64,000 nucleotides of DNA. Source: an uncultured bacterium. Its GTDB lineage: Bacteria > Bacillota > Clostridia > Oscillospirales > Oscillospiraceae. Positions 1 through 64,000 of this stretch are shown here, one piece after another. Both the position numbers and the translations under genes were made by a program. Location of the stretch: contig CANRXB010000011.1 in assembly GCA_947643715.1 (NCBI GenBank), positions 1-64,000 on the forward strand, in the 5' to 3' direction. Position 1 is the first letter of the stretch. Every line of letters starts with the position of its first letter. The notes under the pieces are model-generated. The model searched no databases, was not told the DNA's origin, and was given only the letters and a program-made list of their open reading frames with translations.

Positions 1-87
1 CCATCCTCTCATGTCCGCTCCCCCTCTTTTTTTGGTGTGCTCCCTATTTTAGCAGGATCGGGCTCGGTCGCGCAAGTATCGATGTCT
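1..87. other. left edge, possible start of a truncated leftward gene
   Basis: There is no complete gene here. On the minus strand an ATG at 10-12 follows a GGGGAG ribosome-site-like stretch at a good distance, so a leftward gene may begin here and leave the window after about four codons. Because the next gene upstream is tail-fibre-like, a lysis or tail gene would fit, but the sequence seen is too short to tell. Confidence 0.3.
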
Positions 88-1050
88 TTATAAGTTCGCG
101 TCGAACAGTAAGAAGGCATCTCTACAATCATCAGCCGCGATCAGTTTATAGGGACTGCCTACCACCGCCCCTGCTACGGACGCCGTCACCCATGCCGTCG
201 TTTTCGTGACCTTGCCGATGGCCAGGTCTGTGATATCCAGCCTGGTCCCACCCGACAACGCCTGGAATCGTCCTGAATGGACCAGAGCGGGCATCTTGTC
301 CATCGATTGAGGCAGCGGGACGGGAAAATCGATCTGGACCGTAGCCACCGCGACGCCGATCGACAACCACGCATACGGCATCCTGGCCGTAAGGTATTGG
401 TGCCTTTGACACTTCGCCAGCTCCAGCGCCTTGCTCGGCGGGGGATCGTTGAGCACCCAGCTTCCAGCGGCATCCTGACGGGCCAAGGTCTGGATGCCGC
501 CGTGCTCCAGCTTGGCCGCGACGATCGTGCTCACACTGCGGTCCGTCCTGCAAAAACGGATGGAATCATACGCTTCCGATGCTGCCATTTCGACGGCGAT
601 CTCTCCGGCGACAGATGACGGGCCCGTATGGAACGTGCCCGTACAGGAGGAGAACCCTCCATCCTCATACAGTACACTGAACGTGAATACGTCGCTTGGG
701 TCGAATTGCCCCTTGGGGAACCTTTGGCACAATGCGGTATCGCCGATGACGGCGACACCGGTCCCCTTGACGCTCAGCGGCCTCGACTCCGAACAATCGC
801 TGATCCATCGGTCGATCGTATAGGTGTCGTTCCTGTATTCCTTCTCCCCCCTTTGATTGACAGGATCTGCGAAATACCAGTTGTCCAACAGGTTCGGGTT
901 GCTCCAGCCGTTCTGGGCCTCCACCGTTCCCGATACACCGAACCCCACTACCTGCCCTGAATTCCCGACGAGAAGATCTTGCTTGGCCGAAAAGACCTCC
1001 TCCAGCTTCGTCCACAGATGGCGCAGGCCCGCACTATCCAGATATCCCAT
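88..1050 (-). CDS. phage tail-fibre-like structural protein
   Basis: 320 residues. The ATG at 1050 is preceded by an AGGAAGGGG ribosome site. The protein begins with a short helical segment and then has the phrase NPNLLDNWYFADPVNQRG (residues about 52-69), which is typical of the conserved head of tail-fibre or appendage proteins of gut Firmicutes phages. The rest is beta-rich with no enzyme motif. No signal peptide is visible. It would act as a receptor-binding or tail-tip component of a prophage lying mainly left of this window, or as a leftover of one. No other phage morphogenesis gene is seen to its right, so it would mark the right end of the prophage. The family assignment rests on that motif only. 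Confidence 0.6.
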   Translation of the reverse strand: MGYLDSAGLRHLWTKLEEVFSAKQDLLVGNSGQVVGFGVSGTVEAQNGWSNPNLLDNWYFADPVNQRGEKEYRNDTYTIDRWISDCSESRPLSVKGTGVAVIGDTALCQRFPKGQFDPSDVFTFSVLYEDGGFSSCTGTFHTGPSSVAGEIAVEMAASEAYDSIRFCRTDRSVSTIVAAKLEHGGIQTLARQDAAGSWVLNDPPPSKALELAKCQRHQYLTARMPYAWLSIGVAVATVQIDFPVPLPQSMDKMPALVHSGRFQALSGGTRLDITDLAIGKVTKTTAWVTASVAGAVVGSPYKLIAADDCRDAFLLFDANL

Positions 1051-1236
1051 ATCTTCGCCCCTTCCTCATGATCTTCGACGCGCTCCAGATCCCGGGACGC
1101 GTCTCGCCTTGTGTCCTCCACGCTTCGTGTGCTCCGTTCCGCTCTCACCTCCCACCGAACCTTCGAAACGGGAGAACGTTCCCCGGAAGCGTACAACGGA
1201 GGAGAATCGGCGACCGTATGGACCGGCCGATGTCAA

Positions 1237-1270
1237 AAGGCTGAGGGCCCGATGATGGGCCCTCAGCCTT
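1237..1270 (-). terminator. rho-independent terminator after the LURP-one-like gene
   Basis: A 14-bp perfect stem (AAGGCTGAGGGCCC and its complement) with a 6-nt loop lies 12 bp beyond the minus-strand stop at 1282 and ends in CCTTTT on that strand. Confidence 0.8.
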
Positions 1271-1281
1271 CGATCCAATCG

Positions 1282-1755
1282 TTATGGATCCCCCCGGGAG
1301 CACTTGGCCGCGTCGATGGACAGCACGATCATCAGGCACAGCAATGCGTCCTCGGGGCGGGCTATGTCCATGCTGTAGGTGTCCGTCCAGTTCCACAGCT
1401 CTTTGGACAGGGACATCACCGTGCGAGGACCGTCCATCACCGTGTAGTCCCACCCCCAAACATCGCCCTCCACTGTCCAGCCGTTGTGATCCAGGTCAAA
1501 TCTAGGGCGGAAAAAGGTGAACTCTTTTTCCAGTACGCCCACCTGCCGGTCTCCCACATACAGCTCGAATTGGGGCAGCCAAGTGAACACCTTTTCCTGC
1601 ACCGTACCCAGATGTCTGCCGTAGGCATCATAGATCTGGAGCCGGTGCCCCCAGCTCGGCTCCCCCTTCACCACGTAGACGGTGTTGCCGTCCTCGTCAT
1701 AGATGTCGTAGCTGTCGAACCAGGAAAAAAACCTCTGCTTAAATCGCAAGCGCAT
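1282..1755 (-). CDS. LURP-one-related (YxjI/LOR family) protein
   Basis: 157 residues. The ATG at 1755 follows a strong AAAGGAGGG site. The protein starts with the pattern typical of LOR proteins (MRLRFKQRFFSWFDSYDIYD), followed by repeated short strands with phrases such as YVVKGEPSWGHRLQIYDAYG. This matches the 12-stranded tubby-like barrel fold of the LURP-one / YxjI family. No transmembrane segment or catalytic motif is present. The cellular role of bacterial members is not established; a scaffold or lipid/phosphoinositide-binding role is only inferred from the fold. It is monocistronic, with its own promoter (1781-1810) and terminator (1237-1270). Confidence 0.8.
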   Translation of the reverse strand: MRLRFKQRFFSWFDSYDIYDEDGNTVYVVKGEPSWGHRLQIYDAYGRHLGTVQEKVFTWLPQFELYVGDRQVGVLEKEFTFFRPRFDLDHNGWTVEGDVWGWDYTVMDGPRTVMSLSKELWNWTDTYSMDIARPEDALLCLMIVLSIDAAKCSRGDP

Positions 1756-1780
1756 CGTGACGCCCTCCTTTCTCGACGCT

Positions 1781-1810
1781 ATTATAGCAGCTCCGACCGG
1801 CAGTTGCCCA
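1781..1810 (-). promoter_or_regulatory. sigma-A-type promoter of the LURP-one-like gene
   Basis: On the minus strand: TGGGCA (1805-1810), 18-bp spacer, perfect TATAAT (1781-1786), 26 bp upstream of the start codon. Confidence 0.6.
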
Positions 1811-1861
1811 GACCTGCCTCAAATATTTTTTTCCTGCTCATGGCCCGCTCCATTTTTTGGC

Positions 1862-1890
1862 TCGACGGGAGTGTCGCTTTTTGATATAAT
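1862..1890 (+). promoter_or_regulatory. sigma-A-type promoter of the glycosyltransferase gene
   Basis: TCGACG (1862-1867), 17-bp spacer, perfect TATAAT (1885-1890). It lies 120 bp upstream of the start codon and diverges from the promoter of the LURP-one-like gene. Confidence 0.55.
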
Positions 1891-2009
1891 GCCATCAGGA
1901 CGGGCCGTCCCGACGCGCCCCAAACGATCCGCACACACCTGTTTCGGATCTCACAGCCCCTTCGCGCCGTTGTGAGCATGTGAAGTCTCAAAATATAGGA
2001 GTGTTTTTT

Positions 2010-3320
2010 ATGGAACCATGTGTCACCATCATCGTGCCCATCTATAACGCCGAGGCGACCCTCCGCCGCTGTGTCGAGAGCGTCCTGGGCCAAGAGTTCG
2101 CCGACTTCGAGCTGATCCTGGCAGACGACGGCAGCAAAGACGGCTCCGGCGCTCTGTGCGATGCCTTTGCGCAGTCGGACAGCCGGGTGCGGGTCATCCA
2201 TAAGGAGAATTCCGGCGTGTCCGACACCCGGAACCAGGCCATGGATCAGGCCCGGGGACGCTATCTGCAATTCCTGGACGCCGACGATTGGATCACGCCC
2301 AATGCCACCAAGCTGCTGGTCCGGGCCGCAGAGGAGCACGGATGCGACATGGTGGTGTCCGATTTCTACCGGGTAGTGGGGAAGCGGGTGTCGCCCAAAG
2401 GGGACATCGATGAGGACGGACCGCTCACTCGGGAAAGATATGCCGCGCATATGATGGAGGACCCCGCCGATTTTTATTACGGCGTGCTGTGGAACAAGCT
2501 CTACCGCCGGGACATCATCCAGGAGCACGGCCTGCGGATGGATCCCAAGATCAGTTGGTGCGAGGACTTCCTGTTCAATCTGGAGTACATCCGCCACGCG
2601 GAGACCTTCTTCGCCCTTCAGGTCCCCATCTATTACTATGTCAAGACCGAAGGCTCCCTTGCCAGCCAGGGCCTGAGCATCTCTAAGACCATACGCACCA
2701 AGCTGATGCTGTTCGAATACTATGACCAGTTCTACAAAACCGTGCTGGACGAAACAGAGTATGAGAAGCGCCGTTTGAAGGTATACCGCTTCCTCATCGA
2801 CGCCGCGCAAGACGGCGCCACCCTGCCCTGGCCTCTGGGCTCCACCCGGCTGGGGGAGGAACGCACCCAGGTCCACTCCAGCGCTTTGGCCGGGGAGGGC
2901 TTCCTATACGAAACGTTCCGGGAGCGGAAGCTGATGGATTACTATCTGGAGCCCGCCGCCCAGAAAAACGGCCTGTCCCTGTCTGAGGCCGACCTGCTGC
3001 TCCGCCTGCACCGTTCCGGCTCCGGCACACGCAAAGAGCTGGCGGACTTCGCAGGGCTGACCAAGAGCGGCCTGTCCATCCTGCTCCAGCGGCTGAGCGC
3101 GAAGGGACTGATCGCCACGGCAGAGGCCCGCGCCGGCGGCAGCGAGAAACAGCTCCAGATCTCGTTCCCGGCCACCGCCGAGGCCGTGCTGGCCGACGTG
3201 GAAAAAGCGTATGAGGACTTCGAGACCGCCCGGCTCTCCGGACTCACCGAGGAAGAACGGGCCCGATACGCTCAGCTCACCTCCCGTATCCAGGACGATA
3301 TCCGAAGCATACTACAATAG
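2010..3320 (+). CDS. family 2 glycosyltransferase fused to a C-terminal MarR-like winged-helix domain
   Basis: 436 residues. The ATG at 2010 is chosen over an in-frame GTG at 1980 because AGGAG sits 8 bp before it. Residues 5-210 are a GT-A (GT2) domain: TIIVPIYNAE near the N-terminus, ADDGS at 38-42, and the nucleotide-sugar/metal motif DADD at 90-93. A WCEDF motif at 183-187 is typical of EpsJ/WcaA-like enzymes that transfer sugars to surface polysaccharides. Residues about 318-436 resemble a MarR DNA-binding domain: TRKELADFAGLTKSGLSILL reads as the helix-turn-helix, followed by a charged wing and the helix GLTEEERARYAQL that MarR proteins use for dimer contacts. The fusion is unusual. Whether the second domain binds DNA is unknown. 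The gene stands alone with its own promoter. Confidence 0.8.
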   Translation: MEPCVTIIVPIYNAEATLRRCVESVLGQEFADFELILADDGSKDGSGALCDAFAQSDSRVRVIHKENSGVSDTRNQAMDQARGRYLQFLDADDWITPNATKLLVRAAEEHGCDMVVSDFYRVVGKRVSPKGDIDEDGPLTRERYAAHMMEDPADFYYGVLWNKLYRRDIIQEHGLRMDPKISWCEDFLFNLEYIRHAETFFALQVPIYYYVKTEGSLASQGLSISKTIRTKLMLFEYYDQFYKTVLDETEYEKRRLKVYRFLIDAAQDGATLPWPLGSTRLGEERTQVHSSALAGEGFLYETFRERKLMDYYLEPAAQKNGLSLSEADLLLRLHRSGSGTRKELADFAGLTKSGLSILLQRLSAKGLIATAEARAGGSEKQLQISFPATAEAVLADVEKAYEDFETARLSGLTEEERARYAQLTSRIQDDIRSILQ

Positions 3321-3435
3321 GGCGAGCCCCGCCGCAGCGTCCTCCTCTCTGTGCGTAGCCGAACGCCGTCTCTCACGCGCAAGGCGCGGGAGGCCCCATG
3401 CCCTTTCCAAAACATCCCATCCCAACGATCGGCCA

Positions 3436-3464
3436 TTTACAAACTTCGACAAAATTGGTATAAT
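3436..3464 (+). promoter_or_regulatory. sigma-A-type promoter of the DUF3048 lipoprotein
   Basis: TTTACA (3436-3441), 17-bp spacer, extended -10 TGG-TATAAT (3459-3464), 51 bp upstream of the start codon. Confidence 0.75.
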
Positions 3465-3514
3465 CGTTCCAAGCCTACCCGTCGCCGGCAGGCGTGTTTT
3501 GAGGAGGGACCTTC

Positions 3515-4615
3515 ATGAAACGTATCAGATGCCTGTTCTGCGCCCTGCTGCTCTTGTCGCTCGCCGCCTGCGGCAGCGATCGTCCGGATGCATCCACCGC
3601 GCCTCCCCAGTCGGATCCGCCTGCCTCCTCCGTCCCGGAGAGCCAGCAGCCCCTCCCGACCCCCACTCCTTCCCCTACCGTCCCCACCTTCTATCATCCG
3701 CTCACCGGGGTGGCCTGTGAGGAGGACCTGTCCGGCAAGCGGCCGGTGGCCGTCATGCTCAACAACATCAAGGCCGCCCTGCCCCAGCAGGGCAACAGCC
3801 AGGCGGACATCATCTACGAGGTGCTGGCCGAGGGCGGCATCACCCGGATGCTGGCGGTGTACCAGCAGCCGGAACAGTTGGGCCCCGTAGGCTCGGTGCG
3901 CTCCGCCCGGCAGTATTACTGGGAGATCGCCCAGGGCCACGACGCGGTGTTCATCCACGCCGGGGGCAGCCCGGAGTTCTATGACACCAAGAACAGCCGG
4001 GGCCTGTTCACTGTAGACGGCGTGAACGGCTACTATTCCAGCGCCGAGGCGGGGATGTTCTGGCGGGACCGGGACCGGGTGCCCGGGCAGCACTACGCCT
4101 ATGAGCACTCCCTGCTCACCTCCGGCGAGGCCATCACCGCCATGCTCACCCAGCGGGGACTGGAGGCCCACAGCGACGGCTATACCTATTCGGCGTCCTT
4201 CGTCGATGATGGGACGCCGGCGGGCGGGCAGGACGCTCTCACTGTCACCGTCCCCTTCTCCACCTACAAGACCGGCATCTTCCGCTACGATCAGGAAGAC
4301 AGCGTATACTATGTGGAGGAGTATGACCAGCCTTACATAGACGGCAACGACGGCAGTCAGATCTCGGCCACCAATCTGCTGGTGCTCCAGACCAGCTACG
4401 TGGTGCTGGACGACGCCGGACGGGTGCGGGTCGGCCTCTCCTCCGGCAGCGGCTGGTTCGCCTGCGGTGGGAAGATGATCCCCATCACTTGGGAAAAAGG
4501 TTCCGCGAACGAGCAGTTCCGTTATTCCACCGCCGACGGTTCGCCCCTCTCCCTGGGCCGGGGACGGTGCTATGTGTGTATCATCCCCAACAGTCAGATC
4601 GTTTCCGCACGATAA
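3515..4615 (+). CDS. DUF3048 domain lipoprotein (YerB-like)
   Basis: 366 residues. An N-terminal lipoprotein signal (MKRIRCLF, hydrophobic core) ends in the lipobox LAAC at residues 16-19, so the mature protein should be anchored to the outer face of the membrane. A Pro/Ser-rich linker (about 20-60) is followed by the DUF3048 domain starting at HPLTGVAC, with VAVMLNNI and YEVLAEGGITRMLAVY as conserved phrases, and then a C-terminal DUF3048_C part. The length is normal for the family. The function of YerB-like proteins is unknown. The ribosome site is GAGGAGGG at a good distance. No partner gene is adjacent, and the gene appears monocistronic. Confidence 0.88.
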   Translation: MKRIRCLFCALLLLSLAACGSDRPDASTAPPQSDPPASSVPESQQPLPTPTPSPTVPTFYHPLTGVACEEDLSGKRPVAVMLNNIKAALPQQGNSQADIIYEVLAEGGITRMLAVYQQPEQLGPVGSVRSARQYYWEIAQGHDAVFIHAGGSPEFYDTKNSRGLFTVDGVNGYYSSAEAGMFWRDRDRVPGQHYAYEHSLLTSGEAITAMLTQRGLEAHSDGYTYSASFVDDGTPAGGQDALTVTVPFSTYKTGIFRYDQEDSVYYVEEYDQPYIDGNDGSQISATNLLVLQTSYVVLDDAGRVRVGLSSGSGWFACGGKMIPITWEKGSANEQFRYSTADGSPLSLGRGRCYVCIIPNSQIVSAR

Positions 4616-4736
4616 AACGTGCCGATCCGTCAAAAAATTTCCAGCATAGCCGTCTAAGCTCGGTGCAAACTACCTTCGTGATCATAACAGCGGGCGGATC
4701 ATAGGCATGGTCCGTCAGCCAAAGGAGGTTTGTACC

Positions 4737-4955
4737 GTGTTCCTGGATAAGATCGCTCTGGCGCTGTCCATCATCGGCGGACTGAACTGGGGATGTATCG
4801 GGCTGTTCAATCTCGACCTGGTGGCCTTCATCTGCGGCGGCTCCGGTACGTGGATGGCCCGGATCATCTATACGGTGGTCGGCCTGGCGGCCCTGTGGTG
4901 CCTCACCCTTCTGTTCCGGACCGTGGACGATCGGGCAAGGCACAGCCACGCTTGA
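4737..4955 (+). CDS. DUF378 small membrane protein
   Basis: 72 residues from a GTG at 4737, chosen because AAAGGAGGT ends 7 bp before it; the earlier in-frame ATG at 4707 has no ribosome site. There are two transmembrane helices (about residues 5-25 and 38-58). The phrase IIGGLNWGCIGLFNLDLV is the hallmark of the DUF378 family, small two-helix proteins of unknown function that are widespread in Firmicutes. Confidence 0.85.
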   Translation: MFLDKIALALSIIGGLNWGCIGLFNLDLVAFICGGSGTWMARIIYTVVGLAALWCLTLLFRTVDDRARHSHA

Positions 4956-4971
4956 AAGAACGCTCTATGAA

Positions 4972-5007
4972 AAGGGCCCCGGCGCGACCGATCGCGCCGG
5001 GGCCCTT
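4972..5007. terminator. bidirectional terminator
   Basis: A 15-bp stem (AAGGGCCCCGGCGCG) with a 6-nt loop lies between the convergent DUF378 and phosphodiesterase genes. The minus strand ends in CCCTTTTC; the plus strand has a weaker T run. Confidence 0.8.
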
Positions 5008-5065
5008 CATCGTTCCATCCAAGATCCACGATCCTCCGCCTTCGACGGCCCTTTCCATGCGCGGA

Positions 5066-5536
5066 TCATCTCAGATCCGCGCGGAACTTCCCGTCAGCGG
5101 CCACGATCACTCCATAGCCCACCCGGTTCTGGATCCCTCCCGCAGTGCCTGGATTGAACAAGAGGACCCCCCGGTCAGGCATGTTCAGCCCCTCATGGGT
5201 GTGTCCGAAGCAGGCCACGGCCACCCCTTTCTCCCGCGCCGCCCGGGCCAGACGATCCGTCCCGCTCTTCACGCCGTAGCGGTGGCCGTGCGTGAGCAGG
5301 AACCGCACGCCCCCCGCCTCCACCAACAGCTCGTCGGGCGCTTGGTCCCAGTCGCAATTGCCCTTCACCAGCTCCATCGGCAGGTCGGGGTAAGCGCCCG
5401 CCAGCTCCTGGCCGTCCCGGTAATGGTCGCCCAGAAAGAACACGCGCTGGGGCCGCTCCCGTTCGATGGCATCCACCATCGCGCCGAGCCTGCCGTGAGA
5501 ATCCGAGAACACTAAAATTTTCATATTGGTCACCAT
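5066..5536 (-). CDS. YfcE/MJ0936-type metallophosphoesterase
   Basis: 156 residues from an ATG at 5536, preceded by GGAGG; the family core starts three codons later at MKILVFSDSH. Metal-binding motifs are in order: SDSHG near the N-terminus, GDH (FFLGDHYRDG), GNCD, GHRYG and GHTHEG. These define a small calcineurin-like phosphodiesterase of the YfcE type, a cytoplasmic Mn-dependent enzyme active on phosphodiester bonds in vitro with an unsettled natural substrate. It is transcribed divergently from the gene at 5581, with only 44 bp between the starts. Confidence 0.88.
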   Translation of the reverse strand: MVTNMKILVFSDSHGRLGAMVDAIERERPQRVFFLGDHYRDGQELAGAYPDLPMELVKGNCDWDQAPDELLVEAGGVRFLLTHGHRYGVKSGTDRLARAAREKGVAVACFGHTHEGLNMPDRGVLLFNPGTAGGIQNRVGYGVIVAADGKFRADLR

Positions 5537-5580
5537 TCCCGCCTCCGAACATATACTGACAGTGAACGGAGGGATCACCT

Positions 5581-5841
5581 ATGCCGAATTTTGACGAACT
5601 GCTCAAAGGGAAAGAGGCCGCCAGCCTCATGAAAGACACCGCGAAGCTGGAGAAGCTGCGGGACGCGCCGGAGACCCAGCGTATCTTCTCCATGCTCAGC
5701 CAAAGCACCGGGGACCTGGAGTCTGCGGCGGAGCGGGCCGCGAAGGGGGACACCGCCCAACTCGCCGACGCCATCCGCCAGCTCATGCACGACCCGGAAG
5801 GAGCCAAACTCATCCAGAAGATGAAGGAGAACTTTAAGTAA
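5581..5841 (+). CDS. small conserved protein of unknown function
   Basis: 86 residues, start supported by a GGAGGG site. The predicted structure is entirely helical and charged (LKGKEAASLMKDTAKLEKLR; ending KLIQKMKENFK), with no membrane segment or cysteine motif. I do not recognise the family. It is the first of three short genes (5581, 5877, 6349) read in the same direction. The second and third overlap, so they probably form one operon. Confidence 0.7.
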   Translation: MPNFDELLKGKEAASLMKDTAKLEKLRDAPETQRIFSMLSQSTGDLESAAERAAKGDTAQLADAIRQLMHDPEGAKLIQKMKENFK

Positions 5842-5876
5842 GGCCCTGAACGAATACCGCGCCAGGAGGGGAAGCC

Positions 5877-6356
5877 ATGAGCGAGCTGGAAGAAAAACTG
5901 GAAAACATCCTGGGCAACCCCCAGGCCATGGCGCAGATCATGTCTCTGGCCCAGTCCTTGGACCTGGGCGGGCAAAGCCAGAGCCAAGCTCAAGCTCAGG
6001 CTCAGCCTCAAGCTCCGGTCCAGGACCAGGGACAGCCATCGGGCCCGCCCCGCCCGTCTGAGGACGCGCCCGCGCCTCCTGCCGCTCCCACCAGCTCCGG
6101 CGCAGGGGCGGGGGGGCTGCTGGGAGCCCTGGGCAGCCTGGACCCGGGCACCCTGTCCGCCGCGGCCCAGCTCATGGGCCAGTTCGTCAGCGGCGAGGAC
6201 GACAAGCGCACCGCGCTGCTCAACGCCCTGCGTCCCTTCGTGAAGGAACAGCGGTACGCCAAATTGGACAAGGCGATCCAAATCGCCAAGATGTCCCGCC
6301 TGATCCGCTCGGGGCTCGAGCTGTTCCGCGCCCGCAAGGAGGACGGCCATGTATAA
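5877..6356 (+). CDS. helical protein with a Gln/Pro/Ala-rich linker, unknown function
   Basis: 159 residues, with AGGAGGGGAAGCC just before the ATG. The N-terminal helix (SELEEKLENILGNPQAMAQI) is followed by a low-complexity linker (about residues 32-80) rich in Gln, Ala and Pro, and by a C-terminal helical part ending in RSGLELFRARKEDGHV. The linker is encoded by short near-repeats of CAAGCTCAGG type that could slip. The NPQAMAQIMSLAQSL segment hints at a protein-interaction helix. No known domain is recognised. It overlaps the next gene by 8 bp, which suggests translational coupling. Confidence 0.7.
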   Translation: MSELEEKLENILGNPQAMAQIMSLAQSLDLGGQSQSQAQAQAQPQAPVQDQGQPSGPPRPSEDAPAPPAAPTSSGAGAGGLLGALGSLDPGTLSAAAQLMGQFVSGEDDKRTALLNALRPFVKEQRYAKLDKAIQIAKMSRLIRSGLELFRARKEDGHV

Positions 6357-6738
6357 CCACTATCTGGACGACGGCAGCTTCGTCCTGCTGGAGCCGGAAG
6401 GGCAGGGCCGGCCGGACCACGATCACCAGCAGCATGGCCCGGGGCCGAACCAGGAGCAGCACCGTCCCCACCGTCAGCAGCCTGGTCCATACCGCCCTCC
6501 AGGGCCCGTGCGCTCCAAGAACGACCTGCTGGGAGAAGTGACAGGCGGCTTGAGCCAGCTCCTGGACAGCGCGAAAAAGCACTTTTCCCTGGAAAACTTC
6601 GACACCGGGGACATCCTGCTGGTGCTCATCATCCTGTTCCTCTATCTGGAGGACGGAGACAACCTGGAGCTGGTCATCACGCTGGGCCTGCTGCTCCTTC
6701 TGGGACTGGACGGCGGGAACGAGAGCGGCGGGGATTGA
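6349..6738 (+). CDS. small membrane-associated protein, unknown function
   Basis: 129 residues. The start overlaps the end of the previous gene (ATG at 6349 inside it). The N-terminus is hydrophilic and rich in His, Gln and Pro (about residues 20-55). The second half has one or two hydrophobic helices (ILLVLIILFLYL, then LELVITLGLLLLLGL) separated by a short acidic stretch, EDGDN. It resembles a small hairpin membrane protein. The family is not recognised. Together with the two preceding genes it may form a small membrane-associated complex, which is inference from gene order. Confidence 0.65.
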   Translation: MYNHYLDDGSFVLLEPEGQGRPDHDHQQHGPGPNQEQHRPHRQQPGPYRPPGPVRSKNDLLGEVTGGLSQLLDSAKKHFSLENFDTGDILLVLIILFLYLEDGDNLELVITLGLLLLLGLDGGNESGGD

Positions 6739-6739
6739 C

Positions 6740-7501
6740 TCACTCCTCGGACCTGTACAGCTCCGTCCCGTCGGGGAGCACGAAAACGCCCTCGGTCTGA
6801 TCCAGAGGGCTCACCACGTCCCGGGAACTCATGGCGTACACCAGTTCCCCGTCCTTTTCCGTCTCCACCGCGACCAAAAGACCGCTGTTGGCCGAGATCC
6901 ACCACCGCTCGGTATACCCCATCGGGGAGTTGGAGGCCACATAGACGCAGGGCTGACCGTCCCGCTCCTCATATCCCGCCGCGGTGATGTCCTTCTTGTC
7001 CAAGGCCAATACATCCTCATAGGTGGGCAGGCGCTGGGCAAGGTCGGCCGTCCTGTCCGCCGCCGGGGCGGTGTGCACCGAGCGGCCGTTATCGTACCAC
7101 AGCCACAGCTTGCCGTCCCCCACCACACTGTGCTCCACCGCGCCGGAGCTGAGCGTGGCGGAGATGCGCACCCAACCGCCGTCCGCCCAGACCTGGGCGT
7201 TCACCGTCCCCACCGGCTGTCCGTCGGAGAAGTATCCTACCGTCACTGTGCGGCGGTAGCTCTCGTACCGCTCCAGATAGGCGATGAGGCTCTGCACCGT
7301 CTGGGGCGTGACATCCACCACCACGCCGCCTACTTGGCCGCTCTGCTCGCCCACAGGGTCCATACTCTGGGAGGCATCGGGATCGGCCAGCTCCAGCCGG
7401 GGGGTAGGACCGAACAGGTTGAGGAAAAAGCTGTACAGCACGGCGGCCAACACCACAACGATGATGATCACCGCCATCGCCGTGCGTTTTTTGTCCTCCA
7501 A
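6740..7501 (-). CDS. membrane-anchored protein with LolA/LppX-like extracellular domain
   Basis: 253 residues. One transmembrane helix at about residues 8-28 (MAVIIIVVVLAAVLYSFF) with a short cytoplasmic tail predicts an extracellular domain. That domain has alternating strands (VTVGYFSDGQPVGTVNAQVW, AVEHSVVGDGKLWLWYDNG) reminiscent of LolA/LppX-like half-barrels, but no motif is decisive. It is the last gene of the long leftward cluster, 33 bp after wecB, so a link to cell-envelope polysaccharide synthesis is possible but not shown. The hydrophobic N-terminus and neighbouring wecB are observations; the fold is inference. Confidence 0.6.
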   Translation of the reverse strand: MEDKKRTAMAVIIIVVVLAAVLYSFFLNLFGPTPRLELADPDASQSMDPVGEQSGQVGGVVVDVTPQTVQSLIAYLERYESYRRTVTVGYFSDGQPVGTVNAQVWADGGWVRISATLSSGAVEHSVVGDGKLWLWYDNGRSVHTAPAADRTADLAQRLPTYEDVLALDKKDITAAGYEERDGQPCVYVASNSPMGYTERWWISANSGLLVAVETEKDGELVYAMSSRDVVSPLDQTEGVFVLPDGTELYRSEE

Positions 7502-7534
7502 GCCTGTCCCTCCTCTCCCTGCATCGTCTCATGT

Positions 7535-8686
7535 TCAGCAGCTCTCGAACTCCTCCGGCGGCGCCGCCCTGCGTCCGAAGTGATACAAGATCCCGTCGGC
7601 GATACGGCGGCAGGCGCCTCCGTCCCCATAGGGGTTGATGGCACGGGCCATCTTCGCATATGCGTCGGGATCGGCCAGCAGCTCGTCCGCCAGCTCCACG
7701 ATGCGCTCGTACTCCACGCCCGCCAGCTCCACCGTCCCGGCCTGGACGGCCTCGGGCCGTTCCGTCTCACGGCGCAGGACGAGCACGGGCTTGCCCAAGG
7801 CGGGCGCCTCCTCCTGCAGCCCGCCCGAATCGGTCATCACCAGATAGCTGCGGGCCATGAGGTTGTGCATCTCCTCCACATCCAAGGGCGCGATCAGGCG
7901 GACGTTCCCGATGCCGTCCAGGTGCCGGCGGGCGCACTCCTGGACCACAGGGCTGAGATGTACCGGATAGATCAGCTCCGCCGACGGGTGCGTCCTGGCG
8001 ATATGGGCCAGGGCGGACATGATGTCCTCCATGGGCCGGCCGTAGTTCTCCCGCCGGTGGCAGGTGACCAGGATCACACGCTTGCCGTCATAGTCCAGCG
8101 TGTTCAGGCCGTCCTGCGCGAAGGTGAAGTCCTCCCGCACGGTGGTGCGCAGCGCGTCGATCACCGTGTTGCCGGTGACGAACAGCCCCTTCGTGACGCC
8201 CTCCGCCTCCAGATTGCGGCGGTTGGCCTGCGTGGGGCAGAAATGCAGCTCCGCCAGCCGCCCCACCATGGAACGGTTCATCTCCTCCGGGAAGGGAGAA
8301 TATCTGTCCCAGGTGCGCAGTCCGGCCTCCACATGTCCCACCGCGATCTGCTGGTAGAACGCGGCCAGCGCTCCGGCAAAGGTAGTGGAGGTGTCCCCGT
8401 GGACCAGGACCAGATCGGGCCGCACCTGCTGGAACACCTTCTCCAGCCCCAACAGGCATTTTGAGGTGATGGTGGACAGGGTCTGGCGGTCCTCCATGAC
8501 GTCCAGGTCGAACTGGGGCTCCAGCTTGAAGATGTCCAGCACCGTGTCCAGCATCTGCCGGTGCTGGGCCGTGACGCAGCAGCAGCTCTCGATCTCCGGC
8601 CGGCTCTCCAGCTCCTTCACCAGCGGGGCCATCTTGATGGCCTCCGGACGGGTGCCGAAAATGGTCATCACCTTCAGCTTATCCAT
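7535..8686 (-). CDS. wecB: UDP-N-acetylglucosamine 2-epimerase (non-hydrolysing)
   Basis: 383 residues from an ATG at 8686, with GGAGAGGGAGAGG upstream; the longer open frame adds 31 residues unlike the family. It interconverts UDP-GlcNAc and UDP-ManNAc in the cytoplasm, supplying ManNAc for wall teichoic acid linkage units or other envelope glycans. Motifs: GTRPEAIKMAPL at 9-20, CVTAQHRQML, VHGDTSTTFAGALAAFY, VGHVEAGLRTWD, TCHRREN, TDSGGLQEEAP and the closing RIADGILYHFG. The length is normal. It overlaps the 3' end of wecA by 8 bp, so the two are translationally coupled. This supports a shared role in lipid-linked glycan initiation. Confidence 0.95.
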   Translation of the reverse strand: MDKLKVMTIFGTRPEAIKMAPLVKELESRPEIESCCCVTAQHRQMLDTVLDIFKLEPQFDLDVMEDRQTLSTITSKCLLGLEKVFQQVRPDLVLVHGDTSTTFAGALAAFYQQIAVGHVEAGLRTWDRYSPFPEEMNRSMVGRLAELHFCPTQANRRNLEAEGVTKGLFVTGNTVIDALRTTVREDFTFAQDGLNTLDYDGKRVILVTCHRRENYGRPMEDIMSALAHIARTHPSAELIYPVHLSPVVQECARRHLDGIGNVRLIAPLDVEEMHNLMARSYLVMTDSGGLQEEAPALGKPVLVLRRETERPEAVQAGTVELAGVEYERIVELADELLADPDAYAKMARAINPYGDGGACRRIADGILYHFGRRAAPPEEFESC

Positions 8687-9839
8687 GGACGTCCTCTCCC
8701 TCTCCTTCGGACCGGGCCGGCTGCTCTGCCTCCGATCCTTTCTCATGCGCGGCCCCGTCAGGCCCTTGCGTCTTTTCAAGGCCCGCCGGCCCGCCCAGGA
8801 ACACCCGCCAAGCGACTACCGCCGCCGCCCCCATGGACAGCAGGAACACCATGGCCTTCACCGCGTTGGTGGCGGTGAGCACCACGGCGGACAGCCCCAG
8901 GATGGCGGATATGACGTACAGCACCCCCACCGCCTGCTTCTGCGAGAAGCCCATATCGATGAGCCGGTGGTGGACATGCCCCCGGTCCGGCTCCATGGGG
9001 CTCTTGCCGTGGGACACCCGGCGCACCACCGCGAAGCACACGTCGAAGATGGGCAGGCCCAGCATGAGGAAGGGCACCACGAAGGAGATGACGTTGTACA
9101 TCTTGAACATCCCCTCCACCGATACGGTGGCCATGATGAAGCCCAGGAAGGTGGCTCCGGTGTCCCCCATGAAGATCTTGGCCGGATTGAAGTTATATGG
9201 CAAGAAGCCGATGCACGCTCCCGCCAGCGCCGCCATCATCACCGCCACGTCCAGCTCGCTCACCCGCAGGGCGATGACCAGCATCGTGGCCGCGCTGATG
9301 GTGGACACGCCGCAGGCCAGCCCGTCCAGCCCGTCGATGAGGTTGACGGCGTTGGTGATGGCCACGATCCAGATCACCGTGATCGGGATGGACAGCACCC
9401 CCAGCTTCCACACGGGGTCGGGACTGAAAATGTTGGGGTTGGACAGCACCTCGATGCGGTTCCCCGCTATCACGGCGATCAGCGCGGCCACGATCTGCAC
9501 CACGAACTTGGGCTTGGCCGGCAGGGCGTAGATGTCATCGAAGATCCCCAACACCACGATGATCACCGCCCCCAGCAGCATCCCCTTCTTTTCCGTGTCC
9601 AGCGGCACCATAAGCAGCATAGCGAACACGAACCCCAGGAAGATGGCCAGCCCTCCCATGCGCGGGATAGGGTGGTCGTGCATACGCCGGGCGTCCTTGG
9701 GCACGTCCACCGCCCCCACCTTCACCGACAGCGCCTTCACCAGCGGCGTGGACAGGAACGCCACCACCGCCGCCAGCGCCAGCGACATCAGCACATGCCA
9801 GATCTCCTGGGACGCTATGATCTTACTCAAACCATTCAA
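8679..9839 (-). CDS. wecA: undecaprenyl-phosphate N-acetylglucosaminyl 1-phosphate transferase
   Basis: About 386 residues. The start is uncertain; I use TTG at 9839 because AAAGGAG lies 11 bp before it, and the open frame continues to 9899 without a ribosome site. It is a polytopic membrane enzyme of the MraY/WecA/TagO family that transfers GlcNAc-1-P from UDP-GlcNAc to undecaprenyl phosphate, the first step in teichoic acid or exopolysaccharide synthesis. Motifs: HDHPIPRMGGLAIFLGF, the DD pair in IFDDIYALP, NAVNLIDGLDGLACG, FNPAKIFMGDTGATFLG, and the cytosolic loop GHVHHRLIDMGFSQKQ. The last two are diagnostic of WecA/TagO rather than MraY. It is coupled to wecB downstream. Confidence 0.92.
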   Translation of the reverse strand: MNGLSKIIASQEIWHVLMSLALAAVVAFLSTPLVKALSVKVGAVDVPKDARRMHDHPIPRMGGLAIFLGFVFAMLLMVPLDTEKKGMLLGAVIIVVLGIFDDIYALPAKPKFVVQIVAALIAVIAGNRIEVLSNPNIFSPDPVWKLGVLSIPITVIWIVAITNAVNLIDGLDGLACGVSTISAATMLVIALRVSELDVAVMMAALAGACIGFLPYNFNPAKIFMGDTGATFLGFIMATVSVEGMFKMYNVISFVVPFLMLGLPIFDVCFAVVRRVSHGKSPMEPDRGHVHHRLIDMGFSQKQAVGVLYVISAILGLSAVVLTATNAVKAMVFLLSMGAAAVVAWRVFLGGPAGLEKTQGPDGAAHEKGSEAEQPARSEGEGEDVHG

Positions 9840-9906
9840 AATGAATCTCGCTCCTTTGCCCTGCGTGTCTCTTTTTCCCGCTCGAAGCCAAAAGCGCACT
9901 CACTGC

Positions 9907-9931
9907 ACCGGCGGGCCGATGGCCCGCCGGT
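9907..9931 (-). terminator. hairpin between trpS and wecA
   Basis: An 11-bp GC stem (ACCGGCGGGCC) with a 3-nt loop lies 36 bp downstream of the trpS stop. There is no T run, so it may pause or protect the transcript rather than end it. Confidence 0.5.
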
Positions 9932-9966
9932 CTGATATGTGCGCGGCGCCCGCCGGCGCGCTCGCT

Positions 9967-10971
9967 TCACCGGGGCAAGAAGCCCACCTTTTTATAGACC
10001 TTCCGAAGCGTTTTCTCCGCCACATGGGAGGCCCTCTCCGCACCGGCCCGGTACACGCCCTCCAGATAGGCTTTGTCCGCCAGCAGCCGCGCCGCCTCCT
10101 CCCGGATGGGACGCAGGGTCTCCACCACCGCCTCGCCCACCGCGGGCTTGAACGCGCCGTAGCCCTTGCCGTCGAATCCCTGCTCGATCTCCTCGTAGCT
10201 CTTCCCCGTGGCCGCGGCGTAGATCTGGATCAGGTTGGACACCCCAGGCTTCTCCCCTGGGGCGTAGCGCACGCAGCGCTCCACGTCGCTGTCGGTGACC
10301 GCCCGCTTGAACTTGCGCATGATGTCCTCCGGCTTCTCCATGAGGAACACGCAGCCCTCGGGCTGGGACTTGCTCATCTTGCTGTCCGGCGTGCTCAGGC
10401 TCATGATCCGGGCGCCCACCTTGGCGATGTAGGGCTCCGGGATCTTGAACACATCTCCATACACGCCGTTGAAGCGTCCGGCGATGTCCCGGCAGATCTC
10501 CACATGCTGCTTCTGGTCCTCCCCCACGGGGACGGCGTCCGGCTGATAGAGCAGGATGTCCGCCGCCATGAGCACGGGATAGGTGAACAGGCCCGCGTTG
10601 ATGTTGTCCGCGTTCCGCGCGGATTTGTCCTTGAACTGGGTCATACGGGACAGCTCCCCGAACATCGTGTAGCAGTCCAGCACCCAGCCCAACTGGCTGT
10701 GGGCGGGCACATGGGACTGGACGAACAGCACACACCTCTCCGGGTCCAGACCGCAGGCGATGTACTGAGCGATGAGGGTCAGGGTACGCTTGCGCAGCTC
10801 CGCCGGGTCCTGCCGGACGGTGATGGTGTGCAGATCGGCCAGGAAGAAGTAGCAGTCGAACTGGTCGATCATCTCCGGCCAGTGGCGCAGCGGGCCCAGA
10901 TAGTTGCCCAGATGGAGCTCCCCGCTGGGCTGGATGCCGGAGACCATGACCTTTTTACCCGTGTTTTCCAT
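9967..10971 (-). CDS. trpS: tryptophan--tRNA ligase
   Basis: 334 residues, the normal size for bacterial TrpRS. It charges tRNA-Trp with tryptophan using ATP. The class I signature is present: the HIGH-like motif PSGELHLGNYLG near residues 15-26 and the KMSKS loop in DSKMSKSQPEG near residue 195. GEDQKQHVEICRDIA is the conserved tRNA/substrate-side motif. It lies in the leftward cluster 15 bp after rsfS. No T-box leader is visible in front of it, so expression probably follows the operon. Confidence 0.97.
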   Translation of the reverse strand: MENTGKKVMVSGIQPSGELHLGNYLGPLRHWPEMIDQFDCYFFLADLHTITVRQDPAELRKRTLTLIAQYIACGLDPERCVLFVQSHVPAHSQLGWVLDCYTMFGELSRMTQFKDKSARNADNINAGLFTYPVLMAADILLYQPDAVPVGEDQKQHVEICRDIAGRFNGVYGDVFKIPEPYIAKVGARIMSLSTPDSKMSKSQPEGCVFLMEKPEDIMRKFKRAVTDSDVERCVRYAPGEKPGVSNLIQIYAAATGKSYEEIEQGFDGKGYGAFKPAVGEAVVETLRPIREEAARLLADKAYLEGVYRAGAERASHVAEKTLRKVYKKVGFLPR

Positions 10972-10986
10972 CGTCTCTCGCCGCCT

Positions 10987-11355
10987 TCACTCAGTTTCCG
11001 CCGTCAGATATCCGGACACGTCCACCGGCTGGGCGTCCGACCACAGGCGCTCCAGGTCATAGAACTCCCGGCCTTCCTCGGTGAAGATGTGGATCACCAC
11101 GCTGGAATAGTCCATCAGCGTCCACTGTCCTCCCCGGTGTCCCTCGATGTGATGGGGCTCCTCCCCAGCCTTGGACATGGCCTCCTCCACCGCGTCGGCC
11201 AGGGCCCGGACCTGGGTGTTGGAGGTGCCGTTGCAGATGATGAAATAGTCCGCCAACGTGGTCTGGTCCGCAGTGTGCAGCACTTTGATGTCCTTGCCTT
11301 TCTTATCGTCCAGGGCCTTCACCGCGATGGCGATCATTTCCTTCTCGTTCATCAT
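10987..11355 (-). CDS. rsfS: ribosomal silencing factor RsfS
   Basis: 122 residues. RsfS binds ribosomal protein uL14 on the 50S subunit and blocks subunit joining when nutrients are scarce. Conserved phrases: DYFIICNGTSNTQVRALADAV, EGHRGGQWTLMDYSSVVIHIF and REFYDLERLWSDA. The length is typical. It sits between the LCP gene and trpS in the same direction, and the order nadD-yqeK-LCP-rsfS is a common Firmicutes arrangement. The ribosome site is AAAGGAGAG. Confidence 0.95.
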   Translation of the reverse strand: MMNEKEMIAIAVKALDDKKGKDIKVLHTADQTTLADYFIICNGTSNTQVRALADAVEEAMSKAGEEPHHIEGHRGGQWTLMDYSSVVIHIFTEEGREFYDLERLWSDAQPVDVSGYLTAETE

Positions 11356-11375
11356 GATGTTCTCTCCTTTTCAGT

Positions 11376-12986
11376 TCAATCCGGGGTCTCGCCCCAGTCG
11401 GTCACGTCCCCCTCCACCGCCTGGGACTGCACAGGCTGGGTCTGCTCAGGGTCGGGCTGCACTGGGTCGGACTGTACGGGGTCTGTCTGTACAGGGTCGG
11501 ACTGTACGGGATCGGACTGTGCCGGGTCGGACTGCACAGGGTCGCCCTCGTTCTGCCCCGGCTGCCGCTCTCCCATCGTCCCGCTCTCCACCGGCTGGCT
11601 GTCCACCGGGCCGCTGTCCACGGGATCGCTCGCCGCCGGGTCGCTCTCTACCGGCCCGCTTGGAGCGGGAGGCAGGCTCTGCTCCGGGTCTCCGCTCTGT
11701 TCCGGATCGCCGCTCACCTCCGGGTCGTCGCTCTCTTCCAGCTCATCGCTCGCGGTCACCGGCGGGAAGCCCAGGGAAGGATCGGCCAGCCGCCCCGTGC
11801 TGGAGCGCAGCGATCCGTCCGGGGCCACGCTCATCAGGTCCAGTTGCCGGATGGTCACCTGTTCCACGAAGGGGTTCAAGGACTCGTTGATCAGGGTCAG
11901 CAGTTGGCTCTGGACGGGGTAGACGAAGCTGTACCGCCCATAGCTGCCCAATGTGACGGGCATGGTGCAGAACTCCACATCGTCCACCTGGAGCCCCCCC
12001 AGGACGGCCTGCTGCGCGAACCAGAACATGTTCTCCACGCCCAGGTCGCTCTCCACCCGGGTGTTGAACAGCTCGATCAACTGGCCGATCCGGAACATGT
12101 TCTGGATCTGGAGTGTCTGCTGGAGCACCGCTTTCAGGAACGCGTGCTGCACCTGCAAGCGGCAAAGGTCGCTGCCGTCGCCGCCGCCGGGGATGATCTT
12201 CCCGTCCGCGCCCCTGCCGTTGTGCCGCCAGCGCACCACCTGCATGGCGTCGTTGCCAGTGAGCTTGCGGTATCCCTTCTCCTGATAGATGTTCAGATCC
12301 TGATAGGGATCGTAATATTCCATGTGATAGGGGTTGTCGAACCAGACGCCGCCGATGGCGTCCACCATCTCCCCCACCAGCTCCCAGTCGATGCGCACAT
12401 AGTAGTCGGGCGTGAACCCCACTAGCTCGGACACCTCGGATCTCAGCCCCTCGATCCCCTGCTCGCCCTTGCCGTAGACGTTGTAGACGGCGTTGATCTT
12501 CTTCGCGTTCAATCCTCCCCGGGCGCTGCTGTTGATCAAGGTGTCCCGAGGGATGGACATCACGGTGGCCTGCTGGTTCGTCACGTCGTAGGTGGCCACC
12601 ATCATCGTGTCCGTGAGTCCGGAGGTGGTATCCGAGCCGAAGATCAGGAAGGTGAAGATGTCCTCGCTCTTGCGCTCACCGCTCACCTTCGGCTCCACGG
12701 CGTCGAAGCTCAGCGTGGGCTCCGGGGTCTCGTCGGGCGGCAGGCTCAGGGCCGGGTCCGCCGTCTGGGCGGGCGGCGGCGACGGCAGGTCCGGCTTTTG
12801 GAACCATCGGCTGTACAGCATCATGGCCGCGGCGGCGACGACCATGACCGCCGCCAGCACGATCATGAGCGCCATGATCAGTCTCTCTTTTTTCTTCCGT
12901 GCCTGCGCGGGGGATCCGGCCTGGCCATGCTCCGGGCCGGCCGGGCCCTGTGTCCGATCGTTCGGTCTCCTGGACTGGTCGCTCAT
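11376..12986 (-). CDS. LytR-CpsA-Psr (LCP) family glycopolymer transferase
   Basis: 536 residues. A cytoplasmic tail is followed by a transmembrane helix at about 38-60 (LIMALMIVLAAVMVVAAAAMM), then an extracellular LCP domain (about 105-400). LCP enzymes move undecaprenyl-pyrophosphate-linked glycans such as teichoic acids onto peptidoglycan. Motifs: FLIFGSDTTSGLTDTMMVAT, SIPRDTLINS with the conserved Arg, KINAVYNVYGKGEQ, and MQVVRWRHNGRG. The C-terminal 110 residues or so are an acidic Pro/Gln/Ser tail made of near-repeats of DPVQS and DPEQS, probably wall-spanning or flexible. The start overlaps the stop of nadD-yqeK by 4 bp (ATGA). Its presence near wecA and wecB supports a shared wall glycan pathway. 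Confidence 0.92.
   Translation of the reverse strand: MSDQSRRPNDRTQGPAGPEHGQAGSPAQARKKKERLIMALMIVLAAVMVVAAAAMMLYSRWFQKPDLPSPPPAQTADPALSLPPDETPEPTLSFDAVEPKVSGERKSEDIFTFLIFGSDTTSGLTDTMMVATYDVTNQQATVMSIPRDTLINSSARGGLNAKKINAVYNVYGKGEQGIEGLRSEVSELVGFTPDYYVRIDWELVGEMVDAIGGVWFDNPYHMEYYDPYQDLNIYQEKGYRKLTGNDAMQVVRWRHNGRGADGKIIPGGGDGSDLCRLQVQHAFLKAVLQQTLQIQNMFRIGQLIELFNTRVESDLGVENMFWFAQQAVLGGLQVDDVEFCTMPVTLGSYGRYSFVYPVQSQLLTLINESLNPFVEQVTIRQLDLMSVAPDGSLRSSTGRLADPSLGFPPVTASDELEESDDPEVSGDPEQSGDPEQSLPPAPSGPVESDPAASDPVDSGPVDSQPVESGTMGERQPGQNEGDPVQSDPAQSDPVQSDPVQTDPVQSDPVQPDPEQTQPVQSQAVEGDVTDWGETPD
11430..11720. repeat. tandem near-repeats encoding the LCP tail
   Basis: Degenerate 15- and 18-bp units of the form GGGTCGGACTGTACA encode the DPVQS/DPEQS tail of the LCP protein. 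The copies differ at synonymous and non-synonymous positions. Unit number could vary by slippage or recombination. Confidence 0.75.
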
Positions 12987-14191
12987 GCTTCATTTCCCTT
13001 CTCGTAATATTCGAACGCCTCTTGCGTGTCGTGGTGGATCTCACGGCCCCGCTGGATCATCTCCTGGATGGACAGGCTCGCGCCCAGCCGCACCGCCTCG
13101 TCCAGATCGGCATACGCGAGCCTGCGCAGCTCATCCACACCTGGAAGGTCCCGGTTGGGCTCCATGTAGTCGGCGATGTACAGCAGCTTCTCCTCCAGCC
13201 CCATCCCCGCCCGGGCCGTGGTATGGTAGAGGATCGCCTCATAGATCCTGTCGTCCGCCCCAAAGACATGCCGGGCCAGGGCCGCGCCGCTCTTGGCGTG
13301 GAGCAGCTTGTCGGTGGCCCGCTCCAATGGGCACAGCTCCACGCCATAGCGGTCGCAGATGTCCAGGTGCTCCTGGTGGGTCAGGTACTTGGTGCAGTCG
13401 TGGAGGATGGCCGCACGGCGCATCCGCTCCTCGTCCGCCCCCCAGCGCCGGGCCAGGCGGGCGGCCTCCTCCTCGGTGCCCCGGATGTGGGCCAGCCGCT
13501 GGGCCTTCACCATGGAGTAGGACACGCAGCGCAGGTCCTCCAGGTCCAGCCGCCCGAGATCGGCGTGCGTCCCATATAGTTTTTCCCGTAAGATGTAGCC
13601 ATACACCGCTTCCGGCAAAGATCCGCGTCCTTTTCCCTGCGGGAGCAGCTCCCGCAGGCGGGTGGACGAGACGTCCACCAGTCCGGGCACGGACACGGTG
13701 ACGATCTTCGCGCCAAAGGTCTCGCTCAGCGCTCTGCGCTGAGGGGCGAACACTTCTTCGCTGTCCGCCTCCGTCCGCCCGAAGGCGCACACGCCCGCCA
13801 AGGCCAGCAGCCTCTCCGGATCCTTCCACAGATGGACGGTGAGGAACATGTCCGTCCCCATGAGCAGCCACAATTCGTCCCCAGGCCAACGCTGGACCGC
13901 TTCCTCCAAGGTATCGGCAGTGTAGCTCTTGCCCTCCCGGTGCAGCTCCGTGTCCCACACCTGCGTCACTCCAGGCATCCGGAGCTGATCGGCGGCGATG
14001 GCCGTCATCTCCAGCCGCTGGGCCCTGGTGGGGCTCCCGTGGGCCAGCTCCTTGTGGGGCGGCGTGCCTGCTGGGATGAACACCAGCTTGTCCAGGCCCA
14101 AAGCGGCCACAGCCGCCCTGGCCGCCGCCAGATGCCCGAGATGGGGGGGATTGAAGCTTCCGCCGTAGATGCCGATTTTCAACGGGACCAC
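12983..14191 (-). CDS. nadD: fused nicotinate-nucleotide adenylyltransferase and YqeK-type HD phosphohydrolase
   Basis: 402 residues. Residues 1-200 are NadD, which makes nicotinate adenine dinucleotide from NaMN and ATP: GIYGGSFNPPHLGHL near the start, IPAGTPPHKE, WLLMGTDMF, and VDVSSTRLREL with the ISSTxIR-like motif. Residues about 215-395 are a YqeK-like HD domain: YSMVKAQRLAHIRGTEEEA, AAILHDCTKYL (HD metal pair), HAKSGAALARHVFG, ILYHTTARAGM and KLLYIADYMEPNR. YqeK proteins hydrolyse diadenosine tetraphosphate. In Bacilli the two are separate neighbouring genes; here they are one polypeptide. The start is GTG at 14191 or TTG at 14182, the latter better placed behind GGTGG. Confidence 0.93.
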   Translation of the reverse strand: MVPLKIGIYGGSFNPPHLGHLAAARAAVAALGLDKLVFIPAGTPPHKELAHGSPTRAQRLEMTAIAADQLRMPGVTQVWDTELHREGKSYTADTLEEAVQRWPGDELWLLMGTDMFLTVHLWKDPERLLALAGVCAFGRTEADSEEVFAPQRRALSETFGAKIVTVSVPGLVDVSSTRLRELLPQGKGRGSLPEAVYGYILREKLYGTHADLGRLDLEDLRCVSYSMVKAQRLAHIRGTEEEAARLARRWGADEERMRRAAILHDCTKYLTHQEHLDICDRYGVELCPLERATDKLLHAKSGAALARHVFGADDRIYEAILYHTTARAGMGLEEKLLYIADYMEPNRDLPGVDELRRLAYADLDEAVRLGASLSIQEMIQRGREIHHDTQEAFEYYEKGNEA

Positions 14192-14221
14192 CCTCTCTGA
14201 AAGAAATAGTTTAGGGGACGC

Positions 14222-14527
14222 CTATCTCACCAGCCGGATCCGTTTTTCTTTGGGCTTGCTGTGGGTCTCTCGGTACAGCACGAACTTCGTGCCGATCACC
14301 TGGACGACCTCGCTCCTGGTGGCCCGGGCCAGCTCCTCCGCCCCCTCCCGGGGAGACAGGGGGCTGTTCTCCAGCACCTTTCCCTTGATCAGCTCCCTGG
14401 CCTCCAAGGCGTCGTCCGCCTGCTTGATCAGATTGGACCCCACGCCGTCTTTGCCCACGTGGACGATGGTCTCGATGTCGTTGGCCATGCCCCGGAGCTG
14501 GGCCCGCTGTTTGCTCGTCAGATCCAT
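14222..14527 (-). CDS. yhbY: YhbY/CRM-domain RNA-binding protein
   Basis: 101 residues, consisting of one CRS1-YhbY domain. It starts MDLTSKQRAQLRGMAND, with the nucleic-acid-binding GxxG-like phrase VHVGKDGVGSNLIKQ and the segment ALEARELIKGKVLENSPL; these are standard for YhbY, which binds pre-50S ribosomal particles. It lies 30 bp upstream of nadD in the same direction, as in many Firmicutes. The ribosome site is AAAGGATC. Confidence 0.95.
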   Translation of the reverse strand: MDLTSKQRAQLRGMANDIETIVHVGKDGVGSNLIKQADDALEARELIKGKVLENSPLSPREGAEELARATRSEVVQVIGTKFVLYRETHSKPKEKRIRLVR

Positions 14528-14563
14528 AGGAAGATCCTTTCTATACCATAGTTTTATGCGGCT

Positions 14564-15151
14564 CTATCTCAAATACTCCTCCAGCTTTTCCTGGAACGCC
14601 TCCAACGCCTTCCCGCGGTGGGAGATAGCGTTCTTCTCCTCCGGCGTGAGCTGGGCGAAGGTCTTTTTCAGCTTGGGCAGGAAGAACACCGGGTCGTAGC
14701 CGAAGCCGCCCTCCCCCATGGGGGCGAAGGCGATGGTGCCCGGGCACTCTCCCCGGGCGGAGACCGCGGTCCCATCGGGGAAGCAGCAGGTGATCACGGA
14801 CACGAACTTCGCCGCCCGGGCCTGGCCCTTGGGCATGTTGGACAGCAGCAGGCGGTAGCGGCCCACGTCGTCCAGCCCCTCCCCGCCGTACCGGGCGGAG
14901 TACACGCCGGGCGCCCCGCCCAGCGCGTCCACGCACAGGCCGGAATCGTCCGCGATGGCGGGCAGGCCGCTGGCCTCCATCACGGCCCTGGCCTTCAGCA
15001 TGGAGTTCTCCTCGAAGGTGGTCCCCGTCTCCTCCACGTCCACGTCCACCCCGGCGTCCGCCTGAGAGCACACCTCCACCCCCAACCGGGAGAGGATCTC
15101 GTTCATTTCCTTCAGTTTCTTCTCATTTTTACTGGCCAGCACGAATCTCAT
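14564..15151 (-). CDS. rdgB: XTP/dITP diphosphatase (RdgB/HAM1)
   Basis: 195 residues, normal length. It removes non-canonical purine triphosphates (dITP, XTP) from the nucleotide pool. Motifs: VLASKNEKKLKEMNEIL at the N-terminus, EETGTTFEENSMLKARAV, IADDSGLCVDALGGAPGVYS, ARYGGEG and GGFGYDPVFFLPKLKKTFAQ, then the closing ISHRGKALEAF. It stands 36 bp before yhbY in the leftward cluster. Confidence 0.96.
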   Translation of the reverse strand: MRFVLASKNEKKLKEMNEILSRLGVEVCSQADAGVDVDVEETGTTFEENSMLKARAVMEASGLPAIADDSGLCVDALGGAPGVYSARYGGEGLDDVGRYRLLLSNMPKGQARAAKFVSVITCCFPDGTAVSARGECPGTIAFAPMGEGGFGYDPVFFLPKLKKTFAQLTPEEKNAISHRGKALEAFQEKLEEYLR

Positions 15152-15228
15152 GCCATCCCGCCTCCGATCTATTTCTTTTTATCATACAACGATCGCTGGA
15201 AGATTTCGTGTCCAGAGTGTAAATATTG

Positions 15229-16095
15229 TCAGATCAGGGCCTCTGTGAACGACATCGCGTCGAAGGGCTGGAGGTCGTCCACTCCTTCTCCCACTCCCGC
15301 GAACTTCACCGGCACGCCCAGCTCCTTGGCGATGGCGATGACGATGCCCCCCTTGGCGGTGCCGTCCAGCTTGGTGAGCACGATGCCCGTCACGCCCGCC
15401 GACTTGGAGAACTCCTTGGCTTGGATCAGGCCGTTCTGTCCGGTGGTGGCGTCCAGCACCAGCAGGGTCTCCCGGCTGGAATCGGGGCACTCCCGGTCGA
15501 TCACCCGCGAGATCTTGTTCAGCTCGTTCATCAGGTTCGCCTTGTTCTGCAGCCGCCCGGCGGTGTCCACCAGCACCACGTCCGCTCCCCTGGCCTTGGC
15601 CGCGGACAGCGCGTCGTACACCACGGCGGCAGGGTCCGCCCCCTCGTGCTGCTTCACGATGTCCACCCCGGCCCGGTCCGCCCAGATGGTGAGCTGCTCG
15701 GCCGCGGCGGCCCGGAACGTGTCCCCGGCGCACAGCACCACCTTGCGGCCCACCCGCTTCCAGTGGGCCGCGAGCTTGCCGATCGAGGTGGTCTTGCCCA
15801 CGCCGTTGACCCCGATGAACAAGATCACCGCCGGTTTGCCGCTCATGTCCACATACGCCCCGCCCAGGTCCAGATACTCGGCCAGGATCTCCCTCATGCA
15901 CTGCCGGGCGCCTTCGGTGCCCTTGATGCCGCGGGCCTTGCACCGCTCCCGCAGCTCCTCCACGGCCTCCATGGTGGTCTCCGCCCCCAGGTCGGCCATC
16001 ACCAGGGACTCCTCCAGCTCCTCATAAAAGTCGTCGGTCAGCTCAGAAAAGCCGTTGAAGATGCCGATCTTCTTGATCTTATCGAAAAAGCCCAT
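15229..16095 (-). CDS. ftsY: signal recognition particle receptor FtsY
   Basis: 288 residues. It contains the NG GTPase domain that docks SRP-ribosome complexes at the membrane. Motifs: GVNGVGKTTSIGKLA (P-loop, near residue 95), DTFRAAAAEQL, VDTAGRLQNK, TKLDGTAKGG and the closing GVGEGVDDLQPFD. The N-terminal acidic A domain of E. coli FtsY is absent, as in many Gram-positive bacteria. The first helix, GFFDKIKKIGIF, could bind the membrane. It lies directly after smc and a small zinc-ribbon gene, the classical smc-ftsY arrangement. Confidence 0.97.
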   Translation of the reverse strand: MGFFDKIKKIGIFNGFSELTDDFYEELEESLVMADLGAETTMEAVEELRERCKARGIKGTEGARQCMREILAEYLDLGGAYVDMSGKPAVILFIGVNGVGKTTSIGKLAAHWKRVGRKVVLCAGDTFRAAAAEQLTIWADRAGVDIVKQHEGADPAAVVYDALSAAKARGADVVLVDTAGRLQNKANLMNELNKISRVIDRECPDSSRETLLVLDATTGQNGLIQAKEFSKSAGVTGIVLTKLDGTAKGGIVIAIAKELGVPVKFAGVGEGVDDLQPFDAMSFTEALI

Positions 16096-16110
16096 AGGGA
16101 CCTCCTTTTG

Positions 16111-16416
16111 TCAGATGTTCGGATCCCTCGCCCCGCAGTTGGGGCATTTCGGATCGTCCAAGTCATGCTCCGCGCCGCAGCGCGGGCAGATCACCTGGGC
16201 CATGCGGCCCTCGTCGTCCTCCACCTCCTCCCCGCGGTAGAGATCCAGCTTGCCGCAGTCCGGGCACTCCCAGATCTCCACGTCCAGCGCCCCGGCCAGC
16301 AGGTGGGGCAGAGTGCCGAAGAGCAGGCTGCTCCGGCCGAGCTGGATCTGCTCGCGGCCGAAGAGCCGCATGGCGCCGCCGCAGCCGGAGCAGCGTTTCC
16401 CGTCGTCCTGTGTCAT
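16111..16416 (-). CDS. small double zinc-ribbon protein, unknown function
   Basis: 101 residues. Three Cys pairs are visible: CSGCGGAM near residue 9, CPDCGK near 52, and CPRCGAE plus [10 protein letters not shown] at the C-terminus. This suggests two or three treble-clef or ribbon metal sites. The middle part ([20 protein letters not shown]) resembles small proteins annotated only as zinc ribbon. It overlaps the 3' end of smc by 4 bp and precedes ftsY by 15 bp, so it is co-expressed with both; no function follows from this. Confidence 0.8.
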
Positions 16417-19400
16417 TCGATGTCCAGCTCCTTCTCCACGTCGTTCAGGTCGATGGTGAGCATCCGGCTGACCCCCTTCTCCTGCATGGTCACGCCGTAC
16501 AGCACGTCCGCCTCCTCCATGGTCCCCCGGCGGTGGGTGATGACGATGAACTGGGTCTTGCCGCTGATGCGGCGCAGATACCGCGCATAGCGCGCCACGT
16601 TGGCCTCGTCCAAGGCCGCCTCGATCTCGTCCATGACGCAGAACGGCGTGGGCCGCACCTTCAGGATGGCGAAGTACAGCGCGATCGCGATGAGCGCCCG
16701 CTCCCCGCCGGACAGTGCGCTCATGTTCTGCACCGTCTTGCCCGGGGGCTGGGCCCAGATGTCGATGCCGCAGCCCAGCACGTCCTCCGGGTCCTCCAGC
16801 TCCAGCCGGGCCTTGCCGCCGCCGAACAGGTCGGTGAACGCCTGTCGGAAGCCCTCGTCGATCTGGGCGAAGCGTTCCTTGAATATCCCCGTCATCTCCC
16901 CGGTGATCTGGGCGATGATGGCCTCCAGCTCCTTTTTCGCCTTGGTCACGTCGTCCCGCTGCTCGGTGAAATAGGTATAGCGCTCGTTCACCCGGGAGAA
17001 CTCCTCCACCGCGTCTGGGTTTATGTTGCCCAAGGCGGAGATGGACCGTTTCAGTTCGCCGATGCGCCGCTGGGCCTTCTGCACGGACCCCAGGTCCACC
17101 CGCTGGGCCCGGGCCGCCTCATGGGAGAGCTGATAGCTCTCCCACAGCTTGTCCAAGAGCTGGCCCTCTTCCAAGGAAGCGGCGGCGGTCCTCTGCTCCA
17201 GCACCGAGACCTCGCGCTCCATGGCGATCAGCTCGTTGTTCTTGTCCCGGGCCTGACGGTCGGCCTGGTTGCGCCTGCCCTCCAGCGCCAGCTTCTCCTC
17301 GTTCAGCCTGCGCAGCGCGGCCGCGCCCTCCTGCCCCGCGCAGCGCAGGGCCTGCAAACGCTCCTCTTCCTCTTTGATGCGCCGCGTCAGATACCCGTTC
17401 TCCTGCTCGAACTGGCCGATCATGGCGGTGCGGCTGGCCGCGTCGCCCGACAGGTCCGCCCGCAGCCGTTCCAGCTCCCCGATGCTCTGGCACAAGGCGG
17501 AGCGTTCTCCCTCCAGGCCGGCCAGGCTGGCGCTGTGCCTGGCAGATTCCTCGTTGAGCCGGGCCACCTCGTCCTGCAAGGCGGTGCGGCCCTGGGACTT
17601 GGCCTCGCTCTGCGCCCGCAGCGCGGCGGCGGCGCCCTCCAGCGCCTCGATCCTGTCCTTGGCCTGGGCGGTGCTGCCGGTGTTCTCCTCCATGCGCCGC
17701 CGGACCTGCTCCCGCTCTCCCACCAGCGTCTGGCGGCGCAGTTCCACCTGCTCCGACTGGGTCTGGGCGCTATCCATCCGCTCGGAATATTTCAGCACCG
17801 CGTCCTCCGCCTCGCGGAGCTGGGCGGTGGCGGCGTCCAGCTCGTACTGGGCGGCCGTGACCTCCCGCTGGGCCCGGGCCAGCTCCTCCTGGGCGGTCTG
17901 CATCCCGGCGGAAAGGCCGTCCCGCTGCCGTCGGAGCCGCTCCAGCTCGTTGGCCCGGGACAGGATCCCCGCCGAACGGGACACCGAGCCGCCGGTCATG
18001 GAGCCGCCGGCGTTGAGCACCTGTCCGTCCAGGGTGACGATGCGGAACCGATGGCCGAACTTCCGCGCCATGGCCATGGCGCGGTCCATGTCCCTGGCGA
18101 TGACCACCCTGCCCAGCAGGTTGGAGAAGATGCCCGCGTATTCCGCTCCGAAGGAGATGAGCGCGTCGCCCATCCCCACGAAGCCATCCTCCCGCTCCAC
18201 GGCCTTGTCCCGGAACTCGGCGGGGCGGATGGTGTTCATGGGCAGGAACGTGCACCGGCCCCCGTCCCGGCGCTTCAGGTGAGCGATGGCGTGCTTGGCG
18301 TCCTCGTCCCGTTCCACCACCAGGTGCTGCATGGCGCCGCCCAGAGCGATCTCGATGGCCACGGCATACTGGTCCGGCACGTGGAGCAGCCCCGCCACCG
18401 GGCCCCGGATCCCCCGCAGGCCGCTGCGCCCGGCCTCCCCCATCACCAGTTTCACCGCTTTGGAGTAGCCCTCATACATCTTTTCCATCTCAGAGAGCAT
18501 CTTGATGCGGGAACGCAGGTCGTTCTCGTCCATCTGCAAACGGCGGTGCTTTTCCTGGGCCTGCTCCAGCTTTTCCTGCCGGGAGCGCAGCCGGAGCTGG
18601 TATCCGCTGATGACGTTCTGGGCGGCGTCCCGGTCCTCGGTCACCTTGTCCAGTTCCCTCCTGGTGTCCTCCAGGACCGTCCGGGCCTGCGCCGCTCGGT
18701 CCTCCTGCTCCTGGAGCTCCTGGCTCAGCTTCTCCTCCCGGTCGTACAGCTCCTGGGCAGCGGCCGCCAAAGCGGACAGCAGCTCCCGGGCCTCCCCGGC
18801 GGAGGCGTTCTCCAGCCGTTCCCGCTCCTGGAGGCGCTCCAGCTCATCGTCCAAGCTCCCCGCCGAGCCGAGCGTCTGTTGGACGTCCTCGGTCAGCTCC
18901 ACCAGCCGGGCCCGGCAGCGGGCGATCTCCCGCTCGATCTCGCCCAGACGGCCCTTGCGCTCCTCGATCTGGGCGGCGATGGACCCCGCCCGGTCCTCCT
19001 GCTGCTCCAGCTCCTGACGGATGCGCTGGGCGTTCTCGCTGTTGTTCTTGATGTCGTTCTTCAGCAGGGCGATGCTGTTCTCGCAAGCGTGGATCTGCTC
19101 GTCCATGCCGGCCTGTTTCCCGCGCAGCTCCTCCGCCTGGACGTCCTTGTCCCGCATCTGCCCGGCCAGCTCCCCGCTCTGGGCGTACAGCCGCTCCACC
19201 TCGTCATGGGCCGCGTCCCGCTGGCGCACCGCCGCCTCGTGGTCGGAGCGGAGCTTCATGCTGTTGGCCCGGATCTCCTCGAGCTGCTCCAGCCACATGG
19301 AGATCTCCAGCCCCTTCAGCTCGTCCCGGAAGAGCAGGTACTTCCTCGTCTTTTCCGCCTGCGCCCGCAGGGGCTCCACCTGGAGCTCCAGCTCGCCGAT

Positions 19401-19982
19401 CTTGTCGTCGATGCGCACCAGGTTCTCCTCGGTGCGCTCCAGCTTGCGCTCCGCCTCCTCCTTGCGGTGGCGGAAGCGGGAGATGCCCGCCGCTTCCTCG
19501 AACACCTCCCTGCGGTCGGCGCTCTTGACGGACAATATCTCGTCGATCCTGCCCTGGCCGATGATGGAGTAGCCCTCCCGGCCCAGGCCGGTATCCATGA
19601 ACAGCTCGTTGATGTCCCGCAGGCGGCAGGCCCGCCGGTTGATATAGTACTCGCTCTCTCCGGAACGATAGTATCGCCGGGTCACCGCCACCTCAGTCTC
19701 CTCCAGCGGGAAGATGCGCTGGGCGTTGTCCAGCACCAGGGTGACCTCGGCGAACCCCAGTCCCTTGCGCTTCTCCGTACCGTTGAAGATCACGTCCTCC
19801 ATCTTGCTGCCCCGGAGGGTGCGGGTGGACTGCTCCCCCATCACCCAACGGATCGCGTCGGCGATGTTGGACTTGCCCGACCCGTTCGGCCCGACCACCG
19901 CCGTGATGTCGGAACCGAACGCCAGCACCGTCTTGTCCGGGAAAGACTTGAAGCCCTGGATCTCCAACGCCTTGAGGTACAC
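16413..19982 (-). CDS. smc: chromosome partition protein SMC
   Basis: 1189 residues, full length. It is a condensin ATPase that, with ScpA and ScpB, loops and segregates the chromosome. Walker A is [20 protein letters not shown] near residue 32. Long coiled coils flank a hinge at about 500-670 ([13 protein letters not shown], and the Gly-rich motif [11 protein letters not shown]). The signature [19 protein letters not shown] and Walker [17 protein letters not shown] are at the C-terminus. It is the first gene of the leftward cluster, behind a strong promoter at 20071-20099. rnc, often upstream of smc, is not present here. Confidence 0.98.
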
Positions 19983-20070
19983 GGGACCACTCCTTTCTTC
20001 GCGAGACTGCGCAGATGCCGGCAGGACGATCTCCTTCCTGGAAAAGGAAAGGGCTCTGACATAGCGTTTT

Positions 20071-20099
20071 ATTTTACCACATCAGATCTTCTTTTGCAA
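20071..20099 (-). promoter_or_regulatory. sigma-A promoter of the smc cluster
   Basis: On the minus strand: TTGCAA (20094-20099), 17-bp spacer, TAAAAT (20071-20076) with an upstream TGTGG extension. It lies 89 bp before the smc start. Confidence 0.8.
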
Positions 20100-20315
20100 G
20101 TTTCCCGCCGCAATGTCCCATCCTCCTTTCGCGCCGCCGGGGCCATGGCTCCGGCGATCCCATCGGCCCTTGTCCTGGGCACGGGAGTAAGGTATGATGA
20201 GACAGCAGATCTTTTGATGTCATCGTCATGCAACCGCTGGTTGCGGAAGTTCCAAGGGCCGTCGATAGAATGCCACGGGAGATCGCGGTATCGTTTTGGC
20301 AAGGAGGTAACATCG

Positions 20316-20771
20316 ATGTTGTCTGAAAAGATATACACACTCAGGCGGAAGCACGGGCTTTCACAGGAACAGCTTGCGGAAAAGATAGGAGTCTCAAGGC
20401 AAGCGATATCGAAATGGGAAGGAGGGCTATCGACCCCGGAATTAGAGAAGCTCAAGGCTTTGAGCGAATGCTTCCAGATCACGATAGACGAACTCACCGG
20501 AGATCGGGCCACGGACACGCCAGATGATGCGGTGAAGGAGAAGGAGGCTCCGACGCCCCGCGAGACACAGGAGAGCAGGGCCGGCATCTTCCTTTGTCTG
20601 ATAGGTTCCGTTTGTCTCATCCTGTTCGGCATCTCGACCGTCGTATACCCGTCGTTCGCCACCCAGATGGATGGCTCGTCAACGATCGCTCTGAATGGAA
20701 CGGGGATACTCCTCATTTCGTTCGTACTGCTGATGATATCGGGGATCGTCCTGATCCTCAAAAAGAAATAG
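20316..20771 (+). CDS. Xre-family helix-turn-helix regulator with two membrane helices
   Basis: 151 residues from an ATG at 20316 behind AAGGAGGT. Residues 1-60 are an HTH_3 domain: [20 protein letters not shown], then [11 protein letters not shown] and [15 protein letters not shown]. The C-terminal half carries two transmembrane helices (about 85-105 and 125-148, ending LILKKK). Proteins of this layout are common in Firmicutes as membrane-tethered regulators of an adjacent small membrane protein. The next gene, 18 bp on, encodes exactly such a protein. The target is probably its own operon (inference). Confidence 0.85.
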
Positions 20772-20789
20772 ATCCAGGAGGTGTTGGAA

Positions 20790-21026
20790 ATGAAACGTTA
20801 TGAGCGTTTGTCTTACCTTTTCGCTGCGCTTGCGGTCCTGCTCTCAAACGTCATGTGTACCGTGGTCGCATACGATCACTGCGCCATGCAGTGGGGCGAA
20901 CGATACGCAGGCTACAGCGTCCCGGCGCATGTCGCCTTTTTGTCCTGTATCCCATATGGGATCGCGATCATGATATGCGCCATCATAGCGCGGTTTTTCT
21001 ATAAGAAGTACCGGGCATCCCTATAA
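20790..21026 (+). CDS. small two-helix membrane protein
   Basis: 78 residues from an ATG at 20790, with AGGAGGTG 6 bp before it. Two hydrophobic helices (about 8-28 and 45-68) are separated by a short loop with Cys and His residues (VVAYDHCAMQWG). The C-terminus is basic (FFYKKYRASL). The family is not recognised. It is co-transcribed with the Xre-like gene. Confidence 0.7.
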   Translation: MKRYERLSYLFAALAVLLSNVMCTVVAYDHCAMQWGERYAGYSVPAHVAFLSCIPYGIAIMICAIIARFFYKKYRASL

Positions 21027-21349
21027 GGGGAAGCTGTCCGCACCGCAGATCGTGGGCGCACCCATATAAGTTCAATGGAAAAGTCCCGATCCCCGTCGAG
21101 CGGCTGAAAAGGAGGGGCCAAGTCCTCTTTCCTGTGAGCATATCATCGACAAGATCGACCTGTGGCGAGCACAAAAAGGCTGCCTCATCTCGTATGCTGA
21201 GGATCGCTGAAAAACCAAACCGGAACCCAACAAAGTGGTCCCGGTTTGGAGAGGAAGAAGGAACGAAACGGATCCATGCGCCAGAAACAGCAGATCGTCT
21301 GCGGAGGAAAGCGGCGGTCCATCCTTCAAGACCGCCGCTTTCCAGAAAT
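21027..21349. other. 323-bp intergenic stretch without a supported gene
   Basis: Open frames here lack ribosome sites and family resemblance. Notable are an inverted repeat around 21220-21247 (ACCGGAACC and its near-complement) and a long hairpin at 21306-21343 next to the stop of the following minus-strand gene. Confidence 0.5.
21306..21343 (-). terminator. hairpin downstream of the coiled-coil gene
   Basis: A 14-bp stem (GGAAAGCGGCGGTC) with a 10-nt loop lies 7 bp beyond the stop at 21350. The T run is weak. Confidence 0.55.
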
Positions 21350-21892
21350 CTAAGAGAGCTGTGTGACTGAGGCGTTCTGTTTCCGGTATGTATCGTTGTC
21401 CTTCAGCTTCAGCTCCTGCTCCACCTGGGCAAGCTGCCGCTCCAGGTCCTTGATCTTGGCCTCGTCGGTCTCGGTATCGAGCCGCCGCTCCAGCTCCTCT
21501 TTCTTCTTTTTCAGTTTTTCGATCTCACGGTCTACTTTGTCCGTATCACACTCCCAGACCTCGCCCTTGTCCTTTTTCCCCTCCGGGCCCTTCGCGCCCT
21601 GGCCTGTCGGATCGGGTCCCCCGGCCTCGGGGGTGCCCTCCGGCGCCTTACGCGCATCCGCCGCCCGCTCCGGGTCGTCGAAATAGATCTTGGGCTGACC
21701 GTCCTCGTCCCTGCCCATCCAATAGCGGCCGGACGGCTCCCGGGGCTCCTCCGGGACAAACCCATCCATCACGGGCTCCATCCGACGGCCCTGGGCCTCC
21801 TCGGGCTTCTGGAGCTTGGACGCTCCCAGCACCTTCTCCTCTGCCGTCAAGGGCCGGACTGCGCCGGTGCTCACACCAGAAACAGACATCAT
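21350..21892 (-). CDS. coiled-coil protein of unknown function (FlxA-like)
   Basis: 180 residues from an ATG at 21892, with AGGAGGAG 7 bp before it; the longer frame to 21988 has no ribosome site. The N-terminus MMSVSGVSTG and a disordered Pro/Gly/Glu-rich middle lead to a C-terminal coiled coil at about 110-170 (REIEKLKKKKEELERRL, then KDLERQLAQVEQELKLKD). This arrangement resembles short flagellum-associated FlxA-type proteins, but that is only similarity of layout. There is no signal peptide and no neighbour that fixes its role. Confidence 0.65.
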   Translation of the reverse strand: MMSVSGVSTGAVRPLTAEEKVLGASKLQKPEEAQGRRMEPVMDGFVPEEPREPSGRYWMGRDEDGQPKIYFDDPERAADARKAPEGTPEAGGPDPTGQGAKGPEGKKDKGEVWECDTDKVDREIEKLKKKKEELERRLDTETDEAKIKDLERQLAQVEQELKLKDNDTYRKQNASVTQLS

Positions 21893-22006
21893 AAGACACT
21901 CCTCCTCGAAACGATTATGCAGCATCAGTTTACCGAGTGGGGACCGCCCGTTCAAGGCTTTCGTCATGAGATGTGCTCTGGATGTCATGAGATGCTCTGG
22001 CTGGGG

Positions 22007-22300
22007 TCAGTCTGCCGCCTTGATGCGCTCCACCAGGGAGCGCCTTCTGGTATAACGGGCCGCGCAGACCGAGAATGCCTCCTGCACCAAAAGCAGCGCG
22101 GCCCCGAACAGCAGCACTTGGAGCGTTGGGGAATGATGGGTGAGCGTTCCGAACATGCCGATCCGATCGAAAACCCGCACACGGCCAGGCTGCACGCCGT
22201 CCCCGTCCAGTAGACAGCGGTGATCCGCAGTTCCCTCCAGGACGGTCTTGCCGGCATACATCTCCGCCATATTTTCCTGGGAAATTCTGCGAAGGAACGG
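22007..22300 (-). pseudogene. decayed C-terminus of an FtsX-like ABC permease
   Basis: Two minus-strand frames together read like the end of an FtsX-family permease. One gives LRITAVYWTGTACSLAVCGF. The next, after a frame change near 22165, gives LQVLLFGAALLLVQEAF and then the closing SLVERIKAAD, the typical tail of these permeases (compare RTIVERLREAEG in the intact permease at 24839). No complete gene or good start is present. It follows the LytTR/GHKL two-component genes, so the system may once have regulated this transporter. The exact upstream limit of the remnant is unclear. Confidence 0.5.
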
Positions 22301-22422
22301 CGTACCTCCGATGTGCTGAATGTCGACTGCGGCAGGTCCTAAAAGGCGCCTTGATCCTTGAGATGACCGACATCTTGATGGATGCGGCGGATGATAAGGG
22401 TCACCGTCCGCCGTACTCAAAA

Positions 22423-23715
22423 TCAAGGATCGCCTGACGAAACATTCAGCAGCACGCTCAGATGATACTGCCGTCCGTTTTTCTCGGTCAGCATCGCCCC
22501 GTGGTACTTTTCCGCCACCGCCTTGATGTTGGATAACCCAGTCCCCGCCGGGGGCAGGGGGCTGTCGGAGCAGGTGTTCTCAAAGGTCAGCATGTAGAAA
22601 TCCCCCTGCTGTCTCCCGCTGATGCGGATCGCCTTGGCTCCACCGCCCGCGCGGCAGGCGGTGATGGCGTTGTCCAAAGCGTTGGCAAAGAGTACGCACA
22701 GGTCAAAGTCGTCGATCCCGCAGGGCTTGGGCAGGACCAGGGACACCTCCGCCGCGATCTCCTTCGCCAGTCCCAGCTTTTCTCCCAGTAGGATATCCAC
22801 CACCGGGTTGCCGGTCTGATATGGGAAGGACAGAGCCTCCGAGACGGTCTCCAGCCTTTTCAGATACTCTCTGCCCTCCTCCAGCTTTCCTCCTCGGAGC
22901 AGACCGTCCAGGACGGACAAGTGGTTTTTGATGTCGTGGCGAAAGGATCTCGTCTGTTCGTAGCGCACCTGAGCTTCCGTGATATAGACCTTTTGCTCAT
23001 GGGCCGCCTGGGTCAGCGATCGCAGCTCCGCCTGGGCCTGAAAGCCTTGGCAAAGGTGCCGGTAGGCGTACAGGGTACACAGCAGCGCCGCCAGCCCCAT
23101 GACTTGCAGGAGCAGCAGCGTACCGTGCTTTCCGACTTCCTCCAGAGAAATGGTGGGGGCAAAAAAGCTGTAGGCGGTCTGGAGGATATACAACTCTGCG
23201 GCAAAGAAAAACAGTCCGGGAAACAGCAGAAGTCCGATATAAGGCGTCTGGCTGTCCTCCGTCCAGGCCAGGAGCTTCAGCACAGCATAATAGCAGCCAG
23301 CGCACAGCACAAAGAACAGGAGCTGTGCCGCCAAAAACAGCAGATAAAACAGCGGACTGCCAATGAAGCGGGGAAAGAGCGCCGCCTCCACCGAATTGAT
23401 GATCCCGAAGGAGAGCTGTGAAACGTAGTAGGACAGCACAGCGGCCAGCCAGGACACGGACCGCTGATTTCTCATCCCATAGCGGCTGAGTCCGTAGAGC
23501 GCCAGCACGCCTGCGCCAATGGGGAGCGTCCCGTCAAGGGCGAGTCTGTCCGAGATAAGCTGGATCATACCCAAGAGGAGAAAATAAGCAGCAAAGTACC
23601 ATTTTTTCAGTTTCTTCCTGGTCAGGCGGCTGATAAAGACCATGTGCATCACCCCATGTCCCACAAGGAGGCAGAGGCTGTCCAGAAACAGAGCGAAATA
23701 GTCCATATCAGACAC
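22423..23715 (-). CDS. AgrC-like GHKL sensor histidine kinase
   Basis: 430 residues. About six transmembrane helices occupy residues 5-215. They are followed by the phospho-acceptor box RSFRHDIKNHLSVLDGLL (His near 258) and a GHKL ATPase with NALDNAITAC (N box) and PPAGTGLSNIKAVAEKYHG (G box). This is the HPK10 class that senses peptides and signals to LytTR regulators. It overlaps the upstream regulator gene by 8 bp. No agrB/agrD-like peptide gene is visible nearby, so the signal is unknown. Confidence 0.92.
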   Translation of the reverse strand: MSDMDYFALFLDSLCLLVGHGVMHMVFISRLTRKKLKKWYFAAYFLLLGMIQLISDRLALDGTLPIGAGVLALYGLSRYGMRNQRSVSWLAAVLSYYVSQLSFGIINSVEAALFPRFIGSPLFYLLFLAAQLLFFVLCAGCYYAVLKLLAWTEDSQTPYIGLLLFPGLFFFAAELYILQTAYSFFAPTISLEEVGKHGTLLLLQVMGLAALLCTLYAYRHLCQGFQAQAELRSLTQAAHEQKVYITEAQVRYEQTRSFRHDIKNHLSVLDGLLRGGKLEEGREYLKRLETVSEALSFPYQTGNPVVDILLGEKLGLAKEIAAEVSLVLPKPCGIDDFDLCVLFANALDNAITACRAGGGAKAIRISGRQQGDFYMLTFENTCSDSPLPPAGTGLSNIKAVAEKYHGAMLTEKNGRQYHLSVLLNVSSGDP

Positions 23716-24418
23716 CCCTCTCTTTCATATGCCGCAAAAGAGCCTGGGTCAGCTCCCGTTCCCGCAGCCGGGAGGCGGGGATGCGTTCCCCTCCAGACAG
23801 CAGGACCTGCCCGCCCTGGCACCCGCGTACATAGTCCAGATTGACCAGATAGCTCCGATGGCATTTGAAAAAGCGCCCGTCCACACGCCGTTCCAGACCC
23901 TCCAGCTTGTCATAATAGTCGCTCACTGTCCCATCCTTTTTGTGGAGATAGACCTTCCGTCCCAGCACCTCGCAGTACACGATGTCCGAGAGGAGAACCA
24001 CCTCACAGCCGGTCCCCCGCTGGATCACGATGTCCTCAGCCGTCCTCTGTTCCAGGGAGCGGAGCACCCGGTCCATGGTCTGACGGAAGCGGACACTGTC
24101 CAGAGGCTTGAGCAGATAGTCGAACGCCTCCACCTGGAAAGAGTCGAATACGCACTCCTTCAAAACCGTCACAAAGATCAGCAGGGTATGGTCGCCCCGC
24201 TGGCGCAGCAGCCTGGCCGTCTCCATCCCATCCGGCTGTTCCATCTGGATGTCCAGGAAGACCGCGTCAAAGCTGCCGCCGCTCTCCAACAGGGCGCAGC
24301 CATTGGGAAAATCGCTGACGGAGTAGTCAGTCAGCGATCTTTCTTCCATATAGTCCGCAAGGTGGCCCGCAAGTTCTTGGGCCATCAGCGGCTCATCGTC
24401 GCAGATCGCAAATGTCAT
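23708..24418 (-). CDS. LytTR-family response regulator (AgrA/LytR-like)
   Basis: 236 residues from the family start MTFAICDDEP at 24418; upstream GTG codons (24433 and in between) are also possible. The receiver domain (1-120) has acidic residues CDDE at 6-9, the phospho-Asp at 56 in FLDIQM, and LKPL. The LytTR DNA-binding domain (140-236) has ERRVDGRFFKCHRSYLVNL and GGERIPASRLRERE. It pairs with the kinase encoded next to it. A good promoter (24453-24481) precedes it. Confidence 0.93.
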   Translation of the reverse strand: MTFAICDDEPLMAQELAGHLADYMEERSLTDYSVSDFPNGCALLESGGSFDAVFLDIQMEQPDGMETARLLRQRGDHTLLIFVTVLKECVFDSFQVEAFDYLLKPLDSVRFRQTMDRVLRSLEQRTAEDIVIQRGTGCEVVLLSDIVYCEVLGRKVYLHKKDGTVSDYYDKLEGLERRVDGRFFKCHRSYLVNLDYVRGCQGGQVLLSGGERIPASRLRERELTQALLRHMKERGV

Positions 24419-24452
24419 CCTGTCCACCACCACGTTTTCCTATCAGTCTATC

Positions 24453-24481
24453 AGATTAACAAAAACGGGACAGGGATTCAA
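24453..24481 (-). promoter_or_regulatory. sigma-A promoter of the LytTR regulator
   Basis: On the minus strand: TTGAAT (24476-24481), 17-bp spacer, TAATCT (24453-24458). Confidence 0.65.
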
Positions 24482-24645
24482 CCCCTGATGTAATGGAATG
24501 TTTAGGGTATGTCACGAAATGTTTTCGCCCCGCTCAAAAGGCCAGCGGGGCAGCCGCAGCCGCTGACCGGGAGAGTACATGGATGGGGAAATGCCGGTCC
24601 GGTACTATCACGGTCCCGATATACCTTTACCGCGACCTGATGAGA

Positions 24646-24680
24646 ACAGCACCTTGCCTATCCAAATGGCAAGGTGCTGT
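24646..24680 (-). terminator. terminator-like hairpin after the FtsX permease
   Basis: A 13-bp perfect stem (ACAGCACCTTGCC) with a 9-nt loop, 159 bp beyond the permease stop, with no clear T run. Confidence 0.5.
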
Positions 24681-24838
24681 CTCCACATTATTTATGCCGC
24701 CTTCTCATCATAGAGATCATGGTCGGCCGCGGATGTTCCTGGTGACGTTCCTGGTGCTGGACCCGGCGGACAGCCAGCGGCAGCTCCACGACAACGCGTC
24801 CCAGGCATCCAGCATCGCGCAGAAGTACAACTGCCAGC

Positions 24839-27532
24839 TCACCCCTCTGCCTCCCGCAACCGCTCCACAATGGTGCGGCGGCCAACGGAACGGTACATCA
24901 ACAGAGGGATCAGGACCCCCAGGATCAGAAACAGCGGTATCACCGTTAAAACCGGCAGGACGGTGAATCGATAGGTGAAGAACCAAAAGGCAGAGCAGAG
25001 CGATCCCACCAGCGGTCCCAGTGCGGCGCTCAGGACCAGGGAGAGGGCGGCGGACAGCATCGTGTAGTACAGCCCTTCGTACACCAGCATGGCATTCATC
25101 TGCTTTCCAGTCATGCCCACAGATTGGAGCATCGCCAGCTCCCGCTTCCGGGCCAGTATGCCCGTCAGCACGGTGTTGATGAAGTTGAGCACGCCCACCA
25201 AACCGATGATCCCTGCCAGTGTGCCGCCCATGGTCAGGAACATCGTCCGAAAGCTCTCGAACTCTGCTGTCTTGCTCTGTTTGCTCTCGTAGTCGCAGGT
25301 GGGCTGGACGGACTGCGTATATCCCTTCAGGAAGTCCTCCATAGCGGCATTGGACGCCTCGGCGGTGTTGAACGCGTAGATCATGACGGAGCTGGTGCCG
25401 GTGTCCTGCTTGAACAGCTCCGCTCCCATCGCCAGCTTGCTGCCTCCCAGGGTGGTATAGCGGTAAGTGAGGGCTCTGGGGATCGAGATCTGGGCACAGA
25501 CCGTGTACTCCTTTTCCTCATAGACCTTGGCCCGGGGAATGAAATTCGTCTCTCCACGGTTCCAGCGGGCTTCGATCTCCTCTGCGGAGAGTTCCTCTCC
25601 GGTGTCCGCATCGACGTTCACCCACTCCTCCACATAGCGCAGGGTCACGGTATCCCCTACTTTGAAGCAGTTGTCATCCTCATGGATCACTCCGTAGTCG
25701 TCGGCGGCATAGACGGCGGCGATGGCGTTCCCTCTGGGGTCGGACAAAGGCGCGGTATCCCCTTCCAGCACATCGATCTCGCCGAGGATGAAATCCTCCA
25801 GGCCATAGAGCTGGGCAATGCCCACGACGGTACCCTCGCCGGCATGCTCCCGGGAGGCGACGATGCCGTCCAGCACCTCTTCGGAATAGTGCCCGCTATA
25901 GTCCTGGCGGAAATACTCCTCCGGCAGAAGGGCCTGGATCGTGTTCTCCTGACCATAGACCCGGCCCCCTTCGGTGATGCCGCCCTGGGAGATGACCTGG
26001 GCGATGACTTCCTCCGGAAGCGCCTGGTCCGCCGAGCGGAAGTTGGTGCCGGTCTGGAAGTAGTCGGCGTGGCCCAGGACAAAGTCGGTGACTACTTGAC
26101 CGGAGAGATATTTCTCCATATCGAAGCCGTTGGCAAACATATACACCAGATCCATCAGCACCACCGCCAGGGTCAGAGAGATGATGGTGACTGCCGTTTT
26201 GCTTCTGCTCCGCCCCAGGTTGGCCCAGGCCATCCTCGGCAGGGATGCGCCGGCGGCAGCCTTCCGCTTGCCGCCCTTCTTCCCGAACTGCTGTCCGCCC
26301 TCGGTATAGCGCACCGCCTCCACCGGGGAGACCCTGGCGGCGATCCGCCCAGGCCGTGCGCAGGAGAGGGACACCGTCAGCAGGGAAAACGCCGCCGCGC
26401 CGATAAAGATCCAGGGGTCGAAGGAAACGAAAGCGTTCTTATAGCTGAGCTGGGCCATGATGACCGGGGTCAGCTCGTTGCCGATCGCGAAGCCAAGGAG
26501 CAGGCCGGCAGGGATGCCCACCAGACTGAGCAGGAGCGCCTGCTGGCGGATCATGCGCTTGAGCTGTTTCCCGGTGGTGCCGATAGTCTTCAGCAGGCCG
26601 TAAAACCGGATATCATTGGTGACGGAGATCTGGAACACATTGTAGATGATGAGATACCCGGTGAAGATGATGAGCAGGAGGATCACCGCGATGGCGGCGA
26701 ACGTCATGGGATCAAAACTCTCGGCGATCCGGTTCCCGGTGTAGCTCCAGTTCACGCCGATGTCCAGGTAGTTCTCCGCCCCTGCCTCGGTGTGTTGATA
26801 GCCGCGATCTTCCAGCACCGCGCTCAGGTTTTCTCGAATGCCTACCGCGCTCTTGAACATCACATCCAGGTTCCATACGCCTGTCATGGAGTTCCTCTCC
26901 CCGTTGGACAGGGCGCAGATCTCCTCGGCGGCGGACCGGGGCAGAAGCACGTTGTTGGCGATCGCGGCGCTGTCGTACTCCCACCAGCCGGAGAGGGTGA
27001 AGGTCCGCTCTATCGTGCGGGGATGCGCGGTCCCATCGTCCAGAGCGATCGGTATGGTGAATCGTGCGCCCACCCTGGGCTCGACGCCCAGCAAGGCCAG
27101 GACATGGGTATCCGTCGCGGCCTCGTCGGTGCCCTCCCGGGGGAGCGTGCCCTCCACAGGGGTGCAGAAGTAGTGGGACGCGCCGTTGGGTTCGATGTAG
27201 CTGACCTCCACATGGGACTTGTTGAACGGCGGGTCGTGGGGCATCCCCACAAAAAGACGGCACCAGGAATCCTGGATCAAAGGGTCCTGGCGGAACTGCT
27301 CCGCCTGCTCCCAGGTGATATTTTTCACCGTGCCGTGGGCGTCGCTTCCGGCCCGGCGGAAGTTCTCCTGCTGGTAGGAGTAGTTGATGGACGCGGCGAT
27401 GGTGAACAGGGAGGTGAACAGTACCGTAGTCAGGGCGATCGCCAGCGCCGCGACGGCGTTCCGGGCCCGGGCCGCTTTCATGGAACGAAAGCCAAGCCGC
27501 CGGACACAGCTCGTGTTGGATACCTTGATCAT
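24839..27532 (-). CDS. FtsX-family ABC transporter permease
   Basis: About 897 residues from an ATG at 27532 (a GTG at 27541 overlaps the ATPase stop and is also possible). An N-terminal helix (about 30-50) is followed by a large extracellular domain, three helices in the first FtsX module (about 280-400), a linker, a second extracellular domain and a C-terminal FtsX module ending TIVERLREAEG. The phrase YGLLKTIGTTGKQLKRMIRQQALLL is the typical FtsX signature. With the ATPase it forms a type VII (MacB-like) exporter or mechanotransmitter, often for antimicrobial peptide resistance. It lies in one unit with the adjacent regulator, kinase and ATPase. Confidence 0.93.
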   Translation of the reverse strand: MIKVSNTSCVRRLGFRSMKAARARNAVAALAIALTTVLFTSLFTIAASINYSYQQENFRRAGSDAHGTVKNITWEQAEQFRQDPLIQDSWCRLFVGMPHDPPFNKSHVEVSYIEPNGASHYFCTPVEGTLPREGTDEAATDTHVLALLGVEPRVGARFTIPIALDDGTAHPRTIERTFTLSGWWEYDSAAIANNVLLPRSAAEEICALSNGERNSMTGVWNLDVMFKSAVGIRENLSAVLEDRGYQHTEAGAENYLDIGVNWSYTGNRIAESFDPMTFAAIAVILLLIIFTGYLIIYNVFQISVTNDIRFYGLLKTIGTTGKQLKRMIRQQALLLSLVGIPAGLLLGFAIGNELTPVIMAQLSYKNAFVSFDPWIFIGAAAFSLLTVSLSCARPGRIAARVSPVEAVRYTEGGQQFGKKGGKRKAAAGASLPRMAWANLGRSRSKTAVTIISLTLAVVLMDLVYMFANGFDMEKYLSGQVVTDFVLGHADYFQTGTNFRSADQALPEEVIAQVISQGGITEGGRVYGQENTIQALLPEEYFRQDYSGHYSEEVLDGIVASREHAGEGTVVGIAQLYGLEDFILGEIDVLEGDTAPLSDPRGNAIAAVYAADDYGVIHEDDNCFKVGDTVTLRYVEEWVNVDADTGEELSAEEIEARWNRGETNFIPRAKVYEEKEYTVCAQISIPRALTYRYTTLGGSKLAMGAELFKQDTGTSSVMIYAFNTAEASNAAMEDFLKGYTQSVQPTCDYESKQSKTAEFESFRTMFLTMGGTLAGIIGLVGVLNFINTVLTGILARKRELAMLQSVGMTGKQMNAMLVYEGLYYTMLSAALSLVLSAALGPLVGSLCSAFWFFTYRFTVLPVLTVIPLFLILGVLIPLLMYRSVGRRTIVERLREAEG

Positions 27533-27537
27533 GCCGC

Positions 27538-28209
27538 TCACCCCCGTACCACGATGCGGCCGTCCTCGATGCGGACGATGCGGTCAGCCATCTGGGCGAT
27601 CTCCTCGTTGTGGGTGATCATCACGATGGTCTGAGCGAACCGCTGGCTGGTGACTTTCAGCAGGCTCATCACATCCTGGCTGGTCCGGCTGTCCAGATTC
27701 CCGGTGGGCTCGTCCGCCAGGATGATAGCGGGCTTCGCCGCCAGCGCACGGGCGATGGCCACCCGCTGCTGCTGGCCGCCGGAGAGGTCGTTGGGCAGGT
27801 TTTGCAGCTTGGATCGCAGGCCCAGGGTCTCGACGATCTGGTCGGTATAGTCTTTGTCCGGCCCTCTGCCGTCCAGTTGGATGGGCAGGACGATGTTCTC
27901 ATATACGTTCAGCACCGGCACCAGGTTGTAGTTCTGGAACACGAAGCCGATCTTCCGCCGCCGGAAAATGGTGAGGGCCTCGTCCTTGAGGGTGGAAAGC
28001 TCCCGCCCGTCCACGGTGACGGTGCCGGATGTAGGCCGGTCCAGCCCGCCCAGCATATGCAGCAGGGTGGATTTGCCCGAACCGGACGTGCCCACGACGG
28101 CGGCAAACTCGCCCTTCTCCACCGCCAGGTCCACGCCGTCCAGGGCCCGGACCTCCGTGTCGCCGGAACCGTATACTTTCCGCAAGCCGCGGGTCTCCAA
28201 TATAGCCAT
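27538..28209 (-). CDS. ABC transporter ATP-binding protein (LolD/MacB/BceA-like)
   Basis: 223 residues from an ATG at 28209 with GGAGGT 7 bp before it. Walker [18 protein letters not shown]-loop [18 protein letters not shown], signature [15 protein letters not shown], Walker [14 protein letters not shown] and H-loop MITHNEE are all intact. The sequence type is that of ATPases paired with FtsX permeases. It is coupled to the permease gene by a 4-bp overlap. An unusual pair of inverted repeats (28230-28316) lies between it and the upstream kinase gene. Confidence 0.95.
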
Positions 28210-28229
28210 ACGATCTACCTCCATAGCGT

Positions 28230-28263
28230 AAAGTCTGCACTGCCTTTCGGCAGTACAGACTTT
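28230..28263 (-). promoter_or_regulatory. hairpin in the leader of the ABC transporter genes
   Basis: Near-perfect inverted repeat: AAAGTCTG-C-ACTGCC, 4-nt loop, GGCAGT-A-CAGACTTT. It sits 21 bp upstream of the ATPase start. It may be an attenuator or a terminator of the kinase gene; no T run follows. Confidence 0.6.
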
Positions 28264-28270
28264 AACACAG

Positions 28271-28316
28271 AAATCTTTCCAGATCCTTTCTGAAATCTTA
28301 CAGTTTGGAAAGATTT
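28271..28316. repeat. inverted and direct repeats between kinase and ATPase genes
   Basis: AAATCTTTCC (28271-28280) and its exact complement GGAAAGATTT (28307-28316) flank a further GAAATCTTAC copy (28292-28301). The arrangement fits a binding site for the cognate response regulator ahead of the transporter genes, as in Bce-type systems; this is inference. The last base overlaps the kinase stop codon. Confidence 0.5.
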
Positions 28317-29218
28317 CAGCTCCGGGGCAGATAGAGGGAGAAGCAGCTCCCCCGCCCCGGCCGGGAGGACACCTTGATATACCCGCCCTGCCCCTCCGCG
28401 ATCTGGCGGGCCAGATACAGGCCGATCCCCACGCCCTCGGTCTCGTAGGCGGCGGGGGAGCGGTAGAAGCGCTGGAACACCTTGGCCCGCTCCGCCTCCG
28501 GGATGCCGGGGCCGTTGTCCGTGACGTTGACGCGGCAGAACATCTGGTAGGGGATGACCTCGACCGTGACCGTCCCACCGGCGGGCGTGTATTTTACCGC
28601 GTTGTCCAACAGGTTGAACACGGCCTCCGCGGTCCACTTGGGGTCAAAGACCGCTCGGGCGTCCGTGGATGCCAGCGTCAGGGCGATCCCCTTCTCCGCC
28701 GCTTTGGGGATGGACTGAGCAACTGCGTCTTCCAGCATGGGCGCCAGCGGCCCCGCCTTGGTGTGCAGGGCCAGGATGCCCGCCTCCAGCCGGGAGGTCT
28801 TCACCAGTGCGTCCACCAGAGCGCGCAGCTTTTCCACCTGACCCTCCAGGGCCGCCACGCAGTCCCGGCCCTCCGGAGAAAGCTCCTGTTCCGACAGGAG
28901 CTGGGCATACAGCAGGATATTGGCCACCGGGGTCTTCGTCTGGTGGGAGATGTCGGCGATCAGGGTCTTGATCTTGTCCTTTTCCTCCTGGAGCTTCTGG
29001 GCGGAGACGGCGTTTGCGGCCAGATAGTGGGCAAACCGGGACTCCACGGCGGAGAGCAGGCTTTCGTCGAAGTCCTGCTCCAGAAAAGTTCCCACTATGG
29101 CCGCGTCCAGCATACGGTTCAGATCTTTCATGACGCGCCTGGTGCGAAGGCGGTCCCAGACCGCCGCCGCCAGCGCGGCCGCCGCAAAAATGGCGATGAC
29201 AGCAGCGATCCATGTCAT
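28316..29218 (-). CDS. HisKA sensor histidine kinase
   Basis: 300 residues. One short N-terminal membrane helix (about 4-22) and no sizeable extracellular sensor make it an intramembrane-sensing type. The dimerisation box is IADISHQTKTPVANILLYAQ (His near 94). ATPase motifs are NLLDNAVKYTP, VTDNGPGIP and TEGVGIGLYLARQIA. Kinases of this compact layout usually sense through the FtsX permease encoded beside them. It follows the response regulator with 1 bp between the genes. Confidence 0.93.
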   Translation of the reverse strand: MTWIAAVIAIFAAAALAAAVWDRLRTRRVMKDLNRMLDAAIVGTFLEQDFDESLLSAVESRFAHYLAANAVSAQKLQEEKDKIKTLIADISHQTKTPVANILLYAQLLSEQELSPEGRDCVAALEGQVEKLRALVDALVKTSRLEAGILALHTKAGPLAPMLEDAVAQSIPKAAEKGIALTLASTDARAVFDPKWTAEAVFNLLDNAVKYTPAGGTVTVEVIPYQMFCRVNVTDNGPGIPEAERAKVFQRFYRSPAAYETEGVGIGLYLARQIAEGQGGYIKVSSRPGRGSCFSLYLPRS

Positions 29219-29219
29219 G

Positions 29220-29897
29220 TCAATCCACCGCCCAAGTGTAGCCGATGCCGTAGACCGTTTTCAGGAAGCGGGGCCGGGAGGGTGTGTCCTCCAGCTTGTC
29301 CCGCAGGCGTTTGACGGTGACCGACAGGGCGTTCTCCTCCACGTACTCCGCGCCGCCCGGCCACACCCGCTCCAGCAGCGCCTCACGGGGCAGGACGCGG
29401 CCCCGGTTTTCCACCAGTGTCCGCAGCAGCCGCTGTTCCGTTTTGCTCAGTTCGATGAGCTGGCCGTTTTTGCGGAACTCCATCCACTCAAAGTCGAAGG
29501 AGAAGCCGTCCAGCTCCACCGCCGCCCCTTGCGCTGGGACGCCCCGCCGCAGTTGAGCGTTGACCCTGGCCCGCAGTACAGCCAGAGAGAACGGTTTGGT
29601 GATATAGTCGTCCGCCCCGGACTCCAGGCCATAGACGATGTCTGTTTCCAGATCGTTGGCGGTCAGCAGGATGATGGGGACGGCGCTGGTTCGGCGAACC
29701 TCCCGCAGCAGATCCAGCCCGCTGCCGTCGGGCAGGTTGATGTCCAGGATCAGCAGGTCAAAAGGACCATCCTCCAACGCACCGCGTCCCTGGGCCAGCG
29801 TCTGGCATAGGCGGATCTGGATAGAACTGTCCTTCAGCGTGAGGCAGATACCCTGCCCTAGTGCCGCGTCGTCTTCCATCAGCAGTATTCTTTGCAT
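29220..29897 (-). CDS. OmpR/PhoB-family response regulator
   Basis: 225 residues from the ATG at 29897 (MQRILLMEDD); the open frame continues upstream without family similarity. The receiver has the acidic pair at 9-10, the phospho-Asp at 52 (ILDINLPDGSG), and the Lys in YITKPFSL. The winged helix is at about 130-225 (LSKTEQRLLRTLVENRGRVL, SVTVKRLRDKLED, YGIGYTWAVD). It is the first gene of the regulator-kinase-ATPase-permease operon, behind a strong promoter (29933-29962). Confidence 0.94.
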   Translation of the reverse strand: MQRILLMEDDAALGQGICLTLKDSSIQIRLCQTLAQGRGALEDGPFDLLILDINLPDGSGLDLLREVRRTSAVPIILLTANDLETDIVYGLESGADDYITKPFSLAVLRARVNAQLRRGVPAQGAAVELDGFSFDFEWMEFRKNGQLIELSKTEQRLLRTLVENRGRVLPREALLERVWPGGAEYVEENALSVTVKRLRDKLEDTPSRPRFLKTVYGIGYTWAVD

Positions 29898-30245
29898 GAT
29901 CGGCCCCCTGTTCCTCGGATCCACTGTATGACATTTTACCGTTGTCCTGGCCGGGATGTCAATCCCTGCAGCCAGGCTTTTGTGCGAATAAAACGGTTTT
30001 TGTCTTCGGTGGATAAAGGGCTCCGCTCCGATGCCTCCGCCCGCTCTTTTCCTGTTTTTTGTCACGATCCGGGGCTGACCAAAGCAACCGTTGACAAAAC
30101 AGCTCCATATTCAAGCATTTAGGAACCACTGATCAAATCATCTGCGGCGAATGACCGAAACAGGCATCCTTACTATGGCGTTACAGTCTTGGGAAACGGC
30201 GATCAGGCCCAGCTTCACACCAGGGATATTTTTCTGTTCTTCCTC
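29898..30245. other. 348-bp intergenic stretch with regulator promoter only
   Basis: Contains the promoter at 29933-29962. The remainder, up to the stop of rhaD at 30246, shows no gene with a ribosome site and no strong terminator. Confidence 0.55.
29933..29962 (-). promoter_or_regulatory. sigma-A promoter of the four-gene regulator/transporter operon
   Basis: On the minus strand: consensus TTGACA (29957-29962), 18-bp spacer, TAAAAT (29933-29938). Confidence 0.8.
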
Positions 30246-31067
30246 CTATTCTAAATATCCCTCCCTGGCCTTGACGCCGAACCGCTCCTCCATCATATGG
30301 AGCTGTTGGTCCGTGATGGTGTTCACCCGGGGCAGGTGGGCGATCTTCATGTAGATCTCCGCCGCCTTCTCCGCCGTCTCGATGAGGCCGAAGGTCTCGT
30401 CCAGATCCTTCCCGGCCCCGTAGATCCCGTGCTGGGACCACACCACCAGCCGGGCGGTCTTCATCTGCTCCGCCGTGGCCTGCCCGATCTCGTTGGTGCC
30501 GCACAGCATCCAGGGCAGTACGTTCACGCCCTCGGGGAACACCACCACGCACTCGGTGCACATCTGCCACAGGGTGCGGGTGAAGGCCCGGCTGTCCAGG
30601 TCGTGGACGTAGGTCATGGCCAGCAGGTTGGCCGGGTGGCAGTGCATGACCACCCGGTTTTCCGGGTCCACGCCCAGCCGCGCGGCGTGGCTCATCATGT
30701 GGGCGGGGAATTCGGAGGTGAACTTGCCGCCGCCGGTAAAGCCCCACAGCAGTTGGGCGTTTTTGCCGCCCTCGGTGAGCCGCACCAAGCCCAGATTAGC
30801 CGCCGGATCGTACTGCACGTTCTTGAAATACTTGCCCGTGCCCGTCACCAGGAAATACTTCCCGTCCAGCGCCGGGGCCTTGAACCCGGCGGGGATGTCC
30901 CGGATCGCGGCGTTCACGTCCAGATACTCCGCCACGTCGGCTTCGTCCAGCAGCCAGCTGATATTGCCGCCGTTGCGCTCGTCCCAGCCGTGCTGATACA
31001 TATTGGTGCAGGTGCGCACCATCTCGATCAAAAAGGGCGCTTCCAAAATGTTTTTCATGTCTTTCAA
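30246..31067 (-). CDS. rhaD: rhamnulose-1-phosphate aldolase
   Basis: 273 residues, normal length for RhaD. It cleaves L-rhamnulose 1-phosphate into dihydroxyacetone phosphate and lactaldehyde. It is a class II (zinc) aldolase with the N-terminal NGGNISWLL phrase, the His pair in VVMHCHPANLLAMTYVHDLD, a third zinc ligand in VVWSQHGIYGAGKDL, and ECVVVFPEGVNVLPWMLCGT between them. It is the last gene of what was a rha operon; the preceding rhaA is truncated, so the pathway is probably broken at this locus unless another isomerase exists. Confidence 0.95.
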   Translation of the reverse strand: MKDMKNILEAPFLIEMVRTCTNMYQHGWDERNGGNISWLLDEADVAEYLDVNAAIRDIPAGFKAPALDGKYFLVTGTGKYFKNVQYDPAANLGLVRLTEGGKNAQLLWGFTGGGKFTSEFPAHMMSHAARLGVDPENRVVMHCHPANLLAMTYVHDLDSRAFTRTLWQMCTECVVVFPEGVNVLPWMLCGTNEIGQATAEQMKTARLVVWSQHGIYGAGKDLDETFGLIETAEKAAEIYMKIAHLPRVNTITDQQLHMMEERFGVKAREGYLE

Positions 31068-31091
31068 CCTCTCTTACTCAGTACGTCAGCC

Positions 31092-31313
31092 TCATATCGT
31101 TCCACCAGGGGGGAACCACGCGCCGTCCAGCGGCACGCCGCACACGCGGCAGTATTCGTCCCAGACCTCCCCGAAGGGGGCGGTTTTCAGCTCCTCCTGG
31201 AGCACCATGAGCTTGGTGAAGTTCCCATCGTTCTGGAGGGTCTTTTCCGTCTCCATGGGCTGGAGCAGGGCAGACAGCGCCCTGTCAAAGGCCGCTTTCA
31301 TGCTCTCCGGAGT
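31092..31313 (-). pseudogene. rhaA: C-terminal fragment of L-rhamnose isomerase
   Basis: The minus strand encodes the last 70 or so residues of RhaA (about 415 expected): LTPESMKAAF, TLQNDGNFTKLMVLQEELKT, PFGEVWDEYCRVCGVP. Homology stops near 31313, exactly where a plus-strand integrase remnant begins, so the gene was cut by mobile DNA. The 5' part of rhaA is not found elsewhere in the window. A short ATG-initiated ORF of 69 codons (31092-31301) remains but would be inactive as an isomerase. Confidence 0.85.
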
Positions 31314-31315
31314 CA

Positions 31316-31573
31316 GAAAACAAGGGACATTGGCGTCAGCAGTACATCTACCAAGTTCGCCCCAAAATCCAGGACGCGGACTCCATCCGCCCCATGACCC
31401 ACCACAGGCTCTGACACAGCTACGCCGCCCGCACTTGGCAAGAGTTGGTGGACAGCGGCGCGAGTCCCTTCAATACCAGCCTGTGGGTTTCCCAGTTCCT
31501 GGACCACGAGCGCCCCGACGTGACGCAGATCTACCTGGCGTCTATCTCAAAGGACGGTGCCGATGATAGTTGA
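31316..31573 (+). pseudogene. C-terminal remnant of a tyrosine integrase, with an in-frame stop
   Basis: Reading the plus strand from 31316 gives QQYIYQVRPKIQDADSIRP, then THHRL-stop-HSYAARTW and a tail with VSQFLDHERPDVTQIYLASI. This is the HxLRH...Y end of a phage-type integrase in which the arginine of the RH motif is TGA (31412-31414), one change from CGA. The N-terminal part is absent, and the left end abuts the rhaA fragment. It differs from the integrase at 42032, so it belongs to a distinct older element. Confidence 0.75.
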
Positions 31574-31763
31574 ACGCTCCACCTCGTTCGACGATCTCCC
31601 CCTTACCCTCCGGGTGGAGGAACTGATGCCCATTCTCGGCATCGGCAGGAATACGGCCTATGAACTCATCCGCTGCGAGAAAATCCACAGCATTCGCATC
31701 GGCAAACAGCTCCGCATCCCCAAGGATACCGTGCTGGATTTCCTCGCCCAGCAAAATTCATAG
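31563..31763 (+). CDS. excisionase-like helix-turn-helix protein
   Basis: 66 residues from an ATG at 31563 that overlaps the end of the decayed integrase. The core LRVEELMPILGIGRNTAYEL followed by GKQLRIPKDTVLDFL is the helix-turn-helix-wing of HTH_17/MerR-like excisionases. Such proteins direct integrase towards excision. Here the partner integrases on both sides are broken, so it is probably an orphan of an older element. Confidence 0.75.
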   Translation: MIVERSTSFDDLPLTLRVEELMPILGIGRNTAYELIRCEKIHSIRIGKQLRIPKDTVLDFLAQQNS

Positions 31764-31819
31764 GATCCGCTTGAACCGTCCGCCGCGGCGGATCGGCTCA
31801 GCCCCCCGGAAAGGAGATC

Positions 31820-32337
31820 ATGATGCCACGCAAAGCGAAGAAAAATACGCAGGGTGCGGGAACCGTCCGCAAACGTTCTGACGGACGATGGGAGGCCCGC
31901 GTCACCACTGGTATCAACTCTGGCATAGGCAAGCCTATCCGGCGAAGCATATACGGCGATACTCAGGCGGCAGTCAGGAAGAAAATGACAACCATCCTCC
32001 GTGAGCTGGACCGGGGGACCTATCAGGTCCCAAACAAGATCACTGTGGCGGCCTGGATGGCGGAATGGTTGAGCACGTTCTGCGAGAACGATGTGAAGCC
32101 TCTGACCCTCCAAAGCTACCGAGCCAGCATCAAAAACCACATCGTGCCTGCTATCGGGGCTATGGAGTTCAGGCCGCCAAAGGGATCCACGCCACCGCCA
32201 GTTTCACCTTGAACGTCTACGCCCACACCTCGGAGCAAATGATGAAAGACACGGCGGCGCGGATGCAAAGCTATTATGATGGGCTGGCTGCAAAGGGGCA
32301 AAATTTCCTGGCAGGGGTAAACGTAGGGGTCAAATAA
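31820..32337 (+). pseudogene. internally deleted and frameshifted tyrosine integrase
   Basis: The first 115 or so codons closely match the intact integrase at 42032 (PRKAKKNTQGAGTVRKR; KITVAAWMAEWLSTFCEN; LTLQSYRASIKNHIVPAIGA). Near 32170 one base is missing. In the shifted frame QAAKGIH runs directly into ATASFTLNVYAH and the end of the intact protein. Compared with the intact copy about 232 codons (residues 124-355, with the catalytic R212, H329, R332, H355) are gone; a CCAC tetranucleotide occurs at both ends of the deleted part. The tyrosine segment remains. It cannot be functional. Confidence 0.9.
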
Positions 32338-32394
32338 ACGACTGCAAATTTTAATTACAACGTTTTCCGGGTGTTTCCCGAGAAGAATAAATCA

Positions 32395-32427
32395 AAATCC
32401 CCGTATTCATAACGAATACAGGGATTT
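32395..32427 (+). terminator. terminator of the decayed integrase
   Basis: Stem AAATCCCCGTATTC with one mismatch and a 5-nt loop, followed by TTTCCTTT. Its position relative to the att repeat mirrors the terminator at 43261-43290. Confidence 0.7.
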
Positions 32428-32429
32428 CC

Positions 32430-32454
32430 TTTGGCGCGGAAGGAGGGATTTGAA
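32430..32454. repeat. attachment-site copy (attL) of the tRNA-Ser element
   Basis: 25 bp identical to 43295-43319, which is the 3' end of tRNA-Ser(GCU) including CCA. It lies 93 bp after the decayed integrase, as the right copy lies 88 bp after the intact one. It marks the left boundary of the main element and the right boundary of the older remnant. Confidence 0.85.
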
Positions 32455-32597
32455 TTATCTCTTGGGCTGAAAATGCTGTAAAATGGCGTAAGCAAAACCC
32501 TTTGTTTGCAACGGTTTCCGCCGCTTTCGCGAAAATCGTGTAAATGGCTGTCAACCGTCTAAAGGGTATTTTAAAGGGTCAAAAAAGGGTAGAGAGA

Positions 32598-32630
32598 AAG
32601 GGCCGGGGGAATCGCTCCCCGGCCCTTTTA
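32598..32630. terminator. bidirectional terminator after the Uma2 gene
   Basis: A 12-bp stem (AAAGGGCCGGGG) with a 7-nt loop. T or A runs follow on both strands. Confidence 0.8.
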
Positions 32631-32633
32631 CTG

Positions 32634-33212
32634 TCACTCTGGAAAGACCTTGCTCAGTTCGATAAAGCAACCATCCAGAACGTTAACTTTTGCCACGCCT
32701 TTTCGGTCATAGACTTCATGGAGCTGGAGGGTGCCGCCAGCATCCAGGAGCATAACACGGGTCGTTTTATTCATCGGGTCCACAATCCAGTATTCCCGCA
32801 CCCTGGCCCGCTGGTACAGGCCCAGCTTGACTAGCTGATCATGCCGTTGGGTGGAAGGTGACAGGACTTCCACCACCATGTCGGGCGCACCCTTGCAACC
32901 GTGATCATCCAATTTGGAAGGGTCGCACACGATGGAGATATCAGGTTCCACCATCGTGTCTACATCTTCCGGGCTGTCCCCGTCCTGCTCGAACAGCCGG
33001 ACACCGAAGGGGGCGGGGTAGACCTTGCACCGCTTTCCATCCAGGTAGTTTCCGATTTGCCTTGAAATCTCGAAACTGATTTCCTGGTGTACTCTGGACG
33101 GTGGCGGGGCCATCATGACAGGTTCCCCGTTGATGATCTCCGCCCGCTCGTTATCCGGCCATGTGAGCACATCTGCGAACGTGTACCGCTCCTTCTCTGC
33201 TGGTAATGCCAT
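32634..33212 (-). CDS. Uma2-family (PD-D/EXK-like) putative endonuclease
   Basis: 192 residues. The order of motifs fits Uma2/DUF820: YTFADVLTWPDNERAEIING near the start, EPDISIVCDPSKLDDHGC with the acidic residue, DMVVEVLSPSTQRHDQLVK with Glu and downstream Lys, and the closing REYWIVDP. Uma2 proteins have the restriction-endonuclease fold; their biological targets are largely unknown. It starts 3 bp after the stop of the ribbon-helix-helix gene, so the two form an operon. It may be the cargo of the element, perhaps a defence or addiction function (inference). Confidence 0.88.
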   Translation of the reverse strand: MALPAEKERYTFADVLTWPDNERAEIINGEPVMMAPPPSRVHQEISFEISRQIGNYLDGKRCKVYPAPFGVRLFEQDGDSPEDVDTMVEPDISIVCDPSKLDDHGCKGAPDMVVEVLSPSTQRHDQLVKLGLYQRARVREYWIVDPMNKTTRVMLLDAGGTLQLHEVYDRKGVAKVNVLDGCFIELSKVFPE

Positions 33213-33215
33213 AAC

Positions 33216-33599
33216 TTACGCCTCCTCCTTTTCCAGTTTGCCCCCTGTGGACGGGTTGATACCCAGCCTCCGGGTTGCCTCATCCCGCTGCGCTTGTGTG
33301 GTCACGGCCCTGTCGATGAACACCGGGACGGCCTCTCCTGCGGCTTTTGCGGCCTCTTGCGCGGCTTTGAGGGTATCGGAGGGCAGGGATACCACTCCGG
33401 CCTCCTGGGGGCCTCCTGCGTCCCGTTCTATGGCCTCCTGGATGGCCCTGTTGATAAAGCCGTTGACGGATTCGCTGCGTGTTTCAGCATGGGCTTTGAT
33501 GGTGTCCTTTTGGCCCTTTTTCATTCTGATTTGATAAACGTCATAGTTTTCTTTCATATACTTACTGACAGCTTTTTGCTGTGCCTTTGATGCTGGCAT
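33216..33599 (-). CDS. ribbon-helix-helix (Arc/CopG-like) protein
   Basis: 127 residues from an ATG at 33599 behind AAAGGAG. Residues 1-60 contain a ribbon-helix-helix: strand DVYQIRMKKGQKDTIKAHAE, then helix SESVNGFINRAIQEAIERD. A C-terminal extension (residues 75-127) has a second similar strand-helix segment (EAVPVFIDRAVTTQAQRDEA). It probably represses its own operon with Uma2: three copies of a short dyad (33676-33758) overlap both its promoter and a divergent one. The arrangement resembles an antitoxin-like autoregulator, which is inference. Confidence 0.8.
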   Translation of the reverse strand: MPASKAQQKAVSKYMKENYDVYQIRMKKGQKDTIKAHAETRSESVNGFINRAIQEAIERDAGGPQEAGVVSLPSDTLKAAQEAAKAAGEAVPVFIDRAVTTQAQRDEATRRLGINPSTGGKLEKEEA

Positions 33600-33660
33600 G
33601 GCCTTTCTCCTTTCCGGGGGAGGCCCTGGATATTGGGCATTCTTCTCCACCTTTACCATG

Positions 33661-33689
33661 ATTATACCACGCCTGTCTATCGAATGCAA
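33661..33689 (-). promoter_or_regulatory. promoter of the RHH-Uma2 operon
   Basis: On the minus strand: TTGCAT (33684-33689), 17-bp spacer, perfect extended -10 TGG-TATAAT (33661-33666). The -35 box lies inside dyad copy 1. Confidence 0.8.
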
Positions 33690-33758
33690 TAGACAATATC
33701 AACAACATATCGAATGCAATATTGTGTAGTCTGCCCATTGATATATCGAATGCGATAT
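33676..33758. repeat. three dyad operator copies between divergent promoters
   Basis: The core ATCGAATGC(A/G)AT occurs at 33679-33690, 33709-33720 and 33745-33756, each embedded in a short palindrome (TCTAT...ATAGA; ATAT...ATAT twice). The CGAATGC cores start at 33681, 33711 and 33747, spaced 30 and 36 bp, near whole helical turns. Copy 1 overlaps the leftward -35 box, copy 3 fills the spacer of the rightward promoter. It is a likely operator for the adjacent ribbon-helix-helix protein. Confidence 0.8.
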
Positions 33759-33766
33759 GCTATAAT
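33738..33766 (+). promoter_or_regulatory. promoter of the micro-ORF cassette
   Basis: TTGATA (33738-33743), 17-bp spacer, perfect TATAAT (33761-33766) with an upstream TGC extension. Dyad copy 3 lies between the boxes. Confidence 0.8.
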
Positions 33767-33843
33767 TCATAATGTCAGGAGGGAACACCGAATGACAAAA
33801 AATCCGCCGCCCGGTGCAAGCGGACGGCAGAAAGGAGGCCAAT

Positions 33844-33930
33844 ATGAAGTACATCCACGGAACCTGGTATTACCAGGGACGGGCTTACAAAAGCCTGAGG
33901 GCCGCACTCAAAGCGGTCTGGCCCAAGTAA
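33844..33930 (+). CDS. 28-residue small protein
   Basis: ATG at 33844 follows AAAGGAGG at ideal distance. The product is basic and aromatic (MKYIHGTWYYQGRAYKSLRA, ending LKAVWPK). A competing start at 33792 (AGGAGGG upstream) opens a different frame that runs through the next gene and looks non-coding after about 20 codons. It is the first of the small genes behind the RHH-controlled promoter. Function unknown. Confidence 0.55.
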   Translation: MKYIHGTWYYQGRAYKSLRAALKAVWPK

Positions 33931-33937
33931 GGCCCAC

Positions 33938-33959
33938 GGGGCCGGGGAAACCCGGCCCC
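33938..33959 (+). terminator. GC hairpin inside the micro-ORF cassette
   Basis: A 9-bp perfect stem (GGGGCCGGG, GAAA loop) just after the 28-residue gene, without a T run. It may reduce read-through or protect the upstream mRNA. Confidence 0.5.
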
Positions 33960-34026
33960 ACCCCATACCAGCCTCCGGAGACAAGTATAGCAGACCTCTG
34001 GGGGAATTTCAAGGAGGTTTTTCACC

Positions 34027-34227
34027 ATGACCGAGATCGAGAAGATGAAGCGATACATCGCACGGACGAAGCTGGACGACAGTCGGTACTATCTCGACCT
34101 TATCGAAGCTATTGCGATCGCGAAAACGGCCCAGACGTATGACGATGCGTTAGATGCGGTCAGTCTTGCCTTCAAGTATGGGCAGGCCAAAGGCTATCGC
34201 GCCGCGAAAGCGGAGGTGCGGGCATGA
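34027..34227 (+). CDS. 66-residue helical protein
   Basis: Start behind AAGGAGGT. The product is entirely helical (MTEIEKMKRYIARTKLDDSR, LIEAIAIAKTAQTYDDALDA), soluble, and ends AAKAEVRA. It is not a recognised family, though similar short helical proteins are frequent in phage and satellite early regions. Its TGA overlaps the ATG of the next gene by 4 bp. Confidence 0.65.
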   Translation: MTEIEKMKRYIARTKLDDSRYYLDLIEAIAIAKTAQTYDDALDAVSLAFKYGQAKGYRAAKAEVRA

Positions 34228-34382
34228 ACACGACTATCACGTTGGAGGGTGCTGCCGCCCTGACTGTCCAGAGCATGATCGCAGAGGCCCGCGCCAAATG
34301 GCCCGTATTGAATGGCGTAACGGATGGAGAGGTCTTGATTATCCTTGTGGGCTCTGCTCTCACAAAGGAGGTGAGAGCATGA
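34224..34382 (+). CDS. 52-residue protein
   Basis: ATG at 34224 overlaps the previous stop (ATGA). The product begins MNTTITLEGAAALTVQSMIA and ends VLIILVGSALTKEVRA. It has one amphipathic and one hydrophobic segment. Coupled at both ends to its neighbours by ATGA overlaps. Function unknown. Confidence 0.6.
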   Translation: MNTTITLEGAAALTVQSMIAEARAKWPVLNGVTDGEVLIILVGSALTKEVRA

Positions 34383-34504
34383 ACGAGAGAGCTATGACAA
34401 TCGCCCAAATCGCAGATCTATGCCAACAGGCGAACGCACAGGAGTTGGATCTGGTATGGCGCTTCTTCTATGCCATGCTCTATGGGAAGGAGGTGACAGT
34501 ATGA
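34379..34504 (+). CDS. 41-residue protein
   Basis: ATG at 34379 overlaps the previous stop and has AAGGAGGTG upstream. The product (MNERAMTIAQIADLCQQANA, ending FYAMLYGKEVTV) is one helix-turn-helix-like pair of helices. Its stop overlaps the next ATG. Function unknown. Confidence 0.6.
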   Translation: MNERAMTIAQIADLCQQANAQELDLVWRFFYAMLYGKEVTV

Positions 34505-34713
34505 GGATCACATGGAAGCACAGGGACCGCTCCATCGAGTTCGAGCGCCAGCCCTTGCCACCAGAGCGGTTCGCGGCCCTGTGCAAACTGGCCGCGCTGA
34601 TGGTCGTCGGCACGGTGCTGCTGGCCCTGGTGCATATGCTGGACATATGGGGGCTTGTCTTGACACTGGCTGGCATGGCGCTCTACAAGCTGGTGAGGGA
34701 GGACTTTTTTTGA
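34501..34713 (+). CDS. 70-residue membrane protein
   Basis: ATG at 34501 overlaps the previous stop and follows AAGGAGGTG. A basic N-terminal part (MRITWKHRDRSIEFERQPLP) is followed by two hydrophobic segments (LMVVGTVLLALVHML, IWGLVLTLAGMALYKL). It ends the micro-ORF cassette, just before the terminator at 34725-34750. A small membrane effector such as a holin-like or immunity protein is possible but unsupported. Confidence 0.6.
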   Translation: MRITWKHRDRSIEFERQPLPPERFAALCKLAALMVVGTVLLALVHMLDIWGLVLTLAGMALYKLVREDFF

Positions 34714-34724
34714 GTAGCGAAGAA

Positions 34725-34750
34725 GGGCCGGGGGTCATCCTCCCGGCCCC
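34725..34750 (+). terminator. terminator of the micro-ORF cassette
   Basis: GGGCCGGG stem with CCCGGCCC and a short loop, followed by CTCTCTTTC, 12 bp after the last small gene. Confidence 0.7.
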
Positions 34751-34788
34751 TCTCTTTCGCATTTTAAGGACCCTGTACGGTGTTTTGC

Positions 34789-34922
34789 CCCGCTCGTGGT
34801 ATAATTTTACATTCCCGCGAGCGGGTGTGGCTCTATGGGCTTTCTACGGCGCAAGTGTTAAAAGTTTGACAAGGACACCTTGAAGGGAAGCCCATTCCTC
34901 AAAGCAGGGAATGGGGATATAA
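34789..34922 (+). ncRNA. possible orphan omega-RNA-like transcript
   Basis: An extended -10 (TGG-TATAAT, 34797-34805) lies inside the inverted repeat CCCGCTCG/CGAGCGGG. About 90 bp downstream is GAAGCCCATTCC, an 8-nt loop and GGGAATGGGG, a shape I associate with the right end of IS200/IS605 elements and the 3' hairpin of TnpB guide RNAs. No tnpB is adjacent. The identification is by general resemblance only. Confidence 0.25.
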
Positions 34923-35771
34923 CGAATCGTTACCCCCTACCCGGTGAGAAAACGGGTACCCCCTGCCCTGATTTGAGGCACCCAGGGGGGCCAATTGAGC
35001 TACCCCCTTTTACTCAAAAATGAGCGAAAGTCCCGTTCCCCTTGAGGGGGGTGCGGGAAATCTCGTCGGCTTTTGGAGAAAAAAGTCCATAACTGAGCGA
35101 GGACAAAGCGAGGACAAATTTGCCCCCTTGCCCCGAAAATCCGGGGGTATGGGTGAATAATCTTCACCGTCAATTTTTCGCTGGTCACTCGCCCAATTTT
35201 AGGCTCAGTCCAAAATCTGGGCCGCTTCCCCCAGATTTGGGGAAACCACCACGAGCGGGCGTGGCCCTGTAAATTCACAAGGTCACTGATAGTAACTTTG
35301 CGGATGACTCTCAGTCACTTCCCGCCATATCGAAGGGGGACCCTCAAATTTGAGGCAGGGGTGCATGAAATTTTGTATACCCTCTATTCGCCCTCTGTAG
35401 GCGCGTCCTGGGCTGTGGTGGTATCTGTACCTTCCTGCGTCGCTGGGTTTTTCCAGATCCTTGGGAAAACAGCGTTCTCGAACAGGGACTTCCTCATTTT
35501 TGAGAAGGTCGAGATCCAGCCCACCAGTGGGTCCATATCCGCACATCTGGGAGATGTGTTTCATCGGATGCCGTCGATTCGACGGGTCAGGTCAAAACCG
35601 CAACATGACCATCATCCATGAAAGCGGTCTGTACTCCAAAGTCCAACCAGCGCAAAATCGCGTGGGTCGAAGTGCCCTCGCTCTGAGGAGACCCCCAGGG
35701 CAGTGCCCCGAAATTTCGTGCAACATCCAGCCCCCTTGCGTTGGAGGCTCCCCAGATCGGGGGAGGTAGAG

Positions 35772-35796
35772 AGCCCCATCCCCACGAATGGGGCCT
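35772..35796 (-). terminator. hairpin at the end of the early operon
   Basis: AGCCCCAT and ATGGGGCC around an 8-nt loop, 56 bp beyond the last minus-strand gene of the element. Confidence 0.55.
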
Positions 35797-35851
35797 GGGC
35801 TTCTATATGAAAAATCGAGGTCTTTTGTAGTAGTTTCGTTGCAGTTTTTAT

Positions 35852-36043
35852 TCACTTCCCGCCCAGCTCCGCCGCAAGCAGCGCATCCAGCTCATCGGCG
35901 GCGACACGGATATAGGTGCTTCGGGTGTCCACGCACTCCCGAATGGTCATGATTCGCTCTCGCCCGCTCGCGGTACGGCAAAGCATCATGAGGGGGCGGC
36001 GGCGCAGCTCCGCCACCTGTTCCTCCAATTCCTCGACCGACAT
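35852..36043 (-). CDS. 63-residue protein, unknown function
   Basis: Start at ATG 36043 with GAGGTGG 6 bp before it, directly after the stop of the upstream gene (36046). A short coiled-coil start (MSVEELEEQVAELRRRPLMM) leads to a strand-rich part (TASGRERIMTIRECVDTRST, YIRVAADELDALLAAEL). No family is recognised. It is the last gene of the leftward early operon. Confidence 0.65.
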   Translation of the reverse strand: MSVEELEEQVAELRRRPLMMLCRTASGRERIMTIRECVDTRSTYIRVAADELDALLAAELGGK

Positions 36044-36045
36044 CG

Positions 36046-36633
36046 TTACCACCTCAAGATTTTCAGCATTTCCCGCATGCTTTCCCGTTCATACCGCTCC
36101 TGATACCGCCTGTACCGGGCCAAGTAGCGGCGGTATGCGGCTATGTGCATCCCTTTGGGCCTGTCCGGCGTCACATAGGGAAATACAGCCGGGTATACAT
36201 CAAACGGCGGCACCCATCCCAGCCGCTCTCGCGCCAGCTTTAGGCCATCCCGTGCGTAGTTGGTGCTGTCCTTCGTCCGCTGCTGACAGTGATAGTTCAA
36301 CCGGGCGCACCCCCTGCACAAGAAGCCCCGGCTCTTGAAGTACAGATACCGCGCCCGCTTCCCACAGCGTGGACACAACCAATAGGCGCAGCTCCCGCCA
36401 AAGCCGGACGGTGTGCGGGTCAGCTCCAGTGTGGTAGACCATTGACCTTTGGACAACTCCACGATCTCCCTGCCATCTTCCAGGAAGTGCCCACAGTCGA
36501 GCGGGACCATGCTGTTGGAGAACAGCTTTCCCCACCCCGTTATCTTCCCGGCTTCAAAAGAATCGATCCGTTCCGCCCGCTCGACCTGGCCGTGTGTGCG
36601 GTTTGCGCCGCCGCTGTAGTTCATGCCGTACAT
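36046..36633 (-). CDS. zinc-ribbon protein of phage/satellite type
   Basis: 195 residues from an ATG at 36633, preceded by GGGAGGTG. A middle zinc site is formed by YWLCPRCGKRARYLY and FLCRGCARLNYHCQ (CxxC pairs about 20 residues apart). The C-terminal part is Tyr/Arg-rich (AAYRRYLARYRRYQERYERE). Proteins with this ribbon are frequent in prophages and integrative elements of gut Clostridia. The function is not known; nucleic acid binding is inferred from the basic character. Confidence 0.7.
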   Translation of the reverse strand: MYGMNYSGGANRTHGQVERAERIDSFEAGKITGWGKLFSNSMVPLDCGHFLEDGREIVELSKGQWSTTLELTRTPSGFGGSCAYWLCPRCGKRARYLYFKSRGFLCRGCARLNYHCQQRTKDSTNYARDGLKLARERLGWVPPFDVYPAVFPYVTPDRPKGMHIAAYRRYLARYRRYQERYERESMREMLKILRW

Positions 36634-36693
36634 GGTACACCTCCCGGAACGCCTAGATATCATGTGAATTTCCGGTTTTGTCCGCTTTCATCC

Positions 36694-36738
36694 GGTTTTA
36701 TGGGGGGTGGCGGAACCCCCCCATCCCCCTATAAAACC
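36694..36738. repeat. long inverted repeat between early-operon genes
   Basis: GGTTTTATGGGG (36694-36705) pairs with CCCCTATAAAACC (36726-36738) with one mismatch, around a G/C-rich loop. It sits between the J-domain gene and the zinc-ribbon gene, and could be an attenuator, an RNA-processing site or an operator. Confidence 0.55.
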
Positions 36739-36804
36739 ATCGATCGTTGCGGTCCCTTTACGTCACACCCATGACCGTCAGCGATCTTCTCCATTTTGGT
36801 TCAG

Positions 36805-37617
36805 CTACACGCCCCATTGCTCCTTGAGCCGGTTCAACAGTTGGAGTTCTCGCGTGGTGTCCCGGTCGTGGTTCACGTCTGGATGGAACTGTTTGGCCAG
36901 CGCCCGGTAAAACTGCTTGAGTATCGCCGTCTCGTCCTCGCTGTAGGTACTGGAAAGCGGGATAGAGTAACTACCCGATGTATACCGCTCGTAGGTACTG
37001 CGCCAGGTTTTTTGATACCTACGCTCAGCTTCTTTCCTGGCCTTATGTTGTGCCTTGATCTGCTCCAGATACTCCTTGTTGCGCAGGACGCCAAAAACAT
37101 CATAGCAGCGGTTATATTCGTCCTTGTCCACATCGTATTTACTGCAAAACTTGTTTTGTGCTGTCATGTGGTCCGCTATGATCCGCTCATGTTCCTGCTT
37201 GGCGATGTACTCGGGGGAACGGTGGAACTCAGCCTCCAGGCGTTCCCGCAGGGGGCCCAGCTTGGCCTCGATGAGCTCATACAGCTCGGCGGGAGCTATG
37301 CCCACCTTCTCAGCCAGGGCATTCTCCGCGCCAACGATGCAGTCGCCCCACCAGCTTTCACAGATAGCATAGTAGGACATGGTACAGACCGTATATTGCC
37401 GCTTCTTGACCACGCCGCCCTCCCGGTAGCTCTGGTGGAGGGTGATCTTATATGCCTCCATATGGGGGCGCTCAAAGCGGCCTCCTGTGCGTTCCCAGGC
37501 CCATGTGAAGGGCTTGCTTTCGTCAAGCCGCCACTGATTTTGATAGGCCCTGAGTTCTTTGTATTCCCCATAGGGGTCCGGCTTCTTCCGCATGATTTGC
37601 TGTATCACACAATACAT
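36805..37617 (-). CDS. protein with C-terminal J-domain-like HPD motif
   Basis: 270 residues. The N-terminal 120 residues are of unknown fold (MYCVIQQIMRKKPDPYGEYK, ITLHQSYREGGVVKKRQYTV). A charged helical middle follows (LEAEFHRSPEYIAKQEHERI). The last 45 residues contain AILKQFYRALAKQFHPDVNH, the helix-HPD loop of a DnaJ domain. J-domains recruit and stimulate Hsp70 (DnaK). Phages such as lambda depend on host DnaJ/DnaK for replication, so a satellite-encoded J-protein next to a replication protein could remodel the initiation complex; this role is inference. Confidence 0.75.
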   Translation of the reverse strand: MYCVIQQIMRKKPDPYGEYKELRAYQNQWRLDESKPFTWAWERTGGRFERPHMEAYKITLHQSYREGGVVKKRQYTVCTMSYYAICESWWGDCIVGAENALAEKVGIAPAELYELIEAKLGPLRERLEAEFHRSPEYIAKQEHERIIADHMTAQNKFCSKYDVDKDEYNRCYDVFGVLRNKEYLEQIKAQHKARKEAERRYQKTWRSTYERYTSGSYSIPLSSTYSEDETAILKQFYRALAKQFHPDVNHDRDTTRELQLLNRLKEQWGV

Positions 37618-37620
37618 GGC

Positions 37621-37968
37621 TTACCCCTCGTGGTCACTGTGTTCGAGCGGGCGGTAACTACGGTACAGCCCCATCCAATCCCCCAGGCCCATCACCACCC
37701 GCCAGGGCTCTCGGCTCCGCCTGAAGAACACAGCGGGTACGCCGTCCCCGAACCGCTGGGCGTCCCGCTCGGCCTGGGCCATCCATTCAGACAGCCGTAG
37801 CGCTTCTGCCCGCTTGCACTCGATATGGATATCGGGGAGGCCAGACAGGTCCGGCACTTCCCCATAGCTCCGCGCTCGACCGGCCTCCACCGGGTAGCCG
37901 TGCCCCTGGAGGATACGGGACAGCTCCAGCTCGGCGGCGCGGCCCTTTCGTTGTGATTTAGTCCCCAC
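37621..37968 (-). CDS. PD-(D/E)XK nuclease, Holliday-junction-resolvase-like
   Basis: 115 residues. GTKSQRKGRAAELELSRILQ with Glu near 13 is followed by GEVPDLSGLPDIHIECKRAE, giving the Asp and ExK of a PD-(D/E)XK active site. The C-terminus is basic and aromatic. This small type is known from phages as a putative Holliday junction resolvase or VRR-like nuclease used in replication. It overlaps the end of the preceding Cys-rich gene by 11 bp. Confidence 0.8.
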   Translation of the reverse strand: MGTKSQRKGRAAELELSRILQGHGYPVEAGRARSYGEVPDLSGLPDIHIECKRAEALRLSEWMAQAERDAQRFGDGVPAVFFRRSREPWRVVMGLGDWMGLYRSYRPLEHSDHEG

Positions 37969-38146
37969 TGGTGCTACCTCCAGGCAGAAACATCATCCCG
38001 ACATTCCCGCCGCCGAAATCAAGGATCTTCGCGCCCAGCTCCTGGGCCGTGGTCAACATACAGCCACCCTCGGGCCGGTCCTGGTATCGGTCCGGGCAAT
38101 CAGCCTCGCAGGGCCTCCCATCGAGCGGGCAAATCAGTTGTTTCAT
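37958..38146 (-). CDS. 62-residue cysteine-rich protein
   Basis: ATG at 38146 with AGGGAG upstream. Four or five Cys in MKQLICPLDGRPCEADCPDR and PEGGCMLTTAQELGAK suggest a metal site. The tail is Gly-rich (GGGNVGMMFLPGGSTSGD). Similar short Cys-rich proteins occur in phage early regions; function unknown. It is the first gene downstream of the iteron cluster and starts 24 bp from it. Confidence 0.65.
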   Translation of the reverse strand: MKQLICPLDGRPCEADCPDRYQDRPEGGCMLTTAQELGAKILDFGGGNVGMMFLPGGSTSGD

Positions 38147-38169
38147 ATCGCAAACTCCCTTCAAAATCC

Positions 38170-38336
38170 GCACTAGACCACCTGCTTGCACTAGACCCCT
38201 CCCATCAGAGAGAGGACAAGTGGTCGAGTGCACCGCAAACCGTTGCGGCGCAAGACTTTGCGCACTTGACCACCCCCCTCTAGAGCACCTTTCAGCTCTG
38301 GAGGTTTTGCCGTGCTCTGGAGGGGGGGTATAGTGC
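38170..38336. repeat. iteron cluster, candidate replication origin
   Basis: Five copies of GGTC(N)AGTGC in both orientations: 38170-38179 (minus), 38188-38197 (minus), 38222-38231 (plus), 38262-38271 (minus) and a one-mismatch copy at 38327-38336 (plus). Among them are two near-perfect palindromes, CCGCAA/TTGCGG (38233-38248) and GCGCAA/TTGCGC (38247-38262). The cluster fills the gap directly downstream of the Toprim/AAA replication gene, the position of the origin in phage satellites such as SaPIs. Confidence 0.75.
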
Positions 38337-38369
38337 GGAAACCGTTGATACTCTAAGGAAAATTTAGCA

Positions 38370-40292
38370 TTATACCACTTTCGATATAGGCGACCCATCA
38401 GGGTTTTCAAAGGGCGTTTCGGTGTCGTCTGGAAGCTCCTCAAAACCACTTTCATCCGGCTCCACAAGGGCCTGTATATTCCAAACTCTGTTGGCATTGC
38501 CCCCGGTCTGGAAATACTTCACGGCCCCGTCTTTCTTCAGGTCCTGTTTTGCCCTCTTCATGGCGGTAAAGCTGTATCCGGTCACTTTGGCCTTTTCATC
38601 CAGGTCGTTGGTGGGCATCGCGCCCCCGGCCTCATACAGTGTTTTCATGATGAACGCTTTGCAGTCCTCCCGCACCGGCGAGGACTTGGCCTGTTCCGCT
38701 CCCATGATATACTCTCGGTCCCGCCTCCAGCTAGTGCCCTCTTTGTGTATCTGCTCGTCGCTGTCGATGGTGAAAAGTATGGTCTCTTGGAGTGGGGCGT
38801 AGTTGTTTTTCTCGTTGGACAGGTAGCGGATACCCTGGTCCTCCGTGAACCCTGCCATTAGCACAGACCGGGCGATGTCCCAGATATCGGCGCTGTCCGC
38901 GATACGGTCCCGCCCATAGGCTCCCTTGCGTTTGTTGGTGTGGCAGACGATCAGCGCCGTGGTATCGATGTCCTCGCCGATGGTGATGAGCTGGGCGGTG
39001 CAATCCCGCATCTCGTTCCGGCTCCCCATGTTGACCTTTGGCGGCGTGAAGCCTTGTATCGGGTCAAAAACGCACAGAGCGGGCCGAAAGTGGCGTAACA
39101 CCTGTTCCAGCTCCTGCGAACCGAATTTCAGCTTATGGAGCAACCCGGAACGGTCCCCCACAAAATCCGGGGTGATGATGTTCCGCATATTCGCCCCAGC
39201 CAGACGCAGCTTTCTCCGTAGCTTCTTCCTCACGCTGTCCTCAGTGGTCAGGAACATGATCCGCATGGGTTCCCGGGTGAATCCAGGTGGATCAAGAACG
39301 CAGGTGGTCCCGTTGCTCAGTGCGGCGATGATGTGGCACCACAGCGTGGTTTTACCAATGCCGCCGTCCGCTGCGATCACAGATATCTGCCCCGCCGGTA
39401 TCCATCCTGGAACGAGCCATTTTGCTTCCTCCTCTGGGAAGTCCTCCAGAGGCTTGAATAGGGAAAACAGCGGGTCGGGTGCCTCTTGGGGCTCCCACTC
39501 CGGCGCGGCGGCGATCAACTGGGCGATCAACTCACAGGCCCGCTCTGGGCCCAGTGCCGCCACCATATCGGACACATCCCCATGCTGAGGGACCTCCGGC
39601 CACACTGCGGCGATGTCCAGCAACCGGACGCTGGAGGCAGCGCCGTGGAGGGCGTTACAGGTCTCAGCGGCGTAGGCCCGGCCCACCTCGTCATTGTCCG
39701 TGAGCACGCACACAGAGCGGCCCCGAAGCTGTTCGGTGTATTCTTTGCGCCACTTCCCCGGTCCTGCCCCGTCAGCACCACTGGCGGCGTTGTACCCCAG
39801 GTGGTGGAGAGTGTCCACGTCTTTCTCGCCCTCGCAGACGAACACGGCCCCAGTCAGCTCCCCGCCGACATAAAGACGATTTGGGACACCCTTTCGGCTA
39901 TAGATCCATCCGTGACGGGCGTCGGGCTGTCTCCAGGTAAACGATTTGTCCGCCCGCCGCAGTTTTTCCGCCAGCAAGTTCCCGTTCCCGTCCAGGTATC
40001 GGTATGTAGCTACCACCGGGGCGCGACCCGTCTTTTCGGTGGAAGGGGTATCGTTCCAACCGATGGCGTGGCCGGGCTTGTCCGGGAATAGGTCGGCGGG
40101 GGAGAGCCCCAGGGCGGTGACAATCTTGTCTACATCGCAGCCAGCGTGACAGCGCAGGAGCACCCGTCCGTCCTTGCCCTCGCCCACTGATAAGCTGTTC
40201 TGCCTGTCATCGTGGGCGGGGCACCGGGCCGTCCACTGGCCGTGGCCACCCTTCACTCCCTGGAGGCGGGAGAGGATATCTTGTGCTGTCAA
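38370..40292 (-). CDS. Toprim primase / RepA-like AAA replication protein
   Basis: 640 residues. A CHC2-like zinc site is formed by C24, H27, C48 and C52 (ARCPAHDD, RCHAGC). A Toprim domain follows (CEGEKDVDTL at 153-162; LTDNDEVGR at 198-206), then a RecA/RepA-type ATPase with Walker A AADGGIGKTTLWCH (307-320), Walker B LCVFDPIQGF and an Asn/His sensor LIVCHTNKRKGAYG. The C-terminal part resembles a winged helix (TGYSFTAMKRAKQDLKKDGA). This combination of primase and hexameric helicase is typical of replication initiators in phages, P4/PICI satellites and integrated plasmids. It follows the upstream gene with a 4-bp overlap. Confidence 0.88.
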   Translation of the reverse strand: MTAQDILSRLQGVKGGHGQWTARCPAHDDRQNSLSVGEGKDGRVLLRCHAGCDVDKIVTALGLSPADLFPDKPGHAIGWNDTPSTEKTGRAPVVATYRYLDGNGNLLAEKLRRADKSFTWRQPDARHGWIYSRKGVPNRLYVGGELTGAVFVCEGEKDVDTLHHLGYNAASGADGAGPGKWRKEYTEQLRGRSVCVLTDNDEVGRAYAAETCNALHGAASSVRLLDIAAVWPEVPQHGDVSDMVAALGPERACELIAQLIAAAPEWEPQEAPDPLFSLFKPLEDFPEEEAKWLVPGWIPAGQISVIAADGGIGKTTLWCHIIAALSNGTTCVLDPPGFTREPMRIMFLTTEDSVRKKLRRKLRLAGANMRNIITPDFVGDRSGLLHKLKFGSQELEQVLRHFRPALCVFDPIQGFTPPKVNMGSRNEMRDCTAQLITIGEDIDTTALIVCHTNKRKGAYGRDRIADSADIWDIARSVLMAGFTEDQGIRYLSNEKNNYAPLQETILFTIDSDEQIHKEGTSWRRDREYIMGAEQAKSSPVREDCKAFIMKTLYEAGGAMPTNDLDEKAKVTGYSFTAMKRAKQDLKKDGAVKYFQTGGNANRVWNIQALVEPDESGFEELPDDTETPFENPDGSPISKVV

Positions 40293-40693
40293 ATGCCCGC
40301 CCCCTCGATCGCGTCAGCCACCTTGACGATCTCAGCGGCCCTCTGTCTCAGACTCTGGACGCACCGCGCCCGCTCGTGGTCGTTGCCGGGTAGATAGTAG
40401 CCACCGGTCGCCTTGCTGCTCTCCAGAATCGGCGTCCCGCTCATCCTCTCCGCCCGGATCATCGATCGGATCGTCCGAGCGGGAAGGTGCAGCAGGTCCC
40501 ACAGGTGCCGCAGGGGGATGGCGTTCTGCTCGCCTGTGCTCAAAAAATCGCTGATTTTTACCGCTTGCCCCAGCGGGGCGGGTGTGGTATCCTTGTGGTG
40601 GAGATGTGGCCCTGCTTGTGAGGCTGGCCCCGTTTCCACCTGGCCGTCCTGGTGCTGCAACACCGGGGCGGCGTTCTTATTGTCCTGCATCAT
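40289..40693 (-). CDS. 134-residue protein of the early operon
   Basis: The start (ATG at 40693, or the next codon) overlaps the stop of the excisionase-like gene. A disordered N-terminus (MMQDNKNAAPVLQHQDGQVE) is followed by a helical domain with QNAIPLRHLWDLLHLPARTI and RSMIRAERMSGTPILES. This reads like a helix-turn-helix of a replication- or copy-control-associated phage protein. Its end overlaps the replication gene by 4 bp. No family is firmly recognised. Confidence 0.7.
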   Translation of the reverse strand: MMQDNKNAAPVLQHQDGQVETGPASQAGPHLHHKDTTPAPLGQAVKISDFLSTGEQNAIPLRHLWDLLHLPARTIRSMIRAERMSGTPILESSKATGGYYLPGNDHERARCVQSLRQRAAEIVKVADAIEGAGI

Positions 40694-40890
40694 CCTGCAC
40701 CCGCCTTTGCCGCCGTCTGCTGGTCGATCCAGCCTTGCAGCCCGGCCACGCTGACAAGCACCCGACCGCCAACCCGGAAACTGGGGAAGCCCTCCTGGTT
40801 CAAGAGCTGATACAACGTGGGACGCGATATCCCCAACAGCCGCGCCGCCTCGGTGGTGCCCACGGCCAGGGGCTCCAGCTTGTCCACCAT
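40690..40890 (-). CDS. excisionase-like HTH protein
   Basis: 66 residues from an ATG at 40890 that overlaps the stop of the upstream 52-residue gene (TAATG). VGTTEAARLLGISRPTLYQL and the following GFPSFRVGGRVLVSVAGLQG form the HTH_17 / excisionase-type winged helix (AlpA-like). It probably either directs excision with the integrase at 42032 or activates the early operon. Confidence 0.8.
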   Translation of the reverse strand: MVDKLEPLAVGTTEAARLLGISRPTLYQLLNQEGFPSFRVGGRVLVSVAGLQGWIDQQTAAKAGAG

Positions 40891-41048
40891 TAGCCTGCCC
40901 CCCGTTCTGCCTGGGCCTTTTTTGCCACCCGGCGCTCCCAATATCGGCGGTTGTTCTCCCGCACCTTGTCCTTGTTCTTGGCCCGCCATTGCCGGTAATA
41001 CTCCCGGCGTTCCTCTACGGCCAGTTCCTTTAATGTGACTGCTGCCAT
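40890..41048 (-). CDS. 52-residue basic protein, first gene of the early operon
   Basis: ATG at 41048 is preceded by the strong AAAGGAGGG. The product is highly basic (LAVEERREYYRQWRAKNKDK, VRENNRRYWERRVAKKAQAE), a pattern frequent in short proteins of phage early operons that may bind nucleic acid. Its stop overlaps the next start. It is the first gene after the leftward promoter at 41141-41169. Confidence 0.75.
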   Translation of the reverse strand: MAAVTLKELAVEERREYYRQWRAKNKDKVRENNRRYWERRVAKKAQAERGAG

Positions 41049-41083
41049 TTTTCCAAACCCTCCTTTTTTCGTTTATCTTATGC

Positions 41084-41112
41084 TTGACAAGAGGCCGGGA
41101 CGGTGTTACTAT
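41084..41112 (+). promoter_or_regulatory. promoter of the repressor gene
   Basis: Consensus TTGACA (41084-41089), 17-bp spacer, TACTAT (41107-41112). The expected start near 41119 gives a leader of about 107 nt that runs across the opposing early promoter. Confidence 0.7.
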
Positions 41113-41140
41113 ATGTGCGTTCCTTTCTCTTGCGCTTTTT

Positions 41141-41169
41141 ATTTTACTCGCAATAATACGATACGTCAA
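41141..41169 (-). promoter_or_regulatory. leftward early promoter of the element
   Basis: On the minus strand: TTGACG (41164-41169), 17-bp spacer, TAAAAT (41141-41146). The transcript begins near 41134 and crosses the repressor promoter. Confidence 0.75.
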
Positions 41170-41225
41170 GATTTAGAACCCTATTCTCTTAAAGTGCAAC
41201 AGTTTGAAACACAGGAGGGATAAAT

Positions 41226-41900
41226 ATGCCCCGGAAAAACGATCCAGCATACAGCACCGAAAACAGCGTTTTTGCTACAAGGCTTCGAGAAATTATGAAA
41301 GAGCGTGGGGAAAATCAAACTACATTGGCCGATAAAATTACATCGCAATATGTTACAATTCAGAGGCAGACAATATCTCTATACATGAGTGGGCAGAGTA
41401 GGCCAGATACGGAAAGGCTGACAGCTATTTGCAAAACACTGGATGTATCTGCGGATTGGTTACTTGGGCTAACAGATTACAGGACAGCGGACGTGGGCAT
41501 GAGAGATGCTTGCGAATATTTTGGCTTCACGCAGCGAGCGGGTGATATGGTTTCAGCAATCAGAGATGCACGCATTACATCCCAAAATCCCATCATTAGG
41601 AGGCTCGGCTGGTTGCTGAATGAAGTTATTGTAGATTCTTCATTTTTCTTTGGACTTAGAGATTTAAGCCGGGCTTTAGATTACTACTCGGACATATATG
41701 ACCACTTTTCAGAGGAAACTCCAGAAGGGCAGTGGCATGATGTAGGAGAAGTGAGTATCTCAGAACAAGGCATTTTGGACGCCATGATAAGAAATTCCAG
41801 TGAACATTTCAGCTTGATGATAAACAATATTTTAGACAAGGCAGAAACTGAAGAATATGCCAAAGTGAAGGAGTTGTTTCCTAAAGCGAAATATGATTAG
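41226..41900 (+). CDS. Cro/CI-type repressor of the element
   Basis: 224 residues, ATG behind CAGGAGGG. Residues 12-75 are a lambda-repressor-like HTH: FATRLREIMKERGENQTTLA, IQRQTISLYMSGQSRPDTER, and VSADWLLGLTDYRT. The C-terminal 140 residues are helical without the Ser/Lys autoprotease pair of CI/LexA, so induction would not be by self-cleavage; satellite repressors such as SaPI Stl are instead relieved by a helper-phage protein. The gene is clearly more AT-rich than its neighbours. It faces the divergent early operon. Confidence 0.88.
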   Translation: MPRKNDPAYSTENSVFATRLREIMKERGENQTTLADKITSQYVTIQRQTISLYMSGQSRPDTERLTAICKTLDVSADWLLGLTDYRTADVGMRDACEYFGFTQRAGDMVSAIRDARITSQNPIIRRLGWLLNEVIVDSSFFFGLRDLSRALDYYSDIYDHFSEETPEGQWHDVGEVSISEQGILDAMIRNSSEHFSLMINNILDKAETEEYAKVKELFPKAKYD

Positions 41901-41969
41901 TAATTATGGAGAATCGGGTCAAGGCAAATAAAAACCGCCCCCGGTGCTGACACACCAGGGACGGCTATA

Positions 41970-42000
41970 GGGGCAGTAAACTTTGCGGGCCTACTGCCCC
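41970..42000 (+). terminator. terminator between repressor and integrase
   Basis: Perfect 9-bp stem GGGGCAGTA/TACTGCCCC with a 13-nt loop, followed by TCTATCTTATC. Confidence 0.65.
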
Positions 42001-42031
42001 TCTATCTTATCAGAATTTGGAGGGAATTTCA

Positions 42032-43207
42032 ATGCCAAGAAAATCAACCCGCAACGCCCAGGGCGGCGGCACCATCCGGCAGCGGCCTGATGGGAGATGG
42101 GAGGCCCGGTATACTGTAGGCAGGGACCCGGGGACCGGGAAACAGATCCAGCGCAGTGTCTACGGCTCCACACAAAAGGAGGTTAGGCAAAAGCTGGCGC
42201 AAATCACTGCCGCCATAGACAAGGGCACATATCAGGCCCCCAACAAAATCACCGTAGCCGCATGGATGGAAGAATGGCTCGCCACATTTTGCGAGAACAA
42301 GGTGAAGCCGCTGACGCTCCAGAGCTACCGGGCCTCCATAAAGAACCACATCATACCCGCCATTGGAGCAATGGAGCTCCAGGCAATCAAGGGCGCCCAC
42401 ATTCAGCGCCTGTACAACTCCATGACCCGAGCGGGCCTATCTGGAAAGACGGTCAAGAACACCAGCGCCATCATGCACAAAGCGTTCAGCGTGGCCCTGA
42501 AGCAGGGGATCATCGCCGTCAACCCCTGTGACGCAGCAGAACTGCCAAAGGCAGAGCGCAAGGAAATTCGCCCGCTCGCGGATGATGAGATTCCTCTGTT
42601 CCTCGTGGCTATTGACAGCTCTCCCATGCGTAACGCCTACGCCCTGTGCCTGTTTGCCGGTCTGCGGGAAGGGGAGTGCTTGGGCCTGTCCTGGAAACAG
42701 GTGGACTTTGAGAAGGGTAGGATCACAGTAAGCCAACAGCTCCAGAAAGAGAATACCAAAGGGGGGCGGTACTACATTGCCCCCAGCACCAAGAGCGGCA
42801 AGCCCCGCACCATCGAGCCGCCGCCCATCGCCTTTGAATACCTCCGGGCCGAGCGGGTGAAGCAGCTTGAGAGCCGCTTGAGGGCTGGTCCGGCCTGGAG
42901 CAACCCGGACGATTTAGTGTTCACAGATGAAGCTGGAGGCCACTATGCTATCCACACCTTCTACAAACGGTTCAAAGCCATTGCTGCCAGCATTGGTCGT
43001 CCAGACGCAAGGCCCCATGACCTCCGGCACACGGCGGCGACCGTAGCCATTGCAAGCGGCGCGGACATTAAAAGCGTCCAGGACCTGTTGGGCCACGCCA
43101 CCGCCTCCTTCACACTGAACGTTTACGCCCACACATCTGAACAGATGATGAAGGACACGGCGGCGCGGATGCAGAGTTACTATGACGGGCTGGCCGCGAA
43201 AGGGTAA
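42032..43207 (+). CDS. int: tyrosine-type site-specific integrase
   Basis: 391 residues from an ATG at 42032 with GGAGGG upstream. It has an N-terminal AP2-like arm-binding part (GGGTIRQRPDGRWEARYTVG), a SAM-like core-binding domain (70-170) and a catalytic domain. Catalytic residues: R212 in FAGLREGE, K in TKSGKPRT (254-260), H329 and R332 in HDLRHTAA, H355 in LLGHATAS, and Y365 in NVYAHTSE. It lies 88 bp from the 25-bp att repeat at the tRNA-Ser 3' end, the usual place for such an enzyme. It should catalyse integration and, with the excisionase, excision. Confidence 0.96.
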   Translation: MPRKSTRNAQGGGTIRQRPDGRWEARYTVGRDPGTGKQIQRSVYGSTQKEVRQKLAQITAAIDKGTYQAPNKITVAAWMEEWLATFCENKVKPLTLQSYRASIKNHIIPAIGAMELQAIKGAHIQRLYNSMTRAGLSGKTVKNTSAIMHKAFSVALKQGIIAVNPCDAAELPKAERKEIRPLADDEIPLFLVAIDSSPMRNAYALCLFAGLREGECLGLSWKQVDFEKGRITVSQQLQKENTKGGRYYIAPSTKSGKPRTIEPPPIAFEYLRAERVKQLESRLRAGPAWSNPDDLVFTDEAGGHYAIHTFYKRFKAIAASIGRPDARPHDLRHTAATVAIASGADIKSVQDLLGHATASFTLNVYAHTSEQMMKDTAARMQSYYDGLAAKG

Positions 43208-43260
43208 ATAACCTGTAAAGGGTAAATTAAAGGGTCAAACCCCGAAAATAGACGGCAAAA

Positions 43261-43290
43261 AAGCCTTGAACCCATTGAGATTCAAGGCTT
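43261..43290 (+). terminator. terminator of the integrase gene
   Basis: Stem AAGCCTTGAA with its exact complement around a 10-nt loop, followed by TGCTTTT. Confidence 0.8.
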
Positions 43291-43294
43291 TGCT

Positions 43295-43319
43295 TTTGGC
43301 GCGGAAGGAGGGATTTGAA
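43295..43319. repeat. attachment-site copy (attR) in tRNA-Ser(GCU)
   Basis: 25 bp identical to 32430-32454; covers the CCA end, the acceptor 3' strand and part of the T arm of the tRNA gene. It marks the right end of the integrated element. Confidence 0.85.
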
Positions 43320-43387
43320 CCCTCGCACGGTTTTACCCGCCTACTCCCTTAGCAGGGGAGCCCCTTCGGCCACTTGGGTACTTCCGC
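43297..43387 (-). tRNA. tRNA-Ser(GCU)
   Basis: 91 nt with encoded CCA. Acceptor stem GCGGAAG/CTTCCGC; anticodon stem CTCCC/GGGAG with loop CTGCTAA, giving anticodon GCU; a long variable arm as expected for tRNA-Ser; T loop GTTCAAATC. Its 3' end is the integration site of the mobile element and is restored by it. Confidence 0.97.
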
Positions 43388-43419
43388 ATGCCGAAAAACG
43401 TATCGATGGACTTTTGATC

Positions 43420-43506
43420 TGGCGGAGAGAGTGGGATTCGAACCCACGGCCCTTTCGGGTCACCGGTTTTCAAGACCGGCTCCTTAAACCACTCGGACAT
43501 CTCTCC
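43420..43506 (-). tRNA. tRNA-Ser(UGA)
   Basis: 87 nt with encoded CCA. Acceptor stem GGAGAGA/TCTCTCC; anticodon loop CTTGAAA between CCGGT and ACCGG, anticodon UGA; long variable arm; T loop GTTCGAATC. It is transcribed first of the two tandem tRNA genes from the promoter at 43536-43564. Confidence 0.97.
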
Positions 43507-43535
43507 AAATCAAGGACCGCTTAAATGCAAGGTTC

Positions 43536-43564
43536 ATGTTACCATATCTCGATACGTTTGTCAA
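43536..43564 (-). promoter_or_regulatory. promoter of the two tRNA-Ser genes
   Basis: On the minus strand: consensus TTGACA (43559-43564), 17-bp spacer, TAACAT (43536-43541), 30 bp upstream of tRNA-Ser(UGA). Confidence 0.8.
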
Positions 43565-43697
43565 CGGGCAATTTTATCTTTTGGCCAGCCCCTCCTTGAG
43601 CACACCTGTGGGGTTCCCATCGCCGGCAATCTTGTCTGCCGGCGTTCGAGCGTCTAACCACACTCCTATCCCCAGAGCACACAGATGCCCCCAATGG

Positions 43698-43738
43698 CAA
43701 GGCAGCCACATGACGCCGAAGCGTCTGTGGCTGCCTTG
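43698..43738 (-). terminator. terminator of the PBP gene
   Basis: Perfect 13-bp stem CAAGGCAGCCACA with its complement, inner pairing GACGC/GCGTC, 78 bp beyond the PBP stop. Confidence 0.7.
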
Positions 43739-43816
43739 TTTGAAAGTGTCTCTTGCTGATCGGCTCCACATGCCGGACATTGGAGCCCCGCTCGCTGGAC
43801 GGGCATGTCTATGAGC

Positions 43817-46642
43817 TCATCCTGTGCCCCACATATCGCCCCAGTCGCCCACCGGGACGAAGGGATCGTCGTTCGGCGTCTCGATGGGCGGGGACGGCTC
43901 AAAGCTGGGCAGCGGGTCGAAGCTTGGCACCGGGTCCATACTGGGCCAGGGGTCCATGCTGGGTGGGATGATGGGCTGATCCTCGGACGGTTCCGGCGTC
44001 TCGAACGTCCAGTCGGAAGGCTGGACCGGGGGATCGTCTGTTGGCACTGGGGGCGAAGGCTCCGGCACGGAGGTGTGGACATAGCAATAGCGCAGGTGCT
44101 CCGGGATCGCTTCGTAATAACTCAGCAACGCGTTCGCGTCCCCCACGTGGACGGAAGCGGACGCCAGCTCCCGCTCGTAGTTCACCATATAGACCGTCTT
44201 GACCCGGTCCTCCGGGCAGAATTCTCCGGCCAGATGATAGCGGTCGGTGGGGTTGCTGTTGGCATCCAGGATTGGACTGTCCAGGCAGATGTCCACCGGC
44301 GCGTGGCACTCGCAGTAGCCCTGCGGGGCGTCTGCTGCGAACAGCCGGAACGACTGCACCCGGCTGCCCCGCACGTCGAGCTCGCAGTCCGGAGTGGAAC
44401 GCTTGCCGCAGTCCCGGCAGATGGAATAGGTGTTCAGGGTATCCGGCACGTCGAAAGCCTTGTTCTCCTTTTCTTCGTGGAGGATGGCCATGACCTTTTG
44501 CCACAGGGGCACCGATGGATTGTAGCCTGTGCGGTTGATTACTTCGCTGTTGGGATAGCCTGTCCACACTGCGGCGGTGTAGTAGGAGGTGTAGCCGCAG
44601 AACCACAGATCGTACCAGTCGTTGGTGGTGCCCGTCTTGCCGGCCACGGTCTGGCCGGAGATGCGGGCCCCTGTGCCGGTCCCTGCGGCGACGGCGTTGG
44701 TGAGCATGGAGTTGATATAATAAGCGGTGGTGTTCTTGATGACGTATTCCGTCTTGGGGCGGTTGTCCACGATCACGGTCTTGTTGGCGTCCCGGATCTC
44801 CAGCACAGTGGTGGCTTTGGTGAAAGCACCGTTGCGGGGGAAGGTGGCGAAGGCCGCCGCCATCTCATAGGTGGACACGCCCCGGGTCAAGCCGCCCATG
44901 GCCAAGGGACTGCGGTCGATGTCCGACTTTATCTGGCCTGTGCTGGTCACCAAGTAAGGCTCCAGGGAGGTGATGCCATACCGCTGGGTCATATACTCAT
45001 AAGACGTCTGGGGCGTGACCTGATCCAGCACCCGCACGGCCACGGTGTTCACCGACCGTGTCACCGCATCCAGGATCGTGGTCAGGCCCCGATAACCGGC
45101 GGGGGCGTTGGTGGGCCAGATGCCTCCATTGAGCTGGAAGGGATTGTCGTCCACCACGGTGGCGGGGGAGATCAGCCCCATCTCCAGGCCGGGAGAGTAT
45201 ACGGACAAGGGCTTGATGGAGGAACCGGGCTGACGCTTGGTGTCCACCGGCGTGTTCCAGCCCCGGTTCACCGTCTTTTCCTGGGTGCTGCCCATGGCTA
45301 CCACGTAGCCGGTGGAATTGTCCACCACAGTGATGGCGGACATGAGCCGCTGGCCGGTACGGGAGGACACCTGGTCCAGATTGGCCCGGTCGTTATAGAT
45401 GGCGTCCACCGCCGCCTGCACATCGGGGTCGTAGGCCACGATGATGGACAGTCCGCCGCTGAACACCCTCTGGCGGCACATCTCTTCGCTGAGCTGGGTG
45501 TGTTCCCGCAGGGTGTCGATGGATTCGGTGATGGCGGCCTCCACGTACCATGGGTACACTGTGGACGGGGCCTTGTCCTCCAAGTGGTCCGGATCGTCCT
45601 GGGACCCTTGTACGTCACGCCTGAACACCAGAGGCTGGGCGATAGCGGCGTCCCGTTCTGCCTCGGTGATGTAGGCCCCGTCCGGCGAGATGTCCTCTTT
45701 GGCCATCTCCTTCAGGATGCGCTCCTGCCGGGACTTGTTGAAGTCCCGGTTGGTCCACACCGAGCCATTATCATAAGAATGCTTCGCCCCGCAGTACTCG
45801 CACACGTCGTCCTTCGTCAAGGAGTAGAGCTTGCATTCCTTGCACTGATAACGCACCACGTCCACCATGCCGTAAGGGGCATAGAGGGACGGGTTGTTGG
45901 TGATCCCTGCGAGGCTGGCGCACTCGGCCAGGGTGAGGTCGGACACGTTCTTGCCGAAGTAGTACTGGGACGCGGCCTGGACGCCGGAGCAGCCGTTGCC
46001 CAGGTAGATCTTGTTGAGGTAAAAGGTGAGCAGCTCCTCTTTCCCGTAGTTCTTTTCCAGCTCCAAGGCGGTGAAGATCTCCAGGATCTTCCGGGTGACG
46101 GTGACGTCGTCATATTCGGTGACGTTCTTGATGAGCTGCTGGGTGATGGTGGAGCCGCCCTGGATGTTGCCGCCGGTGAACATGCGCAGCAATCCCGCGC
46201 CGGTGCGCCGCCAGTCCACACCGTGGTGGGAGCGGAAGCGCTTGTCCTCGATGGCGATGAAGGCGTTGATCAGGTCCTCGGGGATGTCCTTGTACTCCAC
46301 CAATTCCCGGTTCTCGCTGCCCACCAGGGTCTGGAGCTCCACCAATTCTCCGGTCTGCTTGTCCTGATAATAGATCACCGAGTTCTCATTCATCGAGTAG
46401 GAGGACAGGTCCAGGTAGGTCTTGGGCATGACCGCCGTGCGCACATAGACGGCGGCGTAGCACACCATGAAGCAGCCGGTGACGATCCCGATCAGCAGCA
46501 GCGTGCCGATGAGCTGGAAGATGCGGATGATGATGGTCAGCACGATGGGGCGGCGGCGCCGCTTGCGCCGGGGCTCCTGACGCCGTTCGCCGCCTTGGGG
46601 GGACGGGCGTTCCGAGGCATGGTTTTGGTTCATGTCTGACAT
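43817..46642 (-). CDS. class A penicillin-binding protein (glycosyltransferase and transpeptidase)
   Basis: 941 residues. A basic cytoplasmic tail and one membrane helix (about 34-70) precede a GT51 domain (EDKRF at 132-136, GGSTITQQ at 162-169) and a transpeptidase domain (SSIK at 474-477, SVN at 530-532, and GKTGT further on). It polymerises and crosslinks peptidoglycan outside the membrane. Between the domains is an unusual zinc-ribbon-like insert: YQCKEC (C267, C270) and CEYC (C281, C284). A Pro/Glu-rich tail ends the protein. It has its own promoter (46768-46796) and terminator. Confidence 0.95.
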   Translation of the reverse strand: MSDMNQNHASERPSPQGGERRQEPRRKRRRRPIVLTIIIRIFQLIGTLLLIGIVTGCFMVCYAAVYVRTAVMPKTYLDLSSYSMNENSVIYYQDKQTGELVELQTLVGSENRELVEYKDIPEDLINAFIAIEDKRFRSHHGVDWRRTGAGLLRMFTGGNIQGGSTITQQLIKNVTEYDDVTVTRKILEIFTALELEKNYGKEELLTFYLNKIYLGNGCSGVQAASQYYFGKNVSDLTLAECASLAGITNNPSLYAPYGMVDVVRYQCKECKLYSLTKDDVCEYCGAKHSYDNGSVWTNRDFNKSRQERILKEMAKEDISPDGAYITEAERDAAIAQPLVFRRDVQGSQDDPDHLEDKAPSTVYPWYVEAAITESIDTLREHTQLSEEMCRQRVFSGGLSIIVAYDPDVQAAVDAIYNDRANLDQVSSRTGQRLMSAITVVDNSTGYVVAMGSTQEKTVNRGWNTPVDTKRQPGSSIKPLSVYSPGLEMGLISPATVVDDNPFQLNGGIWPTNAPAGYRGLTTILDAVTRSVNTVAVRVLDQVTPQTSYEYMTQRYGITSLEPYLVTSTGQIKSDIDRSPLAMGGLTRGVSTYEMAAAFATFPRNGAFTKATTVLEIRDANKTVIVDNRPKTEYVIKNTTAYYINSMLTNAVAAGTGTGARISGQTVAGKTGTTNDWYDLWFCGYTSYYTAAVWTGYPNSEVINRTGYNPSVPLWQKVMAILHEEKENKAFDVPDTLNTYSICRDCGKRSTPDCELDVRGSRVQSFRLFAADAPQGYCECHAPVDICLDSPILDANSNPTDRYHLAGEFCPEDRVKTVYMVNYERELASASVHVGDANALLSYYEAIPEHLRYCYVHTSVPEPSPPVPTDDPPVQPSDWTFETPEPSEDQPIIPPSMDPWPSMDPVPSFDPLPSFEPSPPIETPNDDPFVPVGDWGDMWGTG

Positions 46643-46767
46643 GTTGAGATCCCTCCGATGTGTTCAAGCCATAAGAGCGCCGCTCCCATGGCGCGGGTCC
46701 CTCTCTACCCCAGGCCGGTCGGCCTTTTCCCGCCGCCGCGTCAAAGACCGCAGCGATCGTTCTGGAC

Positions 46768-46796
46768 ATTATATCACGCCGGAGGGCATTTGTCCA
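46768..46796 (-). promoter_or_regulatory. promoter of the PBP gene
   Basis: On the minus strand: TGGACA (46791-46796), 17-bp spacer, extended -10 TGA-TATAAT (46768-46773). Confidence 0.75.
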
Positions 46797-46814
46797 CCCT
46801 GGCCGCAGAAGGCG

Positions 46815-46844
46815 GAAGGCGGAGGGCCTAGGCCCTCCGCCTTC
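46815..46844 (-). terminator. terminator of the ABC-2 transporter operon
   Basis: A 30-bp perfect palindrome (GAAGGCGGAGGGCC and complement) 10 bp beyond the permease stop. Confidence 0.65.
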
Positions 46845-46854
46845 GTCGTCCGTG

Positions 46855-47586
46855 CTACTGCCGCGCCAGCTTGCGTTGGAACGCAGCGGCCGCGATGCCG
46901 CCGATGAGCGCGGCCCATGCCAGCACCCAAATCAGATGGCCCGGGACAGCGGCCCAATCCCCCGCGAGAGCGGCTCTGGCCGCGTCCGCCCCATGGACGA
47001 AGGGGAGGACGTAGGCCACCGCTTTGAACGCCCCGCCCACTAAGGACAGGTCGAACCAGATGCCCGCCAGCCACGCGGTGGCGTTGGTGAGGATGGCCCC
47101 GCACACGCCTCCCACCTGCTTGTCGTTGAACAGGGTGCCGCACAGCAGGCCCAGCGCGATGAACAGCAGCGCCGACGGGATCAGGCAGGCCACTACCGCC
47201 AGCAGGTTCCAGCTCAGCGGCAGGCCCAACGCCACCGCCGCCGCCATGCAGACCATGCTCTGCCCTACCGCCATGGGCAGCAGGGGCAGCAGATAGCCCA
47301 GGAGGAAGTCCGCGGCCGTCATCGGGGACGCCGCCAGCCGGGCCAGGAAGGCGGACGTGCGGTCTTTGGCGATCAGCAGGCCGGAGAACAGCGCCATGAA
47401 GGTGCAGCCGAACAGCGCGATGCCCGGGGCCAGGAACTCCAGCTCGAAGACGTGCACCGGGACGTTGCGCTGGATGAGGGTCATCAGCCCCAGCAGCACC
47501 AGGGGGAAGCCCAGCCCAAAGAACATGGTCAGCGGATCGCGGAGCAGTTCCTTCGCGTTCCGTTTGGCAAACGCCGCCGCCCTCAT
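46855..47586 (-). CDS. ABC-2 type transporter permease
   Basis: 243 residues with about six membrane helices and the ABC-2 layout: cytoplasmic start KRNAKELLRDPLTMFFGLGF, then FSGLLIAKDRTSAFLARLAA and LPFVHGADAARAAL. It probably exports a drug, lipid or peptide with the ATPase encoded upstream. The start overlaps the ATPase stop by 4 bp (ATGA). Confidence 0.9.
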   Translation of the reverse strand: MRAAAFAKRNAKELLRDPLTMFFGLGFPLVLLGLMTLIQRNVPVHVFELEFLAPGIALFGCTFMALFSGLLIAKDRTSAFLARLAASPMTAADFLLGYLLPLLPMAVGQSMVCMAAAVALGLPLSWNLLAVVACLIPSALLFIALGLLCGTLFNDKQVGGVCGAILTNATAWLAGIWFDLSLVGGAFKAVAYVLPFVHGADAARAALAGDWAAVPGHLIWVLAWAALIGGIAAAAFQRKLARQ

Positions 47587-48302
47587 GACGCCGCCCCCTC
47601 TCCGGCCAGGGCCACGAAAGCGTCCTCGAAGCTGTCGCAGCCCGCCAGCGCTTCCAGCTCCTGGGCCGTCCCCACCGCCCGGAGGCGGCCTGCGTTCATG
47701 ATGCCGATCCGGTCGGCCAGGGACACGGCCTCCTCTAAGTAGTGGGTGGTCAGGACGATGGTGGTGTGCCCCTTCAGCCCACGGATGACGGACCACAGCT
47801 CCCGCCGGGCCAGCACGTCCAGCCCCAGGGTGGGCTCGTCCAGGAACAGCACCTCGGGCCGGGACACCAGCGCCATGGCGATGGACAGCCGGCGCTGCCA
47901 CCCGCCGGACAGCGTCTTGGCGCGGGCCTTCACCCATGGGCCCAGGCCGAGCCGGTCCATCATCTGGGCGGTGCGCTCTTTGGGGCAGCCGTAGATGCCC
48001 ACCATCAGATCCAGGTTCTCCTCCACGGTGAGGTTGGGCGCCACCGCCGTCTCCTGGGGGGAGACGGCCAAGACCTCCTTGGCCTGGTGGCTCCGGGTGC
48101 ACACGCTGCGGCCCATGAGCAGGGCGTCCCCCTGCGTCGGGACGGTGAGGCAGGACAGCATCCGGATGGTCGTGGATTTCCCCGCTCCGTTCACCCCCAG
48201 AAGGGCGAACAGCTCCCCTGCCGGGACGCACAGATCCAGCTCGTCCACCACCCGGCGGCCGGCGTACTCTTTGGTGAGGCCCATGATCTGGATGGCGTTC
48301 AT
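47583..48302 (-). CDS. ABC transporter ATP-binding protein (drug-export type)
   Basis: 239 residues. Walker A LLGVNGAGKSTTIRMLSCL, Q-loop SPQETAVAPNLTVEENLD, signature LSGGWQRRLSIAMAL, Walker B EVLFLDEPTLGLD and H-loop LTTHYLEEA are intact. It is the CcmA/NatA type of ATPase that partners ABC-2 permeases. Coupled to the AbrB-like gene upstream and the permease downstream by ATGA overlaps, so regulator and transporter form one operon. Confidence 0.94.
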   Translation of the reverse strand: MNAIQIMGLTKEYAGRRVVDELDLCVPAGELFALLGVNGAGKSTTIRMLSCLTVPTQGDALLMGRSVCTRSHQAKEVLAVSPQETAVAPNLTVEENLDLMVGIYGCPKERTAQMMDRLGLGPWVKARAKTLSGGWQRRLSIAMALVSRPEVLFLDEPTLGLDVLARRELWSVIRGLKGHTTIVLTTHYLEEAVSLADRIGIMNAGRLRAVGTAQELEALAGCDSFEDAFVALAGEGAAS

Positions 48303-48535
48303 CGTGCGCCCTCCTCGTTCTCCTGTCTGGCCTGACGGATGGACTCGTTCATGAAGTCCATCATCCCGTCGAAGGCCACGATGGCGATGCCCTTCTTCTC
48401 GTCGGCCATCAGCAGGAGGCTGTCCCCGGGTTCGATCTCGAACATCTCCCGGACCTCCTTGGGGATGACGATCTGGCCCTTGTCCCCCACTCGCACCGTA
48501 CTGAGGAACTTGTCCCGAGGGATCTTCATCTTCAT
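48299..48535 (-). CDS. AbrB/SpoVT-type transcription regulator
   Basis: 78 residues. The swapped-hairpin DNA-binding domain is clear: VRVGDKGQIVIPKEVREMFE, EPGDSLLLMADEKKGIAI. The C-terminal helix SIRQARQENEEGAR is short. Its position as the first known gene of a transporter operon suggests that it autoregulates it. Its start overlaps the stop of a 27-codon upstream ORF. Confidence 0.92.
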   Translation of the reverse strand: MKMKIPRDKFLSTVRVGDKGQIVIPKEVREMFEIEPGDSLLLMADEKKGIAIVAFDGMMDFMNESIRQARQENEEGAR

Positions 48536-48615
48536 GACGCGTCCCTCCCATCATGGCTTTCTTCCCGGCCCGCCGCCCACACGGCGGCAGATGACCGGCC
48601 TTTGCGATCTTTCAT
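48532..48615 (-). CDS. 27-codon leader ORF coupled to the AbrB gene
   Basis: ATG at 48615 follows a GGGGGAGC site; the stop overlaps the AbrB start codon (ATGA). The product (MKDRKGRSSAAVWAAGREES and seven more) is hydrophilic and not family-like. It may serve translational coupling or leader control rather than give a functional peptide. Confidence 0.4.
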   Translation of the reverse strand: MKDRKGRSSAAVWAAGREESHDGRDAS

Positions 48616-48700
48616 CCCATGCTCCCCCTTTCTAGACTGGACCAACAAATATAATTAGTATGATTTTTACAACTTATTATAACGTGGGGCACGGACGTTG

Positions 48701-50746
48701 TCAAGGGAGCGTGCGCGGCGGGGAACGGTCGTCCCCCCAGGAACGCGTTGAGGAGCGGCCTTCCGGCCGCTCCTCCAACCGGGGGGATATTTTTTTTGCC
48801 CCGGTGGCCGCAAAGCCCCCAACCCGCGTGTGTGCGCCCGTGCCGGGCCGCCGGCGGACGATCGACCACGCCAGCAGCGCCACCAGCGCGATGGCGACAA
48901 GGACCGCCGCCCCGGCGATGAACGTGAACTTGTTGGGGCTCATCAGCAGCTTCAACGGAGACCAGCTCGCCTCCACGATCTTGCGCCCGTCCGGCTGAGC
49001 GTACCGCTCGTCCATCTCCCCGCCCATGGACTGGAGATAGGAGGCGATGGCGTGCCACTCCTTCACCTCGTTCCCCTGAGGATCGTGGACGATATAGTCC
49101 TCCAGCGCATCCATATCGATGGGGGTCCCGTCGGCGTTCCGGGCCGTGATGGTGAGCAGGCCGAAAGAGGAGCTCTCCGCCGCCCCCAGCATCTGGCCGC
49201 AATAGAGCCCGGTGACCACCCGGTACAGCCGGTCGTCGTCGATGGCCTCGGTGCTGCCGTCGCTGCGGAGGAAGGAGGCCGCCGCCACCTTGTTGAAGAA
49301 CATCCGGTTGGTGTTGTAGTACGCCCCCACGCCGGAGTAGTACAGCCGGGCCGCAGGCATGAGCTGGGAGACGGACGCGTCCACCTCCAGCGCGTTCTTC
49401 ACGTCCGCACCGGTGAGGTAGACCGCCACCAGGGGATAGCCCGGCACCCCGTCCGCGCCGATCCCCAGGGACGCGGCGTTGAACACGTCGGACACCGTGA
49501 TGTCCCCCACGGCGAACGACTCCCGGACCACGCCGGAAGCGGTGAGCGCCAAATCTACCGGCTCTCCGGTGGCCTGTTCCACCGCCCATTTGTAGGCGTC
49601 CGACAGCAGATCGCCCAGGGTGGACTCGTGGCGGGTGGCATACAACTGGTCCACGCTCTCGAAGGGGTAGGGATTGTGGACCAGCACCTGGTCGAAGGAC
49701 ATATCGAACCGGCTCAAGTAGTTCTCGTCCACCTCTTCCTTGTACCCCTCCACCAGCCGGGCGATGCCGGGGTCGTCCTTCCAAGAGCCGTCGATGGGGA
49801 TGAGTTCGTAGCCGGTGAGCTCCGACTTGCCGTCGGGCCTGTAGTCCATGGTCACCAGGCCCAGGTTCTTGGAGTATTCCCCGGCGGACACGATCCAGGT
49901 GTCCCCTACTTGGATGGGCTGTGGCAGGGTGCTATGGGTATGGCCGGACACGATCAGGTGGATGCCGTCCACCTTTTGGGCCAGCTCATAGTCCTCGCCC
50001 TTCCCCTTGCTGTCGGTGCCCGAGTGGGACAGGCACACCACCAGGGGCTGGACACCGTTCTCCTCCCAGCACTTGGCCTTGGCCTCGTCCACCACCCGCT
50101 GGGCGACCTCGATCCGGTCGTGGAGCACCATGCCGGACATGGGGGCGCAAGCGTCGGAATCCAGGCCGAAGATGCCGAACAGGGCATACCAGACCCCGCC
50201 CCGTTCCATCAGCAGATAGTCGGACACGCCGTAGTCCCGGAAGGCGTCCCACACCGCCTGGCTGTCCGCGTCATAGCCCTCCTGGCCCTGCTCCGGGGGG
50301 AGGTAGTTGGCCTCCACGATGGCGGGCAGGGGGTCCCCGCTGGCCAGGGCAGCGTCGAGCATCCCCGCCAGCCCCGCCGGGCGGTAGTCATATTCGTGGT
50401 TGCCGAACGTGGCGGCGTCATACCCCAGCGCCCCCATCACCCGCAGCTCCAGGGCGGAATCGGCATAGGCGGTCTGGAACAAAGAGCCCATGGAGAAATC
50501 GCCGCCATCCACCAAGATGGCGTCCGGATAGGCGTCTTTCTGCCGGTCGATCGCCGTTTTCAGGCGGGCATAGCCGCCGTACTCCCTGCCGCTCTCGTCC
50601 ACGGCGGGGAGCAGATGGGAGTGCATGTCGTGGGTGAACAGGATCGTGGCCTGGGTGGTGGGGGCGTCCGCCAAGGCGGGCAGGACCAGCCCGACCGCCA
50701 GCAGCAGGGCCAGCAGCAGCCCATAGATGCGGTGCGATGATCTCAT
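48701..50746 (-). CDS. cell-surface 5'-nucleotidase (UshA-like)
   Basis: 681 residues from ATG 50746 with AAGGAG 8 bp upstream (GTG at 50755 is alternative). Signal peptide with LLLALLLAVGLVLPALA. The metallophosphatase domain has HDMHSHLLP, DGGDFSMGS, FGNHEYDY, LSHSGTD and VSGHTHST. The C-terminal 5'-nucleotidase domain (about 360-600) follows, with the substrate-binding phrase YYSGVGAYYNTN-like near 470. A final membrane helix (about 620-645) and basic tail anchor it. It would hydrolyse extracellular nucleotides for nucleoside and phosphate uptake. Confidence 0.92.
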   Translation of the reverse strand: MRSSHRIYGLLLALLLAVGLVLPALADAPTTQATILFTHDMHSHLLPAVDESGREYGGYARLKTAIDRQKDAYPDAILVDGGDFSMGSLFQTAYADSALELRVMGALGYDAATFGNHEYDYRPAGLAGMLDAALASGDPLPAIVEANYLPPEQGQEGYDADSQAVWDAFRDYGVSDYLLMERGGVWYALFGIFGLDSDACAPMSGMVLHDRIEVAQRVVDEAKAKCWEENGVQPLVVCLSHSGTDSKGKGEDYELAQKVDGIHLIVSGHTHSTLPQPIQVGDTWIVSAGEYSKNLGLVTMDYRPDGKSELTGYELIPIDGSWKDDPGIARLVEGYKEEVDENYLSRFDMSFDQVLVHNPYPFESVDQLYATRHESTLGDLLSDAYKWAVEQATGEPVDLALTASGVVRESFAVGDITVSDVFNAASLGIGADGVPGYPLVAVYLTGADVKNALEVDASVSQLMPAARLYYSGVGAYYNTNRMFFNKVAAASFLRSDGSTEAIDDDRLYRVVTGLYCGQMLGAAESSSFGLLTITARNADGTPIDMDALEDYIVHDPQGNEVKEWHAIASYLQSMGGEMDERYAQPDGRKIVEASWSPLKLLMSPNKFTFIAGAAVLVAIALVALLAWSIVRRRPGTGAHTRVGGFAATGAKKISPRLEERPEGRSSTRSWGDDRSPPRTLP

Positions 50747-50812
50747 AGGGGTCACTCCTTCACGTATCGGTGGGATATCCTTCTTATCTTGCCATATCTT
50801 CCGGGAGACGGC

Positions 50813-50839
50813 AAGGCCCTCCCGCTGGGGGAGGGCCTT
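50813..50839. terminator. hairpin upstream of the nucleotidase gene
   Basis: AAGGCCCTCCC with its complement and a short loop; one of two hairpins after the rhomboid-like gene. Confidence 0.5.
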
Positions 50840-50849
50840 GCCGCGCTCA

Positions 50850-50879
50850 CACAGGCGTCCCGCCGGCGGGACGCCTGTG
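50850..50879 (-). terminator. terminator of the rhomboid-like gene
   Basis: A 30-bp perfect palindrome (CACAGGCGTCCCGCC and complement) 6 bp beyond the stop at 50886. Confidence 0.6.
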
Positions 50880-50885
50880 CCGGTC

Positions 50886-51782
50886 TCAATGGATATGGAT
50901 ATGGTTGTTGATGTGGTCCGCGCAATAGCAATAGTAGCCGTCGCACTTGGAACAATAGCGGAACTCCATGTCGGGGTCGTCCTGGTCGGTGAGGCCGCAC
51001 ACCGCGCATTTGTGCAGATAGCCTCCCGTCTCCCGGGCCTTCTTCTCCGCCTGCTTCCGGGCCCGCTTGAAATCGATCACCTGCGGGTCCACCCGGCGGC
51101 GGGCGAAGCCCAGCTTCATGGACCAGAACGGCCAGGTGAAGATGAAATAGTTCACGAAGCTGGCCAGGGGGAACAGGGCGAAGGCCCACCAGCCCATCTG
51201 GCCGTACCGGATCACTTCCACCAGGATGAGCACTACATCCACCAGGGCCAGCCATTTCATCTTGATGGGCAGGACGAACATGAACAGCACCTGCGCCTCG
51301 CTATATAAGGTGGCGATCACCAGGAATATGGACAGGTTCAGGTAGTAGGCCAGGTTTATGGACGACAGTCCGGCCCGCTCCAGCAGGATCATCAGGCCGG
51401 ATTGGAACAGGGTCAGCGCCAGCGCGGACACGGCGGACAGCACCACCCCGCTGAGATAGAACAAGTTGAACTTGGCCGTGCCCCACTCCCGCTCCAGCAT
51501 CTGGCCCGTCCAATAGTAGACGTAGCAGCCCAGCAGCAGATAGAAGGGATTGGAGTTGTTGGGGGCCACGACGAAGGTCACGAGCCGCCAGACCTGGCCC
51601 CGGAGGATGTCCGGGCCCCAAAAGCACAACAGGCTACTGAACATCCCTCTGGAGAACAGGTCCAGGAAGAACACGATCACTTGGGCGATCCCGATGTACA
51701 GCATCAGGTTCGATATGCCGAAGCGGGGGTGCTTGGCACAAAAGCGGTCGATGAGGCCAGGATGATCGTTTCGATATATCAC
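50886..51782 (-). CDS. rhomboid-like membrane protein with C-terminal zinc ribbon
   Basis: 298 residues from a GTG at 51782 with GGAGG 8 bp before it. Six membrane helices are predicted (about 20-210). The early loop GQVWRLVTFVVAPNNSNPF matches the L1 region of rhomboid/Der1-like proteins, but the Gly-x-Ser catalytic motif of rhomboid proteases is not evident, so it may be a pseudoprotease. The cytosolic tail has a zinc ribbon: HKCAVCGL (CxxC), YCSKCDGYYCYCADH. The related Clostridia proteins have no known function. Confidence 0.75.
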   Translation of the reverse strand: MIYRNDHPGLIDRFCAKHPRFGISNLMLYIGIAQVIVFFLDLFSRGMFSSLLCFWGPDILRGQVWRLVTFVVAPNNSNPFYLLLGCYVYYWTGQMLEREWGTAKFNLFYLSGVVLSAVSALALTLFQSGLMILLERAGLSSINLAYYLNLSIFLVIATLYSEAQVLFMFVLPIKMKWLALVDVVLILVEVIRYGQMGWWAFALFPLASFVNYFIFTWPFWSMKLGFARRRVDPQVIDFKRARKQAEKKARETGGYLHKCAVCGLTDQDDPDMEFRYCSKCDGYYCYCADHINNHIHIH

Positions 51783-51859
51783 GAGAGACGCCTCCTTAGA
51801 TACGGGCTTTGACAGCATTATAGCCCGTGTGGTGGGAAAAGTAATCAATAAACTGTGAA

Positions 51860-53014
51860 TCATTTGCAGGGATGGCAAGACCGCCCTGCGCGCTGGAGCA
51901 TCACCGGGCTGCTGGTCCATTCGATCCCGCAGGGGCCGGGCCCCCGCCGGCACAGCTGGTAGAAGTCCGTACACCGGGCCTCCAGCTCCAGCAAGGGCAT
52001 CCCCCGGCCGTGGGCGGGCTTGGCGATCACCGGCAGCGCGGCCTTGTCCCGCATCTCCCGCAGCACCTCCCGGCCGCGCTCGTTGGCCCCCAGGACGCGC
52101 AGATAGGGGGGACGGCCGGGCCGGTCGGCTTCCCTCAGCCCCAGCGCCCCCCACAGCGCCATGCGCCGGATGCGGGCATGGGCGTACCGCTTGGTCTTGG
52201 CCAGGGCGTATACCTCCTCCAGCGTCCGGCCCCGGCGCACGGCCTGATACAGCCGGTCGGTCAGTCCGCCATTGCCGTCGGGCAGCGCCCGGAAGTCCTC
52301 CAGCGTCATGGCCCGCAGCCGGGCCAACGCGGCCCGTTCGCCAAAGCTCAGGCTGGCCAGGTCGTCCGAGCCCGCCCCGTCGGCCAGCATCCGCTCCCGC
52401 AGCCAGGAGGCGGAGGGGTACTGAGGGTGCCCGCCCTCATCATGTCCGGCCCCCGCCCGGAGGACGGTCATGGGGCGGATGGAGCTCCCCAGCACGCTCA
52501 GGGCCCGGAGATACTCCACGCCCAGGTTGCCGTTCGGCTGTGAGAGCAGGCCGGCCGGCTCCTCCCCCAGCAGCTCCCGCACCGCCGCCTGACGGCAGAC
52601 GGCGAAGGACAGCCCCTGGTCCAAAAACCGGCGCAGCATGGCCTGATAGGCCGTGCTGTCCAGACAGGCGGCCACCTTCTGCAGCCCGTCCACATCGTCG
52701 CGCTCGCTGCCGAAGGAGATGTGGCCCACCACGCCCGTGGCCTCCAGGAGCCCTACCGCCCCCCGGGCGAACCCCTCCGCCGAGGAGACCGCCCAGACGG
52801 TGGGCAGCTCCAGCACCAGGTCCACGCCCCCCTCCAGGGCCGCTCTGGCCCTGGTCCATTTGTCCAGCACGGCGCAGTCCCCCCGCTGCACGAAATTGCC
52901 GCTCATGACCGCGACGACCGCGCATCCGCCCAGACGGCGGCGGGTCTCCCGCACATGATGGGCATGTCCGGCATGAAAAGGATTGTACTCCGCCACTATG
53001 CCCACCACCGTCAT
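51860..53014 (-). CDS. tmcAL: tRNA(Met) cytidine acetate ligase
   Basis: 384 residues. N-terminal nucleotidyltransferase fold with GIVAEYNPFHAGHAHHVRET, AVMSGNFVQRGDCAV and LELPTVWAVSSAEGFARG, the YlbM/TmcAL signatures. The enzyme activates acetate with ATP and acetylates the wobble cytidine of elongator tRNA-Met. It lies head to head with acetate kinase, a frequent pairing in Firmicutes and consistent with shared use of acetate. Confidence 0.93.
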   Translation of the reverse strand: MTVVGIVAEYNPFHAGHAHHVRETRRRLGGCAVVAVMSGNFVQRGDCAVLDKWTRARAALEGGVDLVLELPTVWAVSSAEGFARGAVGLLEATGVVGHISFGSERDDVDGLQKVAACLDSTAYQAMLRRFLDQGLSFAVCRQAAVRELLGEEPAGLLSQPNGNLGVEYLRALSVLGSSIRPMTVLRAGAGHDEGGHPQYPSASWLRERMLADGAGSDDLASLSFGERAALARLRAMTLEDFRALPDGNGGLTDRLYQAVRRGRTLEEVYALAKTKRYAHARIRRMALWGALGLREADRPGRPPYLRVLGANERGREVLREMRDKAALPVIAKPAHGRGMPLLELEARCTDFYQLCRRGPGPCGIEWTSSPVMLQRAGRSCHPCK

Positions 53015-53093
53015 CCGGAGGCCCTCCCTTCGATCCGATCGTTCCCTGCGGGGCGCCCGCTCCGGGCCCTTTTGTCAAAAACGAGAAAAATGC

Positions 53094-53122
53094 TTGCGAT
53101 ATTGCCGCCAGCGTAGTATAAT
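53094..53122 (+). promoter_or_regulatory. sigma-A promoter of ackA
   Basis: TTGCGA (53094-53099), 17-bp spacer, perfect TATAAT (53117-53122). Confidence 0.75.
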
Positions 53123-53279
53123 ATGTCTGTCTATAGGACCGTCCAATGATCTTAGCGGCTTTGGCCGTCCCCATGATGCCCCATTATATACACTGGCCAC
53201 GCCAAAGTAAAGACCCGATCGTCCCAGTCATCTCAAGGGACCGCAGCGCGCGCGGCCCAAAGCAAAAGGAGTGCGGAAC

Positions 53280-54473
53280 ATGAAAGTCCTCGTGATCAAT
53301 GCCGGTAGTTCTTCCCTGAAATATCAGCTGCTCGACACCAACAGCCAGGAGGTTCTGGCCAAGGGTCTGTGCGAGCGCATCGGGATCGACGGCAAGTTCA
53401 CCTATAAGGCCCCCGGCAAACCCACCGTGGACGCTGCGGACGTGGCCATGCCCACCCATGCCGAAGCCATCCAGGCGGTGCTGGCCGCCCTGGTCGATCC
53501 CCTGGGCGGCGTCATCTCCTCCATGAGCGAGATCGACGCCGTGGGCCACCGCGTGGTCCACGGCGGGGAGACCTTCGCCCGCTCCGTCAGGATCGACGAC
53601 CGGGTGATGGCCGCCCTGGAGGAGAACGTCCCCTTGGCCCCCCTGCACAACCCCGCCAACATCACCGGCATCAAGGCGTGCACCGCCGTCATGGGCCCCG
53701 GCGTGCCCCAAGTGGCGGTGTTCGACACCGCCTTCCACCAGACCATGCCCCCCGTGGCCTATGTCTATCCCCTGCCCTACGAGTATTACCAGCAGGACAA
53801 GGTGCGCCGCTACGGCTTCCACGGCACCAGCCACCGCTACGTCACCCACCGGGCTGCCGACATGCTGGGCAAGCCCATCGAGGCGTTGAAGCTCATCTCC
53901 TGCCACCTGGGCAACGGCTCGTCCATCGCCGCGGTGTCCGGCGGGAAGAGCGTGGACACCTCCATGGGCTTCACCCCCCTGGCCGGACTGCCTATGGGCA
54001 CCCGTTCCGGCGACCTGGACGCAGGCGTGCTGGAGTACCTGATGAGCCGGCATGGCATGGACATCAAGGAGATGGTCAGCGTGCTCAACAAGAAGTCGGG
54101 CGTGCTGGGCGTGTCCGGCGTGTCCTCCGACTTCCGGGACCTGTGCGCGGCCCGGGACAGCGGCAACGATCGGGTGGCCCTGGCCCTGGATATGTTCAAC
54201 TACGGCGTGAAGAAGTACATCGGCGCGTATGCCGCCGCCATGGGCGGGGTGGACGCGATCATCTTCACCGCCGGCGTGGGCGAGAACGACGCCGATCAGC
54301 GCATGGCCATCGCCTCCGGCCTGGAGTTCATGGGTGTGAAGATGGATCCCGACGCCAATGCCATCCGGGGCAAGGAGGCCATCATCTCCGCCATCGATTC
54401 CAAGGTGAAGGTGCTGCTCATCCCCACCAACGAGGAGCTGATGATCGCCCTGGATACGGCAGAGCTGGCGTGA
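53280..54473 (+). CDS. ackA: acetate kinase
   Basis: 397 residues from ATG 53280 with AAAGGAG upstream. It converts acetyl phosphate and ADP into acetate and ATP. Motifs: VLVINAGSSSLKYQLLD at the N-terminus, GHRVVHGGETF, FDTAFHQTMP, RYGFHGTSHRYV, SCHLGNGSSIAAV, and FTAGVGEN near the C-terminus. Full length and intact. pta, its usual partner, is not next to it. Confidence 0.98.
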   Translation: MKVLVINAGSSSLKYQLLDTNSQEVLAKGLCERIGIDGKFTYKAPGKPTVDAADVAMPTHAEAIQAVLAALVDPLGGVISSMSEIDAVGHRVVHGGETFARSVRIDDRVMAALEENVPLAPLHNPANITGIKACTAVMGPGVPQVAVFDTAFHQTMPPVAYVYPLPYEYYQQDKVRRYGFHGTSHRYVTHRAADMLGKPIEALKLISCHLGNGSSIAAVSGGKSVDTSMGFTPLAGLPMGTRSGDLDAGVLEYLMSRHGMDIKEMVSVLNKKSGVLGVSGVSSDFRDLCAARDSGNDRVALALDMFNYGVKKYIGAYAAAMGGVDAIIFTAGVGENDADQRMAIASGLEFMGVKMDPDANAIRGKEAIISAIDSKVKVLLIPTNEELMIALDTAELA

Positions 54474-54490
54474 CCGTACACACGGCAAAA

Positions 54491-54528
54491 AGAGGACCGG
54501 CGGAGCGATGCTCCGCCGGTCCTCTTTT
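54491..54528 (+). terminator. terminator of ackA
   Basis: AGAGGACCGGCGGAGC with exact complement, ending CCTCTTTTCC, 18 bp beyond the stop. Confidence 0.88.
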
Positions 54529-54614
54529 CCATGCGCCCGCGTCCTCTTCGGCACGGCAGGGACGCACGCCATAAAAACAGCACCGGGACCTCCGCTCCCC
54601 CATGCCGTAAGCGA

Positions 54615-54644
54615 GAGGGAGCGGGCCGAAAGGCCCGCCCCCTC
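54615..54644 (-). terminator. hairpin downstream of the flagellin gene
   Basis: GAGGGAGCGGGCC/GGCCCGCCCCCTC with a 4-nt loop, 87 bp after the flagellin stop. No T run. Confidence 0.5.
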
Positions 54645-54730
54645 GTTTGTGCGCTCTCGTGCCGCTCACGACGGCTCGGACGCTCCTTGTCGTCACGCTC
54701 CGATCGGCCGCGCGGCTATCGCCGCGCTTC

Positions 54731-57553
54731 TTACTGCAGGAGCTGCAGCACGCCCTGGGGCACCTGATTGGCCTGGGCCAGCATGGCCTGGGCGGACTGG
54801 ATCAGGATGTTGTTCTTGGTGTAGGCCATCATCTCGGCGGCCACGTCGGTGTCGCGGATGGTGGACTCGGCGTCCTGGATGTTCTCCGTCATGACGCTCA
54901 GGTTGTTGATGGTGTGGTCCAGACGGTTCTGGGTCGCGCCCAGGGTGCCGCGCACGTCGGACACGTAGTTGATCGCGGACTTGATCTTGTCGATGGCCGC
55001 GGCGGCGTCCTCCTGGTTGTCGATGCGGATGTCGCCGATGCCCATGTCCGCGGTGTGCATGTTGTAGATGGACACGGTCATCTTGTTGAAGTCCTCGGCG
55101 GTATCGCCGATCTGGAGGGTCAGGCCGCTGGTGCCGCCGTCGAACTTGACGGTGGGCGTGACGATCTTGTTGGTCTCACCGTCCACCAGGCCGCGCACGG
55201 TGACCTTGCCGTTCTCATCCACGGTGACGCTGGCATCGTTCTGGCCGTTGGCCAGCTTGGCCAGGGCGCTGCCCAGGCTGGAGGCGGTTTCCTTGGAGAA
55301 GTCTGCCACTTCGATGGTCAGGTTGGCCTTGTCGGTGGCCTTGCCGCCCTTGTCGATGAACTCATAGGTCTGACCGTTGATGGTGACGGTGGAGCCAGCC
55401 TGCATCTTCTTGGGATCCAGGGTGAACTCGATCTGGGTGGTCTTGTCGCCGCTGGCGGAGGCGCTGACGGCCTGGGCAGTGGAGCCCACCTTCTTGGTGG
55501 CCACGGTGACCTTGCCGTTGGAGGCGGTGATCTTATAATCGGTGTCGCCCAGATCGCCCTTGATGGCGTTGGCCAGGGCCTTGGCAGCGGAGGAGAGGTC
55601 GCTGATGTCGTCCACCACCACAGCCTTGTTCTGGCCGTTGGACACGTCGGAGGCGCTCTTGACCAGCTCGTACTTCTGGCCGTTCACTTCCACGACCGCG
55701 CCGTAGGACACACCTTCGCTCAGGGTGATGGTGGAGTCGGCGGAGGTCTTTTGATCGCCGTTCTTCAGCGAGGAAGAGATGGCCGCAGCGTCGCCGTTGG
55801 TCAGGGTCAGGCCGGTGATCTGGCTGGCCATGGTGCCCTTGGCGTTGCTCACGAACTTCTCGCCACCGGCGGTGGCGTCGATCTTGATCTCCGCGTTGTC
55901 GCCGAAGATGTCGGAGCCCTTGGCCGGTTTGACCTCGTTGCCGTCCTTGTCTTTCAGGGCCACAGAGAAGCTGTCGCTCTCCAGCAGGGCCTTCAGGTTG
56001 TTGATCGTCTCGTTGTAGGTCTTGCCCACCTGGAAGTCCTTGCCCGCCTCCACGTCGAACTTGAAGGTGCGGCCGTCGGTCAGCTTGCCCTCGATGGTCA
56101 GCTTGTCGCCGTTGGAGAGGTTAGGCGAACCACCAGTATCCAGATTCAACGTGTACTCCTGCGCCTTGGCAGCGGTGCCGGAAGCTGTGCCAGCGGCAGC
56201 GGCAGCAGATTTCGTAGCTCCATCGGGCTTGGTGTTGGTGATCTTGATCTCCGCAGCAGTGGCAGTGGCGGAGATATCCACAAGGCCGCTCTTCTGAGTC
56301 AATTGCAGACCATAGGCGGTGGTGGCGGTCGGAAGGCCCGCGGCTGTGAACAGATCGCTGAACTTGATTTTGCTCTCGTCGATGAAGGTGCTGTCATCAT
56401 CGGTGAAGACCGCTTTGTCACTGTTCAGGAACTTGATCAGCTCGTTACCCGTAGCCTTGTTCGTGTCTTTGATGTCAAAATCGACGCCAGCCACAGCAGT
56501 GAGTGTCGCTGTGGTATTGCCGATCTTGACATCGAAAGTGATACGGTCACCGGCACTGATGTTGATACCGCCGCCAGCGCCGTCCTCGAACATCTTGTCG
56601 AATTTTGCGACGCCAGCGGTAGAGTCTGCGGCGGCGGTCGTCGTATTGTCGAAATCACTGGTCGCCTTGGAATCGGCGATCACGGCATTGGTCACGGTGC
56701 TGGTGATAGGCTCAGTGTCGCTGTTGGCGGCGGTCTTGTTGCCCTCGATCTTACTGGTCAGGACGACGGAGCTGCCGTCGGTGGTGATATCGAAGTGCTT
56801 AGAGACGTCAGCATTCGCCTTCAACGCCTTCATGATATTGGTGGCCTGCTCCTCCAGCGTGGTGCCATGCGCGATGACCCCGGCTGTCTTGCCAGGAGTG
56901 ACAGTGCCCGCGCTGTCAGCATAAGTCAGCACCAAGTTGCCGCCGAGGTCCGCAGCAGCCTGCCCGCCGAAGGTGAGCGTCAAAGTGTCGCCGTCGCTGA
57001 GGGCGCTATCCAGATTGATGGTGTACACGCCGTTGGAGCCGCCGCCGTTGGTGCCCTGCACCACTTCCACGCCCTTGGCCATGTCGATCTGGCTGACGTC
57101 GATGCCGGTGGCGGTGATGTCAGCGCCGGACAGGGAGCCGTCGAACAGCTTGATGCCGTTGAAGTTGGCGCTGTCGGCGATGCGGTTGATCTCGGTGCGC
57201 AGCTGGTCCATCTCCTTCTGGAGCTGGAAACGGTCGGTGTCGTTGTCATAGGTGCCGTTGGCGGACTGCGTGGCCAGCTCCACCATGCGGTTGAGCATGT
57301 CGTGGACCTCGGTCAGAGCGCCCTCGGCGGTCTGCACCAGGGAGATGCCGTCCTTGGCGTTCTTCTGGGCGGTCTCCAAGCCGGTGATCTGGGCGCGCAT
57401 CTTCTCGGAGATGGCCAGACCAGCGGCGTCGTCGCCCGCGCGGTTGATGCGGTAGCCGGAGGAGAGCTTCTCCAGGTTCTTCTTCATCGCAGCCACGTTG
57501 TTGGTGTAGTTGCGGTAGGCGTTCATCGCCATAATATTGTGTTGGATCCTCAT
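54731..57553 (-). CDS. very large flagellin
   Basis: 940 residues from ATG 57553 (MRIQHNIMAMNAYR) behind GGAAGGAG. The conserved N-terminal D0/D1 part (1-140: NLEKLSSGYRINRAGDDAAG, SLVQTAEGALTEVHDMLNRM) and the C-terminal part (about 850-940: NYVSDVRGTLGATQNRLDHT, TKNNILIQSAQAMLAQANQV, ending PQGVLQLLQ) are intact. Between them is about 700 residues of variable, Ala/Thr/Asp-rich beta-repeat domains exposed on the filament. Typical flagellins have 270-500 residues. No HExxH protease motif is seen. It is preceded by its own sigma-28-like promoter and by csrA and a TnpB-like repressor candidate. Confidence 0.96.
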   Translation of the reverse strand: MRIQHNIMAMNAYRNYTNNVAAMKKNLEKLSSGYRINRAGDDAAGLAISEKMRAQITGLETAQKNAKDGISLVQTAEGALTEVHDMLNRMVELATQSANGTYDNDTDRFQLQKEMDQLRTEINRIADSANFNGIKLFDGSLSGADITATGIDVSQIDMAKGVEVVQGTNGGGSNGVYTINLDSALSDGDTLTLTFGGQAAADLGGNLVLTYADSAGTVTPGKTAGVIAHGTTLEEQATNIMKALKANADVSKHFDITTDGSSVVLTSKIEGNKTAANSDTEPITSTVTNAVIADSKATSDFDNTTTAAADSTAGVAKFDKMFEDGAGGGINISAGDRITFDVKIGNTTATLTAVAGVDFDIKDTNKATGNELIKFLNSDKAVFTDDDSTFIDESKIKFSDLFTAAGLPTATTAYGLQLTQKSGLVDISATATAAEIKITNTKPDGATKSAAAAAGTASGTAAKAQEYTLNLDTGGSPNLSNGDKLTIEGKLTDGRTFKFDVEAGKDFQVGKTYNETINNLKALLESDSFSVALKDKDGNEVKPAKGSDIFGDNAEIKIDATAGGEKFVSNAKGTMASQITGLTLTNGDAAAISSSLKNGDQKTSADSTITLSEGVSYGAVVEVNGQKYELVKSASDVSNGQNKAVVVDDISDLSSAAKALANAIKGDLGDTDYKITASNGKVTVATKKVGSTAQAVSASASGDKTTQIEFTLDPKKMQAGSTVTINGQTYEFIDKGGKATDKANLTIEVADFSKETASSLGSALAKLANGQNDASVTVDENGKVTVRGLVDGETNKIVTPTVKFDGGTSGLTLQIGDTAEDFNKMTVSIYNMHTADMGIGDIRIDNQEDAAAAIDKIKSAINYVSDVRGTLGATQNRLDHTINNLSVMTENIQDAESTIRDTDVAAEMMAYTKNNILIQSAQAMLAQANQVPQGVLQLLQ

Positions 57554-57557
57554 TTTA

Positions 57558-57575
57558 TTGACTCCTTCCAATCAA
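57558..57575 (-). promoter_or_regulatory. hairpin with GGA loop over the flagellin ribosome site
   Basis: In the mRNA, TTGAT and GTCAA pair (four Watson-Crick pairs and one wobble) around the 8-nt loop TGGAAGGA, which contains the Shine-Dalgarno and two GGA motifs. It is the shape preferred by CsrA, whose gene is directly upstream. Confidence 0.6.
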
Positions 57576-57639
57576 ATGAATTTTTTTGAGAGGTCTCGGT
57601 GCGCCGGCGCGTCCATGCCCCGGCAAGATGCGGTGCGCC

Positions 57640-57665
57640 GTATCGTCCCTGCTCCGTGGCCTTTG
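57640..57665 (-). promoter_or_regulatory. sigma-28 (SigD)-like flagellin promoter
   Basis: On the minus strand: CAAA (57662-57665), 14-bp spacer, GACGATAC (57640-57647), compared with the consensus TAAA-N15-GCCGATAA. It sits between csrA and flagellin and gives a leader of about 80 nt. Confidence 0.5.
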
Positions 57666-57689
57666 GTGCGGGGACCGTCCAGCGCGGGA

Positions 57690-58106
57690 CTATATTCCAG
57701 CCGGTCGCGACCCGGATGAAATCGCTCTGTTGGTCAGCTCGTCCTCCCATGTGGTCGGGACGATCTGATCGATCTGGGCGCGGAGCAGCTCCGCTTCCGC
57801 CGCCGTCCCGTTCTCCTCCAATCGATCGGCGAGCTTCTCCAGGGCGCGGATCGCCCGCTCCCGCTCGTCGTTCCAGAGGAAGGCGGCTGTCGGTCTGTAT
57901 CGGTATTTTTTTCGGGGCGGCAGGGCCGAGAGGCAGGCGGGCCGTTGTCTGCCCTGGCGCTCCAGCACCTCGCCCCGGACGATGGGGACCTCCCGGGGCG
58001 CATGGATGGTCAGGTGGGCGCGTTCACCGCTGAGCTGGTCGAACAGGACCACGGTGTCGCTGCCCACGGTGAAATACTCACCGCGTTTCATGGTGATACA
58101 AAGCAT
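57690..58106 (-). CDS. csrA: CsrA-like translational regulator with C-terminal extension
   Basis: 138 residues from ATG 58106 behind GAGGAGG. Residues 1-50 align with CsrA: MLCITMKRGEYFTVGSD, then THL-like strands and IHAPREVPIVRGEVLER with the conserved R44. The R6 of E. coli CsrA is Met here. Residues 55-138 are an added basic linker (LPPRKKYRYRPTAAFLW) and a long helix (RERAIRALEKLADRLEENG), roughly doubling the usual size (60-75 residues). CsrA in Gram-positives represses flagellin translation and is held by FliW; no fliW is in the window. Gene order csrA-flagellin is conserved in Firmicutes. Confidence 0.85.
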   Translation of the reverse strand: MLCITMKRGEYFTVGSDTVVLFDQLSGERAHLTIHAPREVPIVRGEVLERQGRQRPACLSALPPRKKYRYRPTAAFLWNDERERAIRALEKLADRLEENGTAAEAELLRAQIDQIVPTTWEDELTNRAISSGSRPAGI

Positions 58107-58508
58107 GATGTCCTCCTCGATCTGCGCTCCCCCGCCCGGGGGCCGCTTTCCATAGTCATGATGTTTTGGACGCCCGCCGTCCTGTCCCCGCGCGGGGGCC
58201 CGGCAGGCTTCCACCGCGATCCCCGCAGGGAGGGCGGTGTCTCGTTTCCCACTTTCCGGCCTGGAGCGCGCTGAACGAAGCGCCGTGGCGGGGACCGCGC
58301 GCGGTCCGCCGCGCATCTCCCCACACGGCCCATAGCGCTGGGCTCGCGGAGGATCCCGGCGCTTTGCTCAACGCCTCCAGCCGGGACATGGGCATCCACC
58401 GGCGTCCCGGCCGGCACATCGGAGCGAGGTCCGCTTCGTTCCCTTGCTCCTCCTTTCCGACCGCGATCCCGTTCGCCGGGCTCACGGTCGGGGCGGCCTG
58501 CGGCCGCT
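58107..58508 (-). ncRNA. candidate guide RNA region of the TnpB-like gene
   Basis: 402 bp without a gene between the TnpB-like stop and csrA. Read on the minus strand it holds strong stems: GCGGCC/GGCCGC just after the stop, CCGACCG/CGGTCGG with an inner CCCG/CGGG, and GCCGGGAC/GTCCCGGC near 58382-58413. A second frame continues the typical TnpB tail (ERVKRPQAAPTVSPANGIAV, GKEEQGNEADLA), so the DNA was once tnpB 3' end. In TnpB and TldR systems the guide RNA overlaps and follows this end. The guide itself is not identified. Confidence 0.4.
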
Positions 58509-59693
58509 TCACGCGCTCTCGCGCGATCCTTGACTGCTGAGGTATCGGTCCAATCCCTGGGCCTTGATGTTTTTTGCGGCGTTGATCTCCCTGTCGTGCA
58601 CCGCGCCGCATCTGGGGCAGGTCCAGGTCCTGGCCCTGGGCGCGGCCGCGTCCCGGACCAGGCCGCAGACGGAGCAGGTGCGGGTGGTGGGCCAATAGCG
58701 GTCCACCACGAGGAAGGGCTTGCCCTGCCGTTCCAGCTTGTAGCGCAGGCACTCCCGGAACATCCCGTACCCGGAATCCAGGACGTTGCCCCATCTCAGC
58801 TCTCTGGACATCTCGGACAGGGCGTCGGCCCGCACACACACGGCGTCCCAAGCGTTGGCTATCCGCCGGGACGTCTTGTGGATGAAGTCGCGCCGCTGGT
58901 TGGCGATGTGCTCGTGGAGCCGGCGGTATCTCTGCACCGCCTCCTGATGGTTCCTGGAGCCGGGCTGCATCCGGTCGAGCCGCCGCTGTATCCCGGCCAG
59001 CTTCTCCTGGGAGCGTTCGAGCCAGTGGGGCGGGTCCGCCATAGCCCCGTCGTCGGCCACATAGAAGTGGGCCATGGAATACTTCAGCCCCACGGTGGTC
59101 TCCGGCGTCGGGACCACGGGCTGGGGCGGCCTCACCCGTTGCTCGTACAAGATATAGCAGTGATAGCTGCCGGAACGGGTCTTTTCCACCGTGATCCGTT
59201 TCAGCTTCCAACCGCTCCTGGGGCGGCGGGAGAACCTCGCCTTGACGAGCCCGGCCTTGGTCATGCGGATCGCGTCCCTGGTGATGTAGATGGTGGGACC
59301 CGATCTGAACACGCGGTTGCAGGCGGTGAAGGAATCCCTGTCGGTCTTTTTCCTCTTGAACCTGGGATAGCCGAAGCATCCCGGGTCCTTGAAAAACACC
59401 CGGAACGCCTGGGCCAGCCGGTTGTGCTCCTGGATGAGCGCCTGATCGTCCACGTCCTTCAGGAACGGCGCCTCCTTCTTGTATTTGGCGGGGGTGGGGA
59501 TGAAGTGGGCGTCGGTCTCGATATAGAACCTCTGTTGGTCGGCCAGCATCCGGTTCCAGATGTAGCGGCAGCAGCCGAAGGTGTTCTCGAACAGCTCGGC
59601 CTGGGCTTGGGTGGGATAGAGCCTGACCTTGATGGTGTCGTATCGGACGATCCGCCCGTCATCGGGGCTGTGTGCTTTTCGTATCCCCGGCAT
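58509..59693 (-). CDS. nuclease-dead TnpB homologue (TldR-like RNA-guided repressor candidate)
   Basis: 394 residues from ATG 59693. The layout is that of an IS200/IS605-type TnpB: N-terminal YDTIKVRLYPTQAQAELFEN, the REC/WED part, RuvC-like domain and an intact zinc ribbon (C340, C343, C359, C362). The active site is lost: RuvC-I reads TTVGLKYSMAHFYVADDG where the family has GLDYS, so D204 is Lys; RuvC-II reads VCVRADALSEMS instead of VCIEDL, so E288 is Arg; RuvC-III reads HDREINAAKNI instead of HDRDINAA, so D369 is Glu. No transposase is adjacent. Nuclease-dead TnpBs (TldR) are known RNA-guided repressors, some tied to flagellin genes. The location beside csrA and flagellin makes that role likely here. 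Confidence 0.85.
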   Translation of the reverse strand: MPGIRKAHSPDDGRIVRYDTIKVRLYPTQAQAELFENTFGCCRYIWNRMLADQQRFYIETDAHFIPTPAKYKKEAPFLKDVDDQALIQEHNRLAQAFRVFFKDPGCFGYPRFKRKKTDRDSFTACNRVFRSGPTIYITRDAIRMTKAGLVKARFSRRPRSGWKLKRITVEKTRSGSYHCYILYEQRVRPPQPVVPTPETTVGLKYSMAHFYVADDGAMADPPHWLERSQEKLAGIQRRLDRMQPGSRNHQEAVQRYRRLHEHIANQRRDFIHKTSRRIANAWDAVCVRADALSEMSRELRWGNVLDSGYGMFRECLRYKLERQGKPFLVVDRYWPTTRTCSVCGLVRDAAAPRARTWTCPRCGAVHDREINAAKNIKAQGLDRYLSSQGSRESA

Positions 59694-59771
59694 CGGGACC
59701 CGGCCTCCTTCCCTCGACCATGCCCGTCCGCTGCACCGGACGGGCTGCGGTCGAAATACGCTGTCGGATCC

Positions 59772-59797
59772 GTTACAAAATGTATGAAACTTGTAAC
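59772..59797. repeat. 26-bp dyad site A, candidate serine-invertase site
   Basis: Half-sites GTTACAAAATGT and (reverse) GTTACAAGTTTC around a central AT. The 12+2+12 layout equals that of hix/gix sites. It shares GTTACA....GT at the outer and inner positions with site B. Confidence 0.6.
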
Positions 59798-59851
59798 AAC
59801 AGGTCGAAGTTTGAAAAAAATGAGATCTGCTCTTATTTCTTTGCCGGGGCT

Positions 59852-59862
59852 GCCGATATAAT
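59852..59862 (+). promoter_or_regulatory. promoter-like sequence inside the candidate invertible segment
   Basis: GCCGATAT (59852-59859) is a perfect sigma-28 -10 element and overlaps a TATAAT (59857-59862). A -35 match is weak for both sigma factors. It points rightward, away from the TnpB-like gene; inversion between sites A and B would point it at that gene. Confidence 0.4.
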
Positions 59863-59886
59863 GATTGAAAACGTTGAGCTGTCCCT

Positions 59887-59912
59887 GTTACAGGTCGTAT
59901 ACTTCCTGTAAC
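59887..59912. repeat. 26-bp dyad site B, candidate serine-invertase site
   Basis: Half-sites GTTACAGGTCGT and (reverse) GTTACAGGAAGT around a central AT. The dyad extends outward by CCT/AGG. Centre-to-centre distance to site A is 115 bp. Confidence 0.6.
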
Positions 59913-60043
59913 AGGAAACCCGCCGCTCCAGTGGTGAAAATCCACGCTTTCCAGAGATCCAAGGGACATTTTCACCATGATCGTTCCGGCCACGGACCTG
60001 CCCCGCCGGGAAGGGCCATGCTGCGGCGCGTCTATGTAAAGAA

Positions 60044-60087
60044 AAAGCGCCCGTTTCCCTCGGTCCATAGAGGGAAACGGGCGCTTT
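60044..60087. terminator. strong bidirectional terminator
   Basis: AAAGCGCCCGTTTCCCT with its exact complement around a 10-nt loop, 34 bp beyond the recombinase stop; T and A runs on both sides. Confidence 0.85.
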
Positions 60088-60120
60088 CTTCAAACTGCGG
60101 CCGGTATCCTTGCTGCGTTC

Positions 60121-60726
60121 TCATGTGATGGCGCGGGGCTCCTTCGCCCTGCGCAGGAAGGTCTGATAGGAGATCCCCAGTTCCTTTGCCGCGTCCCTGG
60201 AGGAGACGGCCCCCTCCCGCCACAGCGCGGCCATGTCCTCGAAGCCGTCCGGCAGCTCCATGCGTTTGGGCCCGAAGCGCACGCCCCGCACCTTGGCGGC
60301 GGCGATGCCCTCCGCCTGACGCCGGCGGATGTTCTCGCGCTCGGTCTGCGCCACATAGCTGAGGATCTGGAGCACGATGTCCGCGATCAACGTCCCAGTG
60401 AGGTCCCGCCCCTGCCGGGTATCCAGCAGCGGCATGTCCAACACCACGATGGCTGCCTTTCGCTTTTTCGTGATGAACTCCCACTGCTCCAGGATCTCCG
60501 CGTAATCCCGCCCCAGGCGGTCGATGCTCTTGAGCACCAGCACGTCCTCCGGCCGCAGCCCCCTCACGAGCTGCTGGTATCCGGGGCGGTTGAAGTCCTT
60601 CCCGGACAGCTTCTCTATCATGATGTTCCTCTCTTCCACGCCGAACTCCTGCATGGCGGCGACCTGCCGGGCCTCGTTTTGATCGTGGGTGGACACCCGC
60701 ACATATCCGTAAGTCGTTCCTGTCAT
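60121..60726 (-). CDS. serine recombinase, Hin/Gin/resolvase family
   Basis: 201 residues. The catalytic Ser is S12 in YGYVRVSTHDQNEARQ. Further motifs are EKLSGKDFNRPGYQQLV, LKSIDRLGRDYAEIL and the long E-helix DIVLQILSYVAQTERENIRR. A C-terminal helix-turn-helix (AVSSRDAAKELGISYQTFLR) binds the half-sites. The size and layout fit DNA invertases and resolvases, not the large serine integrases or IS607 TnpA. It is encoded next to two dyad sites and the flagellin regulatory genes, so phase variation is a reasonable hypothesis. The ribosome site is GAAGGGGG. Confidence 0.92.
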   Translation of the reverse strand: MTGTTYGYVRVSTHDQNEARQVAAMQEFGVEERNIMIEKLSGKDFNRPGYQQLVRGLRPEDVLVLKSIDRLGRDYAEILEQWEFITKKRKAAIVVLDMPLLDTRQGRDLTGTLIADIVLQILSYVAQTERENIRRRQAEGIAAAKVRGVRFGPKRMELPDGFEDMAALWREGAVSSRDAAKELGISYQTFLRRAKEPRAIT

Positions 60727-61044
60727 ACCTCGACCCCCTTCTGTAGCTGTGACGATGTGATACTATATTTTACCAGAAGGCGGGCGCTTAAACATCGCAA
60801 CCGGCCGAACGGCACGCCGTGCGCCCTTCGGGGCAGAGGGGGACGGGCAGGGGCCAGGGATCGCATCGTTCCAAAAAGTCTCGTTTCCGGCCAAACAGCC
60901 CTCTATATGGCAAAACTATGTCCCCTGGAGCCTGAGCTCCAGGGGACATAGTTTTTATGAAAAGATATGGGACATCGTATGGCCTCGCAGTCATGGCACG
61001 GCAAAGCCATGCCCTCTCTCAGCACCGCCCGCTTCGATGCGTCC
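60727..61044. other. 318-bp intergenic stretch: recombinase promoter and terminator
   Basis: No gene. An extended -10 (TGG-TAAAAT on the minus strand, about 60767-60772) can serve the recombinase gene. The hairpin at 60912-60956 ends the gdhA transcript. Confidence 0.6.
60912..60956. terminator. bidirectional terminator of gdhA
   Basis: AAAACTATGTCCCCTGGAGC with exact complement and a 4-nt loop; T runs on both strands. Confidence 0.85.
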
Positions 61045-62480
<1,436 letters not shown>

Positions 62481-62593
62481 GACTGAGATGAAAAAATTGC
62501 AAAAACGATTTTCACAAAAAATACCGCCGGGCCTGGGGACCTTTTGGGGCCCCACGTCCGCGCGGCACGCCCAGCGGTCGCCCGCCAGACACT

Positions 62594-62628
62594 GAGACGG
62601 GGCCCGGGAAGATCCCGGGCCCCGTCTC
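62594..62628 (-). terminator. terminator of the histidine kinase gene
   Basis: A 16-bp perfect stem (GAGACGGGGCCCGGGA) with a 3-nt loop, 30 bp beyond the kinase stop. Confidence 0.7.
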
Positions 62629-62658
62629 GTCGTCGATCCGAATGGATGCGTCTCCCGC

Positions 62659-64000
62659 TCACAGCTTCAACTCGATGGGGATCTTGGGGTCGTCCCCCGC
62701 CAGAGGCAGGGTGACGATCGCCTTGAACAGATCGCCGTCGATCGCGATCTCGAACCGCCCATGCTGGAGCTCCGCCAGGGACTGCGCGATGGAGAGCCCC
62801 AAGCCGCTGCCCGCCTCGTTGCGGGACTCGTCTCCCCGGACGAACCGCTCCATGAGCCGCTCCGCAGGGACGTCCAGCGCGTCGCGGGAGATGTTCTTCA
62901 CCGACAGCACCGCCCGATCCCCGCTGCACCGCAGGTCCACGTACACCCGGGTGCCCGGGAGCGCATACTTCGCGCAATTGGTGAGCAGATTGTCCAGCAC
63001 CCGCCACAGGTGCCGTCCGTCCGCATCCACCCACAGCGGCCCCTCGGGAAGAGAGCGCACTACCGTCAGCCCCTGGGCCGCCAGCCGGTCGCCGCACTCC
63101 GCCAGGGCCTGGTCGATGAGCTGGCACCAGTCCAACCGCTCCAGGTCCACCGTCAGGTTCCCGGTGGACGCCTTGGACGCCTCCACCAGATCCTCGGTGA
63201 GCTTCTTCAGCCGCTGGCTCTTCCGGTCCAGCACCTCGATATACTCCACCGCTTTGGGGTTGTCGATGTCCTCCTTCTTGAGCAGGTCCACGTAATTGAT
63301 GATGGAGGTCAGCGGCGTCTTCAGATCGTGGGACACGTTGGTGATGAGCTCCGCCTTGAAATGCTCGCTCCTCATCCGGTCCTCCACCGCCGCCGAGATG
63401 GCATGGCCCAGGTTATTGAGTTCATCGGCATGGCCCTTGAGGTCGGGGAGCATATACCGGGTATCGATGTGATAATCGGGGTTGCCGCCGATGATCTCCT
63501 GTGTACCGCGGCGGATCTTCTTCCACTGATACGCCCACCGGCACAGGTAGGTCATCACCACGAAGGTCACGATCAGCCATAGCCCCGTGGCCCATCGGAT
63601 GGTGGCCATCGTAAAGATCGGATACGCCATACAGCCTATCACCGCCTTCCAGATCAGCGGGACGGCCTGGACGGCCCGTCCCGTCGCCACGAACAGTTCC
63701 CACAGCCAGACCAATGCCCGTACCAACAGCCTCCAGCACCAGGCGCACAGCTTCCACGTCCATGTGTTGCGCAGCAGCGTGTGGGCCTTGCACCGGACGC
63801 ACACCGTCAACAGCGCCGCTATGCCCAGGGCCGCCGCTATGGCCACCGACTGCCCCACGCCGATGAGTTGGATGAACATAGGCGCGTCCCCATAGGCGTC
63901 AGCCACGATGAAGACCCCGGCGCTCACCGCGCCCACGCCGCCCAAAGCCAGGAGGAACAGCAGTACATCTCCAGGCACCCGGTGGAACCAATTGAGGTAG
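62659..64000 (-). CDS. sensor histidine kinase, 5' end beyond the window
   Basis: At least 440 residues are visible; the frame stays open to the right edge (NWFHR precedes the in-window start candidate at 63978), so the N-terminus is probably outside. Several membrane helices (first 170 visible residues) are followed by a HAMP-like linker, the box FKAELITNVSHDLKTPLTSI and ATPase motifs DNLLTNCAKYALPGT, NISRD (D box) and NEAGSGLGLSIAQSLAEL. This is the PhoR/BaeS type of kinase. The cognate regulator should lie to the right. Confidence 0.9.
   Translation of the reverse strand, partial: YLNWFHRVPGDVLLFLLALGGVGAVSAGVFIVADAYGDAPMFIQLIGVGQSVAIAAALGIAALLTVCVRCKAHTLLRNTWTWKLCAWCWRLLVRALVWLWELFVATGRAVQAVPLIWKAVIGCMAYPIFTMATIRWATGLWLIVTFVVMTYLCRWAYQWKKIRRGTQEIIGGNPDYHIDTRYMLPDLKGHADELNNLGHAISAAVEDRMRSEHFKAELITNVSHDLKTPLTSIINYVDLLKKEDIDNPKAVEYIEVLDRKSQRLKKLTEDLVEASKASTGNLTVDLERLDWCQLIDQALAECGDRLAAQGLTVVRSLPEGPLWVDADGRHLWRVLDNLLTNCAKYALPGTRVYVDLRCSGDRAVLSVKNISRDALDVPAERLMERFVRGDESRNEAGSGLGLSIAQSLAELQHGRFEIAIDGDLFKAIVTLPLAGDDPKIPIELKL

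Follow-up and report, generated by a model that had tools for sequence, protein, structure and literature searches.

A csrA-Associated TldR Cassette of an Uncultured Oscillospiraceae Bacterium Suggests How an RNA-Guided Flagellin Repressor May Spare Its Own Gene

In Salmonella, Hin/FljBA phase variation couples an invertible promoter to a repressor of the rival flagellin. The locus described here appears to have both elements, but FljA is not RNA-guided. A 2024 paper in Nature on TldR reportedly dealt with the TldR-FliC of Enterobacter prophages. The closest described systems are the csrA-associated TldRs of Oscillibacter, which, according to the main text of Walker et al. (Nat Microbiol 2026, PMC13418256), have guides directed into flagellin open reading frames (ORFs), control by CsrA, and hin invertons. 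The same text describes RIP-seq and ChIP-seq of relatives' TldRs in E. coli; it shows guide RNA and DNA binding, CsrA binding, and DNA inversions in relatives, demonstrates a 6-nt seed for the Enterobacter protein, and mentions the Salmonella system. The sequence-only reading of the window (the whole 64,000-nucleotide stretch of DNA analyzed) took its TldR-like flagellin system to be new. This interpretation was largely right, but the kind of system had already been published in May 2026 (Walker et al., PMC13418256), and the headline is thus no longer new. We therefore present the cassette as a further example of the published type, one that suggests how the repressor spares its own gene. The new elements are computational: the putative location of the guide, its predicted seed fit to a flagellin on contig 66, the comparison of own and other flagellins, and the candidate inverton of the window.

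In common with the csrA-associated TldRs of Oscillibacter, as they appear in that main text (PMC13418256), the window has a RuvC-dead TnpB homologue, an adjoining csrA and flagellin, hin upstream, a predicted guide into a flagellin ORF, and a putative inverton of similar size (roughly 120 bp). It differs in species and in the guide seed, which is AACATC here and AATATT or AACATT in most relatives. Two of the loci aligned here, L010 and L051, come from Oscillibacter sp. 1-3 and group inside the clade. The Enterobacter prophage TldR-FliC (FR-phi; main text of PMC13418256) would share RNA-guided repression of a rival flagellin and a linked flagellin of its own, but it resides in prophages and is aimed at the host fliC promoter, whereas the window guide matches the start of an ORF (codons 6–10), not a promoter, and csrA is linked. 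IS200/IS605 TnpB (ISDra2) has the fold family, the zinc ribbon, and a guide RNA downstream of the gene in common with the window. However, ISDra2 TnpB is an active nuclease in a transposon; the window protein lacks the triad, and its gene has no transposase next to it. The features of the locus are collected in Table 1.

Table 1. Positions of the cassette features in the window, with the basis of each assignment.
Feature	Position	Strand	Basis
Cassette's own flagellin, 940 aa from the ATG at 57553	54731..57553	-	Flagellin_N and Flagellin_C
Own-flagellin site corresponding to the guide, AATATTATGGCGATG, 4 mismatches, 2 in the seed	57524..57538	-	Guide–flagellin comparison
csrA-like gene, 138 aa, long C-terminal extension	57690..58106	-	Pfam CsrA, E 9.8e-11
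Putative guide stretch AACATCATGACTATG, first 15 nt	58151..58165	-	Comparison of relatives, flagellin match
Putative guide RNA scaffold, conserved 3' part, starts GTGGGAAACGAGA, two stem-loops	58166..58252	-	Relatives' alignment and consensus fold
tldR, RuvC-dead TnpB homologue, 394 aa	58509..59693	-	Pfam/NCBIfam matches, alignments
Recombination-site-like 26-bp near-palindrome, inner, 115 bp from outer	59772..59797	.	8/12 dyad positions complementary
FliA/SigD -10-like element GCCGATAT, inside the putative inverton, directed away from tldR	59852..59859	+	
Recombination-site-like 26-bp near-palindrome, outer	59887..59912	.	10/12 dyad positions complementary
hin-like serine recombinase gene	60121..60726	-	Pfam Resolvase, E 1.2e-29

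The sequence-only reading had placed a TnpB homologue with a substituted RuvC triad at 58509–59693. The ORF was found there, and K204, R288, and E369 were confirmed. The protein scores above the Pfam cut-offs of OrfB_IS605, Cas12f1-like_TNB, and HTH_OrfB_IS605, and it also passes the NCBIfam guided_TnpB cut-off. When aligned to the ISDra2-type TnpB chains 8bf8 and 8h1j, these three residues occupy the places of the RuvC D, E, and D (D191, E278, and D361 in ISDra2-type numbering); the intact D-E-D of active IS200/IS605 TnpB is absent from the window protein in the alignments. Across the 48 aligned rows of the clade, the RuvC-I site is K in 43, N in 4, and Q in 1. The RuvC-II site is R in 47 (one being the interrupted L051, where the alignment is unreliable) and Q in 1, and the RuvC-III site is E in 43, G in 2, D in 1 (L041), A in 1, and a gap in 1 (L051). 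An acidic active site is thus excluded at sites 1 and 2, which never carry an acidic residue, but site 3 is acidic in most members, including the window TldR (E369). The zinc ribbon was said to be intact, and C340, C343, C359, and C362 are indeed invariant in 29 aligned members. The window TldR is the sole PF01385 match in the genome. The absence of a partner transposase was borne out as well: the genome's only Y1 transposase match lies on another contig and contains three stops.

The conserved cassette comprises a hin-like recombinase, tldR, the guide RNA, csrA, and flagellin. Downstream of tldR, csrA was observed in 42 of 48 loci and flagellin in 46, a linkage that excludes the absence of a conserved neighborhood. 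In the window, csrA starts 403 nt past tldR and the flagellin approximately 0.94 kb past it, both within 3 kb. The flagellin carries both terminal domains according to Pfam, as expected from the earlier assignment. For the csrA-like gene that assignment stands at the Pfam CsrA cut-off, but the product falls well under both NCBIfam CsrA cut-offs. A recombinase homologue lies upstream of tldR in most relatives' loci. The window recombinase, which had been called invertase-like, passes Pfam Resolvase but no NCBIfam cut-off; the label is therefore based on the Resolvase domain and the adjoining putative inverton. By eye, the flanking ORFs resemble acetate kinase and glutamate dehydrogenase.

Beside the recombinase lies a candidate inverton of 115 bp, so that hin upstream and a putative inverton occur together in the window. 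Its inner and outer near-palindromes are identical at 19 of 26 positions, and the score of the pair exceeds the 99th percentile of the all-locus shuffle. The -10-like element between them was named from the FliA/SigD consensus; its -35 region agrees poorly with that consensus (up to 3 mismatches allowed). With this element directed away from tldR, the window inverton is apparently in the OFF state. In the inverton pairs of relatives, the promoter-like element points away in 21, toward in 9, and is undecided in 3.

A guide RNA had been expected within 58110–58560, and a guide-like RNA was located there. The guide was found only after comparing relatives; a direct search for long ungapped matches of the guide region in own-genome flagellin loci gave chance-like hits only. 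The own flagellin also contains a 13-nt match, at 55037, but it was rejected as a target because matches that long arise by chance. In the relatives' alignment, the predicted scaffold stems are covarying, with standard pairs in 95.7% of 494 cells, a value reached by none of 500 shuffles. With regard to the RNase III-cut dual guide RNA of csrA-associated TldRs, the window scaffold is predicted to form an enlarged stem-loop; the predicted fold does not surpass those of shuffled sequences (z -1.04). The guide mimics the flagellin codons in the coding-strand sense and can therefore pair with flagellin DNA, not with that mRNA. The guides of L047 and L050 are likewise directed to the start of flagellin, each with a shift in register.

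The contig 66 flagellin has 0 seed mismatches to the window guide and 2 over the 15 positions, which suggests that the guide is aimed at this alternative flagellin ORF. The contig 9 flagellin has 1 seed mismatch and 3 overall. The two seed differences of the own flagellin are synonymous bases (own AATATT against AACATC in guide and target). Another flagellin was present in the genome at 38 loci. It fitted the guide better than the own flagellin over 15 nt in 35 of these (1 tie, 2 opposite) and over the 6-nt seed in 30 (6 ties, 2 opposite), counts that are uncorrected for kinship and tilted toward the other flagellin, since the best other is the minimum across one to five genes. In L010 and L076 the guide fits the own gene better. 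Guides shuffled among genomes fitted worse over 15 nt, with only 1 of 5000 as good; for the seed only, they were nearly as good for the best other flagellin (p 0.25, or 0.08 with one locus per genome). In two separate clades (L043, L031), a T at base 7 of the guide coincides with a T at base 7 of another flagellin. When up to 2 mismatches were allowed, a search of the whole genome gave 9 sites, one being the guide itself; the reversed control gave 6, and the match is thus not significant without the flagellin context. One site with 1 mismatch lies on contig 3, in a gene region that looks by eye to be of the potassium-uptake type. CsrA-like hairpins, considered as a second self-sparing signal, did not discriminate: they precede 16 of the 46 own flagellins and 12 of the 27 others.

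We consider it probable that this chromosomal csrA-associated cassette helps to determine the flagellin that the cell produces. The hin-like recombinase would flip the FliA-type promoter segment upstream of tldR, and the ON orientation would allow transcription of tldR, the guide RNA, csrA, and the cassette flagellin. TldR with its guide would bind the first codons of another flagellin gene, most likely that of contig 66, where pairing with the template strand would block transcription. CsrA would repress translation of the competing flagellin mRNA. The own flagellin would escape TldR because its codons 6 and 7 differ synonymously at their third bases, which lie inside the 6-nt seed. The sequence-only reading had likewise combined silencing by TldR with CsrA control and possible phase variation. 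The lost triad, the linkage, the guide fit, and the putative inverton support this, but silencing, self-sparing, and switching in the window species are what we infer from them.

The guide may be shorter than assumed. Only its first 6–9 nt might act, with bases 9–12 (GACG) pairing back to the CGUC at the scaffold end, the seed held in an 11-nt loop, and the longer flagellin likeness partly fortuitous. This pairing is present in the consensus fold (94.1% of cells standard) and would make the invariant A at base 10 structural: it is A in 43 of 46 guides despite G in all 46 own flagellins, and it is mismatched by all of these and by most targets. Short guides are also enough in the Enterobacter system, according to the main text of PMC13418256. 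However, only one of the four CGUC–GACG pairs shows a two-sided change, at bases 7 and 12 the guides of several loci (L043, L030, L040, L013) track the other flagellin of their genome, and bases 13–15 hardly vary and are identical to the flagellin Met codon. We regard the short guide as possible but doubtful. That TldR also represses its own flagellin, making the cassette an autoregulated rheostat and not a selector, is improbable. Although the own flagellin matches the full seed in 4 of 46 loci (L039, L040, L043, L076), and the 5' flank CARCAY is common to own and other flagellins, so that a TAM there would not discriminate, the remaining 42 have at least one seed mismatch, and the better fit of other flagellins over 15 nt also argues against it.

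Resemblance to the start of a flagellin coding region could also be expected of an ordinary antisense RNA acting on flagellin mRNA. We find this barely tenable, as the RNA has the same sense as the mRNA, where pairing is impossible, and DNA is bound by relatives' TldRs in the main text of Walker et al. (PMC13418256). Membership of the TnpB family and the missing nuclease triad would also suit a decaying transposon remnant without function, but the frames are open with 66–79% identity, gene order is constant across many species, the zinc ribbon is invariant, and scaffold and guide are conserved; a mere remnant is extremely unlikely.

If the cassette does select among flagellins, the choice may be written in silent bases, a proposal for which we see the case as evenly balanced. 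The seed takes in the third position of both codon 6 and codon 7, and cassette flagellins would keep synonymous differences there, such that others are silenced and the own gene is spared, with guide and target codons co-evolving. In this genome the code is apparently swapped, with AACATC in guide and target. The inferred swap is weakened by the 11 loci with a flagellin homologous to that of contig 66 through the 5' flank, of which 7 have AATATT and 4 have AACATT. No mention of self-sparing by a synonymous seed was found in the main text of Walker et al., where the word "synonymous" is absent. It is now possible to test how a guide that lies on the best-conserved part of flagellin leaves its own operon alone. 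If silent third bases set the choice, codon use at one site would be a regulatory signal under selection, and guides and flagellin starts taken from genomes would predict mutually exclusive flagellins in gut commensals.

The system in the window is of a kind already known: csrA-associated TldRs were described by Walker et al. 2026 (PMC13418256), and the literature library that was searched yielded no other paper on this TldR-csrA-flagellin link. Walker et al. report guides directed into alternative flagellin ORFs, a flagellin 5' UTR bound by CsrA, a guide RNA cut by RNase III, one Oscillibacter with four cross-targeting loci, and, in Flavonifractor plautii, inversions of roughly 120 bp adjoining hin. 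With the Enterobacter protein, according to the same paper, 6-nt guides suffice, the seed measures 6 nt and natural mismatches are tolerated.

Features of the tldR cassette, in cassette order
Feature	Position in window	Strand	Remark
hin-like serine recombinase	60121-60726	-	first gene of the cassette
putative 115-bp inverton	sites 59887-59912 and 59772-59797		between recombinase gene and tldR
TnpB homologue (tldR)	58509-59693	-	
guide RNA	between TnpB homologue and csrA	-	
csrA	57690-58106	-	
flagellin	54731-57553	-	last gene of the cassette

The window's TnpB homologue is the sole PF01385 match in the 2.63-Mb assembly. Besides the cassette's flagellin, the genome has three Flagellin_N matches, on contigs 9, 66 and 1. 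Its one Y1 transposase match (G000:C40:19923-20180) carries three in-frame stops. The CsrA-like protein has 138 aa, of which about 80 make up a C-terminal extension; this extension has tblastn matches at lower identity in many relatives too. In L078, a second csrA-flagellin cassette without tldR lies on that locus's own contig 9 (5770-9910), next to a hin-like gene that runs on the other strand; one more csrA-like and a resolvase-like match also adjoin it.

Alignment to solved TnpB chains places K204, R288 and E369 at the RuvC triad positions, which bears out the sequence-only reading that the catalytic residues are substituted. Acidic residues are excluded at the first two sites, with the RuvC-I aspartate and the RuvC-II glutamate each found in 0/48 clade rows; the third is Glu in 43/48 and Asp in 1/48 (L041). 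Although this Glu is acidic, a RuvC domain that carries Lys and Arg at its first two sites is not expected to perform metal-dependent cutting. A remoter relative of the same genus (L068, 37% identical) retains D, E and D.

A single scan of an 84,980-species collection gave 50 loci, including a distant TnpB (L055). Within the genus, 15 of 42 genomes had a match, G027 and G030 at 35-37% identity only. The neighbourhood noticed in the window recurs in related genomes: csrA lies downstream of tldR in 42 and flagellin in 46 of 48 loci (interrupted L051 excluded, partial gene L049 included), and the two loci lacking flagellin, L036 and L047, reach contig ends. Flagellin directly follows tldR, with no csrA match between, in L038, L041, L044, L050 and L076; in L076 the own flagellin fully matches the guide seed. 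The tldR of L053 is split over two frames, and that of L051 is broken by a few kilobases, with a flagellin adjoining it.

In the relatives, GTGGGAAACGAGA is shared 3' of tldR and is followed by a stem that covaries, by a GCC/GGC stem-loop and then by a 15-nt stretch. Across 38 of the 45 placed loci (the remaining seven have inserts or a different layout), three helices were paired in 95.7% of 494 cells, a value reached by 0/500 shuffles; sliding the partners by 1-3 columns lowered pairing to 39-53%. The covariation falls almost wholly within one six-pair helix. The predicted fold of the window scaffold gives the same stems, and overall it is no better than shuffles (z -1.04). In relatives, guide GACG is able to pair with scaffold CGUC (window 58149-58173), which would leave the seed in a loop; in the window guide base 12 is T, and the outermost of these base pairs is lost.

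The 15-nt stretch resembles, in coding-strand sense, flagellin codons 6-10 (Asn-Ile-Met-Ala-Met). The guide pattern was searched in 49 loci and missed in three: L036, which stops at a contig end, and L047 and L050, which branch beside the outgroup and whose guides, judged by eye, are similar to the same start of flagellin but with the register shifted. At base 10, 43/46 guides have A and 46/46 own flagellins have G. The window guide, AACATCATGACTATG, has no seed mismatch and 2/15 overall against the contig 66 flagellin, one and 3/15 against that of contig 9, and two and 4/15 against its own; the contig 1 match lacks the searched site pattern. Taken without flagellin context, the guide match is not outstanding (9 sites with ≤2 mismatches, the guide's own position included, versus 6 for the reversed control).

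Of 46 loci with a guide and own flagellin, 38 had another flagellin start in the genome; the other eight had none and were dropped. Over 15 nt the best-fitting other flagellin was better in 35/38, tied in L007 and worse in L010 and L076; over 6 nt it was better in 30/38, with six ties and two worse; and with one locus per genome (15 nt) it was better in 29/31 with one tie. All these comparisons are tilted towards the best other, as a minimum is taken over one to five genes. The own flagellin was strictly the worst fit in 26/38, versus at most 14.7 expected for a random pick, and the seed was fully matched by 4/38 own versus 35/67 other flagellins (these pairs are not independent). When guides were shuffled among loci, they fitted the best other worse over 9, 12 and 15 nt (p 0.017, 0.0004 and 0.0002), with no significant loss over 6 nt (p 0.25); avoidance of the own flagellin gave p 0.011 (6 nt), 0.19 (9 nt) and 0.08 (12 and 15 nt). 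All these counts come from draft assemblies, cover only conserved-start flagellins and still contain shared ancestry. CsrA-like hairpins did not separate own from other flagellins.

Upstream of tldR, 48 loci were examined for paired 26-bp near-palindromes, and 42 of them allowed scoring (three were too short, three had no candidates). Pairs exceeded the 99th percentile of shuffles in 38/42, five of them with odd spacing or content (L010, L020, L037, L043, L062); a stricter screen retained 33/48, spaced 113-136 bp. Allowing three mismatches, 21 of these 33 have the promoter-like element facing away from tldR and nine have it facing tldR, with three undecided. L035 and L036, on one contig, are oriented differently. 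The window's FliA/SigD-like element, with a weak -35 part, is directed away, and the putative inverton is apparently in the OFF state. In L006, L007, L025, L038 and others the recombination-like sites are alike within a locus and their half-sites very different between loci, as though every recombinase had a site specific to it.

Base 7 is T in the guide and in an other flagellin in both L043 and L031, which belong to different clades of the tree. In L006, which is sister to the window (support 0.92), the seed states are AACATT (guide), AATATA (own) and AATATT (other); in the window they are AACATC, AATATT and AACATC, respectively. The contig 66 gene shows homology through its 5' flank with flagellins of 11 examined genus loci, which read AATATT in seven and AACATT in four. 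From these states we infer that guide, target and own flagellin codons changed together.
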